From Alphaproteobacteria bacterium (GTDB lineage: Bacteria; Pseudomonadota; Alphaproteobacteria; Rhizobiales; Amorphaceae): DNA of 64,000 nucleotides. The notes under the pieces were generated by a model. It was given only the letters and a program-made list of their open reading frames with translations, did not search any database and was not told the DNA's origin. The DNA lies in NCBI GenBank assembly GCA_030431335.1, contig JAUIJH010000008.1, forward strand, positions 1 through 64,000. Direction: 5' to 3'. The stretch's first letter is position 1. Each line of letters opens with the position of its first letter. A program made the translations under genes and the position numbers. Positions 1-64,000 of the stretch are shown one piece after another.

Positions 1-3
1 CGT

Positions 4-654
4 CTAAGGGGTGACGCTCGAGGGATGGATAGTAATGGACACACCGTCGCTCATGCGCAACAACGCGCCGCCGTCCAGCACGGTCAATGAGCCGGCGCGA
101 ATGTCGCCCTTGGGCGAGGCGATGGCGATCTCGCCGGTCGAATCCACCCGGCGCTGCGCCAGGTCGACCGTCGCCCCCTGCAGCGAAACCGTGCTGCCGT
201 CGCTGGAATCGATGGTCACGCCGCCGGCGACGGTCAGGATCTCGGTGTCAGTGTCATAGTCGGCGCGGTGGCCGGCGATGGTGACGCGATGGCCCTCGCC
301 CATGTCGAAATCGGCCGAAAGCCCCTCCAGCGCCAGGCGCGAGGGATGCAGCAGGCTCTGGATCGCGCGCTCGGCCACCACCTCGTAGCGGCGCCCCTCG
401 CCCAGGTGGCCGGCCAGCCGCGGCTCGTTCATCACCAGCCCGTCGGTGGTCAGGCTGAGCCCGGCCAGCGCCGCGATGGGAAACAGCTTGGGCAGCACCG
501 TCGCCCCGATCAGCCCCGTGGCGATGGCCGCGCTCGCCACCGGCAGCAGGATGCGCAGCCGCCGGACGCGGCGGGTGTGGCGCCGGGCGCGGGCCTGCTC
601 GCGTTCGCGCCGCGCCACCATGGGCGCCAGGGGGGAGGTCATCGCTATGGTCAT
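4..654 (-). CDS. lptC: LptC-like LPS export protein
   Basis: The 216-residue protein resembles LptC, the bitopic inner-membrane protein that passes lipopolysaccharide from LptBFG to periplasmic LptA. It has a basic cytoplasmic N-terminus (about residues 14-35), one membrane segment (about 34-60) and then a beta-rich periplasmic domain with the short repeated strands typical of the LptA/LptC jellyroll. The ATG overlaps the TGA of the upstream ribonuclease D gene by 4 nt (ATGA), so the two are translationally coupled. In alphaproteobacteria lptA, lptB and rpoN normally follow, and they would lie beyond the left edge. A second in-frame ATG four codons later is also a possible start. Confidence 0.82.
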   Translation of the reverse strand: MTIAMTSPLAPMVARREREQARARRHTRRVRRLRILLPVASAAIATGLIGATVLPKLFPIAALAGLSLTTDGLVMNEPRLAGHLGEGRRYEVVAERAIQSLLHPSRLALEGLSADFDMGEGHRVTIAGHRADYDTDTEILTVAGGVTIDSSDGSTVSLQGATVDLAQRRVDSTGEIAIASPKGDIRAGSLTVLDGGALLRMSDGVSITIHPSSVTP

Positions 655-1265
655 GAGTGCGCGAAGATGTCGATCTCATCCCACCCCGCAAGATCGAGCC
701 GGCAGCGGGTGGGCAGGCAATCGAAGGTCGCCCGGGCGAGCTCGGCACGCTCCTCGCGCGCCAGCATCACGTCGAGCTTGTCGCGAATCCGGTGCAGGTG
801 CAGCACGTCCGACGCGGCGTAGGCCTTCTGCGCGTCGGTCAGGGTGGGCGCGCCCCAGTCGGAACTCTGCTGCTGCTTGGAGATGTCCTCGCCGATGAGC
901 TCGCGCGACAGGTCCTTGAGGCCGTGGCGGTCGGTGTAGGTGCGCACCAGCTTGGACGCGATTTTGGTACAATAGACCGGCGTCGGCATCACGCCGAACG
1001 TCGCGAACAGGAGCCCCATGTCGAACCGCGCGAAGTGGAAGATCTTCTCGATCGCCGGGTCCGCGAGCATCGCCGTCAGGTTCGGCGCCTCGCGCTGGCC
1101 GCGCTCGATCTGCACGAGGTCCACCGTGCCGTCGCCGGTCGACATCTGCACCAGGCACAAGCGGTCGCGCGCACGATCGAGGCCCATCGCCTCGGTGTCG
1201 ATGGCAATCGAACGATGGCCCACGACGGGGCCTGGTAGGTCGCCGTGATGGTGACGGATCGTCAC
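651..1265 (-). CDS. rnd: Ribonuclease D (DEDD 3'-5' exonuclease)
   Basis: This 204-residue exonuclease of the short alphaproteobacterial RNase D type trims 3' ends of structured RNAs. The DEDD-family motifs are visible: Exo I as IDTEAMGL near the N-terminus, Exo II around FARFDMGLL and Exo III around YAASDVLHL. The reading frame stays open upstream for almost 80 more codons, but that part is basic and low-complexity. I chose the GTG at 1265 because a GGAG lies five bases before it and the protein then begins as family members do. It is the first gene of a pair with lptC. Confidence 0.85.
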   Translation of the reverse strand: MTIRHHHGDLPGPVVGHRSIAIDTEAMGLDRARDRLCLVQMSTGDGTVDLVQIERGQREAPNLTAMLADPAIEKIFHFARFDMGLLFATFGVMPTPVYCTKIASKLVRTYTDRHGLKDLSRELIGEDISKQQQSSDWGAPTLTDAQKAYAASDVLHLHRIRDKLDVMLAREERAELARATFDCLPTRCRLDLAGWDEIDIFAHS

Positions 1266-1413
1266 AGAAACTCCGGTCGCGCTCGTCTTCCGTCTCTTGA
1301 TGGGGTTTGTAGCACGCGAGTGCAACTGGCGTTTGTTACGCAATTGCGCAAATGCGGCAAAAGTGCCGCGTTTTATGTCACGTTTTTGCTCTTCGAAGGG
1401 ATAGATTGGCCTG

Positions 1414-2649
1414 ATGGTTAAGGTCCGCTTGCCGGCGGCAAGGCGTTTGGATGCACTGCGTAACCGTGTCGGTTTGCTTGCCGCATGCGGCGCAGTCGCC
1501 AATCTTGTCGCCGTTGTACCTGTTATGGCGAATTACGACGCACCGATGCCGGTGGCGGCCCTCGCCTACGCGCCCGTGCCGCAACAGGATGTCGACGCCG
1601 TGCGCGAGGCCAACAAGGCCGACCGCGAACGCCGCGAGACGGCGCAACTGTGCGGCCTGCTCACGGACGCGGCCGCCTCGCGGGCCGTGCCGGCGGAGTT
1701 CTTCGTCCGCCTCATCTTCAAGGAGAGCCGCTTCAACCCGCGCGCGGTCAGCCCGGTCGGGGCGCAGGGGATCGCCCAGTTCATGCCCGGCACGGCGCGC
1801 ATGCGCGGGCTGAAGAACCCCTTCGACCCCAAGCAGGCGCTCTACGCCTCGGCCGACTTCCTGGCCGAGCTGAAGGCGGAGTTCGGCTCCTGGGGCTTGG
1901 CGGCGGCCGGCTACAACGGCGGCCCCAACCGCGTGCCGCGCTTCGTCGCCGGGGAAATCTCGCTGCCGCGCGAGACCGTCGACTACGTCTATTCCATCAC
2001 CGGCCGTACCGCGCACTATTGGGCGCAGCGCGCCCGCCGGGGGGCCGATGAGGCGGCAGCGGCCGAAGGCATGCGCGTCCCGGTGCCGGCGCCGCGCAGC
2101 ACCGCGCCCGTGCCCGACGCGGTGAGCGCCGCCGCGCTGGCACCGCTGGGCGAGGCCATCACCGCCAATGCGCCGCTGCCCCGCCACGCCTGGCGGCGCC
2201 TGGGCGACCTGGGGCCGATCTCGCCCACCGCCCGCGCGGCCCTCGCCGTCGCCACCGAGGTCGCGTCGGTGCCCTACCCGCCGGCCGCCCGGCCCGACCA
2301 CGCCGCTCCCCCGCTCGACTGCCCGGCGCTGATCGCGCGCCTGGGCGAAGGCCGGTCCATCTCGGCGCCGCCGTCGGGAACGGGCGGCGACTTCACCGCG
2401 TGGGGCGCGCAGGTGGCGGGCCATCCGCAGGCCGATATCGCGATGCGCCAGTACGCCCGCCTCAAGGGCAACCTGCCGCAGGATCTGGTGGACTCGGGGC
2501 CGCGCCTTGTGGTCCGCCGCTTCGCCGCGCGCGGGCGCCTGCCGATCCACGCCGTGCAGTTCGCCGCGCCGGACAAGAACACGGCCAAGGCGCTCTGCCG
2601 GCGCATCTCCCAGTCGCGCACGCCCTGCGTGGTGGTGAAAAACACCTGA
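1414..2649 (+). CDS. Lytic transglycosylase (SLT domain)
   Basis: A 411-residue periplasmic peptidoglycan-cleaving enzyme of the soluble lytic transglycosylase fold. The N-terminus has an uncleaved-looking hydrophobic stretch (about residues 18-40). The SLT domain spans roughly residues 85-205, with the catalytic glutamate in FKESRFNPRAVSP, the GAQGIAQFMPGTA motif and the AAGYNGGPNRV motif. The C-terminal half is proline/alanine-rich and ends in a small domain (about 335-411) that resembles the SPOR-type or related repeats seen in such enzymes, but I cannot assign it firmly. It is divergent from rnd, and their upstream regions share the short gap near 1266-1413. Confidence 0.85.
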   Translation: MVKVRLPAARRLDALRNRVGLLAACGAVANLVAVVPVMANYDAPMPVAALAYAPVPQQDVDAVREANKADRERRETAQLCGLLTDAAASRAVPAEFFVRLIFKESRFNPRAVSPVGAQGIAQFMPGTARMRGLKNPFDPKQALYASADFLAELKAEFGSWGLAAAGYNGGPNRVPRFVAGEISLPRETVDYVYSITGRTAHYWAQRARRGADEAAAAEGMRVPVPAPRSTAPVPDAVSAAALAPLGEAITANAPLPRHAWRRLGDLGPISPTARAALAVATEVASVPYPPAARPDHAAPPLDCPALIARLGEGRSISAPPSGTGGDFTAWGAQVAGHPQADIAMRQYARLKGNLPQDLVDSGPRLVVRRFAARGRLPIHAVQFAAPDKNTAKALCRRISQSRTPCVVVKNT

Positions 2650-2715
2650 CGCGCCGCCCCAACCTGACGGCCCGGCTAATAATTCGCCGCCCCTGCACTT
2701 ATTGTGGGCGACGGA

Positions 2716-2721
2716 TTGACA
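2716..2721 (+). promoter_or_regulatory. Possible -35 element upstream of the ABC importer operon
   Basis: A TTGACA hexamer lies about 80 bases upstream of the binding-protein start in the 153-base gap after the transglycosylase. No convincing -10 hexamer sits at 16-18 bases, so the call rests on the -35 match and position only. Confidence 0.25.
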
Positions 2722-2802
2722 CACCTCGGCCGAGTCCGTGAGGTAGGCGCAACCAAACGACGCCGGCCACGTGACGCCGGCCCACGAAGGGGTGGTTCAT
2801 AC

Positions 2803-4287
2803 ATGGTGCGTCTTTCTCGTCTCGGCCTTTGGGGAGCGCTCGCCGCGGGCGTCCTCGCGACGGCGCTGCCCGCGCAAGCGCAGGAGATCACGGTCGCGAT
2901 CGGCTCCGAGCCGTCCACGCTCGACCCGCAGCTGCGCGACGACGGCGGCGAGCGCCAGGTCAACGACAACATCTACGAGACGCTGATGGCGCGCACGGCG
3001 GACGGCGAGCTGGTTCCCGGCCTCGCCGCGCAGGCGCCGACCCAGGTCGACGAGACCACCTGGGAGTTCGAGCTGCGCGACGGCATCACCTTCCACAACG
3101 GCGAGCCGTTCGACGCCGACGCCGTGGTGGCGAGCGTCGCGCGCATCATCGACCCGGCCAACAACTCCGAGCAGATGGGCTACCTCAACACCATCACCGG
3201 CGCCGAGAAGGTGGACGACGACACGGTCCGCATCACCACCTCCGGCCCCGACCCGATCCTGCCTTCGCGCATGTACTGGATGAAGATGATCCCGCCGGCG
3301 TATGCCGAGAGCGGCGACATCGGCGCGGCTCCCGTCGGCACCGGGCCCTACAAGTTCGTCGAATGGGACCGCGGCAACCAGATCGTGCTGGAAGCCAACG
3401 AGGACTATTGGGACGGCGCGCCGGAGATCAAGAAGATCACCTACCGCTTCGTGGGCGAGGCCGGCACGCGCCTGTCGGGCCTGATGGCCGGCGAGTTCGA
3501 CGTCATCACCAACCTGTTGCCCGAGTTCGTGCCGACGGTGCCCAACGCGGCGGCCGTCGACGGGCTCGAGACCTCGGTCCTGATCCTCGGCACCGACAAC
3601 GAGGTGCTGAAGGATCCCAAGGTGCGCGAGGCGCTCAACCTCGCCGTCAACCGCGACGCGATGGTGGAGGGGCTGTTCCAGGGCCACGCCACCGTGGCCG
3701 GCGGCCATCACATCAACCCGCGCGCCTTCGGCTACAACGACACGCTCGAGCCCTACGCCTACGACGTGGAGCGTGCCCGCGCGCTGATCGCCGAGGCCGG
3801 CGCCGAGGGCAAGACCGTCCGCATCGTCGGCGAGAACGGCCGCTGGCTGAAGAGCCGCGAGCAGGTGGAGGCCATTGCCGCCTACTGGGCCGAGATCGGC
3901 CTCGACGTCGAGATCGAGATCCAGGAATTTTCCCAGTATCTCGACAGCCTGATGGGAGACGGCCCGCGCCCGGACGCGATCTTCGTCGCCAACTCCAACG
4001 AGTTGATGGACGCCGACCGCGAGAGCTCCTTCATCTACCACAAGGACGGCGCCGCCTCCTCCAACTCGGACGCGGAAATGGCCGAGATGATCGATCAGGC
4101 GCGCGTCACCACCGACACCGCAGCGCGTGAAAAGCTCTATCACGACGTATTCCAGAAGGGCCGCGAGCTCAGCTACACCGTGCCGCTGTTCAACCTGCAG
4201 GACATCTACGGCATGTCCGAGCGGATCGACTGGCAGCCGCGCTCCGACGCCAAGCTGATGGTCAAGGAGATGTCGGTCAGCAACTAG
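2803..4287 (+). CDS. ABC transporter substrate-binding protein, family 5 (peptide/nickel type)
   Basis: This 494-residue periplasmic solute-binding protein captures a peptide or similar ligand for the permeases encoded downstream. A Sec signal peptide is clear (basic MVRLSR, hydrophobic core, ALPAQAQ cleavage region near residue 26). The mature part begins with EITVAIGSEPSTLDPQL, the usual opening of SBP_bac_5 proteins, and contains the conserved IYETL and GTGPYKF segments. I chose the ATG at 2803 because it follows a GAAGGGG ribosome site and gives a proper signal peptide; the frame is open further upstream. The ligand cannot be read from the sequence. Confidence 0.88.
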   Translation: MVRLSRLGLWGALAAGVLATALPAQAQEITVAIGSEPSTLDPQLRDDGGERQVNDNIYETLMARTADGELVPGLAAQAPTQVDETTWEFELRDGITFHNGEPFDADAVVASVARIIDPANNSEQMGYLNTITGAEKVDDDTVRITTSGPDPILPSRMYWMKMIPPAYAESGDIGAAPVGTGPYKFVEWDRGNQIVLEANEDYWDGAPEIKKITYRFVGEAGTRLSGLMAGEFDVITNLLPEFVPTVPNAAAVDGLETSVLILGTDNEVLKDPKVREALNLAVNRDAMVEGLFQGHATVAGGHHINPRAFGYNDTLEPYAYDVERARALIAEAGAEGKTVRIVGENGRWLKSREQVEAIAAYWAEIGLDVEIEIQEFSQYLDSLMGDGPRPDAIFVANSNELMDADRESSFIYHKDGAASSNSDAEMAEMIDQARVTTDTAAREKLYHDVFQKGRELSYTVPLFNLQDIYGMSERIDWQPRSDAKLMVKEMSVSN

Positions 4288-4310
4288 GCCCGGTTGGCAC
4301 CGGCGCCCGC

Positions 4311-4339
4311 CGCGCCGCCTGACGGCTCCGGGCGGCGCG
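4311..4339 (+). terminator. GC-rich stem-loop after the binding-protein gene
   Basis: Perfect 9-bp inverted repeat (CGCGCCGCC / GGCGGCGCG) with an 11-base loop, starting 23 bases after the binding-protein stop codon. It has no T-tract. It is best seen as an mRNA-stabilising or attenuating intercistronic hairpin. Confidence 0.4.
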
Positions 4340-4361
4340 CTCGCCAACCCACGGCGCCAGG

Positions 4362-4388
4362 ATCCGGGCTCCCTCGAGCCCGGATTTG
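4362..4388 (+). terminator. Second stem-loop, attenuator-like, before the permease genes
   Basis: Perfect 10-bp stem (ATCCGGGCTC / GAGCCCGGAT) with a 4-base loop CCTC, directly followed by TTTG. It resembles a weak intrinsic terminator placed 57 bases before the permease start. It probably lowers read-through, so that the binding protein is made in excess of the membrane parts. Confidence 0.5.
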
Positions 4389-4445
4389 CGGCGCGTACAC
4401 CTTGACGGTGAGCGGAATTCTCCGCTCCAGCGATGGAATTGCGAC

Positions 4446-5366
4446 GTGGGTCGTTACGTACTGGCTAGGCTCTGGCAGGGCCTCCTCGTCGTCCTCGGCG
4501 TGACGCTCACCGTGTTCGTCGTCACGCGGCTCGTGGGCAATCCCGTCGACCTGATGCTGCCGCTCAGCGCATCGGCGGAGCAGCGTGCCGCCTTCGCGCA
4601 GCAGATCGGCCTCGACCAGCCGCTGCCCGTCCAGTTCGCCCGCTTCCTCGGCGACCTGGCGACGCTCGATTTCGGCCAGAGCCTGTGGCAGCGCCGGCCC
4701 GCCGCCGAGGTGGTGTTCGAGCGGCTGCCCAACACCGCGCTGCTGGTCGCGGCGGGGCTCGGCGCGGCGCTGGTGCTGGCCGTGCCGCTGGGCATCATCG
4801 CCGCCACGCGGCCGGACGGGCCGGTGGACCGGGTGATCGTCGGCGCCGGCCTGCTGGGCCTGTCGATGCCGCAATTCTGGGTCGGCCTCATCCTGATCTA
4901 CGTGTTCGCCGTGCAGCTCAAATGGCTGCCCACCTCCGGCTCGGCCACCTGGTGGCACCTGGTGCTGCCGGCCGTCACGCTGGGCCTCGCCCCGCTGGCG
5001 CGCCTCACCATGCTGACGCGCTCGGCCGTCATCGACGAGCTCAACAAGCCCTACGTGAAGACCGCCCGCGCCAAGGGGATGCCGCGCCGCCGCGTGCTCG
5101 GCGTGCACACGCTGCGCAACGTCGCCATCGGCGTGCTGACGCTGGCCGGCTGGGAGCTGATCCTGGCGCTGTCGGGCTACACGGTGGTGGTGGAGACGGT
5201 GTTCGCCTGGCCCGGCATCGGCCTCACCGCGATCCAGGCGATCCAGCGCGGCGACCTCTTCCTGGTGCAGGCCATCGTGTTCGTCATCGCCGGCATCATC
5301 GTCATCATCAACATCGCGCTCGATCTGCTGTTCAAGGCGATCGACCCGCGCATCGACGTGCGCTGA
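4446..5366 (+). CDS. ABC transporter permease, DppB type
   Basis: A 306-residue inner-membrane permease of the DppB/OppB family, the first of the two membrane subunits of this importer. The N-terminus (GRYVLARLWQGLLVVLGVTLTVF) is the typical first membrane segment of the family. The EAA-type loop is around residues 200-225 (ARAKGMPRRRVLGVHTLRN), where the ATPases dock. The ORF extends upstream, but the GTG at 4446 matches the usual family start and follows a GGA-containing site. It is separated by one base from the next permease. Confidence 0.87.
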   Translation: MGRYVLARLWQGLLVVLGVTLTVFVVTRLVGNPVDLMLPLSASAEQRAAFAQQIGLDQPLPVQFARFLGDLATLDFGQSLWQRRPAAEVVFERLPNTALLVAAGLGAALVLAVPLGIIAATRPDGPVDRVIVGAGLLGLSMPQFWVGLILIYVFAVQLKWLPTSGSATWWHLVLPAVTLGLAPLARLTMLTRSAVIDELNKPYVKTARAKGMPRRRVLGVHTLRNVAIGVLTLAGWELILALSGYTVVVETVFAWPGIGLTAIQAIQRGDLFLVQAIVFVIAGIIVIINIALDLLFKAIDPRIDVR

Positions 5367-5367
5367 C

Positions 5368-6305
5368 ATGGCCCGCGGCGCCCACTTCTTCGATGAGCTC
5401 GTGCGCGACAAGGCGGCGATGCTCGGTCTTATCGGCATCGTCACCGTGGTCGCGGTGGCGATCTTCGCGCCGCTCATCGCCCCCTACGACCCCGCCGCGC
5501 AGGACGTGCTCGCCCGCCTCAAGCCGCCCGCCTGGGCCGCGCGCGGCAGCGTCGAGCACCTGCTCGGCACCGACCACCTCGGCCGCGACGTGCTCTCGCG
5601 CCTCATCTACGGCTCGCGCATCACGCTGATGATCGCCAGCGCGGTGGCGCTGTTCGCCGGCGCGCTCGGCGTCACCATCGGGCTCGTCTCGGGCTATCTC
5701 GGCGGGCGGGCCGACAGCCTGCTGATGCGCCTCGTCGACATCCAGGTGTCCTTCCCCGGCATCCTGTTGATCCTCCTCATCGTCTCCGTGGTGGGGCCGG
5801 GCGTGACGACGCTGGTCGTGGTTCTCGCCATTACCAACTGGATGATCTACGCCCGCGTGGTGCGCGCCATCGTGCTGCAAAGCCGGCAGAGCGCCTACGT
5901 GGAGGCGGCGGAGGTGGTGGGGTGCGGCCCCGTGCGCGTGATCTGGCGGCACATCCTGCCCAACCTCGTCGCGCCGCTCCTGACGCTGGCGATCCTGGAG
6001 TTCACCAACATCGTGCTCGCCGAGGCGGCCGTGTCCTTCCTCGGGCTCGGCGTGCAGCCGCCGGCCACGAGCTGGGGCCTCGATGTGGCGAGCGGGCGCG
6101 ACTACGTGTTCATCGCCTGGTGGCTGGTGACGTTTCCGGGGCTGTGCATCGTCTTCACGGTGCTGTCCATCAACCTGTTCGCCGGGTGGCTGCGCGTGAC
6201 GGGCGACCCGCAGGAGCGCGACAAGCGCTTCGCCCGCGGCGTGGCCCGCCGCCGCCCCGGCACGCGCGCCGCCCGCGCCGCCCGCGCCGCCGAAGGCGCC
6301 AAGCC

Positions 6306-6309
<4 letters not shown>
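5368..6309 (+). CDS. ABC transporter permease, DppC type
   Basis: A 313-residue partner permease of the DppC/OppC family. It carries the N-terminal OppC_N-like segment (DELVRDKAAMLGLIGIV), the periplasmic motif LGTDHLGRDVLSRLIYGSR and an EAA loop (AAEVVGCGPVRVIWRHILPN). The C-terminus is an unusual alanine/arginine-rich tail of about 35 residues. Its TGA overlaps the GTG of the following ATPase gene (GTGA), as expected in a translationally coupled transporter operon. Confidence 0.88.
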
Positions 6310-7304
<995 letters not shown>

Positions 7305-7305
7305 A

Positions 7306-8298
7306 ATGCCCGAACCCACGCCACCTGCCCCCACCCTCGCGGTCGAAGACCTCGCCGTCGAATATCGCGTCGGCCAGTCCGGCTTCCTCGCCTCGCGCCA
7401 GACCTTCCGCGCGGTGGAGGGCGTCACGTTCGCCATCGCGCGGGGCGAGACCCTGGGCCTCGTGGGCGAATCGGGGTCGGGCAAGTCGACGGTGGGGCGC
7501 GCGATCCTGCGCCGGGCGCCGCTGGCCGCCGGCCGCGTGCTGCTCGAGGGGGAGGACATCTCCCACGCCCGCGGCCGCCAGTTGCAGCGGCTGCGCGCGC
7601 GCATGCAGCTCGTGCTGCAGGACCCCTATGCCAGCCTCAACCCGCGCATGAGCGTGGCCGATATCGTGGCCGAGCCGCTGATCGTGCACCGCCGCGTCGC
7701 CTCCAAAGCGCAGGCGCGGGCGCGCGTCGCCGAGCTGCTCCACCTCGTCGGCCTGCCGGAGGACGCGCACACCCGCTACCCGCACGCCTTTTCCGGCGGC
7801 CAGCGGCAGCGCATCGGCATCGCGCGGGCGCTGGCGCTGGAGCCGCCGCTGATCGTCGCCGACGAGCCGGTGTCGGCGCTCGACGTGTCGGTGCGCGCGC
7901 AGGTCATCAATTTGATGCAGGACCTGCAGGAAAAGCTCGGCCTGTCGTACCTGTGCATCGCGCACGACCTCGCCATCGTGCGCCACATCTCGCACCGCAT
8001 CGCCATCCTCTACGCCGGGCGGGTGGTGGAGATCGCCGGGCGCGACGCGATCTACGACGCGCCGAAGCACCCCTATACCGAGGCGCTGCTGGCGGCGGTG
8101 CCGGTGACGGACCCCGCCGTGCAGCGCGGCCGCGCCCGCGCCGTGCCGCGCGGCGAACTGCCCGACCTCACGCGCCCGCCGCCCGGCTGCCGCTACGCGC
8201 CGCGCTGCCCGCGCGCCAGCGACCTCTGCCACGCCCGCCAACCGCCGCTGGAGGCCAAGGCCCCCGGCCACCTCGCGGCCTGCTGGCACCCCGGCTGA
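7306..8298 (+). CDS. ABC transporter ATPase, DppF type
   Basis: A 330-residue second ATPase. It has Walker A GESGSGKS, QDPYASLNPRMSV, signature FSGGQRQR, Walker B LIVADEPVSALD, and a C-terminal cysteine-containing extension (CRYAPRCPRASDLC). The ATG lies one base after the stop of the DppD-type gene. It is the last gene of the importer operon, and a short inverted repeat (CCCGGC / GCCGGG) spans its stop codon. Confidence 0.9.
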   Translation: MPEPTPPAPTLAVEDLAVEYRVGQSGFLASRQTFRAVEGVTFAIARGETLGLVGESGSGKSTVGRAILRRAPLAAGRVLLEGEDISHARGRQLQRLRARMQLVLQDPYASLNPRMSVADIVAEPLIVHRRVASKAQARARVAELLHLVGLPEDAHTRYPHAFSGGQRQRIGIARALALEPPLIVADEPVSALDVSVRAQVINLMQDLQEKLGLSYLCIAHDLAIVRHISHRIAILYAGRVVEIAGRDAIYDAPKHPYTEALLAAVPVTDPAVQRGRARAVPRGELPDLTRPPPGCRYAPRCPRASDLCHARQPPLEAKAPGHLAACWHPG

Positions 8299-8373
8299 AG
8301 CCGGGCACGGCGGGAGGAGCGCGAGGAGGGAAGAGGCCCGCCCAAGCGAACCATGTCGGCGCGAGAGTGCCGG

Positions 8374-8733
8374 CTATTGAGCGTCCAACAAGACCTCGAT
8401 CAGGGCGAGCAGCTCCCGCTCCGCGAAGGGCTTGCCCACCAGCGGCCGGGTGCGATGGCGCTCGGGCAGCTTGGTCGCGTCGTGGCCCGACAGGTAGAGA
8501 AACGGGGTGCCGTCGGCTTCCAGGCGGTCGGCCACCGGACCGCTGCTTTCGCGCCCGAGATTGACGTCGAGCACGGCGAAATCCACCTGCTCCTCGATCG
8601 CGGCGAGGCTCTCCGCGACGGTGCGCGCCGGCCCGATCACCACGGCGCCGCTGTCGCTGAGCACCATGTCGAGCTCCATCGCAAGCAAGCCGTCATCCTC
8701 GACGATCAGCACTCTTTTGCCGGCTAAACTCAT
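8374..8733 (-). CDS. Single-domain response regulator (receiver only)
   Basis: A 119-residue receiver domain with no output domain. The conserved acidic pair is in VLIVEDD, the phospho-acceptor aspartate is in FAVLDVNLG, the signalling Ser/Thr is in YLSGHD and the lysine is in VGKPF. The sequence is typical of the small receivers found beside HWE/HisKA2-type kinases in Hyphomicrobiales, but no kinase lies nearby. The ATG at 8733 gives the normal domain start; a TTG four codons upstream is less likely. It is convergent with the ABC operon. Confidence 0.85.
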   Translation of the reverse strand: MSLAGKRVLIVEDDGLLAMELDMVLSDSGAVVIGPARTVAESLAAIEEQVDFAVLDVNLGRESSGPVADRLEADGTPFLYLSGHDATKLPERHRTRPLVGKPFAERELLALIEVLLDAQ

Positions 8734-8896
8734 TGGCTCGGGCAACTCGCCAGGCGGTTGGAACCGGGTCGAGGCGGTTGGGCCATGGTACGCGTCCCCT
8801 AGAGCACGTCACGCCGACACGAACCCATGCCAGCTTCGAGTCGAAGTGCTCGCCAGATGAAAACCCGCGCCCGCCGCGTCCGCCGGAATGCGACGG

Positions 8897-8927
8897 GCCG
8901 GGTGCCGGCAACGATCGCCGGCCCGGC
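8897..8927 (-). other. Stem-loop downstream of the quiC-like gene
   Basis: Two arms (GCCGGGTGCCGGC and GCCGGCCCGGC) pair over 11 bp with a 2-base bulge and a 7-base loop, 36 bases past the stop of the dehydratase gene. There is no T-tract on either strand. It may mark the operon's 3' end. Confidence 0.3.
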
Positions 8928-8962
8928 AAGAATCCCCCATGTGGCCGCGAAACGCAATCGGG

Positions 8963-10840
8963 TCAGCGCGCCCGCGCGAGGCGCTTTTGCGCGGCGATGC
9001 GGAAGGGCGCGTTGGGCGCGCCATAACCGGCATAGGCTCCGCGCCGCTCCACGATCTCGAAGAACACGCCGCCGGCGACGGCACGCGAGTAGATCTGGAA
9101 GAACTCGCCGTCTCCGTCGCGGTCGTACAGGATGTTGGCCGCCTGCATCCGCTCCAGCAGGCCGTCCGGCAGGTCGAACCGGGCCACGAGATCGGCATAG
9201 TAGTTAGGCGAGATCGGCAGCGGCTCGAAACCGCGCGCGAACAGCGCGTCGACGGTGGCGAAGATGTCGGCGCTGGCGAGCGCCACGTGCTGCACCGAGG
9301 CGCCCGAGCCGGTGGCGACGAAGCCGCCGGCGAGGGTGCGGCTCGTCTGCGCCCCGTTCAGCGTGATGCGCAACGCGCCGCCCTCCGCCTCCAGCGCCTG
9401 GCTGCGCACCAGCCCGTCGGGGTCGATGACGTCCACCATCGGCGCCTTCGTCATCTGGAACAGCGAGGTGTAGAACAAGGACCAGCTCAGCATCTCGTCG
9501 TAGGACATGGTCTGGGCGATGTGGTCGACGCCGGTGAGCCCGGCCGCGGACGGCTCCGGCAACGGCGCGGGCGGGCGAAACTCCACGTCCCACACGGCGC
9601 CGAGGCCGCTTGTCGCGTCGATGAAGTGCAGCACCCCGCCGGACAGGCCGCGGATCGCCGGAATGTCGAGTTCGCCCGGCCCCACCTTCTGGGCGAACGG
9701 CTCGGCGCCGAGCTGCTGCGCCCGCACCACCGTCGCCGCCGCGTCGCCCACCGCGATGCCGAGGTCGCACACGGTCGTGCCGTTGGCGCGGTAGGCCGCG
9801 CCGGCATAGCCCGCCTGCTCGCGGTTGACGACGATGCGCGTCGGCCCGCTCTGCCACAGGGCGAGATCCTTGGCGACGTGCCGCCCCGCCGGATCGAAGC
9901 CGAGCGTGCCGAGCAGCGTCTCCAGCGCCGCCGCCTCCTCGCCCCGGCTCGCGAACTCGATGAAGGCCGTGCCCGCGACCGCGACGCGCGGCGGCATCGG
10001 CGCGAGGTCCACCGACACGCCCGGCTCGGCCCGGCGCACGTCGTCCATCAGCGCCATGATGGACCGGTAGCCGTCCTTGGCCACCGTGAGGGGGCTGCCG
10101 CCGCGGAACAGGTCGTTGAAGATTTCCAGGCTCACCGGGCCGTTGTAGCCGGTGGCCATCACCGCGCGCATGAAGGCGGTGACGTCGAGGTCGCCCTCGC
10201 CCGGCATGTTGCGGAAGTGGCGGGACCAGTAGAGGAGGTCCATGTCGATGGCCGGCGCGTCGGCGAGCTGCACGAAGGCGATCTTGTCGCCCGGAATGCG
10301 GCGGATGGTGTCGGGCGCGATGCCGCGCGACAGGGTGTGGAAGCTGTCGAGGATCAGGCCGATGTTGGGGTGGTCGGCGCGGCGCACCACCTCCCAGGCG
10401 TCGCGGTGGTCGTTGACGTGGCGGCCCCAGGCGAGCGCCTCGAAGCCCACGATGATGCCGCGCGCGGCCGCCCGCTCGCCCAGTTCGGCGAAGTCGGCCG
10501 CCGCCCGGTCGATGCCGCCCAGCGCGGCCGGATGCGTGGAGGAGCACACCAGCACCGTGTCGCAGCCGAGCTCGCCCATCACGTCGAACTTGCGCTCGGC
10601 CCGGTCGAACGCCTTGGCCCGCAAGGGCTCCGGCAGGCCCTCGAAGTCGCGGAAGGGCTGGAACAGCAGGATCTCGAGCCCCGCGTCGCGCACCCGCGCG
10701 CCCACCTCGCGCGGCGGGCTGGGGTCGGCGATGAAGTCCTGCTCGAAGATCTCGATGCCGGTGAAGCCCGCCGCGGCGATCGCGGCGATCTTCTCCGAGA
10801 GGTTGCCGGAAATCGAGACGGTCGCGATGCCGGTGCGCAT
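8963..10840 (-). CDS. quiC1: 3-dehydroshikimate dehydratase, QuiC1-like (TIM barrel plus HPPD-like domain)
   Basis: This 625-residue protein has two parts. The N-terminal sugar-phosphate-isomerase/epimerase-like TIM barrel (about residues 1-275) carries a metal-binding set visible in GFEALAWGRHVNDH, LILDSFHTLSR, VQLADAP and VSLEIFND. The C-terminal part (about 290-620) is VOC/4-hydroxyphenylpyruvate-dioxygenase-like. This architecture is that of bacterial QuiC1 enzymes, which convert 3-dehydroshikimate to protocatechuate. It is the last gene of an operon with the TRAP genes; its ATG lies 4 bases beyond the dctM stop. A dioxygenase-like side role is possible but not shown. Confidence 0.8.
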   Translation of the reverse strand: MRTGIATVSISGNLSEKIAAIAAAGFTGIEIFEQDFIADPSPPREVGARVRDAGLEILLFQPFRDFEGLPEPLRAKAFDRAERKFDVMGELGCDTVLVCSSTHPAALGGIDRAAADFAELGERAAARGIIVGFEALAWGRHVNDHRDAWEVVRRADHPNIGLILDSFHTLSRGIAPDTIRRIPGDKIAFVQLADAPAIDMDLLYWSRHFRNMPGEGDLDVTAFMRAVMATGYNGPVSLEIFNDLFRGGSPLTVAKDGYRSIMALMDDVRRAEPGVSVDLAPMPPRVAVAGTAFIEFASRGEEAAALETLLGTLGFDPAGRHVAKDLALWQSGPTRIVVNREQAGYAGAAYRANGTTVCDLGIAVGDAAATVVRAQQLGAEPFAQKVGPGELDIPAIRGLSGGVLHFIDATSGLGAVWDVEFRPPAPLPEPSAAGLTGVDHIAQTMSYDEMLSWSLFYTSLFQMTKAPMVDVIDPDGLVRSQALEAEGGALRITLNGAQTSRTLAGGFVATGSGASVQHVALASADIFATVDALFARGFEPLPISPNYYADLVARFDLPDGLLERMQAANILYDRDGDGEFFQIYSRAVAGGVFFEIVERRGAYAGYGAPNAPFRIAAQKRLARAR

Positions 10841-10844
10841 AAGC

Positions 10845-12140
10845 CTACCCCTGATATCCGAACAGGCGCGGCAGCCATAAGGTCACGCCCGGTGCGAGGA
10901 TGAGAACGAGCAGCGCGAGGACGAGGACGGCGAGGAAGGGCCAGATCTCGCGGATGATCTCGGCCAGCGGGATCTTCGTCACCGCGTTGATGACGAACAG
11001 CAGGATGCCGTAGGGCGGCGTGATCAGCCCGATCATGCAATTGACCACCGCCACCACGCCGAAATGCACCAGGTCGATGCCCAGCTCGCGGCAGGTCGGC
11101 AGGAACAGCGGGATGATCACGAGGATGATCGTCGTCGCGTCGAGGAGGCAGCCCAACACCAGGATCAGCACGTTGACCGACAGCAGGAACGCGACCGGCG
11201 CGATGTCGAGCCCCACCAGCAGCGCCGCCATCCGGCTCGGGATATTCTCCGAGGCGACCACGTAGTTGAGGATCAGCGCGCCGCCGATGACGATGCCGAC
11301 CGCCGCCGAGGAGCGCGCGCTCTCCACCAGGATCCGGTAGAGCGCCCGCGCCGACAGCGCCCGGTAGAAGACGCCGGCCAGGATCAGCGCGTAGGCGGCG
11401 GCGACGGCGGCGGCCTCGGTCGGCGTCGTGACGCCGCCATAGATACCGTAGAGCAGGATCGCCGGCATCAGCAGCGCCGGGAAGGCGTTGAGCGCGTGGC
11501 GCGGCAGCTCCGACAGCGGCACCACCTCGTCCATGGCGAAGTTGCGGCGCACGGCGATGGTGTAGTTCATCGCCATCAGCACGGCGCCCATGAGCAGGCC
11601 CGGCAGGATGCCGCCGAGGAAGAGGTAGCCGATGGAGGCGTTGGACACGAGCGCGTAGAGCACCATCGGGATCGAAGGCGGGATGATCGGCCCGATGGTG
11701 GCCGACGCCGCCGTGATCGCCGCCGCATAGCCGCGCGTATAGTGGCCCGACTTGGTCATCATCTCGATGACGACCTTGCCGATGCCCGCCGCGTCCGCCA
11801 CCGCCGAGCCGGACATGCCGGAGAAGATCAGCGACGCCACCACGTTGACGTGGCCGAGCCCGCCCCGGAACCGCCCCACCGCGGTGACGCAGAAGCGCAG
11901 GAGCCGGTCCGAGATGGTGCCGGCGTTCATGATGTTGGCGGCGACGATGAACAAGGGCACCGCCAGCAGCAGGAAGCTCTGGTAGATGCCGTCGACGAGG
12001 TTCTTGCCGACGATGCCGATGGACTGGCCCGACGCGGCCACATAGGCCATCGACGCCACGATGATCGCGTAGGCGATGGGCATGCCGATGCCGGCGAGCA
12101 GGAACAGCGTCCCCACCAACAGGAGAACCTCGACGCTCAT
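10845..12140 (-). CDS. dctM: TRAP transporter large permease, DctM type
   Basis: A 431-residue multi-spanning membrane protein, the large ion-coupled subunit of a tripartite TRAP importer. Family features include the N-terminal MSVEVLLLVGTLFLLAGIGMPIAYAI, the SGSAVADAAGIGKVVI region and the GPIIPPSIPMVLYAL motif. Its ATG overlaps the TGA of the dctQ-type gene by 4 nt. The long upstream open frame is a dctQ shadow. The ligand is unknown, but the operon partner suggests a hydroaromatic acid such as quinate, shikimate or dehydroshikimate. Confidence 0.9.
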   Translation of the reverse strand: MSVEVLLLVGTLFLLAGIGMPIAYAIIVASMAYVAASGQSIGIVGKNLVDGIYQSFLLLAVPLFIVAANIMNAGTISDRLLRFCVTAVGRFRGGLGHVNVVASLIFSGMSGSAVADAAGIGKVVIEMMTKSGHYTRGYAAAITAASATIGPIIPPSIPMVLYALVSNASIGYLFLGGILPGLLMGAVLMAMNYTIAVRRNFAMDEVVPLSELPRHALNAFPALLMPAILLYGIYGGVTTPTEAAAVAAAYALILAGVFYRALSARALYRILVESARSSAAVGIVIGGALILNYVVASENIPSRMAALLVGLDIAPVAFLLSVNVLILVLGCLLDATTIILVIIPLFLPTCRELGIDLVHFGVVAVVNCMIGLITPPYGILLFVINAVTKIPLAEIIREIWPFLAVLVLALLVLILAPGVTLWLPRLFGYQG

Positions 12141-12688
12141 TCGTCGGTGATCTCGAGATGGTGGTGCTGCTCGTCGGCCGGCGTGCGCCCGCGCAGCGCC
12201 TCTACCAGGCGCCAGCCGTAGCGCAGCCCCACCACGGCGAGGAACAGGAAGTAGATCGAGTAGATCGGCAGCATCTTCACCGGCAGCGTCGCGGACGACT
12301 TGAGCCGCAGGATGCGCATCTTGGAATAGGTCGGCCCGATGGAGGCGACCAGCGCCACCATGATCGCCGCGGCGCCGATGACGACGAACCAGCGCCGCAC
12401 CGCCGGCCGCGCCCAGAAATAGACGATGTCGAAGGTGACGTGGTCGCGGTCGCGCACGATGAAGGCGTTGCCGAAGAAGATGGTCCACAGCCACAGGACC
12501 ATGATCAATTCGAGCGTCCAGCCGAACCGCGACGCGTCCACCACCGGGCCGACCAGGTCGACGAACCAGGCCGAGCCGACGCTGTAGCGCACCGCGATCT
12601 GCAGGATGAAGGTGCAGAAGATGGCGGCCATCATCAGGGCCGCCACCCCTTCGGTCAGGTGGGCGAAGGCGCGCGCGAGCTTGCGCAT
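12137..12688 (-). CDS. dctQ: TRAP transporter small permease, DctQ type
   Basis: A 183-residue membrane protein with about four hydrophobic segments, as in TRAP small subunits. The internal LWLWTIFFGNAFIVRDRDHVTFD segment matches the family's conserved region. I chose the ATG at 12688, which has GGAG seven bases upstream, over the longer open frame that runs back into dctP. It sits 25 bases after dctP and overlaps dctM. Confidence 0.87.
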   Translation of the reverse strand: MRKLARAFAHLTEGVAALMMAAIFCTFILQIAVRYSVGSAWFVDLVGPVVDASRFGWTLELIMVLWLWTIFFGNAFIVRDRDHVTFDIVYFWARPAVRRWFVVIGAAAIMVALVASIGPTYSKMRILRLKSSATLPVKMLPIYSIYFLFLAVVGLRYGWRLVEALRGRTPADEQHHHLEITDE

Positions 12689-12713
12689 CGGGCGGTCTCC
12701 GCCGCGGCCCGCT

Positions 12714-13724
12714 TTACTTGCCGAGCGCGTTGATCTTTTCGAGCACGCCGTCCGGCCAGGTCTGCGCGTACTCCGATTCCAGGTACATCTTCTGCACCTG
12801 GTTGCGGAACGCGGCCACGTCCGGCTCGTAGATGGTGAGGCCGTTGTCTTCCAGGAACGACACCAGCTCGTCTTCCTTCTTGAGCTGCAACTCACGCCCG
12901 AAATCGGCCGCCGCCCAGGCCGCAGCGGTGATCTTCTCCTGCTGCTCCGGGGTCAGGCTGTCGTAGGTTTCCTTGGACAGCGCGATGAAGTTCCAGTCCA
13001 CCAGGTGCGAGGTGAGGACGATCTGCTTGGTCACCTCGTAGAACTTGGCGTCGACCACGGTCGGCAGCGGGTTGTCCTGCCCGTCGACGGCGCCGGAGGC
13101 GAGGGCGGTGTAGACCTCGGTGAAGGCCATCGGCGTCGGGTTGGCGCCGAGCGCCTTGCCCAGGAACTGCCACGCGTCGGTGCCGGGCATCCTGAGGTTC
13201 ACGCCCGACAGGTCGGCCGGCGTCGTCACCTTCAGCTCGTCGGCGGACTGGCGCAGGTTGACCTGCCGGCGTCCGAGATACATCGGCGCGAGCAGCACGA
13301 CGCCCAGCTCGTCCGCCGCCTTCTGCTTGAACTGGTCGAACAGCGGATCCTTGAACACCGCCACCTGGTGGTCGGCGTCCTGCAGCACGTAGCCGGCCGT
13401 GAATATCGAGAATTCCGGGAAGAAGGTGGCCAGCTCCTGCGCCGAGGTGATCGACATTTCCAGGTCGCCGGACGCGATGGCTTCGAGCTCGGTGCCCTGG
13501 CCGAACAGCGTGCCGTTCCAGTGCGGCTCGAAGCTCGCGAAGTCCTCCACCATCGGGGCGAACTTCTCCAGCATCGCCACCGAGCGCTGGTCCGTCTCCG
13601 ACTGCACGGCCGACAGGCGCAGCTGCACCTTGTCCTGTGCCATGGCCCCGGTGGCGAGCGCGAGGCTCATGGTGGCCGCGGCAGCGCCGGCCAGCAGGCC
13701 CCGGCGGTTGAGCGATAATGACAT
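12714..13724 (-). CDS. dctP: TRAP transporter substrate-binding protein, DctP type
   Basis: A 336-residue periplasmic binding protein. The N-terminus MSLSLNRRGLLAGAAAATMS with a later GAMAQ site looks like a Tat signal, with the twin arginine in NRRGLL, so export in folded form is possible. The conserved DctP segments are present (GVNLRMPGTDAW; FTEVYTALASGAVDGQDNP). The ATG at 13724 follows GGAAGGAAA at good spacing. It heads the minus-strand operon dctP-dctQ-dctM-quiC1. Confidence 0.9.
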   Translation of the reverse strand: MSLSLNRRGLLAGAAAATMSLALATGAMAQDKVQLRLSAVQSETDQRSVAMLEKFAPMVEDFASFEPHWNGTLFGQGTELEAIASGDLEMSITSAQELATFFPEFSIFTAGYVLQDADHQVAVFKDPLFDQFKQKAADELGVVLLAPMYLGRRQVNLRQSADELKVTTPADLSGVNLRMPGTDAWQFLGKALGANPTPMAFTEVYTALASGAVDGQDNPLPTVVDAKFYEVTKQIVLTSHLVDWNFIALSKETYDSLTPEQQEKITAAAWAAADFGRELQLKKEDELVSFLEDNGLTIYEPDVAAFRNQVQKMYLESEYAQTWPDGVLEKINALGK

Positions 13725-13856
13725 CGACGTTTCCTTCCCAATTATTGTTGTTGGCATTGGCTATGGATCTGCCACCGTCTGCAACCCCTGTCCAGCCGCC
13801 CCGCACAATCGAAAATTGCGGGCGAGGTGCGGGCGTGGCGGCCGGGCGGCCGGCGG

Positions 13857-14270
13857 TCAGGAGCGCGCCAAACGCCGGCGGGCGAGCGTCGCCATGCTCA
13901 GGATGCGCCGGAATTTCGGGCATTCCATGTGCCGTTCGGCCGGGCAGTCGGCGACGTGGCGCAGCGCGTCGCGCAAGGTCGCGAGGTTGCGCATCTGGCG
14001 GTCGATGGCGTCGGCCCGCGCGTGCAGTGTGTCGCGCGGCAGGTCGGGCGCGCCGTCCTTGCCGAACATGCCCTTGATCTCGGTGAGCGAGAAGCCGGCG
14101 CTCTTGCCGAGCGCGATGAGGGCGAGCTGGGTCAGCGCCTCCTCGTCGAACTGGCGGCGCAGGCCGTGGCGCACCGGCGCGTCGATCAGACCGAGCTCCT
14201 CGTAGTAGCGCAAGGTCGACGGCTTCACGCCGCTGCGCTCCGCGATCACGCCGATATCGAGCAAAGCCAT
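13857..14270 (-). CDS. MerR-family transcriptional regulator
   Basis: A 137-residue regulator. The winged helix occupies about residues 4-70 (IGVIAERSGVKPSTLRYYEELGLI), followed by the coiled dimerisation helix. The C-terminus has two cysteines in a C-x8-C arrangement (DCPAERHMECP). It lacks the SoxR four-cysteine iron-sulfur motif, so it is not SoxR itself. It is divergent from an MFS gene whose promoter carries a MerR-type operator next to this gene's start codon, so it probably controls both. Possible effectors include a thiol-reactive compound or an aromatic. Confidence 0.85.
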   Translation of the reverse strand: MALLDIGVIAERSGVKPSTLRYYEELGLIDAPVRHGLRRQFDEEALTQLALIALGKSAGFSLTEIKGMFGKDGAPDLPRDTLHARADAIDRQMRNLATLRDALRHVADCPAERHMECPKFRRILSMATLARRRLARS

Positions 14271-14274
14271 GGGC

Positions 14275-14305
14275 TTGACCTCAAGTTCACTTGAAGTGGC
14301 ACGCT
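14275..14305 (+). promoter_or_regulatory. MerR-type promoter with dyad operator for the MFS gene
   Basis: A -35 hexamer TTGACC (14275-14280) and a poor -10 (CACGCT, 14300-14305) are 19 bp apart, the over-long spacer typical of MerR-activated promoters. Within the spacer lies the dyad CCTCAAGTTCACTTGAAG (14279-14296), which matches the classic SoxR/MerR-type operator CCTCAAGTTAACTTGAGG at 16 of 18 positions. The first base pairs lie nine bases from the regulator's own start codon. Confidence 0.72.
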
Positions 14306-14340
14306 ATCCCTGCAACCTCGTTTTCACAAGGGATAGAGCC

Positions 14341-15747
14341 TTGATCCGACCCTCGCCCCGCCGCATCGGCGCCATGGCGGCGCTGGCCCCGGCCATGTTC
14401 CTCGCCTCCTTCGGCATCAGCCTCGCCACCGTGGCGCTGCCCACCCTCGCCCGCACCTTCTCCGCCTCGGTGGGCGAGGTGCAGTGGATCGTCCTCGCCT
14501 ACCTGCTGTCGGCCACCGTCACGGTGGTGCTGGCGGGCCGGCTCGGCGACCTGATCGGCCCGCGCACCGTGCTCCTCGCCGGGATCGCGATCTTCGCCGC
14601 CGCGTCCGGGCTTTGCGCCGCCGCGCCCAGCCTCGGCGCCCTCGTCGCGGCGCGCGCGGCCCAGGGCGTCGGCGGCGCGATCCTGATGGCGCTGCCGATC
14701 TCGCTGGCCCGCGCCACCGTGCCCGAGGCACGGACGGGGGCGGCCATGGGCATGTTCGGCACCATGTCGGCCATCGGCACGGCGCTCGGCCCCTCGCTCG
14801 GCGGCATCGTCATCTCCGCATTCGGCTGGCGGGCGGCCTTCGTGCTGGTCGCGATCGTCGCCGGCGCGCTGCTGGCCGTCGCGGCGCGGCTCGTGCCCGC
14901 CGCCCCGGCGCCGCAACGCGCGGAACCGGCCGGGCTCGGCCTCGCGAGCGCCGTTCCCCTCGCCGTCGCGCTCGCGGCCTATGCGCTGCTGGCGGCGGGC
15001 GGCAACGCGGGCGTGCCGCTCGGGCCCTGGCTGCTCGCCCTCGTCGCGGCGGCGAGCCTCGCCCTCTTCCTCGCCGTCGACGGGCGCGCGGCAACGCCCC
15101 TCGTGCCGCTCACCATCGTGCGCGAGCCCGCCATCGGCGCCGCGCTCGCCATGAACGTCGTCGTCGCCACGGTGATGATGGCGACGCTGGTGGTCGGCCC
15201 GTTCTTCCTCGCCTTCGCGCTCGGCCTCGACGAGGCGGTGGTGGGGCTCGTGATGGCCGTCGGCCCCGTCACCGCGGCGCTGGCGGGCGTGCCGGCCGGC
15301 CGCGTGACGGACCGCTTCGGCGCGCCGCGCGTGCTGGCGGCCGGGCTGTGCGTGATCGTCGCCGGCCTCGTCGGCCTCGCGTTGCTGCCGCGCATCATGG
15401 GCGTCGCCGGCTACGTCGCGGCGTTGATCCTGCTCACGCCCGGCTTCCAGCTCTTCCTCGCCGGCAACAACACCGCGATGATGCTCGCCGCACCGGCCGA
15501 CCGGCGGGGCACGGTGTCGGGGCTCCTCGCCCTGTCGCGCAACCTCGGCTTCATGACGGGCGCGAGCGCCATGGGCGCCCTGTTCGCCGCGGCGCTCGGC
15601 GGGCGCGCGGCCCAGGAGGCGGCGCCGCAAGCGGTCGGCGCGGCGTTCACGACGACCTTCCTCGCCGCGGCGGGGCTCGCCGCCGTCGCGCTCGCCGCAA
15701 TGGGCGTGTCGCTGGCACAGCGAAGCGTTAAGACGGCGAAGCGCTAA
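14341..15747 (+). CDS. MFS transporter, DHA2/EmrB-QacA type
   Basis: A 468-residue membrane protein of the 14-segment drug/proton antiporter branch. It has the motif GRLGDLIGPRTVLLAG in the first cytoplasmic loop and the motif-C-like segment GTALGPSLGGIV. I favour the TTG at 14341 because AAGGGA lies eight bases upstream and the MerR promoter lies just before it; an ATG at 14374 is the alternative. The frame opens at 14269, inside the regulator's promoter, which is unlikely. It probably exports a toxic compound sensed by the MerR protein. Confidence 0.83.
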   Translation: MIRPSPRRIGAMAALAPAMFLASFGISLATVALPTLARTFSASVGEVQWIVLAYLLSATVTVVLAGRLGDLIGPRTVLLAGIAIFAAASGLCAAAPSLGALVAARAAQGVGGAILMALPISLARATVPEARTGAAMGMFGTMSAIGTALGPSLGGIVISAFGWRAAFVLVAIVAGALLAVAARLVPAAPAPQRAEPAGLGLASAVPLAVALAAYALLAAGGNAGVPLGPWLLALVAAASLALFLAVDGRAATPLVPLTIVREPAIGAALAMNVVVATVMMATLVVGPFFLAFALGLDEAVVGLVMAVGPVTAALAGVPAGRVTDRFGAPRVLAAGLCVIVAGLVGLALLPRIMGVAGYVAALILLTPGFQLFLAGNNTAMMLAAPADRRGTVSGLLALSRNLGFMTGASAMGALFAAALGGRAAQEAAPQAVGAAFTTTFLAAAGLAAVALAAMGVSLAQRSVKTAKR

Positions 15748-15841
15748 GATAGCGAAGCGTTAAGAAGGCTTTGCGGGGCGGCGCCGATGGCGGATGATCC
15801 CGCCCCGGCGCCGGCAGCGGCGCCGCCACTGGAAGGACCCG

Positions 15842-16288
15842 ATGACCCGCCTGATATACGTCCTCAACGGACCCAACCTCAACCTCCTCGGCAAGCGCCA
15901 GCCGGAGATCTACGGCCGCGACACCCTGGCGGACGTCGAGGCCAACTGCCGCAAGATCCTGCCGGATGGCTACGAGATCCGCTTCCTCCAATCCAACCAC
16001 GAGGGGGTGATCATCGACTGGATCCACGAGGCGCGCGAGAGCGCCGTGGGCATCGTCATCAACCCCGGCGCCTTCACCCACACCTCGGTGGCGATCTACG
16101 ACGCGCTCAACACCTTCGAGGGGCCGGTGATCGAGGTGCACATTTCCAACGTGCACAAGCGCGAGAGCTTCCGGCACCACTCCTATGTGTCGCTGCGGGC
16201 GGACGGCGTGATCGCCGGCCTCGGCATCGAGGGCTACGAGGCGGGCGTGCGGCGCGTCTGCTCGCTGACCGCCGCCGCCTCGGCCTGA
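15842..16288 (+). CDS. aroQ: Type II 3-dehydroquinate dehydratase
   Basis: A 148-residue type II dehydroquinase, which interconverts 3-dehydroquinate and 3-dehydroshikimate in the cytoplasm. Signature segments are [17 protein letters not shown] with the catalytic tyrosine, NPGAFTHTS and [17 protein letters not shown] with the catalytic histidine region. The ATG follows GGAAGGACC. Its position next to the quiC1-TRAP operon suggests a catabolic role, although biosynthetic use in the shikimate pathway is equally possible. Confidence 0.93.
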
Positions 16289-16304
16289 CGCCCCGGCGCG
16301 GGGC

Positions 16305-16874
16305 TCACGCGCCGAAGCCGCCGCTTTCCAGATAGGCGGCCTCGGCCGGCGTCGTCTCGCGCCCCAGCATGGCGTTGCGGTGGGGGAAGCGCCCGAAGCG
16401 GCGGATCACGTCGGCGTGCACCAGCGCCCAATGGTAGGCGTCGCGGTCGCCGAGCGGGCGCAGCACATCGAGGCACCGCTCCTGCGCGGCCATGTCCTCG
16501 GCGTGCTCGAAAGGCAGGTAGAAGAACAGCCGCGCCGGCATCGGATAGGCACGGTCGTATCCGGCCCGGATGGCGCCTTCGGCCACCTCCAGCGCCATCG
16601 CGTCGGTCTGGTACTGGCGCGCCGAGCCGCGAAAGGCGTTGCGCGGGATCTGGTCGAGCAAAATTATCAGCGCCAGCGAGCCCGCCGCCGTGGCGCGCCA
16701 GGAGGCACACCCGCCGGCGGCCGCCCGCTCCCACAACGCCGTGTAACGCGTGCAGGATTCGTCGAAATCCTCGGAGCGGGAAAACCAGCGCGCATACCCC
16801 GCCGGCAACCAGAAGGAGAGCAGCTCCAGCGCCTCCACCGGCTCCGCACCCGTCGTCTCAGCATCGCCTGACAT
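16305..16874 (-). CDS. DUF924 family protein
   Basis: A 189-residue soluble alpha-helical protein of the DUF924 family. The family motif LILLDQIPRNAFRGSARQYQTD is present, as are the conserved ERCLDVL and FGRFPHRNAMLGRETTPAE segments near the C-terminus. Function is unknown. It is convergent with aroQ (16-base gap) and divergent from the fused TRAP permease. The ATG at 16874 was chosen because the upstream extension is low-complexity. Confidence 0.85.
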   Translation of the reverse strand: MSGDAETTGAEPVEALELLSFWLPAGYARWFSRSEDFDESCTRYTALWERAAAGGCASWRATAAGSLALIILLDQIPRNAFRGSARQYQTDAMALEVAEGAIRAGYDRAYPMPARLFFYLPFEHAEDMAAQERCLDVLRPLGDRDAYHWALVHADVIRRFGRFPHRNAMLGRETTPAEAAYLESGGFGA

Positions 16875-16942
16875 CAGAAAATCCTTTTTTCCGCTGCGAA
16901 TAAATGGAACGCTGTCACCCGTGTGACAGGGAAAGGCAACGG

Positions 16943-19615
16943 ATGACAACGCAAGCCACCGACCCCCACGCGCCGGGCGCCGCAACGGCGGCGGACGATC
17001 TGGTTGCATCCGTCGATTCGGGCGCACGCATGCCGATCGGCTGGCAGAAATACCTCGTCCCCGGCATCGCCTTCACCTGGGCCCTGTTCCAGATCTACGT
17101 CGCCTCGCCGCTGCCGTTCGTGCTGCAGCAGGCGGTCGGGCTCAAGCTCGTCTTCAACAACACCGAGGTGCGCGCGATCCACCTCGCCTTCGCGCTGCTC
17201 CTCGTCGCGATGGCGTTCCCGCTGTTCTCCCGCAGCCCGCGCGACAAGATCCCCTGGTACGACTGGATCCTCGGCATCCTGGGCGCGTGCACCTGCCTCT
17301 ATCTCGTGGTGTTCGCCAACGAGATCGCCCGCCGGTCGGGGCTTCCCACCACCACCGACCTGGTGGTCTCCACCATCGGCCTCGTGGTGGTCGGCATCTC
17401 GGTGTTCCGCGCGCTCGGCCTGCCGCTGCTGATCGTCTGCGCCATCTTCCTCTCCTACGTCTTCTTCGGCTCGTCCGAAATCTTCCCCGACGCGATCCGC
17501 TGGGCCGGCGCCTCCTACAACAAGGCGATGTGGCACTTCTGGATGCAGACGGAGGGTGTGTTCGGCGTCGCCCTGGGCGTGTCGGCGTCGCTGATCTTCC
17601 TGTTCGTGCTGTTCGGCGCGATCCTGGAGAAGGCGGGCGCGGGCAACTTCTTCATCAAGCTCGCCTTCTCGCTGCTGGGGCACCTGCGCGGCGGGCCGGC
17701 CAAGGCGTCCGTCGTCGCCTCGGCGCTGTCGGGCATCTATTCGGGCTCGTCCATCGCCAACACGGTGACGACCGGCACCTTCACCATCCCGCTCATGAAA
17801 CGCACCGGGTTCTCGGCCGAAAAGGCCGGCGCGGTGGAGGTCGCCTCCTCCACCAACGGCCAGCTCACGCCACCGGTCATGGGGGCGGCGGCCTTCCTGA
17901 TCGCCGAGTTCACCGGCACCGCCTATACTGACCTCATCGTCTACGCCTTCCTGCCGGCGGTGGTCTCCTACATCGCGCTCCTCTACATCGTGCACCTGGA
18001 AGCGCTGAAGATGGACCTCAAGGGCCTGCCGCGCCGGCCCTCCAAGGCGCAGGCGCTGACGTCCAAGCTCGGCGGGTTCCTGTTCGGCGCCGCCGCGCTC
18101 GCCCTCCTCGGGCTCGGCGTCCATCTCGGCCTGAAATGGACCATCGACACCTTCCCCCTGCTGGGCCTGGAAGCGGCGATCGCGGTCTTCCTGGTGTTCT
18201 ACGTCATCTGCCTGATCATCGCGGCGCAGCGGCCCGACCTGGAGATCGACGACCCCAACGCGCCGGTGGAGGAACTGCCCGAGACGCGCGCGGTGCTGCT
18301 CACGGGGCTGCACTTCATCCTGCCCATCGTGGTGCTGCTCTACTGCGTCATGGTGGTGCGGCTGTCGCCCTCGCTGTCGGCGTTCTGGGCCTCGGCGGCG
18401 ATGATCCTGATCGCGCTCACACAGCACCCCATCAAGGCGCTGTTACGCGGCGGAACGGGCCTCGCGGGCAGCTTCGCCCAGGGCTGGAGCGAGTTCATGC
18501 GCGGCATGATCTCCGGCGCGCGCAACATGATCCCCATCGCGGTGGCGACGGGCGCGGCCGGCATCATCGTCGGCACCATCTCGCTCACCGGCGCGCACCA
18601 GGTGGTGTCGGACTTCATCGAGTCCATCGCCGGCGGCTCGCTGATGCTGATGCTCGTCCTCGTGGCGATCATGAGCCTCATTCTCGGCATGGGCCTGCCG
18701 ACCACCGCCAACTACATCGTGGTGTCGGCGCTGATGGCACCGGTCATCGTGTCGCTCGGCTCGGCGGAGGGGCTGATCATCCCGCTCGTGGCGGCGCACC
18801 TGTTCGTGTTCTATTTCGGCATCCTCGCCGACGACACGCCGCCCGTCGGCCTCGCCGCCTATGCCGCGGCGGGCATATCGGGCGGCGATCCGATCAAGAC
18901 CGGCATCCAAGGCTTCGCCTACGACATCCGGACCGCCCTGCTGCCGTTCATGTTCATCTTCAACACCGAACTCCTGCTCATGGAGGTGGTCATCGTCGAC
19001 GGGGAGGCGACGGCGCAGTTCGTGTCGGTCTTCACGGGCATCAAGGCGTTCCTGGTCGCGACGGTCGCGATGCTGGTCTTCGCCGCGGCGACGCAGCGCT
19101 ACTTCTTCACCCGCTGCAACTGGGTCGAGACGGTGGCGCTCCTGCTCGTGGCGCTGACCCTGTTCCGCCCCGGCATCTGGCTCGACCGGCTGGAGTCGCC
19201 GTTCATCGACCACGCGCCGGCGCAGCTCTACGCGCTGGCCGAGGCGCAGCCCCCCAACGAGCCGCTGCGCTTCAAGCTCGAGGGCACCGACTTCAACAAC
19301 CCGGACGCGCGCAGCACCAAGTTCATCGCCGTCGAGCTCGACCCGGGCGACGACGGCGAGGCTCGCATGTCCGGCACCGGCCTCACCTTCATGGAAGACG
19401 GCGGCAAGATGGTGCTGGACGAGCCCTTCCCCGGCACGCCCTTCGCCTATCTCGGCCAGGATTTCGACTTCTATGCCGACCAGCCGGTGGTGCTGTCCTC
19501 CGTGCAGACGCGCGCGACGCGGCTGCCGAAGGAGATCTTCTACATCCCGGCCTTCATCCTGCTCGGCATCGTGATCCTGTTCCAGAAGCGCCGGCAGACC
19601 AAACCGGCCTTCTGA
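16943..19615 (+). CDS. Fused TRAP transporter permease (4TM-12TM) with DUF3394
   Basis: An 890-residue inner-membrane protein in which the small (DctQ-like) and large (DctM-like) TRAP subunits are fused, the form usually paired with TAXI binding proteins. Visible family segments are SGSSIANTVTTGTFTIPLMKR, NGQLTPPVMGAAAFL and MGLPTTANYIVVSALM. The C-terminal region (about residues 760-890) carries a soluble DUF3394-like domain and a last membrane segment. No binding-protein gene is adjacent. The ATG follows GAAAGG. It is followed by an aminotransferase gene after a gap holding strong hairpins. Confidence 0.88.
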   Translation: MTTQATDPHAPGAATAADDLVASVDSGARMPIGWQKYLVPGIAFTWALFQIYVASPLPFVLQQAVGLKLVFNNTEVRAIHLAFALLLVAMAFPLFSRSPRDKIPWYDWILGILGACTCLYLVVFANEIARRSGLPTTTDLVVSTIGLVVVGISVFRALGLPLLIVCAIFLSYVFFGSSEIFPDAIRWAGASYNKAMWHFWMQTEGVFGVALGVSASLIFLFVLFGAILEKAGAGNFFIKLAFSLLGHLRGGPAKASVVASALSGIYSGSSIANTVTTGTFTIPLMKRTGFSAEKAGAVEVASSTNGQLTPPVMGAAAFLIAEFTGTAYTDLIVYAFLPAVVSYIALLYIVHLEALKMDLKGLPRRPSKAQALTSKLGGFLFGAAALALLGLGVHLGLKWTIDTFPLLGLEAAIAVFLVFYVICLIIAAQRPDLEIDDPNAPVEELPETRAVLLTGLHFILPIVVLLYCVMVVRLSPSLSAFWASAAMILIALTQHPIKALLRGGTGLAGSFAQGWSEFMRGMISGARNMIPIAVATGAAGIIVGTISLTGAHQVVSDFIESIAGGSLMLMLVLVAIMSLILGMGLPTTANYIVVSALMAPVIVSLGSAEGLIIPLVAAHLFVFYFGILADDTPPVGLAAYAAAGISGGDPIKTGIQGFAYDIRTALLPFMFIFNTELLLMEVVIVDGEATAQFVSVFTGIKAFLVATVAMLVFAAATQRYFFTRCNWVETVALLLVALTLFRPGIWLDRLESPFIDHAPAQLYALAEAQPPNEPLRFKLEGTDFNNPDARSTKFIAVELDPGDDGEARMSGTGLTFMEDGGKMVLDEPFPGTPFAYLGQDFDFYADQPVVLSSVQTRATRLPKEIFYIPAFILLGIVILFQKRRQTKPAF

Positions 19616-19624
19616 CGCCGCGCC

Positions 19625-19654
19625 CCGAGCGCCCGGCGATCGCCAGGCGCTCGG
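19625..19654 (+). terminator. Strong stem-loop downstream of the fused TRAP permease
   Basis: CCGAGCGCC and GGCGCTCGG form a perfect 9-bp stem, and the intervening bases can pair further (CGGCGATCGCC). It begins 10 bases after the stop codon. A second 8-bp stem (GCCCGCCC / GGGCGGGC, 19658-19680) follows. Neither has a T-tract. Confidence 0.4.
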
Positions 19655-19751
19655 CCTGCCCGCCCCTCCACCGGGCGGGCGGCACATCCGCCGGCTGGCG
19701 GGCCGCGCCCGGCCAACCTATCTGACACCCGACCATCCGCGGAGGGATGCC

Positions 19752-21089
19752 ATGCCCGGCCCATCAGCCCACGTCTTCCAGCGCGCATCGGCCGCTGCGC
19801 TGCCCGTCGCCGTGGGTGGCGACGGCATCTACATCACCACGCAGGACGGGCGCCGGCTCTTGGACGGGTGCGGCGGCGCGGCCGTCTCGTGCCTGGGCCA
19901 CTCCGACGCCTCGGTGATCGCCGCCATCAAGGCCCAGCTCGATGCGCTGCCCTACGCCCACACCGGCTTCTTCACCTCCGAGCCAGCCGAGCTGCTGGCC
20001 GCCATGCTGGCCGAGCGGGCGCCGGCGGGCATCAGCCGCACCTATTTCGTGTCCGGCGGATCGGAGGCGGCGGAGGCGGCGATCAAGCTCGCGCGCCAGT
20101 ATTTCCTGGAGAAGGGGGAGGCGAGCCGCGCCCGCATCATCGCCCGGCGGCAGAGCTATCACGGCAACACGCTCGGCGCCCTCGCGGCCGGCGGCAACGA
20201 ATGGCGCCGCCGCCAGTTCGCCCCGCTGCTGGCCGACGCCTTCAGCCACATCGCCCCCTGCTACTACTACCGCGACGCCGAGCCCGGCGAGAGCGAGGAG
20301 GACTACGGCCGCCGCGTCGCCGACGAGCTGGAGGCCGAGATCCTGCGCCTCGGGCCGGAGACCGTCGCCGCATTCCTCGCCGAACCCGTCGTCGGCGCCA
20401 CCATGGGCGCGGTGCCGGCCGTGCCGGGCTACTTCAAGCGCGTCCGCGAGATCTGCGACCGCTACGGCGTGCTCCTCATCCTCGACGAGATCATGTGCGG
20501 CATGGGCCGCACCGGCGACCTGTTCGCCGCCGATCACGAGGGCGTCGCGCCCGACATGATCCTCATCGCCAAGGGGCTCGGCGCCGGCTACCAGCCCATC
20601 GGCGCGCTTCTGGTGACCGAGGCGATCCATTCGGCCATCGCGGAGGGCTCCGGCTTCTTCCAGCACGGCCACACCTACATGGGCCACCCCACCGCCTGCG
20701 CCGCCGGCGTCGCTGTGCTCACGGCGATGGAGGAGCGCGACCTCATCGCCAACGTGCGCACCATGGGCGCGCGGCTGATGGAGGGCCTCCAGGCCCGCTT
20801 CGGCCAGCACCCCCATGTCGGCGACATCCGCGGCCGCGGGCTCTTCGTCGGCCTGGAGCTGGTGGCCGACCGGGAGACCAAGGCGCCGCTGCCGGCCGCC
20901 GACAAGACCCACGCCCGCATCAAGAAGGCCGCCTTCGACCGCGACCTCATGGTCTACCCCATGGGCGGCACCCTCGACGGCGTGAACGGCGACCACGTCC
21001 TGATCGCCCCGCCCTTCATCGTCACCGAGGCGGACGTGGACGAAATCGTCCACCGCCTCGCCGGCGCGATGGACGACGTTTTGCGCTGA
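19752..21089 (+). CDS. Class III pyridoxal-phosphate aminotransferase
   Basis: A 445-residue fold-type I aminotransferase of the aspartate/omega-aminotransferase family. PLP-binding features are FVSGGSEAAEAAIKLAR (phosphate loop), the YHGNTLGALA segment, ILDEIMCGMGRTG with the PLP aspartate, and LIAKGLGAGYQP with the Schiff-base lysine. The ATG follows GGAGGG. It lies between the fused TRAP permease and the pxpABC genes on the same strand, so it may transaminate the imported compound. The amino donor and acceptor cannot be read. Confidence 0.88.
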   Translation: MPGPSAHVFQRASAAALPVAVGGDGIYITTQDGRRLLDGCGGAAVSCLGHSDASVIAAIKAQLDALPYAHTGFFTSEPAELLAAMLAERAPAGISRTYFVSGGSEAAEAAIKLARQYFLEKGEASRARIIARRQSYHGNTLGALAAGGNEWRRRQFAPLLADAFSHIAPCYYYRDAEPGESEEDYGRRVADELEAEILRLGPETVAAFLAEPVVGATMGAVPAVPGYFKRVREICDRYGVLLILDEIMCGMGRTGDLFAADHEGVAPDMILIAKGLGAGYQPIGALLVTEAIHSAIAEGSGFFQHGHTYMGHPTACAAGVAVLTAMEERDLIANVRTMGARLMEGLQARFGQHPHVGDIRGRGLFVGLELVADRETKAPLPAADKTHARIKKAAFDRDLMVYPMGGTLDGVNGDHVLIAPPFIVTEADVDEIVHRLAGAMDDVLR

Positions 21090-21158
21090 TCCGCGCCGGC
21101 CCCCGTGGACAGCCCGGACCGCCTCGATATGATCGGGGCGACCCGAAAAGGAGTGGCC

Positions 21159-21938
21159 GTGACGCAGCGTACCGTCGACCTCAATGCCGATTGCGGCGAG
21201 AGCTTCGGACCGTGGCGGATGGGGGCGGACCGGGAGATCCTCGACATCGTCACCAGCGCCAACGTGGCCTGCGGCTTCCACGCCGGCGACCCGGACACCA
21301 TGGCCGAGACGATGGCGATGGCGGTCGCCGCCGGCGTCGCCCTTGGCGCGCATCCGGGCTACGAGGACAAGCAGGGCTTCGGCCGCCGCGCGCTGCCCAT
21401 GCCGCCGGCCGCCATCACGCGGATGGTCGCCTACCAGATCGGCGCGGCGCAGGCGATGGCGGCGCTGGCCGGCGGCGCGCTCACCCACGTCAAGCCGCAC
21501 GGGGCGCTGTCCAACCTCGCCAGCGCCGACCGGGCGACGGCCGACGCCGTCGCCGCCGCGGTCAAGGCGGTGGACCCGTCGCTGGTGCTGCTCGCCATCG
21601 CCACCACCGCGCTGGAGCACGCCGGGCGGGACGCCGGCCTCGCCGTCGCGGCCGAGATCTTCGCCGACCGCGCCTACGAGCCGGACGGCCAGCTGATGTC
21701 GCGCGCCAACCCGGGCGCGATGGTGCACGACCCGGCCCTGGCCGCCGCGCGCGTCGTCGAGATGGTGGGCGAGGGCGTGCTCCTGGCGCACGACGGAACG
21801 CGCCTCGCCACGGCGGTCGATTCGGTCTGCGTCCACGGCGACGGGCCGCAGGCGGTGGCCATCGCCCGCGCGGTGCGCGACGCGCTCGAGGCGGCCGGCA
21901 TCGCCATCCGCCCCTTCGCGGCGGGCGCGGGGCGCTGA
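21159..21938 (+). CDS. pxpA: 5-oxoprolinase subunit A (LamB/YcsF family)
   Basis: A 259-residue cytoplasmic protein of the LamB/YcsF family, the subunit that with PxpB and PxpC hydrolyses 5-oxo-L-proline using ATP. The diagnostic start DLNADCGESFG and the later segments VACGFHAGD, AHPGYEDKQGFGRR and VKPHGALSN are present. The GTG at 21159 lies five bases after AAAAGGAG, which decides the start over the longer open frame. Its stop overlaps the pxpB start by one base. Confidence 0.9.
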   Translation: MTQRTVDLNADCGESFGPWRMGADREILDIVTSANVACGFHAGDPDTMAETMAMAVAAGVALGAHPGYEDKQGFGRRALPMPPAAITRMVAYQIGAAQAMAALAGGALTHVKPHGALSNLASADRATADAVAAAVKAVDPSLVLLAIATTALEHAGRDAGLAVAAEIFADRAYEPDGQLMSRANPGAMVHDPALAAARVVEMVGEGVLLAHDGTRLATAVDSVCVHGDGPQAVAIARAVRDALEAAGIAIRPFAAGAGR

Positions 21939-22654
21939 TGGGCCTCATGGACGGCGCCACCCTGCGCGGCAGCGGCGAGAGCGCTTTCGTGGTGGAGTTC
22001 GGCGACACCATCGACCCCGAGGCCGGGAGCCGCGTCGGCCGCCTCGCCGCCGCCTTCGACGCGCTGGCGCCGGCCGGGCTGGTCGAGATCGTGCCCACCT
22101 TCCGCTCGCTCTTGGTGGAGTACGACCCGGACGTCACCGACGAGGCGACGCTGCTGGCAGCCCTGCCGGCCGCCGAAGGGCCGGATGCGGCCGCCGCGCC
22201 CGCCGCCGCCTGGCGCGTGCCGGTGGCGATGGACGGCGCGCTGGCCGAAGACCTCGCCGAGGCGGCCGAGCGCCTGGCGCTGCCGCCGGAGCGACTCACG
22301 GAGATCTTCCTCGCCGGCACCTACCAGCTCGGCATGTACGGCTTCGCGCCGGGCTTTTCGTACTTGTCGGGCGTCGACGCGGCGCTCGCCATCCCGCGCC
22401 GCGCATCGCCGCGCGCGCCGATGGCGGCCGGCAGCGTGCTGATCGCCGGCGGCATGGCGGCGCTGTCGCCGCAGCCGATGCCCACCGGCTGGTACGTCAT
22501 CGGCCGCACCCCGGTGCCGCTGTTCGACCCCGACCGCACGCCGATGGTGCCGTTCGCGGTCGGCGACACGATCCGCTTCCGCCGCGTCGACGAGGCCGAG
22601 TTCGCCCGCCTCGCCGCCCGCGCGGACGGCGGCCTCGCCCGCGAGACGCCGTGA
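21938..22654 (+). CDS. pxpB: 5-oxoprolinase subunit B (KipI family)
   Basis: A 238-residue protein of the carboxyltransferase C/D (KipI) family. Family segments include VEIVPTFRSLLVEYDP, FLAGTYQLGMYGFAPGFSYLSG, IPRRASPRAPMAAGSV and PTGWYVIGRTPV. The ATG shares one base with the pxpA stop (TGATG), and its stop overlaps the GTG of pxpC. It acts in complex with PxpC. Confidence 0.9.
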   Translation: MGLMDGATLRGSGESAFVVEFGDTIDPEAGSRVGRLAAAFDALAPAGLVEIVPTFRSLLVEYDPDVTDEATLLAALPAAEGPDAAAAPAAAWRVPVAMDGALAEDLAEAAERLALPPERLTEIFLAGTYQLGMYGFAPGFSYLSGVDAALAIPRRASPRAPMAAGSVLIAGGMAALSPQPMPTGWYVIGRTPVPLFDPDRTPMVPFAVGDTIRFRRVDEAEFARLAARADGGLARETP

Positions 22655-23661
22655 GCGCCAGCCTCGTCCTGACCCGCGCCAACCACCTCGTCACGGTGCA
22701 GGACCGCGGCCGCCGCGGCGCCATGCGCTACGGCGTGTCCCAGTCCGGCGCCATGGATTGGGTCCGCTTCGCACAGGCGCTGGCCTTGGCCGGCGGCACG
22801 CCCCACGCCGCCTTCGAGGTGGGGGTGCTGGGCGCCGGCTTCCGCGCCAGCGGCCGGGTGGTGCTGGCCGTCACCGGGCCGGGCTTTGCCGTGCGCGTCG
22901 ACGGCGCCGAACCGCGCGTGCTGACGCCGCCCGTGCGCATCGTGCTGGCCGATGGCGAGAGCCTGAGCGTGGAGCCGGGTAGGGCGGGGATGTGGGCCTA
23001 CGTGGCCGTGCCGGGGCTCGATTTCGGCCCGCCCGTGCTCGGCTCCTACGCCACCAACGCGCGCACCGGCCTCGGCGCGCGCGACTTCGCCAGGCCGTTC
23101 CCGGTCGCCGAGACGCCGCCGCTGGAGCCGCTCTCGCCCGAGGACATCGCGCTGCCGGGCGGGCCCATCGGCATCCTGCCCGGCCCGCAGCAGCACCTGT
23201 TCGCGCCCGCCGTGCAGGCGCTGTTCGCCGCCGAGCCCTACCGCGTCACCGACCAGCTCGACCGCATGGGCTACAGGCTCGAAGGCCCGCCGCTGGAGGC
23301 GTCCACCCACGACATCATTTCGGACGGGATCGTGCGCGGCGCGGTGCAAGTGCCCGGCAACGGCCAGCCCATCGCGCTCGGCGCCGACCGGGCGCCCACC
23401 GGCGGCTACCCCAAGATCGCGGTGATCGCGGCGGCGGACTTTCCGCGCCTCGTCCAGTCCCGGCCCGGCGACACGGTGCGCCTGCGCTGGCTGACGCGGC
23501 CTGAAGCCGAAAAGCGCCGCCGCGCCGTCGCGGCACTCCTGCAAAAGCCGTTCGCGCCGCGCGTGCGCTCGGACTTCACGTCCGAGTTCCTCGCGAGCCG
23601 CAACCTGATCGGCGGGGTGGTCGCCGCCGATCCCGACCGCTCCGACCCGCCCGACCCCTGA
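22651..23661 (+). CDS. pxpC: 5-oxoprolinase subunit C (biotin-dependent carboxyltransferase family)
   Basis: A 336-residue protein of the AHS2/KipA family, partner of PxpB. Family segments are TVQDRGRRGAMRYGVSQSGAMDW, the DQLDRMGYRLEG region and SDGIVRGAVQVPGNGQPIAL. It starts at a GTG overlapping the pxpB stop by 4 nt. Together pxpABC may detoxify 5-oxoproline or act on a related lactam linked to the upstream transporter and aminotransferase. Confidence 0.9.
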   Translation: MSASLVLTRANHLVTVQDRGRRGAMRYGVSQSGAMDWVRFAQALALAGGTPHAAFEVGVLGAGFRASGRVVLAVTGPGFAVRVDGAEPRVLTPPVRIVLADGESLSVEPGRAGMWAYVAVPGLDFGPPVLGSYATNARTGLGARDFARPFPVAETPPLEPLSPEDIALPGGPIGILPGPQQHLFAPAVQALFAAEPYRVTDQLDRMGYRLEGPPLEASTHDIISDGIVRGAVQVPGNGQPIALGADRAPTGGYPKIAVIAAADFPRLVQSRPGDTVRLRWLTRPEAEKRRRAVAALLQKPFAPRVRSDFTSEFLASRNLIGGVVAADPDRSDPPDP

Positions 23662-23665
23662 GCCG

Positions 23666-25726
23666 TTACGCGCCCCCGCCGGCCGCCGCCTCGGCGCCGG
23701 CCGGCCGCTTGGCGACGCCGTGCGTGGTCTTGCGCCAATGGTGCGGGTGGCGGACGAGATCGTGCACCGCGAGCAGCGCCGCGAGCCCCATCAGCACCCA
23801 GTAGAGCGGAAACCACACCACCGCCCACGGGCTGATCCCGCCCCCGCGCGCCTTCACGCAAATCGCGCCGAGCGCGAAATTGACGCCGTAGCTCAGCATC
23901 GCGACGCCGGCGAGCGCGCCCACCAGCCACGGCGACTGGCCGCCGAACAGCGGCACCACCTTGAGCGCGGCCAACAGCATGCCGAACAGGAACGCGTTGT
24001 GCGCGAAGGCGGCCGTGAAGGCGCCGACGATGTAGAGGTTGATCAGCGCCGCGTCGCGCCAGCCGATCTCGCGCACCAGGCGGACCGGCTGGCGATGGTG
24101 CACCAGCCACGTCTGCAGGTAGCCCTTGAACCAGCGCGAGCGCTGCTTGATCCACGCCTCCACCGTCAGCGGCGCCTCCTCCGACGTGTCGGACTCGATC
24201 ACGCCGAGGTGGAAGCCGCGCCGGCGCAGGCGGATCGCGAGGTCGGCGTCCTCCGTCACGTTGAAGGGGTCCCACCCGCCGACGCCCAGCAGCGCCTCAG
24301 TGCGGAAATGGTTGGACGTGCCGCCCAGCAGCACGATGCCGCCGCGCCCCGCCACCATCGGCAGCAGCCGGTCGAACTGGCAGGCGTACTCGATGGCGAA
24401 CATCTTGGTCAGCCAGTTGTCGCCCACATGGTCGATGCACAGGCGCGCCTGGTAGGCCGCCACCTCCGGCGGGGCGGCCGCGAACGTCTCCGCCGCGAGG
24501 CGCAGCTGGCCGGGGTCGGGCCGGTCCTCCGCGTCGTAGATGGTGAGCAGCGTGCCGCGCGCCTGCCGCAGCCCGGCGTTGAGCGCGCGCGGCTTGGTGC
24601 GCGGCTTGCCCTCCGGCAGCATGCACACCCGGCAGCGGAGCTGCCCGGTCTCGCGCACCAGCGCCTTGCGGGTGATGGGATCGTCCACCTCGATCAGGAA
24701 CTGGATGTCGAGCTTGTCGGCCGGATAGTCGATCCGGGCCAACGCGGCGACGAGATCGGCGACGCCCGCATCCTCGCGATAGAGCGGGAGGAGCACGGTG
24801 TAGACGGGCAAGTCCTCGTCGCGCAGCGGGCGGCGCGGCGGCGGGGGCGGCCGGCGCAGCACCAGCGCCGCCGCCCGGCTGCCGGAATAGGCGAGGAGCA
24901 CGCCCGTCACCGCCACCACCAGGGCGAGGAAGATCGTCGTCGGCACCGCGAACAGGGCGAGGCTCGCGAGCCCGACGAAGGCGCCGAACATCGCCGTCTG
25001 CCAGCGGCTCACCACCTTGTCGGCAACCTCGACGTCCGGCACCGTGTGCAGCGGCAGGATGCGGCCGAGCTGCACCGTCGCCCCCTCCACCTCGGCCGCG
25101 ATGCGGATGGCGTCCGGCGGTGCGATGACGATGCGCGCGCCCAGCTCCGGCTGGCGGCACAGCGCCTGCCCCAGCCCCGGCAGCCATTCCGCCGCCGGAG
25201 CGATCACCACGTGGCGCACCCCCTCCACATGGTATTGCAGGACGGCGCCGGCCTCCGTCAGGCACACGTCCGACACGTGGGGCTTGCGCAGCTGGGTGAC
25301 GACCGAGGCCGAATCGGCCAGCGGGCAGCCGAGCCAGCGCGCGATGGCGCCGTAATATTCAAGATCGGTGAATGGCGGGGGGACCGGCCGTTCGTCCGCC
25401 TGGCCGTCCGAGCCCTGCAGCACCTGGGCGAACACGCCGCGCGCGAGGTGAAACGCCGCGTCGAGGCACTCCTCGCCGCTCGCCCGGCCGAGCCCGTCCA
25501 CCAGGCCCGCGTCGCCCGGCGCGGCATCGAGCGCGCGCACATTGCGCAGGCCGAAGATCATCGCCGCCTGCCGCCCGTCGAACCGGAGCGGCGGCAGAGG
25601 CGGACCGGGCGGCTCGCTCGGACCACCCGTGCGCCGCGCCGTTTGCGCGCCGGGAGGGGGAGGGAAGGGGACGGTGCCCTCGGCCTCGGTGTCGAACGCC
25701 CGCAGCCGCTCCGCAAGTTGTAGCAT
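23666..25726 (-). CDS. Membrane glycosyltransferase family 2 (NfrB-like) with N-terminal T2SS-E-N-like domain
   Basis: A 686-residue processive-type GT2. The N-terminal cytoplasmic part (about residues 110-225) looks like the T2SS GspE N-terminal/MshEN-like module found in NfrB-type enzymes, but I see no clear c-di-GMP motif. Two membrane segments follow (about 235-285). The GT domain (about 300-545) has LPLYRED, YDAEDRPDPGQL, the TEDADLAIRL acceptor motif and QRSRW (QxxRW). Several C-terminal membrane segments follow. I chose the ATG at 25726, which has a GGGGGA site, over 25762. It probably makes an exopolysaccharide; the sugar is unknown. Confidence 0.8.
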   Translation of the reverse strand: MLQLAERLRAFDTEAEGTVPFPPPPGAQTARRTGGPSEPPGPPLPPLRFDGRQAAMIFGLRNVRALDAAPGDAGLVDGLGRASGEECLDAAFHLARGVFAQVLQGSDGQADERPVPPPFTDLEYYGAIARWLGCPLADSASVVTQLRKPHVSDVCLTEAGAVLQYHVEGVRHVVIAPAAEWLPGLGQALCRQPELGARIVIAPPDAIRIAAEVEGATVQLGRILPLHTVPDVEVADKVVSRWQTAMFGAFVGLASLALFAVPTTIFLALVVAVTGVLLAYSGSRAAALVLRRPPPPPRRPLRDEDLPVYTVLLPLYREDAGVADLVAALARIDYPADKLDIQFLIEVDDPITRKALVRETGQLRCRVCMLPEGKPRTKPRALNAGLRQARGTLLTIYDAEDRPDPGQLRLAAETFAAAPPEVAAYQARLCIDHVGDNWLTKMFAIEYACQFDRLLPMVAGRGGIVLLGGTSNHFRTEALLGVGGWDPFNVTEDADLAIRLRRRGFHLGVIESDTSEEAPLTVEAWIKQRSRWFKGYLQTWLVHHRQPVRLVREIGWRDAALINLYIVGAFTAAFAHNAFLFGMLLAALKVVPLFGGQSPWLVGALAGVAMLSYGVNFALGAICVKARGGGISPWAVVWFPLYWVLMGLAALLAVHDLVRHPHHWRKTTHGVAKRPAGAEAAAGGGA

Positions 25727-25824
25727 GACAGCGTTCCCCCGCTCTAGTTGAGCGAATGGCATCTTCTACGCGATCAACAGGAAATCAACACCCTTTGGTA
25801 GAAACCGGCGCGGGCGGCCGGCTT

Positions 25825-27432
25825 CTAAGCCGGCGAAATGTCGAAGCGCTGGCGCACATCGGCCAGCGCAGCGGGCGTATCGGCGTCGGTCTCCGCCGCG
25901 TCGCCGATTTCCACGTCGACCAGCTGATCGGCATAGCGCGACATCAGAGCGCGCCCGCCGGCGTCGCCTTCCGTCGCGCGCAGCTCGGGGAAGAGGCGGG
26001 CCGACCAGGCCACCGGGTTGCCGCGCCCGCCGCCGCTGGTCGCCATGGCGATCAACGCATTCTCGCGCGCCAGCCCGGCGAGCACGCGGTCGCAATCGGC
26101 CGCGCGCACCAGCGGCATGTCGCCGAGGAGGACCAGCGCCGCGTCCGCGTCGGCCGGGATCGCGGCGAGGCCCGTGCGCAGCGAGGTGGACAGCCCGTCC
26201 GCGTAGGCCGCGTTGTGCGCGAACACCACCGGCAGACCCGCCAGCGCCGCCCGCACGCCCGCCGCCTCGTGGCCGGTGACCACCACCACCGGGTCCGCCT
26301 GCGAGCCCAGCGCCGCCGCCACCGCGTGGCGCACCATCGGCACGCCGCCGACCGTCTCGGTCAGCTTGTTGGCCGTCCCCATGCGCGAGGAGCGGCCCGC
26401 CGCCAGCACGATGGCGGCCGGGCGCTGCGGCGCCGCCTCGGCCAGCGCGCCCCGGCGCGGACGCGGCCGCGCCGCCGTCTCCTCCAGAAGGCCGCCGACG
26501 CCCATGGCAATGATGTCGTCGCGGTGTACATCGAGCCCGGCAAGCACCCGGTCGAGCACGAAATCGAAGCCGTTGGCCTTGGGCGAGCGGGCGCAGCCCG
26601 GCGCGCCGATCACCGCGCGCCCCGCTTCCTCGCCCAGCACCAGGAGGTTGCCCGGGTCCACCGGCATGCCGATGTGCTCGATACGCCCGCCGGCGGCGCG
26701 GATCGCGGCCGGGATCACATCGTCGCCATCCACCACCGCCGAGGCGCCGAACACCACCACCAGCTCCCCCTCCGCCTCGCGGATCGCGGCGGCGAGCGCG
26801 TCGGCATCGTGCGGTACGCGCAGGTCCGTGACGATCTCGGCGCCCGGGCCTTCGAGGCGCTGGCGGAAGATGCCGAGCGTCTTGTCCACCACGCTCGCCT
26901 TGAGCGCCGGCAGCAGCGTCGAGATCGCCGCCACGCGCCGGACCCGCCAGCCCGCGACGCCGAGCGCGCGCGGCGCCAGCGCGGCGGCCTCGGCCACCTT
27001 GTCGCGCGGCGCGGCGAAGGGGATGATCTTCACCGTCCCCACCATGCGCCCCTCCGCCACCCGCGCGAACGGCGGCAGCGTCGCCAGCGTGATGGCCGGA
27101 TCGACGGCGTTGAGCGCATCCACGGCCGCCTTGTCGACGCCGACGAGGCCGGACCGCGCGGCATAGAGGTTGGCACGCCCCGTATCGGCCCGCTCCACGC
27201 GCACGTTGGGGCCGGCGACGGCCTCGGCCAGCAGGCGCGCCGCCTCGTCCTCGTGCATGTCTCCGGGGTCGAGCCGCGCGGCGATCACCGTCGCGATGCC
27301 GGCCTCGGCCAGCGCCGCGATATCGGTGGCGGCGAGGCGGGTGCCCTTGCGGATGACGCCCTTGCCCGTGCGCTGCGAATGGGCGAGCAGCGCCCCTTCC
27401 GCCTCGGCGATGGGGACCGGTCCGAACCTCAC
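25825..27432 (-). CDS. Molybdopterin-binding / MobA-like nucleotidyltransferase fusion
   Basis: A 535-residue two-domain protein. The N-terminal part (about residues 1-320) is a MoeA/CinA-like molybdopterin-binding region (GASAVVDGDDVIPAAIRAAGG; PVDPGNLLVLGE). The C-terminal part (about 340-535) is a MobA-like NTP transferase (AIVLAAGRSSRMG, LLGDMPLV). Such fusions make the dinucleotide form of the cofactor for xanthine-oxidase-family enzymes. It starts at a GTG overlapping the upstream XdhC-type stop by 4 nt; the longer open frame upstream is a shadow. A small inverted repeat (GCCGGC) flanks its stop codon. Confidence 0.82.
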   Translation of the reverse strand: MRFGPVPIAEAEGALLAHSQRTGKGVIRKGTRLAATDIAALAEAGIATVIAARLDPGDMHEDEAARLLAEAVAGPNVRVERADTGRANLYAARSGLVGVDKAAVDALNAVDPAITLATLPPFARVAEGRMVGTVKIIPFAAPRDKVAEAAALAPRALGVAGWRVRRVAAISTLLPALKASVVDKTLGIFRQRLEGPGAEIVTDLRVPHDADALAAAIREAEGELVVVFGASAVVDGDDVIPAAIRAAGGRIEHIGMPVDPGNLLVLGEEAGRAVIGAPGCARSPKANGFDFVLDRVLAGLDVHRDDIIAMGVGGLLEETAARPRPRRGALAEAAPQRPAAIVLAAGRSSRMGTANKLTETVGGVPMVRHAVAAALGSQADPVVVVTGHEAAGVRAALAGLPVVFAHNAAYADGLSTSLRTGLAAIPADADAALVLLGDMPLVRAADCDRVLAGLARENALIAMATSGGGRGNPVAWSARLFPELRATEGDAGGRALMSRYADQLVDVEIGDAAETDADTPAALADVRQRFDISPA

Positions 27433-28148
27433 GCCGCGGGTGCCTCCAGCGCCCCGGCCGTGCGCGCGACGGGCCGCGCCTCGGTGCGCAGCGCGGCGAT
27501 CACCTCGGCCAGCACCGCCACGGCGATCTCGGCGGGGGAGGCGGCGCCGATGGGCAGGCCGATGGGTGCCTTGATGCGGCCGATGGCAGCCTCGTCGAAG
27601 CCGGCCGCATTCAGCCGCTCGACCCGCTTGCCGTGCGTCTTCCGGCTGCCCAGCGCGCCGATATAGAAGCAGTCGGCCTTGAGCGCGGCCATCAGCGCCG
27701 GATCGTCGATCTTGGGATCGTGGGTGAGGGTGGCGAGCGCGGTCTCCTCGTCGAGCGCGAGCAGCTCGGGCTCGGGCCATTCGGGCACCAGGTGCACGCC
27801 GGCGAAACGCTCGGGCGTCGCGAACGCGGTGCGCGGGTCGACGATGGTGACGTCGAAGCCGGTGGCCGTCGCCATCGGCGCCAGCGCCTGGCTGACGTGC
27901 ACGGCGCCGATGATCACCAGCCGCGGCGGCGGCCGGTGGATGCCGATGAAGACGGCGCCCTCCTCCGCCTCGACCCGGCCCGACTTGCCGGACGCGAAGC
28001 GCCGGCCGAGCTCGGCGGCGAGCGGATCGCCCGCGGCCTGCTCGCGCAGCACCAGGCGGCCCGGCGCGCCCGACAGCGGCACGATCATCGCCGCGGCCCG
28101 CCGGCCCGCACGCGCCGCGTTCAGCGCCTTGAGATCGTCGAGCCTCAC
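27429..28148 (-). CDS. XdhC-type molybdoenzyme maturation protein, Rossmann part
   Basis: A 239-residue XdhC-family protein with the C-terminal Rossmann domain (RLVIIGAVHVSQALAPMATATGFDVTIVDPR, then YIGALGSRKTH and IGLPIGAASPAEIAVAVLAE). These proteins deliver or sulfurate the molybdenum cofactor for xanthine dehydrogenase/aldehyde oxidase enzymes. The GTG at 28148 overlaps the stop of the small XdhC-N gene by 4 nt, so the two halves of a usual XdhC are separate, coupled genes here. Confidence 0.85.
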   Translation of the reverse strand: MRLDDLKALNAARAGRRAAAMIVPLSGAPGRLVLREQAAGDPLAAELGRRFASGKSGRVEAEEGAVFIGIHRPPPRLVIIGAVHVSQALAPMATATGFDVTIVDPRTAFATPERFAGVHLVPEWPEPELLALDEETALATLTHDPKIDDPALMAALKADCFYIGALGSRKTHGKRVERLNAAGFDEAAIGRIKAPIGLPIGAASPAEIAVAVLAEVIAALRTEARPVARTAGALEAPAA

Positions 28149-28480
28149 CGTGCCGCCCCGCCGCCGGCGACGATCGGCTCGACCAGCACGCGGATGGTGC
28201 CGCCGCACGACAGGCCCACCTCCCACGCGGTCTCGTCCGCAACGCCGAATTCCAGGAGCTTGGCCGGCGCGCCGTCGGCGATCTCCAGCGCCTCGGCCAC
28301 CACGGCGCCTTCCACGCAGCCGCCGGAGACCGAGCCCTCGAAGGCACCGTCGCCGTCGATCACCAGGTGGCTGCCCACCGGGCGCGGCGCCGAGCCCCAG
28401 GTGTCGACCACGGTGGCCAGCGCCACCTTGCGGCCTTCGCCGAGCCAGCGCTCGGCGATCGTCAGCGGATCATCGTCCAT
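28145..28480 (-). CDS. XdhC/CoxI N-terminal domain protein
   Basis: A 111-residue protein matching the XdhC_CoxI domain. It has RKVALATVVDTWGSAPRPVGSHLVIDGDG, the SGGCVEGAVVAEA cysteine motif and the LSCGGTIRVLVEP end motif with a conserved cysteine. The ATG at 28480 follows AAAGGTG. It is the first gene of the three-gene molybdenum-cofactor set. No CoxL, CoxM or CoxS enzyme gene is in the window. Confidence 0.87.
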   Translation of the reverse strand: MDDDPLTIAERWLGEGRKVALATVVDTWGSAPRPVGSHLVIDGDGAFEGSVSGGCVEGAVVAEALEIADGAPAKLLEFGVADETAWEVGLSCGGTIRVLVEPIVAGGGAAR

Positions 28481-28498
28481 CGTTGCACCTTTCGAACT

Positions 28499-28510
28499 GT
28501 CGGGCCCGAC
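28499..28510. promoter_or_regulatory. 12-bp perfect palindrome upstream of the XdhC-N gene
   Basis: GTCGGGCCCGAC is a perfect palindrome 18 bases upstream of the ATG at 28480, just ahead of its ribosome site. It could be an operator or a small hairpin. Position is the only support. Confidence 0.3.
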
Positions 28511-28557
28511 CTCACAAATGGGAGCCGAGCCACGCTTTGGCAAAAGCCCGAGGCGGG

Positions 28558-29319
28558 TCAGCCGGTCGCGGCCGGCGTCTCGGCGAGGCGGGCGCGCGCC
28601 CGCTTGGTCAGCGCCACCAGCGCCATGCGCACCTCGGTGCCGTTGGTGGCCGGCGCGTCGAACTCGACGCGCACCACGCGGCTGCCGCAGCCCAGATCGA
28701 TGCCGCGCGGATCGATGCCCACCGCCCGCCACGGCCCGCTCGGCACGCCGGCGATGACATTGGCCATCAGCGCCATCGCGTCGGCATGGTCGTCGTCCAT
28801 GTGGGCGGCGGCGCCCGCCTCCATCTGCGCGACGGCCTCGGTCTCGGCCGCGCCCGACAACAGCGCCGCCGGCTCGAGGTCGACGATGCGCCCGAACCCC
28901 GCCACCAGGTGCGCGCTGTCCGGCTCCAGCCGCACGAAGGCGAAATCGGCGAAATCGGCGTACAGCACCGCCTCGGGCTGGCGCCGCAGGTAGCGCTCGC
29001 GCGCGCCGTCGCGATCCGCGACCGGCACGAGGCGCCCGCCCACGCTCACGCGGGCCTGCGTGGTGGGGTCGGAATCGTCCCCCTTTGGCGCAACATACAG
29101 CAAAGATGCCCTATTATCTTGCGCGATATTTTGCGTATGCGTTGCAAGTTGCGACACCAGAAGCAACGGCGCCCCGTCTACCATCGTTGCCACAGCAACG
29201 TGGCTGACGTAAGGCGACCCACTCTTGTTAAGGCTTCCAAGGGCAGCGTGTTCCGCTTCATGGATCAACGCACGCGCTGCTGCCGCGGCCGCTTCGGGAG
29301 ACCAGCTCTGATCGCTCAC
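28558..29319 (-). CDS. HugZ-like pyridoxamine-phosphate-oxidase-fold protein with DUF2470
   Basis: A 253-residue cytoplasmic protein. It has an N-terminal split-barrel FMN/haem-binding domain (about residues 10-150, beginning RALIHEAEHAALGSLNKSGSPYVSHVAVATM) and a C-terminal DUF2470 domain (about 165-250, with the MDDDHADAMALMA motif). HugZ proteins degrade haem, but many homologues in this family have unproven roles. I took the GTG at 29319, preceded by AAGGG at seven bases. It is divergent from chvI across a relatively AT-rich gap. Confidence 0.8.
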   Translation of the reverse strand: MSDQSWSPEAAAAAARALIHEAEHAALGSLNKSGSPYVSHVAVATMVDGAPLLLVSQLATHTQNIAQDNRASLLYVAPKGDDSDPTTQARVSVGGRLVPVADRDGARERYLRRQPEAVLYADFADFAFVRLEPDSAHLVAGFGRIVDLEPAALLSGAAETEAVAQMEAGAAAHMDDDHADAMALMANVIAGVPSGPWRAVGIDPRGIDLGCGSRVVRVEFDAPATNGTEVRMALVALTKRARARLAETPAATG

Positions 29320-29454
29320 TCATGAACCCTTAATTGCATGTGGACGTGGTAATCCGAATTGTGCAGGATCGCGCGCTATGAATTGCCATATTTTGCTCGC
29401 ACTCAAGAGGGGGTTAGATTGCACAAGCCCGCGCGCAAATCCTTAGGTGGAGAC

Positions 29455-30159
29455 ATGGCAACCATTGCCCTCGTAGACGACGATCGTAACATCCTGACGA
29501 GCGTATCGATCGCGCTCGAATCGGAGGGTTTCAACGTCGAAACCTACAACGATGGAGCGTCGGGACTGGAAGGGTTGACCGAGAACCCGCCGGACCTTGC
29601 CGTGCTGGACATCAAGATGCCCCGCATGGACGGCCTGGAGCTCCTGCGCCGGCTGCGCCAGTCGACGGATCTGCCGGTCATCTTCCTCACCTCCAAGGAC
29701 GATGAGATCGACGAGCTGTTCGGCCTCAAGATGGGCGCGGACGATTTCATCCGCAAACCGTTCTCGCAGCGCCTTCTGGTCGAGCGGATCAAGGCGGTCC
29801 TGCGCCGTGCCCAGCCGGTCGGCAGCGGCGCCGAGGCCGGCGAGGGGGACGGCTCGCGGACCATGGAGCGCGGCGACCTGGTGATGGACACGGACCGTCA
29901 CGCCTCCACCTGGAAGGGCAAGCCCGTCGTGCTGACGGTGACGGAATTCCTGATCCTGCAGGCGCTGGCCCAGCGTCCCGGCGTGGTGAAAAGCCGCAAC
30001 GCGCTGATGGACGCGGCCTACGACGACCACGTCTATGTCGACGACCGCACCATCGACAGCCACATCAAGCGGCTGCGCAAGAAGTTCAAGCTCGTCGACG
30101 ACGATTTCGACATGATCGAAACCCTGTACGGAGTGGGCTACCGCTTCAGGGATGAATAG
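29455..30159 (+). CDS. chvI: Two-component response regulator ChvI
   Basis: A 234-residue OmpR-type regulator. The receiver carries the acidic patch VDDD at residues 7-10, the phospho-acceptor Asp52 in [13 protein letters not shown], and TSKDD and KPFS further on. The winged-helix DNA-binding domain (about 140-234) ends GVGYRFRDE. High similarity to the Hyphomicrobiales ChvI/ExoI regulators of envelope, acid and exopolysaccharide responses is evident, as is the neighbouring chvG. The ATG follows AGGTGGAG; its stop overlaps the chvG start by 8 nt. Confidence 0.95.
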
Positions 30160-31945
30160 CTTGGGGCACGTCGGACGGCCGCCGCCGATGCCGCCGGCCT
30201 CGCAATCCTCCGAGCAAGCGTTCCACCCGCCCTCGCCCGAGGTGTTCCGCCCGCCGCGCGAGCGCTGGCTGCACCCGGCCGCCTTCGGCTTCTCGCGGCT
30301 GGCGATCCAGCTCATCGCGGTCAACCTGTGCGCGCTCACGGCCCTGCTCGCGGCGACGCTGTGGATCTCGGACCTCAGGCGCGGCGCCATCGACGCGGTG
30401 GCGCGCAGCCTCACCGTCCAGTCCGATGCGGTGGCCGCCGCCTTCGCCCTGTCGCGCAGCACCGAAACCGGCATCCCGTTGATGTCCCGGCTCGAACAGA
30501 GCGTCGGCGACGCCAAGGCGCGGGGCAACGGTGCCACCGCCAAGGCCGCCGCCCCGCCGGCGCGCGTCGACCGCGCCGAGCTCGAGTCGCTGCTGGGGCG
30601 CATTCTGGAAGGCTCGCCCGCGCGCGTGCGCACCTACGACGCCACCGGCCGGCGCATCACCGACAGCGCCATCTCCCTGTCCGGCCCCGGCAGCGCCGCG
30701 CAGGTGCTGCTGGACCAGCACCAGGACGGCAGCTTCTTCGATCCGCTGTGGCATCGCCTCTCCAACTCGCTGTTCTCGCCCGCCCTCGACCGCGAGCCCG
30801 ACGACCGCGAGCCCGCCGTCACGCTGCCGGAAGTCACCGCGGCGCTGGGGGGCGTCAAGGACGTCGCCGCCCGCCTTACGCCCGATGGCGACATCCTCAT
30901 CTCCGTCGCCACCCCGATCCGCGACAACACCGGCGAGGTGATCGGCGTGCTGCACCTGCGCAGCGGGCCCGGCGCGGTGGTGCAGATGGCGCGGGCGCAG
31001 GAGCTCGGCATCACCAAGGTGTTCATCCTCGCCGGCATCCTGGCGGTGCTCCTGTCGCTGCTCCTGGCCGCCACGGTCACGCGGCCGCTGCGCCGGCTCG
31101 CGGCGGCGGCCGAGCGCATCCGCCGCGGCGGCGCCTCCACGCCGATGCCCGAGCTGCGCGACGCCGGCGAGATCGGCGAGCTGTCGCGCGTGCTGCACGA
31201 CATGACGGTGGCGCTCTACCAGCGCATCGATGCCATCGAGGCGTTCGCCGGCGAGGTGGCGCACGAGCTGAAGAACCCGCTGACCTCGCTGCGCAGCGCC
31301 GTCGAGACGCTGCCGCTGGCCCGCAACGACAGCGCCCGCGAGCGGCTGATGGAGGTGATCCAGCACGACGTGCGGCGCATCGACCGGCTGATCTCCGACA
31401 TCTCCGAGGCGTCCAAGCTCGATGCCGAGCTCAACCGGCACCGCTACGAGCGCTTCGACCTATTGCGCCTCCTGCGCTCCGTGGTGGCGGCGCAGGCCGA
31501 GCTCGCCGCCGACCGCGACCAGTCGATCGAGTTCGTGGTGCGCGGCGACCCCGACCCCTCCACCTATCACGTGATGGGCAGCGACAGCCGGCTCAGCCAG
31601 GTGTTCATCAACCTCATCGACAATGCGCGCTCCTTCACGCCCGACGAGGGGCGCGTGCTGGTCACCGCGCAGCGCTTCTCCAATTTCGTCGAGGTGGTGG
31701 TCGACGACGAAGGCCCCGGCATCGCCGAGGAGGCGCTGGAGCGCATCTTCGAGCGCTTCTATACCGACCGCACCGAGCAGCGCTCGTTCGGCAACAATTC
31801 CGGCCTCGGCCTCGCCATCTCGCGCCAGATCGTTGACGCCCACAACGGCGAGATCTTCGCCGAGAACCGCTACCGCTCGACACTCTCGGCCGACCGCGAC
31901 GTGGCCGGCGCGCGCTTCACCGTGCGCCTGCCGGCGGCCACATGA
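30152..31945 (+). CDS. chvG: Sensor histidine kinase ChvG
   Basis: A 597-residue kinase partnering ChvI. Membrane segments lie at about residues 48-72 and 288-310 and bracket a periplasmic sensor domain. A HAMP region follows, then a HisKA domain with His371 in [15 protein letters not shown] and an HATPase domain with N and G boxes ([30 protein letters not shown]). The long proline-rich N-terminus before the first membrane segment is common in this family. Its stop overlaps the hprK start by 4 nt. Confidence 0.94.
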
Positions 31946-32424
31946 GCGCGACCATCCATGCCGGCGCCGTGGCGCTGGGCGAGGAAGGGGTGCTCATCCG
32001 CGGCGCGCCGGGGACGGGCAAGTCCGCCTTCGCCCGCGCGCTCGTCGCGCTGTGGCAGCGCGAGGGCGCGTTCGCCGCGCACGTCGCCGACGACCGCACG
32101 GCGCTCGCCGCGGTCAACGGCGCGCTGATCGCGCGGCCCGCCAGGTCCCTCGCCGGCCTGATCGAGGTGCGCGGCATCGGCATCGTCGCGGTGCCGACCC
32201 TTGCGGCCGTACGCCTCACCCTGGTGGCCGATCTCGAGGCCGCGCCCGAGCGAATGCCCGATCCGGCCGAGCGCACGCTGTCGTTGCATGGCGTCGCGCT
32301 GCCTCGCCTCTCGTTTGGAGCGTGCGCTGCGGAACACAGTGCGCAGACTCTCCGCTGCCTTCTGGCTGCTGGCGCCTTGACGCAGACAGACCCAGAGGCC
32401 CAACCTATGGCGCGTAGCTATTGA
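31942..32424 (+). CDS. hprK: HPr kinase/phosphorylase, short alphaproteobacterial form
   Basis: A 160-residue protein with only the catalytic domain of HprK. The P-loop is GAPGTGKS (near residue 25), followed by VADDRTALA and a conserved IEVRGIGI segment. Alphaproteobacterial HprK proteins lack the N-terminal domain, so the short length is expected. It phosphorylates HPr on a serine, the regulatory branch of the phosphotransferase system. The downstream EIIA and HPr genes supply its partners. Confidence 0.92.
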   Translation: MSATIHAGAVALGEEGVLIRGAPGTGKSAFARALVALWQREGAFAAHVADDRTALAAVNGALIARPARSLAGLIEVRGIGIVAVPTLAAVRLTLVADLEAAPERMPDPAERTLSLHGVALPRLSFGACAAEHSAQTLRCLLAAGALTQTDPEAQPMARSY

Positions 32425-32443
32425 ACGTTGAAGGGACACCGCG

Positions 32444-32845
32444 GTGATAGGACTGGTTCTCGTCACCCACGGGCGACTAGCGCAAGAATTGCGCGCCGCT
32501 CTCGAGCATGTGGTTGGCCCGCAGGAGGCAGTTGAAGGCATCTCGATCCAGCCCGACGACGACATCGAACAGCGTCGGGCCGATATTCTCACGGCCGTGG
32601 CTCGGGTCAATTCGGGCGACGGCGTCGTCATCCTGACCGACATGTTCGGTGGTACACCTTCCAATTTGGCGATCTCCGTCATGTCGCAGGGAAACGTGGA
32701 GGTGATCGCCGGGGTGAACCTGCCGATGTTGGTAAAGCTGTCGTCGGTGCGCACCGGTATGGCGCTGCCGGAGGCGGTCGCCGCAGCACGCGACGCGGGC
32801 ATAAAATATATCAGCATCGCGTCCCATGTCCTCGCCGGAAGCTGA
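32444..32845 (+). CDS. PTS EIIA component, mannose family
   Basis: A 133-residue EIIA-Man domain protein. The phosphorylated histidine is His9 in LVTHGRLAQEL, and the family segment LTDMFGGTPSNLA is present. It starts at a GTG with AAGGGA upstream. No EIIB, EIIC or EIID gene is present, so this is a regulatory PTS rather than a sugar importer. Its 3' end overlaps the HPr gene by 20 nt. Confidence 0.92.
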   Translation: MIGLVLVTHGRLAQELRAALEHVVGPQEAVEGISIQPDDDIEQRRADILTAVARVNSGDGVVILTDMFGGTPSNLAISVMSQGNVEVIAGVNLPMLVKLSSVRTGMALPEAVAAARDAGIKYISIASHVLAGS

Positions 32846-33125
32846 AGACCGGGACACGCGTCACCTCTCGCTGACCATGGTGAACCGCCGCGGACTACAT
32901 GCCCGCGCGGCCGCCAAGTTCGTCAAGACGGCCGAACGTTTCGCCTGCGAAATCGAAGTGTCGAAGGACGGCCAGAACGTCAACGGACGCTCGATCATGG
33001 GCCTGCTGATGCTGGCTGCCGCACCGGGCTGCGTCATCGACGTACGGATCACGGGAGAGGATGCCGACGCCGCCGCGCAGCAGATCTCGATGCTCGTTTC
33101 AAACGGTTTTGGCGAAGATGACTGA
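32826..33125 (+). CDS. ptsH: HPr phosphocarrier protein
   Basis: A 99-residue HPr. The phosphocarrier histidine is His25 in NRRGLHARAAAKF, and the HprK target serine is Ser56 in NGRSIMGLLMLAA. It has an N-terminal extension of about ten residues compared with enteric HPr. The start lies within the EIIA gene (20-nt overlap). EI (ptsP) is not in the window. Confidence 0.94.
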   Translation: MSSPEAEDRDTRHLSLTMVNRRGLHARAAAKFVKTAERFACEIEVSKDGQNVNGRSIMGLLMLAAAPGCVIDVRITGEDADAAAQQISMLVSNGFGEDD

Positions 33126-33162
33126 GTTTCTAGGTGAATCTTCCGAAGAATATGAATAAGCC

Positions 33163-35286
33163 GTGACTACATTGGATCGGAAGGCGAGCCCTCTGGACGT
33201 GGACGACCTTACGGCCGGCATGACGATGTCGGCCTGCAATCTTTTTGCGATGGGCTTCGGGGCCCGGCATTGCGCAGTTGTGTCGTTGGAAACGAAGCGG
33301 CTCGAAGCCATGTCGAGCGCCTTCGCTCAGCTCGCCGAGTCGCTCCGCGACGAGACCCTCGCGGCCATCCTCGCGGCGATGGCCGCGACGCCTGCCGGCG
33401 AAACGGGCGCCGGCTGCCTGCGTCCCGTCGCCGTCGCGCCCGAGCTCGGGGGGCGGGGGCTCGCGATGGGCCTGGCGCAAGAACCCGAGCTCGCCGTCTT
33501 CGTCGTCGAGGTTGCCGGCATGGCCATCGAGCCGGCCCGCTTCTCCGCGGCGGCCGAGCAGGCGCTCACCGTCATCGCCAGCGCCATCGAGTCGCGCGTG
33601 CGCCAGCGCGACTTCAACCACATGTTCAGAATGTTGTCCTACGTCGAGGAGGTCGCCGAGATCGGCAGCTGGGAGCTGCAGGTCGGCACCAATCGCCCGA
33701 CGTGGTCCGACAAGGCCTACGCCATCCACGGGCTGGAGCCCGACGGCGAGTTGACCATGGAGCGCCTGTTCGCGCTCTTTCCCTCGCCGGCCAGCGAGAT
33801 GCTCAACCTCGAGTTCGAGCGCTCCGCCGCCGAGGGCACCAGCTTCGAGGTCACCTGTCCGCTCAAGCCGCCCGCTGGCAAGCAGCGGGTGGTGCGCATC
33901 GTCGGCCGCTGCCGCGACGACGTGGACGGCCGCCGCCTCTACGGCACGGTGCAGGACGTCACGCAGCAGATGTCGGCGGAGCGGCGGCTGTGGTGGGCCG
34001 CCAACCACGACCCGCTCACGGGCCTGCCCAACCGCCTGCTGCTGGAGGACCGGCTCACGGTCGCCATGCGCATGGCCCGGCGCGAGGCGCGCAGCTTCGC
34101 CCTCATCCTGATCGAGATCGCCGACATCGCGCGCCTCACCGGCCCGGCCGGCTTCGCCACCTCCGACAAGCACATGCTCGGCGTCGCCACGCGCCTCAGC
34201 GCGGTGCTGCGGGAGAGCGACACCTTCGCCCGCATCTCGATGACGGAATTCGCCCTGATCCTGGCCGATATCGACGACGAGAACGCGCTGCGCCCGCCCA
34301 TGCAGCGCCTGCGCGCCCAGTTCGCCGCAATGCAGAAGCAGGAGGCCGGCGGCGACGGCATGGTGATGAGCGTCGGCATCGCCTTCTTCCCCGAGCACGC
34401 CGACGGGCAGGCCGAGCTCATGCGCGCCGCCGAGACCGCTCTCGTCCAGGCCCGCCGCAAGCTCGACCAGTCGGTCATCATCTTCAACAGCCACATCACC
34501 GACGGGCCGACCCGCCGCCGCGCCACCATCCTGATGCGCGCCCGCGAGGGGCTGAAGAAGAACGAGTTCGTCCCCTACTATCAGCCGCAGTTCGACATGA
34601 ACTCGGGCGAGGTGGTCGGCGTCGAGGCGCTGGTGCGCTGGCGCACCCCGACCCTCACCCTCGACGCCAAGGACTTCGCCTACGTCCTGGAGGACCACGA
34701 GATCGGCAGCCAGCTCGGCCATGCGATGCTGGACGCGGTCATCGCCGACATCGCCGAGCTGCGCAAAATCACCGACCGGCCGTTCCGGGTCTCCATCAAC
34801 GCCTCGCGCAGCGAGGTGCTGCGCAACGACTTCCTGGAGACCTTCCTGGAGAAGGCCCATCGCGGCAACCTGAAGCCGACCGACTTCATCATCGAGATCA
34901 CCGAAGACGTCATCATCGGCATCGACGATCAGACGCTGCACGACAAGATTTCCTACCTGGTGTCGTCCGGCGTCGAGTTCTCGCTGGACGATTTCGGCAC
35001 CGGCTACGCCTCGCTGATCCACATCACCAGCTTCCCGATCAAAGAGATCAAGATCGACAAGCAGTTCACCCTCGGAATCGAGACTGATCGCCGCAAACGT
35101 GCCATCGTGCGCGGCGTCCTGCAGATCGCGCAATCGATCGGCCTCGACGTCATCACCGAGGGGGTGGAGACGCTGGCCCAGCAACGGGTGCTGCGTGAAA
35201 TCGGTTGCCGTTACGGCCAGGGCTACCTTTTCTCCTATCCCGTGCCTTTCGAGCAGTTCGCGGCCATGCTGGATAAAACAGACTGA
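33163..35286 (+). CDS. PAS-GGDEF-EAL c-di-GMP phosphodiesterase with degenerate GGDEF
   Basis: A 707-residue protein. Residues 1-150 are a possible GAF-like sensory part. A PAS-like domain (about 155-270; VAEIGSWELQVGTNRPTWSDKAY) precedes the GGDEF domain (about 280-440), whose signature is RISMTEF instead of RxGGDEF, so cyclase activity is unlikely. The EAL domain (about 450-705) keeps VEALVRW, SINAS, IEITED, DDFGTGYASL, KIDK, TEGVE and QGYLFSYP, so phosphodiesterase activity is expected. It starts at a GTG 37 bases after HPr, and its TGA shares a base with the next ATG. Confidence 0.88.
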   Translation: MTTLDRKASPLDVDDLTAGMTMSACNLFAMGFGARHCAVVSLETKRLEAMSSAFAQLAESLRDETLAAILAAMAATPAGETGAGCLRPVAVAPELGGRGLAMGLAQEPELAVFVVEVAGMAIEPARFSAAAEQALTVIASAIESRVRQRDFNHMFRMLSYVEEVAEIGSWELQVGTNRPTWSDKAYAIHGLEPDGELTMERLFALFPSPASEMLNLEFERSAAEGTSFEVTCPLKPPAGKQRVVRIVGRCRDDVDGRRLYGTVQDVTQQMSAERRLWWAANHDPLTGLPNRLLLEDRLTVAMRMARREARSFALILIEIADIARLTGPAGFATSDKHMLGVATRLSAVLRESDTFARISMTEFALILADIDDENALRPPMQRLRAQFAAMQKQEAGGDGMVMSVGIAFFPEHADGQAELMRAAETALVQARRKLDQSVIIFNSHITDGPTRRRATILMRAREGLKKNEFVPYYQPQFDMNSGEVVGVEALVRWRTPTLTLDAKDFAYVLEDHEIGSQLGHAMLDAVIADIAELRKITDRPFRVSINASRSEVLRNDFLETFLEKAHRGNLKPTDFIIEITEDVIIGIDDQTLHDKISYLVSSGVEFSLDDFGTGYASLIHITSFPIKEIKIDKQFTLGIETDRRKRAIVRGVLQIAQSIGLDVITEGVETLAQQRVLREIGCRYGQGYLFSYPVPFEQFAAMLDKTD

Positions 35287-36905
35287 TGGACGAAACCGGA
35301 CTGATCCGCCGCGACGCCAACAGCGCGCCGCTGACGCCGCTCGCCTTCCTGGCGCGCACCGCCCTCGTCTTTCCCGAAAAGACGGCGGTGCTCCACGGCC
35401 CGCACAGCGCCACCTGGGGCGAGGTCGATCTCGAGGTGCGCCGGGTCGCGGCCGGGCTGCGCGTGCGCGGCCTCGGCGCCGGCGACGTGGTCGCCGTGCT
35501 CGCGCCCAACACGCCGGGCTTCGTGACGCTGAATTTCGCCATCCCGATGGCCGGCGCGGTGATGCTGACGCTCAACACCCGGCTCGATGCCGGCACGCTG
35601 CGCTACTGCCTGGAGCATTCAGAGGCGCGGCTCGTGTTCTGCGACCGTGAGCTCCTGCCCCGCCTCGGCGAGGCGCTGGCGGGCATGGCCTCCCCGCCCC
35701 AGGTGGTGCGCATCGACGATGCGCTGGCGCCCGAAGCGGACGGCCCGGCCGATCACGCCTTCGCCGATTTCATCCACGACGCGCCGCTCACCCAGGCGCC
35801 GATCGACGATGGGTGGGCGTCCTTCTCGCTCTCCTACACGTCCGGCACGACGGGGCGGCCCAAGGGTGTCGTCACCTCGCACCTGGGCACGGCCACCAAC
35901 GCCATCTCCAACGCGCTGGACTGGGCGATGCCGCACTTCCCGGTCTATCTGTGGACGCTGCCGATGTTCCACTGCAACGGCTGGTGCTTCCCCTACACCA
36001 TCGCGATGCTGGGCGGCGTCAACGTGTGCTTGCGCGCGGTTTCGGCGCAGGCCATCGCCGATGCGTTCGCGCACCACGGCATCACCCATTTCTGCGGTGC
36101 GCCGATCGTCATGCAGATGGCGATCGAGGGGGCGCAGGCGGCCGGCTTCGTGGCCGATCCGCCCGTGCGCATGATGGTCGCGGCCGCGCCGCCGCCCGCC
36201 TCGGTGATCGCCCGGGCCGACAGCGTCGGCATCGACGTGACCCACGTCTACGGCCTCACCGAAGTGTACGGGCCGTGCGTGGTGTCGGCCTGGAAGCCGG
36301 AGTGGAACGCGCTGTCGCCGGCCGAGCGCGCGCGGCTCAAGGCGCGCCAGGGCGTCACCTACACGTTGCAGGAGGGCCTGTCCGTGCGCGACCCCGAGAC
36401 GATGGCCGAAACCCCGCGCGACGGCGAGACCATCGGCGAGATCATGCTGCGCGGAAACATCGTGATGAAGGGCTACCTGAAGGACGAGGCCGCCACCGAG
36501 GCCGCGTTCCGGGGCGGCTGGTTCCACACCGGCGACCTCGCCGTGCGCCATCCCGACGGCTACGTCGAGATCAAGGACCGCGCCAAGGACATCATTATTT
36601 CGGGGGGTGAAAACATCTCATCCATCGAGATCGAGGACGCGCTCTACGCCCATCCCGCGGTAGCGGGGGCGGCCGTCGTCGCGATGCCGCACGACAAGTG
36701 GGGCGAGACGCCCTGCGCTTTCGTGGAGCTTGTGATCGGGGCCAGCTGCGACGAAGCGGCGCTGATCGCTTGGTGCCGGGAGCGGCTGGCCGGCTACAAG
36801 ATGCCGCGGCGGGTGGTGTTCGAGCCGCTGCCGAAGACCTCTACCGGCAAGGTGCAGAAATTCGCGCTGCGTCAGCGGGCCCGCGCGCTTGCGGATACCC
36901 GCTGA
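35286..36905 (+). CDS. AMP-dependent acyl-CoA synthetase (DmdB/AlkK-like)
   Basis: A 539-residue ANL-superfamily ligase that activates a carboxylic acid through an acyl-adenylate to a CoA thioester. Motifs include YTSGTTGRPKGVV (P-loop-like), VYGLTEVYGP, GWFHTGDLAV and the C-terminal lysine in KTSTGKVQKF. Length and segments resemble medium-chain fatty-acid and 3-methylmercaptopropionate CoA ligases, but the substrate cannot be read. It overlaps the GGDEF-EAL gene by one base, which ties it to the PTS/ChvGI run. Confidence 0.87.
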   Translation: MDETGLIRRDANSAPLTPLAFLARTALVFPEKTAVLHGPHSATWGEVDLEVRRVAAGLRVRGLGAGDVVAVLAPNTPGFVTLNFAIPMAGAVMLTLNTRLDAGTLRYCLEHSEARLVFCDRELLPRLGEALAGMASPPQVVRIDDALAPEADGPADHAFADFIHDAPLTQAPIDDGWASFSLSYTSGTTGRPKGVVTSHLGTATNAISNALDWAMPHFPVYLWTLPMFHCNGWCFPYTIAMLGGVNVCLRAVSAQAIADAFAHHGITHFCGAPIVMQMAIEGAQAAGFVADPPVRMMVAAAPPPASVIARADSVGIDVTHVYGLTEVYGPCVVSAWKPEWNALSPAERARLKARQGVTYTLQEGLSVRDPETMAETPRDGETIGEIMLRGNIVMKGYLKDEAATEAAFRGGWFHTGDLAVRHPDGYVEIKDRAKDIIISGGENISSIEIEDALYAHPAVAGAAVVAMPHDKWGETPCAFVELVIGASCDEAALIAWCRERLAGYKMPRRVVFEPLPKTSTGKVQKFALRQRARALADTR

Positions 36906-36914
36906 CGGTCCGCG

Positions 36915-37190
36915 TCACGCCGCCTCGGCGCGCTGATCGTCGGCGGAGAATTTCATCCCCAGCGCCTGGAGGTAGAGCTCCAGCACGGCTTCCTGCTCCA
37001 GCCGCTCGTTGGTCTCCTGCTTCCGCAGCCGGACCACCTGGCGCAGGATCTTGACGTCGAATCCGTTGCCCTTGGCTTCCGCGTAGACATCCTTGATGTC
37101 ATCGGCCAGCGCCTGCTTTTCCTCTTCCAGGCGCTCGATCCGCTCGATGAATGCCCGTAGCTGGTCGCCCGCCACGCCACCATTAACCAT
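36915..37190 (-). CDS. gapR: GapR family DNA-binding protein (DUF2312)
   Basis: A 91-residue, highly charged helical protein of the DUF2312 family. In Caulobacter this is GapR, a nucleoid-associated protein that binds overtwisted DNA ahead of forks and transcription. Visible features are the coiled coil [43 protein letters not shown] and the C-terminal helix. The ATG at 37190 follows AAAGGAG at six bases. It is convergent with the acyl-CoA ligase gene. Confidence 0.92.
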
Positions 37191-37934
37191 GGTCAACTCC
37201 TTTGTCTGAACTACAACCCATCAAGGCCCGCCGTTGGCGGCCGATCAATGGCGGCGACGGTCATCGTCCCCACTCTTCTCGCTAGACGGGGTAAATTGGT
37301 GAATCAGTGGTTACCGTCGCGGACGGGGGATGCTATCGATAGGCGGGCGCGCAGAGGAGAATACGACCTTGACTGTTGCATCGCCACAACGGATCCGGCA
37401 TACCGGCGCCTCTCAAATGCCGGCGGCGGCACACGCAGAAGTCGAGAAACCACAAGGGCTTTCACAGAATCCGTTGCAGAAATAGAACATTGACGCTCTT
37501 AGCGTAATGAGGCATCCCTGTGTTGGCCATAGTGATGCGCAATTGCAACGAGTCGCGTCTTCGGAGTTCTCTTGTCATCAAGGAATGTTACAAGGATATC
37601 CCGAACTAAAATCTGCCGATTTTTCAATGTTAATAATAAATAATAAGTCAAATCGGAGGGTGGCGTTACGAAGTCTATGAACTTCGTTCGTATTGGTGAG
37701 TGCGGCGCGAGGGTGTGGACATCCCAGCTTCGGGTCAGCCAACGGGACTATGAGTTGGTAACATTGAGTTGCGAGTGTGATTCGAAATCGTTAACCACGG
37801 CCATGCAAGTGTCATGGTTGACGAGTTGTAGAGTGGCGGCGCGATTGACAAGCACAACCATAGCCAGCATGACAGCTAAGGTTTGCGCCGCGAACACGTT
37901 GATGACGAACGAAAAAAAGGACGGCTCGCAGCAG
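37191..37934. other. Long gene-poor interval between gapR and the DUF1036 gene
   Basis: Seven hundred bases without a convincing gene, and clearly less GC-rich than its surroundings (the stretch 37600-37660 is largely A/T). The only frames (one of 81 codons at 37248-37493 and upstream extensions of the DUF1036 frame) have arginine/serine-rich, non-protein-like translations and weak ribosome sites. It must hold the gapR promoter. No tRNA-like cloverleaf, long repeat or terminator was seen. A small RNA cannot be excluded. Confidence 0.5.
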
Positions 37935-38390
37935 ATGTTTCGATTGGCTCGCCAACTAACCATAGCGCTCCTGTTCGCCGTAGTGGTCGCCGCCGCACAC
38001 CTTTCCACCGCTTCCACAGCCCAGGCCGAGCTTCGGCTCTGCAACAAGACGCCGGTTCAAGTCGGGATTGCCATCGGTTATAAGAACGATGCCACCTGGG
38101 TGAGCGAGGGCTGGTGGAATCTGGAAGCGGAATCCTGTCAGGTCGTTGTCGACGGTCCGCTTCCCTCCCGCTTCTACTACCTGTATGCCCTCGACTATGA
38201 GGAAGGCGGGGCCTGGGGCGGAACCGCCTTCATGTGCACGCACGACAAAGAGTTTACGATTGAAGGCACGGCAGATTGCGTTGCCCGCGGCTACGAGAGG
38301 CGCGGGTTCGTCGAAGTGGATACGGGCGACAAATTGTCATGGACCGTACAGCTGACCGAGCGCCCGAAAGTGGGTATCGGCGGACAATGA
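37935..38390 (+). CDS. DUF1036 domain exported protein
   Basis: A 151-residue protein with an N-terminal signal peptide (hydrophobic core LTIALLFAVVVAAA, cleavage near AQAE at about residue 31) and a DUF1036 domain (LRLCNKTPVQVGIAIGYKNDATWVSEGWWNLEAESCQ and YYLYALD) with conserved cysteines. Function is unknown. It overlaps the pyruvate kinase start by 4 nt, an association seen in many alphaproteobacteria. An ATG at 37902 is an alternative start, but neither has a strong ribosome site. Confidence 0.82.
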   Translation: MFRLARQLTIALLFAVVVAAAHLSTASTAQAELRLCNKTPVQVGIAIGYKNDATWVSEGWWNLEAESCQVVVDGPLPSRFYYLYALDYEEGGAWGGTAFMCTHDKEFTIEGTADCVARGYERRGFVEVDTGDKLSWTVQLTERPKVGIGGQ

Positions 38391-39802
38391 TTCGCGGCCG
38401 ACGGGTCCGGATTGTCGCGACCCTCGGGCCAGCATCCTCGGAACAGCACCAGATTCAGGCCTTGCACGAGGCTGGTGTCGACGTTTTCCGCATCAATATG
38501 AGCCATGCGGACCACGCGCACATGCGCACGCTGGTCGGCCGCATCCGCGCGGTCGAGACCGAGCTGGGCCACCCCATCACCATCCTGGCCGACCTGCAGG
38601 GACCGAAGCTTCGCATCGGCACGTTGCAGGACGGGTCCGTCGACCTGGAAAATGGCGCGTCCATCACGCTGGACAGCGACAAGACGCCCGGCGACGCCAG
38701 CCGCGTCTACCTCCCCCATCCGGAAATCCTGCGCTCGCTGCGCGTCGGCCACCGCCTCCTCATCGACGACGGCAAGCTGTCGTTGAAGATCACCGACGTG
38801 CGCGAGGGCGCGGTCACCGCCGAAGTCGTGCAGGGCGGCGCGCTGTCCAACCGCAAGGGCGTCAGCTGTCCCGACACGCTGCTGCCCGTCGGCGCCCTCA
38901 CCGCCAAGGATATGAGCGACCTCGAGGCCGTGCTCGCGGCCGATGTCGACTGGGTGGCGCTGTCGTTCATCCAGCGCCCGGAGGACCTCGCCGAGGCCCG
39001 CAAGATCGCCCGCGGCCGCGCCGCGCTGATGTCGAAGATCGAGAAGCCGCAGGCCATCGAGCGGCTGGACGAGATCATCGAATTGTCCGACGCGCTGATG
39101 GTCGCCCGCGGCGACCTCGGCGTCGAGATGCCCATCGAGCAGGTGCCCGGCCTGCAGAAGCGAATCACCCGTGCCGCCCGCCGCGCCGGCAAGCCCGTCG
39201 TGGTCGCCACGCAGATGCTGGAAAGCATGATCTCCGCGCCGGTTCCCACCCGCGCCGAGGTGTCCGACGTCGCCACCGCCGTGTTCGAGGGGGCCGACGC
39301 CGTCATGCTGTCGGCCGAATCGGCCACCGGCGCCTTCTCCATCGAATCGGTCGCGATGATGGACAAGGTCGCGAAGGAGGTGGAGAAGGACGAGAATTAT
39401 CACAGCATCCTGCGCGCGCAGCGCTTCGAGCCGGAAGAGACCGGGGCCGACGCGCTCGCCGCCGCCGCCCGCCAGATCGGCGAGACGCTGAACGTCGCCG
39501 CCACCGTGTGCTTCACGATCTCCGGAACCACGGCGCTGCGCATGGCGCGCGAGCGGCCGTTCTCCCCCGTCCTCGTCATGAGCCCGTCGGAAAAGACCGC
39601 GCGGCGCCTGGGCGTCGTGTGGGGCCTCCACACGGTCGTGTGCGAGAACAAGGACGATCTGGGCGAGATGATCGCCGACGCCGGCGCTGCCATCGCGTCG
39701 CAGGGGCTGGGCAAATCGGGCGACCGGCTGGTCGTCGTCGCGGGCCTGCCGCTCAACACGCCGGGGCTTACCAACTTCCTTCAGCTCGCCTTCGTGCGCT
39801 GA
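38387..39802 (+). CDS. pyk: Pyruvate kinase
   Basis: A 471-residue enzyme that converts phosphoenolpyruvate and ADP to pyruvate and ATP. Motifs are IVATLGPAS, FRINMSHAD, the catalytic lysine in LMSKIEKPQA, the metal site RGDLGVEMP and VVATQMLESM. The ATG overlaps the DUF1036 stop (ATGA). Confidence 0.95.
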   Translation: MIRGRRVRIVATLGPASSEQHQIQALHEAGVDVFRINMSHADHAHMRTLVGRIRAVETELGHPITILADLQGPKLRIGTLQDGSVDLENGASITLDSDKTPGDASRVYLPHPEILRSLRVGHRLLIDDGKLSLKITDVREGAVTAEVVQGGALSNRKGVSCPDTLLPVGALTAKDMSDLEAVLAADVDWVALSFIQRPEDLAEARKIARGRAALMSKIEKPQAIERLDEIIELSDALMVARGDLGVEMPIEQVPGLQKRITRAARRAGKPVVVATQMLESMISAPVPTRAEVSDVATAVFEGADAVMLSAESATGAFSIESVAMMDKVAKEVEKDENYHSILRAQRFEPEETGADALAAAARQIGETLNVAATVCFTISGTTALRMARERPFSPVLVMSPSEKTARRLGVVWGLHTVVCENKDDLGEMIADAGAAIASQGLGKSGDRLVVVAGLPLNTPGLTNFLQLAFVR

Positions 39803-39823
39803 AGCGCCAATCGCCGCGGCACC

Positions 39824-39845
39824 CGTGGGGCGAATATCCCCCACG
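39824..39845 (+). terminator. Stem-loop after pyruvate kinase
   Basis: CGTGGGG and CCCCACG form a 7-bp stem with an 8-base loop 21 bases after the stop. It has no T-tract. The gap continues with an A/T-rich TATATAAAG about 45 bases further on, which may belong to the gyrB promoter. Confidence 0.35.
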
Positions 39846-39920
39846 CGTTCCGCACCGCGGCTTCAAAACGCGCACAACGCACTATATATAAAGAGCGCGG
39901 CGCGCTGACGCCTTCCATGA

Positions 39921-42356
<2,436 letters not shown>

Positions 42357-42376
42357 GGAGGCCGGCCCGCCCGCAC

Positions 42377-42421
42377 CCGCTCACCACCCGTGAGCGGCCG
42401 GGCGCGCGCCCCCTCGCCCGG
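42377..42421 (+). terminator. Tandem stem-loops after gyrB
   Basis: CCGCTCAC / GTGAGCGG (42377-42397, 5-base loop) is followed at once by CCGGGC / GCCCGG (42398-42421). Together they lie 20 bases past the gyrB stop. No T-tract follows, so termination strength is uncertain. Confidence 0.4.
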
Positions 42422-42530
42422 CCTTACTCAGGCCACATACTGCTAGTCCGACGCACTATCTTGAAATCATGTGGAACCCGTAGGCCGATAAGCGGGTTGT
42501 GCAATAAGATGAACGATAGGAGCGTTTCAA

Positions 42531-42734
42531 TTGGACTTTCTGACCTGGGCGATCATCTTCGCAGTGATCGCAGTCGTCGCCGGCGTTTTCGGCTTCACCG
42601 GCATCGCGTCCGGAGCAGCCTCAATCGCTCGAATCCTCTTCTTCGTATTCGTTGTTATCGCCGTCATCTTTCTTGTCATGCTTCTGCTTGGCGGCGCAGC
42701 GATCTCCGCTCCGCTCGCAGTAGCGCTGTTGTGA
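42531..42734 (+). CDS. DUF1328 small membrane protein
   Basis: A 67-residue hydrophobic protein with two membrane segments (about residues 4-20 and 33-55). It carries the DUF1328 pattern ([33 protein letters not shown]). A C-terminal stretch of about ten residues extends beyond the usual family length. It starts at a TTG; AGGAG lies eight bases upstream and decides it. A strong intrinsic terminator follows. Confidence 0.85.
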
Positions 42735-42761
42735 CGGCGAACGTCTGAATCAACGAACGAT

Positions 42762-42802
42762 CCGATCGGGGGCCAACGCCCCCGGTCGGACACCTCTTTT
42801 TT
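42762..42802 (+). terminator. Intrinsic terminator of the DUF1328 gene
   Basis: A 12-bp stem with one G-T pair (CCGATCGGGGGC / GCCCCCGGTCGG) and a 4-base loop CAAC, followed after seven bases by TTTTTT. This is the clearest rho-independent terminator in the window. It sits between convergent genes. Confidence 0.85.
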
Positions 42803-42814
42803 CCGCACGAAACC

Positions 42815-43780
42815 TTACGCGCACATCGAGCCGCCGCACGTCTCGGTGACGTAGATGGCCTCCCTCAGCGCCTTGATGGCGTCCGGTTTCATCGGCTTCA
42901 TCGTGCCGAGCGAACCCACCCCCTGAGACAATTGAAAGTCGCCGTGCAGCACCGGCATCGTCAGCACCAGATCGCTGCGATCGGGCGCCGCGTCGACGAT
43001 CCGCAGCGTCAGCGTCTTGCCGACCACGCGTGGATAGATCGCCTTGCGGCTCAGCCGGTCAAGCAGCGCCGGGCTGGGGAAGGTCGCCTCCCCGCTGCCG
43101 GCGAAGACGAGGTCCGTGCTCGGCAAGCTCGGTGTCCACGCCTTGGTGACGTCGTCCGGCTTCACCGTGAGCCCGCTCGACGACAGGAACCACCCCTTGT
43201 AGCTGACCTCGCCCTTGTGCTTGTAGCGAGCGTACAGCTCGCCCTTCCACTTGGTCACGTTGAACCAGTGGGCCCGCTCCGCATAAAAATAGAAATCGAC
43301 CGCGATGGCCTGGGTGGGCGGCGTGATCGGCGGCTGCCGTGGCGGGAGCGCGGCCGGATGCGCCATCGACGCGACGTACACCGCGCGGTGCGCCATGTTT
43401 TCCGTCTCGTCCTTGTCGCCCAGGTAGGCGGCGCGCAGCTCGCTGAGCGCGTGGGTGCGGATGGAAAACACCACCGACACATGCTGCAGCACCGAGGCGA
43501 GATAGGCCCGGACCACGGCGGCGCGGCGGCTGGAAAGCCGCAGGTTGTGGTCGTAGGTGCCGGTGCGGCTCGCGCTGCCGATCACCCAGACCGTGTGGTG
43601 GGAGCCGTCGGACGTCTGCTTGCCCGCGGCGACGTTGCGCGCGTCTTCGGCCAGCAGCGGCTGCACGACGGCGCGGTCGAGCCATTCCTTGTGCTCGGCC
43701 TTCAGGACGGTGCTGTCCACCTTGAAGTCCATCAGCCAGGCGGCTTTGGTTTTCCCGATTGTAACGTCGTTGACCGACAT
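42815..43780 (-). CDS. Cytoplasmic-looking protein with OmpA-like domain, unknown function
   Basis: A 321-residue protein I cannot assign to a named family. Residues 50-115 resemble an OmpA-like peptidoglycan-binding domain (VWVIGSASRTGTYDHNLRLSSRRAAVVRAYL), yet there is no signal peptide, lipobox or membrane segment. The second half (about 170-300) has tryptophan/tyrosine-rich strands (WFNVTKWKGELYARYKHKGEVSYKGWFLS) of no known domain, and the C-terminus has two cysteines. The ATG at 43780 has GGGAG 11 bases upstream; an in-frame ATG at 43843 is possible. It lies downstream of rho on the same strand. Confidence 0.6.
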   Translation of the reverse strand: MSVNDVTIGKTKAAWLMDFKVDSTVLKAEHKEWLDRAVVQPLLAEDARNVAAGKQTSDGSHHTVWVIGSASRTGTYDHNLRLSSRRAAVVRAYLASVLQHVSVVFSIRTHALSELRAAYLGDKDETENMAHRAVYVASMAHPAALPPRQPPITPPTQAIAVDFYFYAERAHWFNVTKWKGELYARYKHKGEVSYKGWFLSSSGLTVKPDDVTKAWTPSLPSTDLVFAGSGEATFPSPALLDRLSRKAIYPRVVGKTLTLRIVDAAPDRSDLVLTMPVLHGDFQLSQGVGSLGTMKPMKPDAIKALREAIYVTETCGGSMCA

Positions 43781-43781
43781 G

Positions 43782-43842
43782 ATGGATGCGTCTCCCAAAA
43801 CAAGATGCCACGCCACGCGGCAGCATCCATTGCGGAGACGCA
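43782..43842 (-). promoter_or_regulatory. Two overlapping inverted repeats in the leader of the OmpA-domain gene
   Basis: Read on the minus strand, TGCGTCTCC (43842-43834) can pair with GGAGACGCA (43795-43787), and ATGGATGC (43830-43823) with GCATCCAT (43789-43782). Both repeats are perfect. Their 3' arms share three bases and cross, so only one hairpin can form at a time. The first would cover the ribosome site at GGGAG. Confidence 0.45.
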
Positions 43843-43900
43843 CATAATGAGGTCGGTCACGTCATCAACGCGACTTCGCCGATCCCGTGCTCGACATCAC

Positions 43901-43922
43901 AGGGCGGTGCAGGCACCGCCCT
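43901..43922 (-). terminator. Stem-loop just after rho
   Basis: AGGGCGGTGC and GCACCGCCCT form a perfect 10-bp inverted repeat around two bases, starting six bases beyond the rho stop on the minus strand. There is no T-tract. It may be a terminator or a 3' stability hairpin. Confidence 0.45.
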
Positions 43923-43928
43923 CCGGCG

Positions 43929-45200
43929 TCAGGTGTTCATCGAGTCGAAGAACTCGGCGTTGTTCTTGGTCTGCCGCAACTTGTCGAGCAGGAACTCGAT
44001 GGCGTCGACAGAGCCCATCGGGTTGAGGATCCGCCGCAGCACGAAGACCTTCTTGAGGTTCTCCTTCGGCACCAGGAGCTCTTCCTTGCGGGTGCCGGAG
44101 CGCTGGATGTCGATCGACGGCCACACGCGGCGGTCGGAGATCTTGCGGTCCAGGATGAGCTCGGAGTTGCCGGTGCCCTTGAACTCCTCGAAGATCACCT
44201 CGTCCATGCGCGAGCCGGTATCGATCAGCGCGGTGGCGATGATGGTCAGCGAGCCGCCTTCCTCGATGTTACGCGCGGCGCCGAAGAAGCGCTTCGGCCG
44301 CTGCAGCGCGTTGGCGTCGACACCGCCGGTCAGCACCTTGCCGGACGAGGGCACCACGGTGTTGTAGGCGCGGCCGAGGCGGGTGATCGAGTCGAGCAGG
44401 ATGACGACGTCGCGTCCGTGCTCCACCAGGCGCTTGGCCTTCTCGATCACCATCTCGGCGACCTGCACGTGGCGCACGGCCGGCTCGTCGAACGTGGAGG
44501 AGACCACCTCGCCGCGCACGGAGCGCTGCATGTCGGTGACTTCTTCCGGCCGCTCGTCGATCAGGAGCACGATCAGGTAGCAGTCGGGGTGATTGGCGGT
44601 GATGCTCTTGGCGATGTTCTGCAAGATCACCGTCTTGCCGGTGCGCGGCGGCGCCACGATGAGGGCGCGCTGCCCTTTGCCGATCGGGGCCACCAGGTCG
44701 ATGATCCGACCCGAGAAATCCTTGGTCGGCGGGCCGTCTATCTCCAGATTGAAGCGGTCGTCCGGATAGAGCGGCGTCAGGTTGTCGAAGTGGATCTTGT
44801 GGCGGGCGGCTTCGGGCTCTTCGAAGTTGATCGTGTTGACCTTGAGGAGAGCGAAGTAGCGCTCGCCTTCCTTCGGCGAACGGATCTGCCCTTCGACCGT
44901 ATCGCCCGTGCGGAGCGAGAAGCGGCGGATCTGGCTGGGGCTGACGTAGATATCGTCCGGCCCGGGTAGATAATTGGCGTCAGGTGAGCGCAGGAAACCG
45001 AAGCCATCCTGCAGAACTTCGACAACACCTTCGCCGATAATATCGACATCTTGCGCCGCGAGCTGCTTCAGGATGCCGAACATCAGCTCCTGTTTACGCA
45101 GTGTCGAGGCATTCTCCACGTCATGCTGCTCGGCGAACGCAATAAGATCGCCGGGGCTCTTCGCTTTGAGCTCGTGGAGTTTCATTTCTTGCATGGGCAT
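43929..45200 (-). CDS. rho: Transcription termination factor Rho
   Basis: A 423-residue hexameric RNA-dependent ATPase. The N-terminal domain begins [14 protein letters not shown]. The RNA-binding cold-shock domain follows ([36 protein letters not shown]). The ATPase domain has Walker A PPRTGKT and Walker [17 protein letters not shown], and the Q and R loops follow. The first in-frame ATGs are close together, and the exact one is uncertain by two to five codons. It is the third gene from the hemE end in the hemE-hemJ-rho order. Confidence 0.95.
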
Positions 45201-45373
45201 GTCCTAATCACCAGCGCTGTGCTGGGAAACACAAACCGTTTGAGGACCAGAAAGGAGGCGGGGAACTTGGATGACGGTCCCGTCCGCGTGCGGGGCACAC
45301 ATACGTTGGACCATTGGTCAACTCGGAATGTATCCGCGCCGGGTCCATTTTGCAAGCCCAGCGCGAATCGACC

Positions 45374-45799
45374 TCAAAACGGCTTGACGATCACGCAGAT
45401 CACGATGGCGATCATCAGCAGCGTCGGCACCTCGTTCATGAAGCGATAGAACCGCGCCGAGTGCCGGTTTTCGTCCTGCGCGAAGCCGCGCATCCAGCGT
45501 GCGCAGGCCATGTGCTGGGCCGACAGCGCCACCACGGCGGCCAACTTCAGGTGCAGCCACGGCTGGCTCCAGAAGTTGGCCTGGTAGGCGAGCGTCAGGC
45601 CGGTGATCCAGGCCACGATCATCGCCGGCGTGCCGATCGCCCGCAGCAGCCGCCGCTCCATCACCTTGAACGTCTCGGACTGGACCGAACCGGTTTCGGC
45701 CCCCGCGTGGTAGACGAAAAGTCGCGGCAGGTAGAGCAGCGCGGCCATCCACGAGATGATCGCCAGCACATGCAGCACCTTGACCCACAGGTAGGTCAC
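45374..45799 (-). CDS. hemJ: Protoporphyrinogen oxidase HemJ
   Basis: A 141-residue membrane protein with about four hydrophobic segments. It matches HemJ (UPF0093), which oxidises protoporphyrinogen IX in haem synthesis. The conserved histidine-containing start VKVLHVLAIISWMAALLYLPRLFVYHA and the WLHLKLAAVVALSAQH segment are present. The GTG start overlaps the hemE stop by 4 nt (GTGA). The open frame continues far upstream as a hemE shadow. Confidence 0.9.
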   Translation of the reverse strand: MTYLWVKVLHVLAIISWMAALLYLPRLFVYHAGAETGSVQSETFKVMERRLLRAIGTPAMIVAWITGLTLAYQANFWSQPWLHLKLAAVVALSAQHMACARWMRGFAQDENRHSARFYRFMNEVPTLLMIAIVICVIVKPF

Positions 45800-46833
45800 G
45801 CAGCGCTCGCCTTGAGCACGTCGATGGCGCGGGTCACGTTGTCGGGCGGCGTCTCCAGCGAGATGCCGTGGCCGAGATTGAACACGAACGGCCCGTCCCC
45901 CAGCGACTTGGCGATCCGCCGCACCGCCACGTCGAGCTGCTGCCCGCCTTCCTTGAGCCGCGCCGGATCGAGGTTGCCCTGCACGCAAACGCCCTTTCTC
46001 TGCAACGCCTTGGCTGCACTCATCGGAACCGTCCAGTCCAGCGACACGGCATCGACGCCTGTGCGCTTGACGAACTCTGCGTAGCCGAACCCGGCCCCCC
46101 GCGGGAAGCCGATAATCGGCACGCCGGGCGCTTGTGCCCGCACTCCACCGACGATGCGGGCAATGGGCTCGATGGACCAGCGCGCGAACGCCTTCTCGTC
46201 GAGCGCCGAGGCCCAGCTGTCGAAGATCTGCACCGCGTCCGCGCCCGCCTCGATCTGGGCCACGAGGTGCCGGATCGCCGCCTCGACCACGATGTCGATC
46301 AACGCCGCCATCTTGTCCGGCTCGCGGGCGGCGAAGGTGCGGGCCGGCCACTGGTCGAGCCCGCCGCGCCCGGCGATCATGTACGTCGCCAGCGTCCACG
46401 GCGCGCCGCAGAAGCCCAGCAGCGCCTTGTCCGGCGGCAGGATCGCGCGCACGCCGCGCACCGCCTCGTAGACCGGCGCCAGATGCTCATCGAACCCCTC
46501 GAAGCTGAGCCGGCCCGGATGGGTCAGCGGGTCGAGCCGCGGCCCCTCGCCCTCCACGAACCAGACCTTCTGGCCGAGCGCATGGGGCAGCACCAGGATG
46601 TCGGAGAAGATGATCGACGCATCGAAGGCGAAGCGGCGCATCGGCTGCATCGTCGCCTCGATGGCGAGCTCGGGCGTGTAGCAGAACTCGAGGAAGCTCC
46701 GGGCCTGCTTCCGCAACCCCCGGTACTCGGGCAGGTAGCGACCGGCCTGGCGCATGAACCAGACGGGCGCGGGCTTCACCGCCTCGCCAGCCAGAGCGCG
46801 CAGGAGGTCGGGTCGGTTCGGAGCTTTTTCCAT
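45796..46833 (-). CDS. hemE: Uroporphyrinogen decarboxylase
   Basis: A 345-residue cytoplasmic enzyme that decarboxylates uroporphyrinogen III to coproporphyrinogen III. The N-terminal signature PVWFMRQAGRYLPEYR and the conserved GFCGAPWTLATYM and HGISLETPPDNV segments are clear. The ATG at 46833 is preferred to an adjacent upstream TTG. It transcribes away from the probable replication origin, as in Caulobacter and Rickettsia. Confidence 0.95.
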   Translation of the reverse strand: MEKAPNRPDLLRALAGEAVKPAPVWFMRQAGRYLPEYRGLRKQARSFLEFCYTPELAIEATMQPMRRFAFDASIIFSDILVLPHALGQKVWFVEGEGPRLDPLTHPGRLSFEGFDEHLAPVYEAVRGVRAILPPDKALLGFCGAPWTLATYMIAGRGGLDQWPARTFAAREPDKMAALIDIVVEAAIRHLVAQIEAGADAVQIFDSWASALDEKAFARWSIEPIARIVGGVRAQAPGVPIIGFPRGAGFGYAEFVKRTGVDAVSLDWTVPMSAAKALQRKGVCVQGNLDPARLKEGGQQLDVAVRRIAKSLGDGPFVFNLGHGISLETPPDNVTRAIDVLKASAA

Positions 46834-47240
46834 CAAAACATCAGTTCTTATTTAAATAGGGTTGATGATGTTGTTGGGCGGTGATCGGCGGGGACAAGTG
46901 CGCCGTTCACAGGCAGGGGTCGCCCGTGCTGCGCGGGAGGCGCGACGAGGGAGTGTGAGTTCACATGTTTGTCTGCCGACCCGCAAGGGGCTAGAACGGG
47001 GCGGCGGCGCTGGCCGCGATCGCGTCAAGCCCGGCTTAACAAATCGGGCTTGCGTTGTGGAGGACGCAGCAGCAACCTTTGCCGGACCTTGTCATGTCCG
47101 GAGTCGCACAGGGTTTGTCCACGGCCAGGCGGAGGTGGACCCATCGGTGGATGAACGCGCATGCTGTCCACAGGGTTGCATGGGCCGACAGCCGGCGGCA
47201 CGAATTGTCCCAGTTTCATCCCCAAGCAGAAGGCAGGGCC
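46834..47240. other. Probable chromosomal replication origin (oriC)
   Basis: A 407-base gene-free interval between divergent hemE and the PPSR (RP001-like) gene, the same place as the Caulobacter origin. It holds an A/T-rich block beside hemE (46845-46858). Four DnaA-box-like 9-mers, each 7/9 to TTATCCACA, lie at 47056-47064 (minus), 47115-47123 (plus, TTGTCCACG), 47146-47154 (minus) and 47164-47172 (plus, CTGTCCACA). A GANTC methylation site lies at 47101 and a TGTGA-GT-TCACA dyad at 46954-46965. Origin function is inferred from context, not proven. Confidence 0.65.
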
Positions 47241-48098
47241 GTGAACCGCAAACGCACATTCGTGCACGTCCATCTGGTCTCCGATTCCACCGGCGAGACG
47301 CTGATGACCGCTTCGCGCGCCGCCGTCGCCCGCTACGAGGAAGTGGAGGCGATCGAGCATATCTACCCGCTCGTGCGCTCCGACCGGCAGATCGACCGCG
47401 TCATTTCCGAGATCGAGGAAGCGCCGGGCATCGTGATGTTCACGCTCGTCGACCCCACCATCCTGGAGCGGCTGCAACAAAAATGCGGCGAGCTGGGCCT
47501 GCCCTGCATCGACGTGCTCGACCCGCTGGTCGCCGTCTTCCAGTCCTACCTCAACGTCCAGAAGGCGGCCCGCATCGGCGCGCAGCACGAGCTGGACGCC
47601 AGCTATTTCCGCCGCATCGAGGCGCTCAATTTCGCCATGCGCCATGACGACGGCGCGCTGCCGGACGATATCGACGAGGCCGACGTGGTGCTCGTCGGCG
47701 TCTCGCGCACCTCCAAGACGCCGACCTCCATCTACCTCGCCAATCGCGGCGTGCGGGCGACCAACCTGCCCATCGTCACCGAGCTTGCCCTGCCGCCCAA
47801 CCTGTTCGAGGCCAAGCGCGCGCTGGTGGTGGGCCTCACCGCCTCGCCGGACCGGATCGTCGCGCTGCGCGAGAACCGCCTCCTCACCATGAACGCGGAC
47901 AAGCAGCACCGCGCGTCGTCCTACGTGAACCGGCAGGAGGTGGCCAAGGAAGTCGCCTTCGCGCGCAAGCTGTGCGCGGAGAACGGCTGGCCGCTGATCG
48001 ACGTGTCGCGCCGCTCCATCGAGGAGACGGCCGCCGCGATCATGGCGCTCCTGACCCACCGGCGCTACGGCTCGGGCCTGGCGGAAAACTACGAATGA
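47241..48098 (+). CDS. Pyruvate phosphate dikinase / PEP synthase regulatory protein (PPSR, DUF299)
   Basis: A 285-residue bifunctional kinase/pyrophosphorylase of the PPSR family, which inactivates and reactivates PPDK or PEP synthase by threonine phosphorylation. It has the phosphate-binding motif GVSRTSKTPTSIYLA (about residues 150-165) and the N-terminal VHLVSDSTGETL segment. It is homologous to RP001 of the Rickettsia origin region. The GTG at 47241 follows AAGGCAGGG; the upstream frame is not conserved-looking. It overlaps aroE by 4 nt. Confidence 0.9.
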   Translation: MNRKRTFVHVHLVSDSTGETLMTASRAAVARYEEVEAIEHIYPLVRSDRQIDRVISEIEEAPGIVMFTLVDPTILERLQQKCGELGLPCIDVLDPLVAVFQSYLNVQKAARIGAQHELDASYFRRIEALNFAMRHDDGALPDDIDEADVVLVGVSRTSKTPTSIYLANRGVRATNLPIVTELALPPNLFEAKRALVVGLTASPDRIVALRENRLLTMNADKQHRASSYVNRQEVAKEVAFARKLCAENGWPLIDVSRRSIEETAAAIMALLTHRRYGSGLAENYE

Positions 48099-48901
48099 GG
48101 CGGGTCGGCGTCGTCGGCCATCCGGTCGCCCATTCCCGTTCGCCGCAGATCTTCGGCCATTGGTTCGACCGCTACGGCATCGTCGCGCGGTACGACATCA
48201 TCCCCGTGCCGCCGGAGGAGGCGGATGCGTTCTTCGCCGACCTGCCGGCCGATCTCGCCGGCGTCAACGTCACCGTGCCGCACAAGGAGACGGCGGCGCG
48301 CCATGTGGCGACCGAGGGTGCCGGCGCGCGGCTCGGCGTGGTCAACACGCTGTGGCGCGACGGGGCCATCGTGCGCGGCACCTCCAGCGATGGGACCGGC
48401 TTCCTCGCCAGCCTCGATGCCGGCGCGCCGCAATGGCGGGACGGCACGGGTCCGGCGCTGATCGTGGGGGCAGGGGGCGCGGCCATCGCCGTCGCCGACG
48501 CGTTGGTCGCGGCGGGGCGCGAGGTGGTGCTGGCCAACCGCACGTTCGCGCGCGCGGCGGAGGTTGCCGCCAAGGTCGGCGCCCGCGCGGTGCCCATGGC
48601 CGACATCGCCGCCGCGCTGGCTGAGGCGAGCCTCCTCGTCAACACCACCTCGCTCGGCATGGTCGGCAGCCCGCCGCTGGCGCTCGACCTCGCGCCGCTG
48701 CCATCCGCCGCCGTGGTGACGGACATCGTCTACAACCCGCTGCAGACGCCGCTGCTCGCGGTCGCCGCCGCCAAGGGCCACGCCACGGTCGATGGCCTCG
48801 GCATGCTGCTGCATCAGGCGACGGTGGGCTTCGAGAAATGGTTCGGCCTGTTGCCCGAGGTCGACGCGGCGCTGCGCGCAAAGGTCGCGGCCACGTTGTG
48901 A
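48095..48901 (+). CDS. aroE: Shikimate dehydrogenase
   Basis: A 268-residue NADPH-dependent enzyme reducing 3-dehydroshikimate to shikimate. The substrate segment [14 protein letters not shown], the catalytic lysine in NVTVPHKET, the Rossmann motif VGAGGAA, the NRTFARA nucleotide-binding segment and the C-terminal GLGMLLHQ are present. The start overlaps the PPSR stop, and its stop overlaps the coaE start (GTGA). No maf gene lies between PPSR and aroE, unlike in many relatives. Confidence 0.93.
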
Positions 48902-49509
48902 TCCTGCTCGGCCTCACCGGCTCCATCGGCATGGGCAAGTCAGCCACCGCGGCGCTGTTCGCCGCCCATGGCGACGCGGTGATCGATGCCGACGCCATCG
49001 TCCACGCCCTTTACGAGGGCCCCGCCGTGGCGGCTGTCGAGGCGGCGTTTCCGGGCGTAGCGGTGGACGGGGCGGTCGACCGCAAGCGGCTCGCCGCGGC
49101 CGTCTTCGGCGATGCCGCCGCCCTGGCCCGCCTCGAGGCCATCATCCACCCCATGGTGCGCGCCGAAAGCGATGCCGCGCTCGCCGCCGCGCGCGAGCGG
49201 GGCTGCCGCATCGCCGTCCTCGATATTCCGCTGCTGTTCGAGACCGGGCGCGAGGCGGGCGTCGACGCCGTGCTGGTGGTGAGCGCGCCGGCGCCGGTGC
49301 AGCGGGCGCGCGTGTTGTCGCGGCCGGGCATGACCGAGGCGCGGTTCGCGGCGATCCTGGCCAAGCAGATGCCCGACGCGGACAAGCGCCGGAGCGCCCA
49401 CTTCATCATCCGCACCGATGCGGGCGAGGCGGCCGCGGCGGCCGACGTCGCCGCGGTGCGCCGCGCCTTGATGGGCATCAGCGGCCGGGCCGACCGGAAG
49501 GCGCGGTAG
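48898..49509 (+). CDS. coaE: Dephospho-CoA kinase
   Basis: A 203-residue kinase that adds the 3'-phosphate in the last step of CoA synthesis. The P-loop [11 protein letters not shown] is at the N-terminus, followed by the [18 protein letters not shown] and [10 protein letters not shown] segments typical of CoaE. The GTG overlaps the aroE stop by 4 nt. Confidence 0.93.
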
Positions 49510-49580
49510 GGGAAAGGGCCGCCCCGAGGATGCACCGCCAGGCGCGCTGTGGCACAATCCGCGCCGGCACGGAGGCCAAT

Positions 49581-50297
49581 GTGCGCGAAATCATCCTCGA
49601 TACGGAAACGACGGGTCTCGACCCCACCGGCGGCGACCGGGTGGTGGAGATCGGCGCGGTCGAGGTGCTCAACGCCATTCCGACCGGCAACGTCTACCAC
49701 GTCTACATCAATCCCGAGCGCGACATGCCGGACGAGGCGTTCCGCGTGCACGGGCTGTCGTCGGAGTTCCTGGCCGACAAGCAGGTGTTCGAGCAGATCG
49801 CCAACGAGTTCGCGGCGTTCGTGGGCACCGACAACGTGATCGCCCACAACGCCAGCTTCGACGTCGCCTTCCTCAATGCCGAGCTGGGGCGCTGCGGCCT
49901 GCCGCCGATCCCGCAGCACCAGGTGATCGACACGCTCACCATCGCGCGCCGCAAGCACGCCGGCGGCTCCAACTCGCTGGACGCCTTGTGCGCGCGCTAC
50001 GGCATAGACACCTCGCGGCGCACCAAGCACGGCGCGCTCCTGGACGCCGAGCTGCTGGCCGAAGTCTACCTCGAGCTGACGGGCGGCCGGCAGGCGGCCT
50101 TCGTGCTGGGCGGCAGCGGCGAGGAGCGGCGCGGCGGCGGCGTGGTGGTGACCATGCGCGCGCGCCCGGTGCCCCTGCCGGCGCGTCTGTCGCCGGCCGA
50201 GATCGCCGCCCACGAGGCGTTCATCGCGACATTTGCCGAGCCGCTATGGCAAACCCTTGGCGTGATCGACAGCAACACCGCGATTGCTGCCGAATAG
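49581..50297 (+). CDS. dnaQ: DNA polymerase III epsilon subunit
   Basis: A 238-residue 3'-5' proofreading exonuclease. Exo motifs are visible: ILDTETTGLDP with the metal-binding DxE, IAHNASFDVAFLN, and HGALLDAELLAEVYLEL. The GTG at 49581 follows GGAGG at good spacing and matches the usual family start; the upstream frame is a coaE shadow. It is convergent with the yyaL-like gene (21-base gap). In relatives secB often follows dnaQ, but it is not present here. Confidence 0.93.
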   Translation: MREIILDTETTGLDPTGGDRVVEIGAVEVLNAIPTGNVYHVYINPERDMPDEAFRVHGLSSEFLADKQVFEQIANEFAAFVGTDNVIAHNASFDVAFLNAELGRCGLPPIPQHQVIDTLTIARRKHAGGSNSLDALCARYGIDTSRRTKHGALLDAELLAEVYLELTGGRQAAFVLGGSGEERRGGGVVVTMRARPVPLPARLSPAEIAAHEAFIATFAEPLWQTLGVIDSNTAIAAE

Positions 50298-50318
50298 CCA
50301 TTCCCGCGCTGTTAATAC

Positions 50319-52307
50319 TTAATTAATACTAACAATCTGCTTCTCCCAGATCGTCTCGCTCACGGCTTCCGGTGCGGTCAGCGGCAGCGAGCACGTTCCA
50401 CGGCGGCACACGATGGCCTTGCCGGCACCGAGCCCGGCGGCCGCCTCGGGCGAACCCGGCGGCGCACGATCCACCGCAATGGCCGCCGGATGCGCCGACC
50501 GCCGCACGGCCGCCGCCAGGTCCGGCGCGTCGTTGACCGTCACCACGGCGAGATTGTCGAGCTGATCGATGCCGTTGAACAAGCTGGCGCAAGCGAAGAC
50601 GTTCTCGGCGGCCGCGCGGGCGTGGGCGCGGACGATGGCGCGCGCGCGTTCCTCATAGTGGGCCGTGCCGGTGAGCGCCCACAGCGTGGCGTAGTTCTTC
50701 ACCATCAGGCCGTTGGCGTTGGGCACGGCTTCGTCGGTCGGCGATTCGGGTCGCATGACGAGCGCGGGGGCATCGTCGGCGGTCCAGAAAAAGCCGCCCG
50801 ACGGCGCGAGGTAGTGCGTTTCGAGCGCCTCGGTGAATGCGGCCGCGTCGGCGAGCAGCGCCGCGTCGGCGCTGGCGGCATGCAGCGACAAGGCCGCATG
50901 GATCATGGCCGCGTAGTCGAGCGCAAAGCCCTGATCGCCGGCGACGGGACCGCGCACCGCATGGATCAGGCGGCCGTCGGGCCGGCCGAACCGCGCCTTG
51001 GCCGCGCCATAGGTGCTTCGGGCGAGGTCGAGCCAGGCATCGTTGCCGGCGGCGGCACCGGCCTTGGCGAGCGCGGCGATCATCAGGCCGTTCCAGTCCG
51101 CGAGCAGCTTGTCGTCGCGGCCGGGGCGGGGCCTTGCCTCGCGGGCGGCCAGCAGCTTCTGCCGCCCCGCGTGCAGGAATGCCTCGGTCGCCTCGTCCGC
51201 CAGCCCCTCCGAGTGGAGGCGGTTGGGAATGTTGGTGCCCTCCCAGTTGCCGGCGGGGGTGATGTCGTAGGCGGCCATGAAGGCCTCGGCATCGGCGCCC
51301 AGAACCGCCGCCACCTCGTCGGCGGACCAGACGTAGAAGCGGCCTTCCTCGCCCTCCGAATCGGCGTCGAGGCTGGCGGCGAACAGGCCGTCGATGGCCA
51401 TCTCGCGGTTCGCCCAGTCCACCGTCTCCGCGATCCGCGTCAGGTAGAGCGGATCGCCGGTTGCGCACCAGGCATCGCTCATCAGCGCGATGAGCTGCGC
51501 GTTGTCGTACAGCATCTTCTCGAAGTGCGGCACGAGCCAGCGCTCGTCGGTGGCGTAGCGGGCGAAGCCGCCGCCGAAGTGGTCGTAGATGCCGCCCATG
51601 GCGATGCGGTTGGCCGACCGCAGGACGGTGTCGCGGAAGGCCGTTTCGCCGGTGCGGGCATAGGCGCGCCACAACAGCTCGAACAGGCCGGCGTTGGGGA
51701 ATTTCGGCGCGCCCCTGGTGCCGCCGTTCACCGGGTCCATCACGCCGAGAAGCTGGCGGGCGGCCTTGTCGATGGCGTCGCCCGGCATTTCGCCCGGCGC
51801 CGCGGTGACGGCGATGCGGTCGCGCAACGCCTCGACGTTGCCGGTGACGATCGCGGCGCGGTCGCGGTAGGCGTCGGCCACGGCGTTGAGCACGTCGACG
51901 AAGCGCGGGCGCCCGTAGCGTGCTTCCCTGGGAAAGTAGGTTCCGCCGAAGAAGGGCTCGGCATCGCTCGTCAGAAACATGGTCAGCGGCCATCCGCCTT
52001 GCTCGCCGGAGGCGTGCAGCGCGGCCATATAGATCTGGTCGATATCGGGCCGTTCCTCGCGATCGACCTTGATGTTGACGTAGCGCTCGTTCATCACCGC
52101 GGCGGTGGCTTCGTCCTCAAAACTCTCATGCGCCATCACGTGGCACCAATGGCACGCGGCGTAACCGATGGAGAGCAGAATGGGCTTGCCGGTTGCCTTG
52201 GCGTGGCGCAGTGCATCCTCGCCCCATTCCCACCAGTCGACGGGATTGGCCGCATGCTGCAAAAGATAGGGGCTGGCAGCGTCTGCGAGCCGGTTTCGAT
52301 GGGCCAT
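50319..52307 (-). CDS. YyaL-like protein (thioredoxin-fold DUF255 plus six-hairpin glycosidase fold)
   Basis: A 662-residue cytoplasmic protein. The N-terminal thioredoxin-like DUF255 domain (about residues 1-160) starts [21 protein letters not shown] and carries the CxxC motif in [10 protein letters not shown]. The rest is an alpha/alpha-barrel-like region ([30 protein letters not shown]). Family members are called thioredoxin domain-containing or spermatogenesis-associated 20-like; function is not settled. The ATG at 52307 has GGAG seven bases upstream. It is divergent from mnmE with only 20 bases between the two start codons. Confidence 0.88.
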
Positions 52308-52327
52308 CGGGTTCTCCGAACGTGAAC

Positions 52328-53617
52328 ATGTCATCTGAGACAATTGTGGCATTGTCCTCCGGTCCGCCACCCAGCGGCATCGCCGTGATCCGGGTGAGCG
52401 GCGCGGAGGCGGCGGCAGTGGCGGCGGCCTTCGGTGCCGGCGATCTCGCGCCGCGCCGGGCCACCTTGCGCCCGCTGACGGCGCCGAGCGACGGCGAGCT
52501 GATCGACCACGCGCTGTGCCTGTTTTTCCGCGGCCCTGCCAGCGCCACCGGCGAGGACGTGGTGGAGTTTCATTGCCACGGCAGCCCGGCGGTGGTCGAC
52601 CGCATTCTCGCCGAGGCGGTGGCGTTGCCGCAAGTGCGCGCGGCCGAGGCGGGCGAATTCACCATGCGGGCGGTGTTCAGCGGCTGCATGGACCTCGCGG
52701 ACGCCGAATCGCTGGCCGACCTGATCGATGCCCGCACCGAGGCCGAACGGCGCCGGGCGCTGCGGCTGTCGCAAGGCGCGCTGTCGCAGCGCCTGGCGGA
52801 TTGGCGCGCCCGCCTGATCACGGTGCTGTCGCTGTGCGAGGCCCACATCGATTTCGCCGACGAGAGCGACGTGCCCGACGGTGGACCGCCCGTGGATGCG
52901 GCGACGGGGCCGATAGCGGACGAAATCGCTGCTGCCCTGCTCGGCAGCCGCGATGCGGACAAGCTGACGGATGGCTTCCGCATCGTGCTGGTGGGCCCGC
53001 CCAACGCGGGCAAGTCGAGCCTGATCAATGCCTTGGCTGGGCGGCGGGTGGCGCTCGTCAGCGACGAGGCGGGAACCACGCGCGATGTGGTTTCGGTCAC
53101 GCTCGACCTCGGCGGCTATCGCGCCGTGGTGTCGGACACGGCGGGGGTTCGCGAGGCGGCGGCCGGCATCGAGGCGTTGGGCATCGCCCGCACGCGCGAG
53201 GAACTCGCCGGGGCCGACTTCGTGGTCGAGGTGCGCAGCGCCGATACCGTCCCGCTTTGCCTGGACGAGGCCGACCTGGTGGTGGGCCATAAGGCCGACG
53301 TGGCGCCCGTCGCAGGCGCGGATCTCGCCACCGGCCTGGCGGACGGTGCCAGCATCGAGGCCTTGGCGCGGCGCCTGTCGGAGGCGACGGCCGCTGGTCT
53401 GCAAGGCGCGGAGCATGCCCTGGTCACGCGCGCGCGCCAGCGTTCGGCGCTGACGCAGGTGGCCGATGCGCTTGCCGATGCGCTGGCGACGCCCCACCTG
53501 GAGCTGAAGGCGGAGGCGCTGCGGGCGGCCTGCCGGGCGATCGGGCGGCTGACCGGCGACATCGATGTCGAGGAAATTCTCGATGATGTTTTCGGGCGCT
53601 TCTGCATCGGCAAGTAG
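52328..53617 (+). CDS. mnmE: tRNA modification GTPase MnmE
   Basis: A 429-residue GTPase that with MnmG installs the 5-carboxymethylaminomethyl group on wobble uridine of certain tRNAs. The N-terminal THF-binding domain starts [22 protein letters not shown]. The inserted G domain has G1 [10 protein letters not shown]2 EAGTTRD and G3 DTAGVRE; G4 reads HKAD rather than NKxD. The C-terminus ends FCIGK, the catalytic cysteine motif. It is followed by a parS site and mnmG. Confidence 0.93.
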
Positions 53618-53620
53618 CGA

Positions 53621-53636
53621 TGTTTCACGTGAAACA
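53621..53636. promoter_or_regulatory. parS: parS centromere site 1
   Basis: A perfect 16-bp palindrome TGTTTCACGTGAAACA, identical to the consensus chromosomal parS bound by ParB. It begins four bases after the mnmE stop codon and about 3.5 kb upstream of parB. Confidence 0.96.
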
Positions 53637-53727
53637 TTGCCGCTGAGGTGCCGGCGCGGCGGCGGCTTGACAGAGCCGGTCGCAGTCGAGTTGATCCTGG
53701 CGCAATGAACCTGGCGGATCGGGTCGG

Positions 53728-55587
53728 ATGGCGATGTTTCACGTGAAACACGATGTGGTGGTGGTCGGTGGCGGGCACGCGGGCTGCGAGGCTGCGGCCG
53801 CTGCGGCGCGTGCCGGCGCGCGCGTTGCGCTGGTCACGCTCGACCCGGCGGCCATCGGGCGGCTGTCGTGCAACCCGGCTATCGGCGGCATCGGCAAGGG
53901 CCACCTCGTGCGCGAGGTCGATGCGCTCGACGGCGTGATGGGCCGCGTCGCTGACCGTGCCGGCATCCAGTTTCGCCTCCTCAACCGAAGCCGTGGCCCG
54001 GCCGTGCGCGGCCCCCGCGCGCAGGTGGACCGGGCCGCCTATCTCGGCGCCATGCAGCAGCTCCTCGCCGCGGAGCCCAATATCGAGGTCGTCGCCGGTG
54101 AGGTCACCGACCTCGTGGTGCGGGACGGTGCCGTTGCCGGGGTGACGCTCGGGAGCGGCGAGGTGCTGGCGGCCGGCGCGGTGGTCCTCACGACGGGCAC
54201 CTTCCTTGCCGGGATGATCCACCTGGGCCAGCGGCATTGGCCGGCCGGGCGGATGGGCGAGGCAGCGGCATCGCGTCTCGCGGCCCGGCTCGCCGTCTTG
54301 GCGCTGCCCCTGGGCCGGCTGAAGACCGGCACGCCGCCGCGCCTTTCCGCCGCGAGCATCGATTTCGCCGTGCTGGACGAGCAGCCAGGCGATGCCGAGC
54401 CGAGCTTCTTCGCCGAGGACACGCAGCGCGCCGCCCTGCCCCAGCGGCCGTGCCACATCACCCGCACCACGACCGCGACCCACGCGCTGATCCGCGACAA
54501 TCTCGGCCAGTCGGCCATGTACAGCGGCAACATCACCGGTGTCGGGCCGCGCTACTGCCCGTCGATCGAGGACAAGGTGGTGCGGTTCGCCGACCGCGAA
54601 AGCCACCAGATCTTCCTCGAGCCCGAGGGCCTCGATTCCGATCTGATCTATCCCAACGGCATCTCCAACTCGCTGCCGGAGGATGTGCAGCTGGCGATGG
54701 TGCGCTCGATGCCGGGCCTGGAGCGCGCCGAGATCGTGCAGCCCGGCTATGCCATCGAGTACGACTTCATCGATCCGCGCGCGCTGGACCGGACGCTCGA
54801 ATTGCAGGCCCTGCCGCGCCTTTTCCTCGCCGGCCAGATCAACGGCACCACCGGCTATGAGGAGGCGGCGGCGCAGGGGCTGATCGCTGGGCTCAACGCG
54901 GCGCGGCGGGCGAGCGGCGCGGACGGCGTGACGCTGTCGCGGACGGATGCCTATATCGGTGTGCTGGTGGACGATCTCGTCGCCAACGGCGTCGACGAGC
55001 CCTATCGCATGTTCACCTCGCGCGCGGAGCATCGGCTGTCGCTGCGGGCCGACAACGCGGCGGACCGGCTGACGGCGTGGGGCATCGCTCATGGCCTGGT
55101 GGGCGCCGAGCGGGCGGCCGCCTTCGCGCGGCGCAGCGCGTGCCTGGCCGAGGCGGAAGCGGCGCTGGCGTCGCTCTCGTTCACGCCGCAGGACGCGGCG
55201 GTGCATGGCGTGCGGTTCAAGCTGGACGGCCGCCGGCGCGACGGGTTCGACATCCTGGCGCACGACGATGGTGGCTGGCCGGCCGTCGAGCGCCTGCTGC
55301 CCGGGCTCGGCGCGTTCCCGGCGTCGGTGCGCGAGACGCTCTACGCGGCGTCCCTCTACCGCGTCCATACCGCGCGCCAGGCCAAGGAATCGGCGCTGGA
55401 CGCGGCGGCTGAGGCGCTGGCCATCCCCGCCGCGCTGGTCGAGGCGCCGATCCCCGGCCTGTCGAACGAGCTGCAGCAGAAGCTGTTGCGGCGCCGTCCG
55501 CGCACCATCGCCGAAGCCCGCCGCATCTCCGGCATGACCCCGGCCGGCCTCGCCCTGCTGGTGGCGCACGCCCGCCGCGCCGCCTGA
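53728..55587 (+). CDS. mnmG: tRNA uridine 5-carboxymethylaminomethyl modification enzyme MnmG (GidA)
   Basis: A 619-residue FAD-dependent partner of MnmE. The FAD motif [19 protein letters not shown] is at the N-terminus, with [20 protein letters not shown] and [30 protein letters not shown] further on, and [16 protein letters not shown] and FTSRAEHRL in the C-terminal half. The N-terminal MFHVKH is encoded by the second parS site. The start is at the ATG at 53728 or two codons later at 53734. Confidence 0.94.
53735..53750. promoter_or_regulatory. parS: parS centromere site 2, inside the mnmG start
   Basis: A second perfect copy of TGTTTCACGTGAAACA, 114 bp from the first. It lies in the coding sequence for residues 3-8 of MnmG, so the peptide MFHVKH is a by-product of the site. 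Confidence 0.96.
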
Positions 55588-55681
55588 GCGGGGGACGGTG
55601 GCCGGTGTCGCGCGCCGACAAATGACGCGCGCCGCCGGTTGTGGCATTGAGTCCGGCGGGCGGGCGAACGGGGAGAGCCGG

Positions 55682-56302
55682 ATGGACGAAGCGGAAGTCG
55701 CGGCGCGCGAATGGGCCCGCGGTGCGCTGCCGGAGGCCGATTTTCAGAATCTGTTAACCTTTATCGGGCTCTGTGAAAGTTGGGGCGCGGTGTCGAACCT
55801 CGTCAGCCGGGCCGACCGCGAACGGCTCTGGTCGCGGCACGTCGCCGACAGCCTCCAGCTCATCGATGCCGCGAGCGGCCTGGGGCGGCGCTGGATCGAC
55901 CTCGGCTCGGGGGCCGGCTTTCCCGGCCTCGTCGTTGCCATCGGCCGGGCGGAGACCGACATGGTTCTGGTGGAATCCAACAAGAAGAAAGCAGCTTTCC
56001 TGCTGCGGGCGGCCGCGTTGGCGGATGGGCGCGTGCACGTCGAGCCGCGCCGGGCCGAAGACCTCCCGGCCAGGCCCTACGATGTGGTCTCGGCCCGCGC
56101 GCTCGCACCTCTCCACAAGCTTTTCCCCCTTTGCGAGCGGTTTTTCGGGGGCGAGACCGTCGGCCTCTTCCCAAAAGGCAAAGACGCCGCCAGTGAAATA
56201 GAGATGGCTCGCAAACAATTCCGCTTCGACCTCGAGACGAGGCCCAGCCGAACAGATCCCGGCGGGGTCATCCTGACCGTCGCCAACCTGGTGAGGGTGT
56301 AA
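55682..56302 (+). CDS. rsmG: 16S rRNA (guanine-527-N7) methyltransferase RsmG (GidB)
   Basis: A 206-residue SAM-dependent methyltransferase of 16S rRNA. The family segments FIGLCESWGAVSNLVSRADRERLWSRHVADSLQL, the SAM motif WIDLGSGAGFPGLVVAI, and LVESNKKKAAFLLRAA are clear. The ATG at 55682 follows GGGGAGAG. Two bases separate it from parA, so rsmG-parA-parB is one unit. Confidence 0.93.
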   Translation: MDEAEVAAREWARGALPEADFQNLLTFIGLCESWGAVSNLVSRADRERLWSRHVADSLQLIDAASGLGRRWIDLGSGAGFPGLVVAIGRAETDMVLVESNKKKAAFLLRAAALADGRVHVEPRRAEDLPARPYDVVSARALAPLHKLFPLCERFFGGETVGLFPKGKDAASEIEMARKQFRFDLETRPSRTDPGGVILTVANLVRV

Positions 56303-56304
56303 CG

Positions 56305-57095
56305 ATGCTGCCTGGCCGCCCACGCGTCATCGCCGTCGCCAACCAGAAGGGTGGCGTCGGCAAGACGACCACCGCGATCAACACCGCCACCGCCCTCGCC
56401 GCGCTCGGCGAGGAGGTGCTGCTGATCGACCTCGACCCGCAGGGCAACGCGTCGACCGGGCTCGGCATCGACCCCGCCGACCGCGAGACGTCGACCTACG
56501 ACGTGCTGACCAAGTCGGCCACGCTGGTGGAAGCCATCAAGGCGACGGAGGTGCCGCACCTTTCCATCGCGCCGGCGACGATGGATCTCCTGTCCATCGA
56601 CATCGAGCTCAGCACCGCGTCCGACCGCGCGTTGCGGCTGCGCCAGGCCGTCGCCGGGCTGCCGCAGGACCGGCGGCCGCATTATGTGGTGATCGACTGC
56701 CCGCCCTCGCTCACCATGCTGACGGTGAACGCGCTCGCCGCCGCGCACGCCATCCTGTGCCCGCTGCAGTGCGAGTTCTTCGCCATGGAGGGGCTGTCGC
56801 AGCTCATGCGCACCATCGCCGAGGTGCGCGAGAGCCTGAACCCCGAGCTCCGGATGCATGGCATCGTGCTGACCATGTACGACGCGCGCAACAACCTCGC
56901 GAACCAGGTGGTGGCCGACGTGCGCGCCACCATGGGCGACCTCGTGTACGAGACGATGATCCCCCGCAACGTGCGCCTGTCGGAGGCGCCGTCCTACGGC
57001 AAGCCGGCGCTGCTCTACGACCTCAAATGCGCAGGCAGCCAGGCCTATCTGCGCCTGGTGTCGGAGCTGATCGACCGCGAACACAAGATGGGAGC

Positions 57096-57099
<4 letters not shown>
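56305..57099 (+). CDS. parA: Chromosome partitioning ATPase ParA
   Basis: A 264-residue deviant-Walker ATPase that segregates the origin region with ParB. It has the deviant Walker A ANQKGGVGKTTTAIN, LLIDLDPQGNASTGLG (A' motif), and the Walker B region VVIDCPPSLTMLTVNAL. It overlaps parB by 4 nt (ATGA). Confidence 0.95.
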
Positions 57100-57983
<884 letters not shown>

Positions 57984-57996
57984 GCCCCGCCGCCGC

Positions 57997-58683
57997 CTAC
58001 GCCGGATCGAGCGGCGGCCGCTTGCCGAAAATCGCCGAACCGACGCGCACCCAGTGCGCCCCTTGGTGGACGGCTTCCTCGTAGTCGCCGGACATGCCCA
58101 TCGAGGTCTTGAGGCCGTGCTCGTCCGCCAGCGCCTTCAGGGCCGCGAAGTGGGGGCCGGGCGGCTCGTCGACCGGGGGGATGGTCATCAAGCCCTCCAC
58201 GGGCAGGCCCAGGGCGCGGCAACGGTCCAGCAGCGCGGCGGTCTCCTCGGGCGCGACGCCGGCTTTTTGCGGCTCGCGGCCGATGTTCACCTGTACCAGG
58301 CAGCGCGGCATCCGGCCCACCGTGTCGGCGGCCTTGGCGATGGCGGTCGCGATCTTCTCCCGGTCGACGCTCTCGATCATGTCGAACAGCGCCACCGCCT
58401 CCTTGGCCTTGTTGGATTGCAGCGGGCCTATGAGATGGAGCACGATGCCCCCATATTCCTCGCGAAGGGCGGGCCACTTGGATTTCGCCTCTTGGACACG
58501 GTTCTCGCCGAAGACGCAGTGACCGGCGGCGAGCGCAGGACGGATCGCGTCGGCATCGAAGGTCTTTGAAACGGCGACCAGTTCGACCTCGTGCGAACCG
58601 CGTGCGGCGGCGATCTTCGCCAGCACCTCGCGGAGCCCCACCACGGTCGGATGGTGCTCGTCGATGGCAGCGACGTGCGTCAT
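57997..58683 (-). CDS. yggS: YggS/PROSC family pyridoxal-phosphate homeostasis protein
   Basis: A 228-residue PLP-binding TIM-barrel protein without known enzymatic activity that buffers cellular PLP. The PLP lysine is in LVAVSKTF, followed by FGENRVQEAKSKW, LHLIGPLQSNK and MGMSGDYEEAV...RVGSAIFG. The ATG at 58683 has GGAGGG upstream. The frame remains open far upstream as a leuS antisense shadow. It is convergent with parB and divergent from leuS. Confidence 0.92.
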   Translation of the reverse strand: MTHVAAIDEHHPTVVGLREVLAKIAAARGSHEVELVAVSKTFDADAIRPALAAGHCVFGENRVQEAKSKWPALREEYGGIVLHLIGPLQSNKAKEAVALFDMIESVDREKIATAIAKAADTVGRMPRCLVQVNIGREPQKAGVAPEETAALLDRCRALGLPVEGLMTIPPVDEPPGPHFAALKALADEHGLKTSMGMSGDYEEAVHQGAHWVRVGSAIFGKRPPLDPA

Positions 58684-58746
58684 GATAGTTGACCCTCCAA
58701 GCGGCATCACCCATGGTCCCGCGGCACTCTTCAACCCGGACCGGAC

Positions 58747-61314
58747 ATGAGCATCGAGCGTTACAACGCGCCCGCCGTAGAAGCCAAGTGGCGCGCGGAG
58801 TGGGACGACCAAGGGATCTACCGCACGGACAACGACGACAGCCGTGAAAAATACTACGTGCTGGAGATGTTTCCCTATCCCTCGGGCCGTGTCCACATGG
58901 GCCACGTGCGCAACTACACCATGGGCGACGTGGTCGCGCGGTACCGGCGGGCCAAGGGTTTCAACGTGCTGCACCCGATGGGGTGGGACGCGTTCGGCAT
59001 GCCCGCCGAGAACGCGGCGATGCAGAACAAGATCCACCCCGCCAAGTGGACCTACGACAACATCGCGGCGATGCGCGCGCAGCTGAAGTCGATGGGCCTG
59101 TCGCTGGACTGGAGCCGTGAGTTCGCCACCTGCGACGTGGCCTACTACCACCAGCAGCAGCGCCTGTTCCTGGCCTTCCTGGAGGCGGGGCTGGTCACGC
59201 GGCGCTCGGCCAAGGTCAACTGGGATCCCGTGGACATGACCGTGCTCGCCAACGAGCAGGTGATCGACGGCAAGGGCTGGCGCTCCGGCGCGCCGGTGGA
59301 GCAGCGCGAGCTGTCGCAGTGGTTCTTCAAGATCACCGACTATGCGGACGACCTGCTGGAGGCGCTGGAGGGGCTCGACCGCTGGCCCGACAAAGTGCGC
59401 CTGATGCAGAAGAACTGGATCGGGCGCTCCGAGGGCATGCGGCTGCGCTTCGCGTTCACCACGCCCTCGCCCGACGGGGCGGAGACGGTGGAGGTGTTCA
59501 CCACGCGCCACGACACGATCTTCGGCGCGAGCTTCATCGCCATCGCGGCGGGCCATCCGCTGGCCAAGGCGGTGGCCGGGATCAACCCCGAGGCGGCCGA
59601 GTTCATCGCCGAGTGCGAGCGGATCGGCACGTCCGTCGCCGATATCGAGAAGGCGGAGAAGCGCGGGTTCGCGACGCGGCTGCGCGTGGCCCACCCGTTC
59701 GACGAGACGCGCACGCTGCCGGTCTACATCGCCAACTTCGTGCTGATGGACTACGGCACGGGCGCGATCTTCGGCTGCCCGGCGCACGACCAGCGCGACC
59801 TCGATTTCGCGCGCAAGTACGAGCTGCCGGTGCTGCCGGTGGTGCGCCCGCGCGAGGCGGACGACGATTTCGCGGTGGGCGAGGAGGCCTACACGGGCGA
59901 CGGCGTGCTGTTCAACTCCGCGTTCCTCGACGGCATGAGCGTGCCGGACGGCAAGGAGGCCGTGGCCGAGCGGCTGGAGGGGCGCACCCTCGCCGGCGCG
60001 CCCGAGGGCGAGCGGCGGGTGAATTTCCGCCTGCGCGACTGGGGCATCTCGCGCCAGCGCTATTGGGGCTGCCCGATCCCGGTGATCCATTGCCCGGCGT
60101 GCGGCATCGTGCCGGTGCCGGCCGACCAGCTGCCGGTGAAGCTGCCGGAGGACGTCTCCTTCGACGTGCCGGGCAACCCGCTCGACCGGCACCCCACCTT
60201 CACCAAGGTGGATTGCCCCAAGTGCGGGGCCGCCGCGCGGCGCGAAACCGACACGATGGACACCTTCGTCGACTCGTCCTGGTACTTCGCGCGCTTTGCC
60301 AACCCGGCGGCCGACGTGCCGATCGACAAGGACGCCATGGAGGCCTGGCTGCCGGTCGACCAATATATCGGCGGTGTGGAGCACGCGATCCTGCACCTCC
60401 TGTATTCGCGCTTCTTCATGCGCGCGGTCGAGAAGGTGGGCTACGGCTCCTGTCCCGAGCCGTTCAAGGGCCTGTTCACCCAGGGCATGGTCACCCACGA
60501 GACCTATAGCGACGAGGCCGGCGAGTGGGTGCTGCCCGAAGAGGTGGTGTTCGAGGACGGCAAGGCGCGCCATGCCGGGACCGGCGGACCCATCGTCGTC
60601 GGCCCGGCCGAGAAGATGTCGAAGTCGAAGAAGAACGTGGTCGATCCGGACCAGATCATCGGCAACTACGGGGCCGATACGGCGCGCTTCTTCATGCTGT
60701 CCGACACGCCGCCGGAGCGCGACATCGAGTGGACCGATGCCGGCGTCGACGCCGCGCACCGCTTCGTGCAGCGGGTGTGGCGGCTGGTGGGCGAGGCGCA
60801 GGCGCGGTTCGGCGATGCGGGCGAGGGCGACGGCACGGAGCTGCGCAAGGCCTCGCACGCGGCGCTGCGCGACATCGGCAAGACCATCGAGGACCTGCAG
60901 TTCAACCGTGCCGTGGCGCGGCTGTACGAATGGAGCCATGCGCTGCAGAAGGCGATCGGCGATCCCGCGACGCCCGGCGCGGCGCTGCGCGAGAGCGTCG
61001 ACCACCTGATCCGCGCCTTCGCCCCGATGATGCCGCATCTGGCGGAGGAATGCTGGCGGGTGATCGGCAACGAGGGCTATGTCGCGGCCACCGATTGGCC
61101 GGCGTTTGACCCGGCGCTGCTGGTGGAGGACGCTGTCACCCTGCCGGTTCAGGTGAACGGCAAGAAGCGCGCGGAGGTCACGGTGCCGAAGGATGCCGTC
61201 AACGGCGATATCGAGCGGGCCGTGCTGGCGCTCGAGGAGGTGCAGCGCTACCTCAACGGGCCGCCGCGCAAGGTGATCATCGTACGCGAGCGGATCGTCA
61301 ATGTGGTGGCGTAG
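58747..61314 (+). CDS. leuS: Leucyl-tRNA synthetase
   Basis: An 855-residue class I synthetase. The HIGH motif appears as [15 protein letters not shown], the connective editing domain is in the middle, and KMSKSKKN is near residue 620. The start follows a short GGACATG context; the N-terminal [19 protein letters not shown] is typical. It overlaps lptE by 14 nt. Confidence 0.95.
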
Positions 61315-61843
61315 CGCCGCCCTGGCGCTCGTCCTGCTGGCGGCCGGCGCCTGCCAGATCCGGCCGCTCTACATGGACGCGTCCACCGGCGGGCCGCTGT
61401 CGCCCACGCCGGACCTCAAGGCCATCGTCATCGATCCGGTGGCCAACCGGCCCGACGAGATCGAGGAGAACCGCGTCGCGCAGGTGGTGCGCAACGAGCT
61501 CCTGTTCCTGTTCCGCGGCAAGGGCGGGCCACCCGACGAGGAGCGCTACCGCCTGCGCATCATTTCGAGCGTGTCGACCGACCAGCTCGCGGTGGAGCTG
61601 GAGGAGGACCTGCCCTCGGCCGTGCTGTTGACGCTGCAGGCGACGTTCATCCTGTCGGAGATCGCCACCGAGCGGACGCTGCTGACCGGCACCTCGAGCA
61701 CCAGCGCCTCCTACGATTTCTCCTCGCAGCGCTTTTCCAACGTGCGGGCCGAGCGGGACGCCGGCGAACGCGCCGCCCGCGTGGTGGCGCAGAATATCGG
61801 CACGCGCATCGCCTCCTACTTCGCGGCCCGGCGCGGGACGTGA
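61301..61843 (+). CDS. lptE: LPS-assembly lipoprotein LptE
   Basis: A 180-residue outer-membrane lipoprotein that plugs LptD. It has a signal peptide with lipobox LLAAGAC (Cys18 lipidated) followed by QIRPLYMD, an opening seen in alphaproteobacterial LptE. The position between leuS and holA is the usual one. It begins inside the leuS end, and its TGA overlaps the holA GTG (GTGA). Confidence 0.88.
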
Positions 61844-62871
61844 GCGCGCTCAAGGCGTCCGACGTCGGCAAGCGGTTCCGCGCCGTCAAGGATCTGCCGC
61901 CGGTCGTCGTGGTGTTCGGGCCGGACCGGGGGCTGGTGACGGAGACGTCGGCCGCCATCGCCGCGCTGTTCGACGAGGCGGACGACCCCTTCGCCGTGGT
62001 CAAGCTGGACGCGGCGACGGTGACGGCCGAGGCCGGACGGCTGGTGGACGAGGCGCGCACCGTCTCGATGTTCGGCGGGCGGCGGCTGATCTTCGTGCGC
62101 GACGGGGCGGGGCGGAACCTGTCGCCGGCGCTGGCGCCGCTGCTGGCGGAGCCCTCGCGCGACGCGGTGGTGCTGGTGGAGGCGGGCGACCTCAAGCGCG
62201 GCGTCGGCCTGCGCCGCGACGTGGAAGCCCACGCGGCGGCCGTCGCCATCTACTGCCCGGCCGACACGGTGCGCGACCTGGAGCGCATGATCGACGAGGA
62301 GGCGGCGAGCCTGGGGCTGACGGTGGAGCCGGAGGCGCGGGCATCGCTGATCGAGCGGCTGGGCGCGGACCGGGCCGCCTCGCGCGGCGAGGTGCTGAAG
62401 GCGTGCCTGCACGCGCTCGGCAACGAGGCCGTGACCCTCGCCGACGTCGACGCGGTGGTGGGCGACGTCTCGGCCAACGAGATGGCGGAGGCGGTGGATG
62501 CGGCCTTCCTCGGCGAGCGGACGCGGCTCGACCGGCTCCTGGGCAAGCTGCTGCGCCAGGACACGCAGGCGGTGCAGCTCCTGATGACGCTGCAATGGAC
62601 GCTGCAATCCCTGGAGCAGGCGGCCGGCGCGGTGGCGACCGGCGTCGCGCCCGGTTCGGCCATCGAGGGGGTCCGGCCGCCGCTGTGGGGGTCGCGCAAG
62701 ATCGCCGCCGCGCGGGCGTTGGAGCGGTGGACGCCGCAGACCTTGCGCACCGCCGCCGAGCTCGCCAACGAGGCGATCTTCCGCACCCGCGTGATGCCCA
62801 ACCTCGCCGCCGTGCTGGCGCGCGACATTCTGCTGCGCATCGTTTCGCAATCGGCCGCCCGAGGCCGCTGA
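61840..62871 (+). CDS. holA: DNA polymerase III delta subunit
   Basis: A 343-residue clamp-loader subunit that opens the beta clamp. The N-terminal ATPase-like domain contains PVVVVFGPDRGLV and the segment FGGRRLIFVRDG, and the C-terminal collar domain contains the LLMTLQWTLQSLEQAAGAV helix. It starts at a GTG overlapping lptE. Confidence 0.9.
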   Translation: MSALKASDVGKRFRAVKDLPPVVVVFGPDRGLVTETSAAIAALFDEADDPFAVVKLDAATVTAEAGRLVDEARTVSMFGGRRLIFVRDGAGRNLSPALAPLLAEPSRDAVVLVEAGDLKRGVGLRRDVEAHAAAVAIYCPADTVRDLERMIDEEAASLGLTVEPEARASLIERLGADRAASRGEVLKACLHALGNEAVTLADVDAVVGDVSANEMAEAVDAAFLGERTRLDRLLGKLLRQDTQAVQLLMTLQWTLQSLEQAAGAVATGVAPGSAIEGVRPPLWGSRKIAAARALERWTPQTLRTAAELANEAIFRTRVMPNLAAVLARDILLRIVSQSAARGR

Positions 62872-62984
62872 GCGCCGCCAGGGGCGGCCGCGACGTCCTG
62901 GCAGGCCGTCCGATTGACCAAACGCAAAGGCATCGCCGGGGACCCTCATAGGCAGGGCGCGAGACCTCTTTGGAGAAGCCCCCA

Positions 62985-64000
62985 ATGCCGCAGATGATGA
63001 AAGCAGCGATCTTCGTGGAGCCCGGCCGCATCGTGCTGGACGACAAGCCCCTGCCCGATGTCGGCCCGCTCGACGCGCTGGTGAAAGTGACCACCACCAC
63101 GATTTGCGGCACGGACGTGCACATTCTCAAGGGCGAGTATCCGGTCGCCAAGGGGCTCACGATCGGGCACGAGCCGGTGGGCGTGATCGAGAAGCTGGGC
63201 TCGGCGGTCCAGGGTTTTGCCGAGGGCGAGCGCGTCATCGCCGGGGCGATCACCCCGTCGGGCACCAGCGCGGCGTGCCTGTGCGGCTGCCACTCGCAGG
63301 ACGGCGGCTCGTCCAAGCACGGCTTCAAGCCGCTGGGCGGCTGGCGCTTCGGCAACACCATCGACGGCGCGCAGGCCGAGTACATCCTGGTGCCGGACGC
63401 GATGGCCAACCTCGCCCGCATCCCCGACGGGCTCGACGACGAGCAGGTGCTGATGTGCCCCGACATCATGTCGACGGGCTTTTCCGGCGCCGAGAGCGGC
63501 GCGGTGCGCATCGGCGACACGGTGGCCGTGTTCGCGCAGGGGCCGATCGGGCTGTGCGCCACGGCCGGCGCGCGGCTGATGGGGGCGACCACCATCATCG
63601 GCGTCGACACGGTGCCGGCGCGCATGGAGATCGCCCGTCGGATGGGCGCGGACCACGTGGTGGACTTCGCCGTGGTGGACCCGGTGGAGGAGATCATGCG
63701 CCTCACCGACGGGCGCGGCGTGGACGTCGCCATCGAGGCGCTGGGCACGCAGGCGACCTTCGAGGCGGCGCTGCGGGTGCTGCGGCCGGGCGGCACGTTG
63801 TCGTCGCTCGGCGTCTATTCCAGCGACCTGACGATCCCGCTGGCGCCGTTCTGCGCCGGCCTCGGGGACCACACCATCCGCACCACCTTGTGTCCGGGCG
63901 GCGCGGAGCGGATGCAGCGGCTGATGTCGGTGATCGCCAACGGGCGGCTCGACACGCGCCCGCTCGTCACCCACCGCTACAAGCTTGACGATATCGAGGC
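62985..64000 (+). CDS. Zinc-dependent alcohol dehydrogenase, truncated by window end
   Basis: The first 338 or so residues of a medium-chain dehydrogenase/reductase are present. The catalytic zinc ligands are in ICGTDVHILKGE and IGHEPVGV, the structural region AACLCGCHSQDGG follows, and the Rossmann motif is AQGPIGLCATAGARLMGA. The pattern resembles NAD(P)-dependent isopropanol/secondary-alcohol dehydrogenases. The ATG follows GGAG at nine bases. The 3' end lies outside the window. Confidence 0.85.
   Translation, partial: MPQMMKAAIFVEPGRIVLDDKPLPDVGPLDALVKVTTTTICGTDVHILKGEYPVAKGLTIGHEPVGVIEKLGSAVQGFAEGERVIAGAITPSGTSAACLCGCHSQDGGSSKHGFKPLGGWRFGNTIDGAQAEYILVPDAMANLARIPDGLDDEQVLMCPDIMSTGFSGAESGAVRIGDTVAVFAQGPIGLCATAGARLMGATTIIGVDTVPARMEIARRMGADHVVDFAVVDPVEEIMRLTDGRGVDVAIEALGTQATFEAALRVLRPGGTLSSLGVYSSDLTIPLAPFCAGLGDHTIRTTLCPGGAERMQRLMSVIANGRLDTRPLVTHRYKLDDIE

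What the first reader, a model, noticed from the sequence alone, without database searches (positions are those of the whole stretch)
46834..47240. Likely oriC between hemE and the RP001/PPSR gene
The 407-base divergent interval matches the Caulobacter/Rickettsia origin neighbourhood (hemE-RP001). It contains an A/T block next to hemE and four DnaA-box-like 9-mers, each 7/9 to the E. coli consensus, two per strand, clustered in about 120 bases (47056-47172). The parS-parAB locus lies 6-10 kb away. None of the boxes is perfect, so the origin would rely on weak or lineage-specific boxes.
Basis: partly seen in the sequence, partly recalled or inferred. Interest (0 to 1): 0.75.

Follow-up and report, generated by a model that had tools for sequence, protein, structure and literature searches.

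The report
Chromosome replication origin beside hemE
This stretch is almost certainly where an Acuticoccus bacterium starts copying its chromosome; the location is the usual one for its relatives, but the three-letter repeat where the DNA should open lacks the run of adenine-centred units that the best-studied initiator protein prefers.

Summary
The genome belongs to Acuticoccus (Hyphomicrobiales). The divergent gap is present in 86 of 89 loci examined. In two near-complete relatives, GC skew and GGGNAGGG strand bias switch at this locus at coarse scale, while dnaA lies 0.7-1.5 Mb away. So this is very probably oriC of the known hemE-RP001 kind.

The module occurs once per genome in 8 of 8 Acuticoccus and in none of 33 other relatives. 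It resembles the DnaA-trio module of Bacillus subtilis, but in no species does any register give three adenine centres in a row, and the DnaA residue that reads that adenine (Asn187) is Tyr or Phe in 50 of 53 alphaproteobacterial DnaAs. The location is ordinary; the deviant array is new detail, functionally untested.

The parts
45796..46833 (-). hemE, uroporphyrinogen decarboxylase, left boundary gene
   Evidence: Pfam URO-D 7e-109
46837..46859 (.). A/T-rich block, outer part of the presumed DNA unwinding element
   Evidence: first 45 nt of the gap 62% A+T against 35% for the rest; alignment of 8 species
46863..46877 (+). DnaA-trio-like array TGA TGA TGT TGT TGG, five period-3 units
   Evidence: T in register in 40 of 40 units over 8 species, second base G 36 and T 4; only such run in the window; module once per genome
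46878..46888 (.). 11-nt spacer at the place where order-mates have the DUE-proximal box GTGGATTA; degenerate here
46889..46897 (-). conserved weak DnaA-box-like site TTGTCCCCG (CGGGGACAA on +), 6/9; CGGGGA in 8 of 8 species
47056..47064 (-). DnaA-box-like TCCTCCACA, 7/9; GTGG invariant in the genus alignment
47115..47123 (+). DnaA-box-like TTGTCCACG, 7/9
47146..47154 (-). DnaA-box-like TCATCCACC, 7/9
47164..47172 (+). DnaA-box-like CTGTCCACA, 7/9
47216..47224 (+).
47241..48095 (+). PPSR / RP001 / COG1806 (Kinase-PPPase), right boundary gene
   Evidence: Pfam PF03618 6e-92
53621..53636 (+). parS, perfect TGTTTCACGTGAAACA
53735..53750 (+). parS, perfect TGTTTCACGTGAAACA
56305..57096 (+). parA
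   Evidence: AAA_31 3.5e-55
56757..57980 (+). parB (ORF span; it overlaps parA, so the true start is likely downstream)
   Evidence: ParB_N 3e-36 from residue 153 on, HTH_ParB 8e-33

Best explanation
The interval 46834-47240 is the chromosomal origin (oriC) of an Acuticoccus species. DnaA binds a set of weak boxes in its PPSR-side half (47056-47224) and the conserved CGGGGA site at 46889. From that site a DnaA oligomer spreads 5'-ward on the + strand over the five trinucleotides at 46863-46877, stretches that strand and melts the adjoining A/T block next to hemE. The ParB-parS complex 6-11 kb to the right then segregates the duplicated origin. Shown here: gene neighbourhood, box excess, conservation and spacing of the module, coarse strand asymmetry in two relatives. 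Inferred: all protein binding and the unwinding step.
For: Box cluster 5 versus 0.57 expected, unique in 64 kb; over 83 distinct gaps the mean is 4.87 boxes versus 0.84 in one shuffle of each, none with zero. Divergent hemE-PPSR gap in 86 of 89 loci, 297-700 nt. GC skew of G007 (C1, 4.9 Mb): negative in all 9 sampled 20-kb stretches starting at 0-1.60 Mb (two of them near zero), positive in 8 of 9 starting at 1.68-3.90 Mb, weakly negative at 4.3 and 4.7 Mb; hemE is at 1.646 Mb, its antipode at 4.118 Mb. G004: the 10 stretches left of hemE are zero or negative, 7 of 9 from there to 4.7 Mb are positive, 5.1 Mb is negative. GGGNAGGG (the E. coli KOPS motif, recalled) changes strand at the same place: G007 forward/reverse 7/31 left, 16/3 right, 2/6 at 4.3 and 4.7 Mb; G004 6/26 left, 19/7 right, 0/3 at 5.1 Mb. 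Period-3 module in 8 of 8 species; the same layout was recovered without supervision in order-mates, with the T register there significant by box-only anchoring (0 of 5000 for 41 gaps; 0 of 5000 for 36 after thinning). Marker frequency in Hyphomonas neptunium peaks close to hemE, with parAB about 7 kb away and two perfect parS (PMC6650430, section 6 read).
Against: No experiment in this genus was found or run. The local cumulative-skew minimum does not sit on the gap (3.7, 13.8 and -72 kb away); one G007 stretch (2.75 Mb) and two G004 stretches (2.43, 3.10 Mb) have the wrong sign. Boxes are weak: none above 7/9 in this species, only one 7/9 site in L008. The DUE-proximal box of order-mates (GTGGATTA) is eroded in Acuticoccus. 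No CtrA full site (TTAA-N7-TTAA) in 7 of 8 species, the window species included.
Confidence: 0.94

Rival explanations
1. The origin lies at the gidA/parS region (about 53.6 kb), as Ori-Finder proposed for Bradyrhizobiaceae; the hemE gap is only a promoter region.
For: Ori-Finder (PMC2275245, passages) placed Bradyrhizobiaceae oriC next to gidA, near the GC-disparity switch, using TGTTTCACG as the DnaA box. The same palindrome occurs at 53621 and 53735 here. The window's local skew minimum (50546) lies between hemE and gidA.
Against: That palindrome is the parS site bound by ParB in vitro in Hyphomonas. There is no DnaA-box-like site of at least 7/9 in 53300-54000. The conserved box cluster and period-3 module are at hemE.
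Confidence: 0.03
2. The origin lies beside dnaA, as in many other bacteria.
For: dnaA-adjacent origins are common (general knowledge).
Against: dnaA is on another contig (C193). It is 0.70 Mb from hemE in G007 and 1.47 Mb in G004; the sampled stretches on either side of it (2.1 and 2.4 Mb in G007, 3.5 and 3.9 Mb in G004) all have positive skew. Boxes of at least 7/9 on the dnaA contig are scattered, 10 in 8.3 kb.
Confidence: 0.02
3. The gap is oriC, but the period-3 array is not a DnaA-trio: on the other strand it reads (CAA/CAT)n and could be an unstructured leader of hemE mRNA or a site for another protein.
For: The array starts 29 nt upstream of the hemE start codon and would be in its leader if transcription starts further out. 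It departs from the published central-A rule.
Against: Fixed 11-nt spacing to the CGGGGA box in 7 of 8 species (12 in the eighth). The same neighbourhood of DnaA boxes carries T-N-G units, including TAG repeats of the canonical kind, in other alphaproteobacteria. Strand and polarity agree with the 5'-tail rule.
Confidence: 0.25

Closest known systems
Caulobacter crescentus Cori and Rickettsia prowazekii origin (hemE / CC0001-RP001, COG1806)
   Same: Same boundary genes, A/T block, several DnaA boxes, most of them weak in Cori (PMC1914354 passages; PMC8959179 passages).
   Different: No CtrA full sites here; Cori has five. The IHF site was not tested. The core sequences were not aligned with each other.
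Hyphomonas neptunium origin
   Same: Origin near hemE by marker frequency, parAB about 7 kb away, two perfect parS (PMC6650430, section 6 read).
   Different: Core sequence not compared.
Basal unwinding system (BUS: DnaA-boxes plus DnaA-trios) of Bacillus subtilis
   Same: Box, short spacer and trinucleotide array in the same order and strand polarity, next to an A/T block; T-first units; the guanine-contacting Glu228 is conserved in 53 of 53.
   Different: Unit centres not A in runs of three in any register; the adenine-reading Asn187 is Tyr; Arg202 is Lys; the proximal box is weak (6/9) and its expected tandem partner is degenerate.

Membership tests
Alphaproteobacterial hemE-RP001 origin | Gap between divergent hemE and COG1806 (PPSR) | tested here: met
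Alphaproteobacterial hemE-RP001 origin | Cluster of DnaA boxes beyond chance | tested here: met
   5 sites versus 0.57, 0 of 2000 shuffles
Alphaproteobacterial hemE-RP001 origin | A/T-rich region within the gap | tested here: met
Alphaproteobacterial hemE-RP001 origin | Strand-asymmetry switch at the locus | tested here: inconclusive
   Clear at the coarse scale in G007, weaker in G004, supported by GGGNAGGG bias; local cumulative minima 3.7, 13.8 and -72 kb away. The draft genome itself (285 contigs) cannot be tested as a whole.
Alphaproteobacterial hemE-RP001 origin | CtrA sites TTAA-N7-TTAA (Caulobacter type) | tested here: not met
   0 in the window species, present in 1 of 8 genus gaps. 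Not treated as defining for the whole class: some related origins in PMC1914354 have none.
Alphaproteobacterial hemE-RP001 origin | IHF site | not tested
   no scan was made
Alphaproteobacterial hemE-RP001 origin | Replication starts here in vivo; autonomous replication of the fragment | not testable with these tools
   needs marker-frequency sequencing or an ori-plasmid
DnaA-trio / BUS | Period-3 single-strand motif at fixed distance from a DnaA box, on the strand whose 5' tail leaves the box | tested here: met
   40 of 40 T in register over 8 species, permutation maximum 31; one copy per genome
DnaA-trio / BUS | At least three consecutive NAN units (published search rule) | tested here: not met
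   longest run of A centres in any register is 2 in 8 of 8 species or fewer; L006 and L008 arrays contain no A (rule)
DnaA-trio / BUS | DnaA box with at most 2 mismatches within 16 bp of the trios | tested here: not met
   the adjacent site at 46889 matches 6 of 9
DnaA-trio / BUS | DnaA residues of the dinucleotide pocket (Asn187, Arg202, Glu228) | tested here: inconclusive
   Glu228 kept; Arg202 is Lys; Asn187 is Tyr. The 2023 paper itself says none of these is universally conserved.
DnaA-trio / BUS | Array needed for DnaA-driven strand separation | not testable with these tools
   needs in vitro assay

The most novel reading that the evidence does not exclude
Acuticoccus opens its origin on a natural DnaA-trio array without the central adenine (TGA/TGT/TGG, equivalently TTG/ATG units). 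Alphaproteobacteria in general may have relaxed or changed the central-base rule together with replacement of the adenine-reading Asn187 of DnaA by Tyr or Phe. [quoted passage not shown]
Probability: 0.5. Interest if true: 0.62.

Novelty: new variant of a known kind. Interest (0 to 1): 0.42.

Why it matters
As an origin it is ordinary and adds one more genus to a known rule. The point of interest is the unwinding element. In B. subtilis, G or T in place of the central adenine of the trios impairs strand separation and origin activity, while C largely replaces it, because an amino group on that base contacts Asn187 (PMC10721633, passages). Here, at what looks like their origin, all eight species lack a run of three adenine centres, in two of them the array has no adenine at all, and their DnaA has Tyr in place of Asn187. 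If confirmed, this gives a natural experiment on how DnaA and origin sequence co-evolve, and one reason why the published BUS search found no trios in 15% of origins.

Tried and rejected
Origin beside dnaA and origin at gidA/parS: rejected (see rivals). CtrA-regulated origin of Caulobacter type: no full CtrA site. Local cumulative skew as a fine locator: rejected, since minima scatter by up to 72 kb. A central-A trio on the opposite strand (CAA/CAT units): rejected because published trios sit on the 5' tail leaving the box, which is the + strand here; the B. subtilis strand layout itself is recalled. Co-variation of residue 187 with the trio centre across the class: not shown. The single Asn187 species (G260) does have two TAG units next to its box, but species with Tyr or Phe have TAG units too.

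Results against the deviant-trio reading. In L003-L005, three close species, the third register (units TCT GAT GAT TCT GAT and alike) gives A or C centres in 5, 5 and 4 units in a row, and C was tolerated in B. subtilis, so for these three a B. subtilis-type reading is not excluded. The T-register test failed for the 34 non-order alphas with box-only anchors (difference -0.032, 3652 of 5000); their T-N-G consensus comes from an alignment fitted to the motif and has no held-out test. With box-only anchors Acuticoccus alone gave 168 of 5000; the 40-of-40 result uses CGGGGA as anchor, with the spacing set to 12 by hand for L008. Only 52 of 83 gaps fell at the same place when re-anchored by box columns alone, 26 of 36 in the thinned order set. 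The pattern was written from the eight genus sequences, so only its copy number and its absence elsewhere are informative.

Samples and omissions. The 89 loci were the best-scoring matches (30, 11, 19 and 29), the window's own included and three of them duplicates, not a random draw. Five near-identical order rows (L081, L083, L086, L088, L093) were dropped (thinned tests) but kept. GANTC counts used only gaps whose motif lay in the first 160 nt (8 of 8, 38 of 41, 29 of 34). Fourteen of 67 DnaA loci gave no frame with my Walker-A pattern and were left out (53 used); DnaA-like side matches were left out too. The residue columns printed were off by one; one search replaces them. The family accession was a wrong guess and served only to learn the genome handle. 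IHF sites were not tested.

Full report
What was checked. The window is the first 64,000 bases of a 70,284-bp contig (C145) of a 285-contig draft genome. Its nearest named relatives by the PPSR protein are Acuticoccus kalidii, A. yangtzensis and A. mangrovi at 84-88% identity; Acuticoccus is in the order Hyphomicrobiales. hemE (45796-46833, minus) and PPSR/RP001 (from 47241, plus) are confirmed by Pfam. To the left lie a UPF0093 protein and rho, to the right aroE, then mnmE, gidA, gidB, parA and parB. Two perfect parS sites are at 53621 and 53735.

The boxes are real and more than chance. Shuffles of the same bases give 0.57 on average, and none of 2000 reaches five; the region is the densest in the window. 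The same excess holds across 83 distinct hemE-PPSR gaps (mean 4.87 versus 0.84 in one shuffle of each, none with zero). These come from 89 loci, the window's own included, of which 86 have the divergent pair and 3 lack hemE in the fetched stretch. The 89 are the best-scoring matches, not a random draw. In the wider samples 127 of 150 order genomes and 78 of 114 class genomes have a PPSR match at all.

Position on the chromosome. The draft cannot be tested whole, so I sampled two near-complete Acuticoccus genomes. In G007 the GC skew is negative in each of the nine sampled 20-kb stretches that start between 0 and 1.60 Mb (-0.001 to -0.044). It is positive in eight of the nine that start between 1.68 and 3.90 Mb (the exception is 2.75 Mb) and weakly negative at 4.3 and 4.7 Mb; hemE is at 1.646 Mb and its antipode at 4.118 Mb. 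G004 agrees less cleanly: ten stretches left of hemE are zero or negative, seven of nine to the right are positive. GGGNAGGG, the KOPS motif of E. coli (recalled), switches strand at the same place: forward/reverse 7/31 left and 16/3 right in G007, 6/26 and 19/7 in G004, turning back beyond the antipode in both. The fine-scale cumulative minimum does not fall on the gap: it is 3.7 kb off in the window contig, 13.8 kb off in G007 and 72 kb off in G004. dnaA is 0.70 Mb away in G007 and 1.47 Mb in G004, with positive skew in the sampled stretches on both sides of it. In Hyphomonas neptunium, where skew, dnaA and DnaA sites gave no clear answer, marker frequency put the origin close to hemE, with parAB about 7 kb away and two perfect parS sites, much as here (PMC6650430, section 6 read). 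The hemE-COG1806 origin of Caulobacter and Rickettsia is long established (PMC1914354, passages).

The unwinding core. Aligning the gap from eight Acuticoccus species shows that most of it varies freely. At the hemE side, though, all eight keep an A/T-rich start, then five trinucleotides, then 11 bases (12 in L008), then CGGGGA. In the window these are 46863-46877 (TGA TGA TGT TGT TGG) and 46889-46897 (CGGGGACAA, that is TTGTCCCCG on the minus strand, a 6/9 DnaA box). Counting back from CGGGGA, T stands at the first place of all 40 units; shuffling the bases within each array never exceeds 31 in 20,000 trials. The second place is G in 36 units and T in 4, never A or C. A pattern written from these sequences matches exactly once in each of the eight genus genomes and in none of 33 other relatives. 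Within the window such a run occurs only here.

The layout is shared beyond the genus. An unsupervised motif search over all 83 gaps finds the module near the hemE end in most of them. In the 41 other order gaps the T-first register is significant when sequences are anchored on the box alone (0 of 5000 random registers; also 0 of 5000 for the 36 left after thinning), although only 52 of 83 gaps overall re-anchor at the same place by the box alone. The order consensus ends in GGTGGATTACCGGGAT, two co-oriented box-like sites; Acuticoccus has lost the first and keeps the second as CGGGGA. In the 34 other alphaproteobacterial gaps the fitted consensus reads T-N-G units five bases before TGT; in the model the centre is most often G in three of five units, A in one and T in one, with A at 15-40%. 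Their register failed the box-only test, so this part is descriptive.

How it probably works. [quoted passage not shown] In B. subtilis the guanine and the central adenine are captured by a pocket that includes Arg202, Glu228 and Asn187; central G or T impairs the origin, central C is tolerated (PMC10721633, passages). The Acuticoccus arrays break the central-adenine rule: in the T-first register the centres are G or T, one base over they are all T, and in the remaining register no species has more than two A centres in a row; L006 and L008 have no A in the array. Against this, in L003-L005 that third register gives A or C centres in five, five and four units in a row, which B. subtilis DnaA might accept. 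The matching DnaA position in this genome is Tyr (alignment to 8btg). Across the 53 alphaproteobacterial DnaAs that could be read (of 67 loci) the residue is Tyr in 43, Phe in 7, and Asn, Ser and Arg in one each; it is Tyr in 8 of 8 Acuticoccus; Arg202 is Lys in all 53 and Glu228 is kept in all 53. I infer that alphaproteobacterial DnaA reads the trio centre differently from B. subtilis DnaA, and that Acuticoccus is a natural case. That inference is untested; the array could instead be a leader element of hemE mRNA.

Family and novelty. As an origin this is a further member of the hemE-RP001 kind. As a BUS it fails two published search criteria (three NAN units; a box with at most two mismatches nearby), so I do not file it as a canonical BUS, although it is built like one. 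The 2021 BUS paper wrote that deviant trios without the middle adenine may exist. In the held library I found no description of trios in Alphaproteobacteria: a search for 'DnaA-trio' with 'oriC' gave 40 papers, of which I saw the listing of 20, and 'DnaA-trio' with 'Caulobacter' and 'alphaproteobacteri' gave one paper, on Epsilonproteobacteria, seen in the listing only. The 2021 survey covered DoriC origins of all classes, so alphaproteobacterial trios may be listed in its supplementary tables, which I could not open; subscription papers were not searched.

Noticed in passing
46837-46877 and the same place in related loci: GANTC (the CcrM methylation site) is enriched from the hemE end through the array: 62 sites versus 15.2 in shuffles, in 34 of 38 order gaps outside the genus (52 sites in 29 of 33 after thinning); 8 versus 2.1, in 6 of 8 Acuticoccus species; not clearly in other alphas (16 versus 11.8, 29 gaps). 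The window species has none there (one at 47101), although its genome encodes a RAMA-domain protein as CcrM does. Several GANTC motifs in the C. crescentus origin are already noted in print (PMC3973325, passages).
   Followed up: partly
53621-53636 and 53735-53750: Ori-Finder (PMC2275245, passages) took TGTTTCACG, half of the palindrome TGTTTCACGTGAAACA, as the DnaA box of Bradyrhizobiaceae and put their oriC next to gidA; that palindrome is the parS site. Database origins for that family may therefore be parS misread as oriC; I did not examine any named Bradyrhizobiaceae genome.
   Followed up: partly
46959-46966: A conserved GTTCACA(T/C) element between the A/T block and the boxes, in 7 of 8 Acuticoccus gaps; it is not among the 7/9 boxes and is unexplained.
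   Followed up: no
L072 (G006:C3): One Acuticoccus genome encodes a second, divergent DnaA-like protein whose C-terminal DNA-binding motif looks intact (PF00308 E 1.7e-23).
   Followed up: no
37607-37646: The A/T-richest 40-mer of the window (17.5% GC) lies just upstream of the ORF at 37677 (DUF1036), not at the origin.
   Followed up: no
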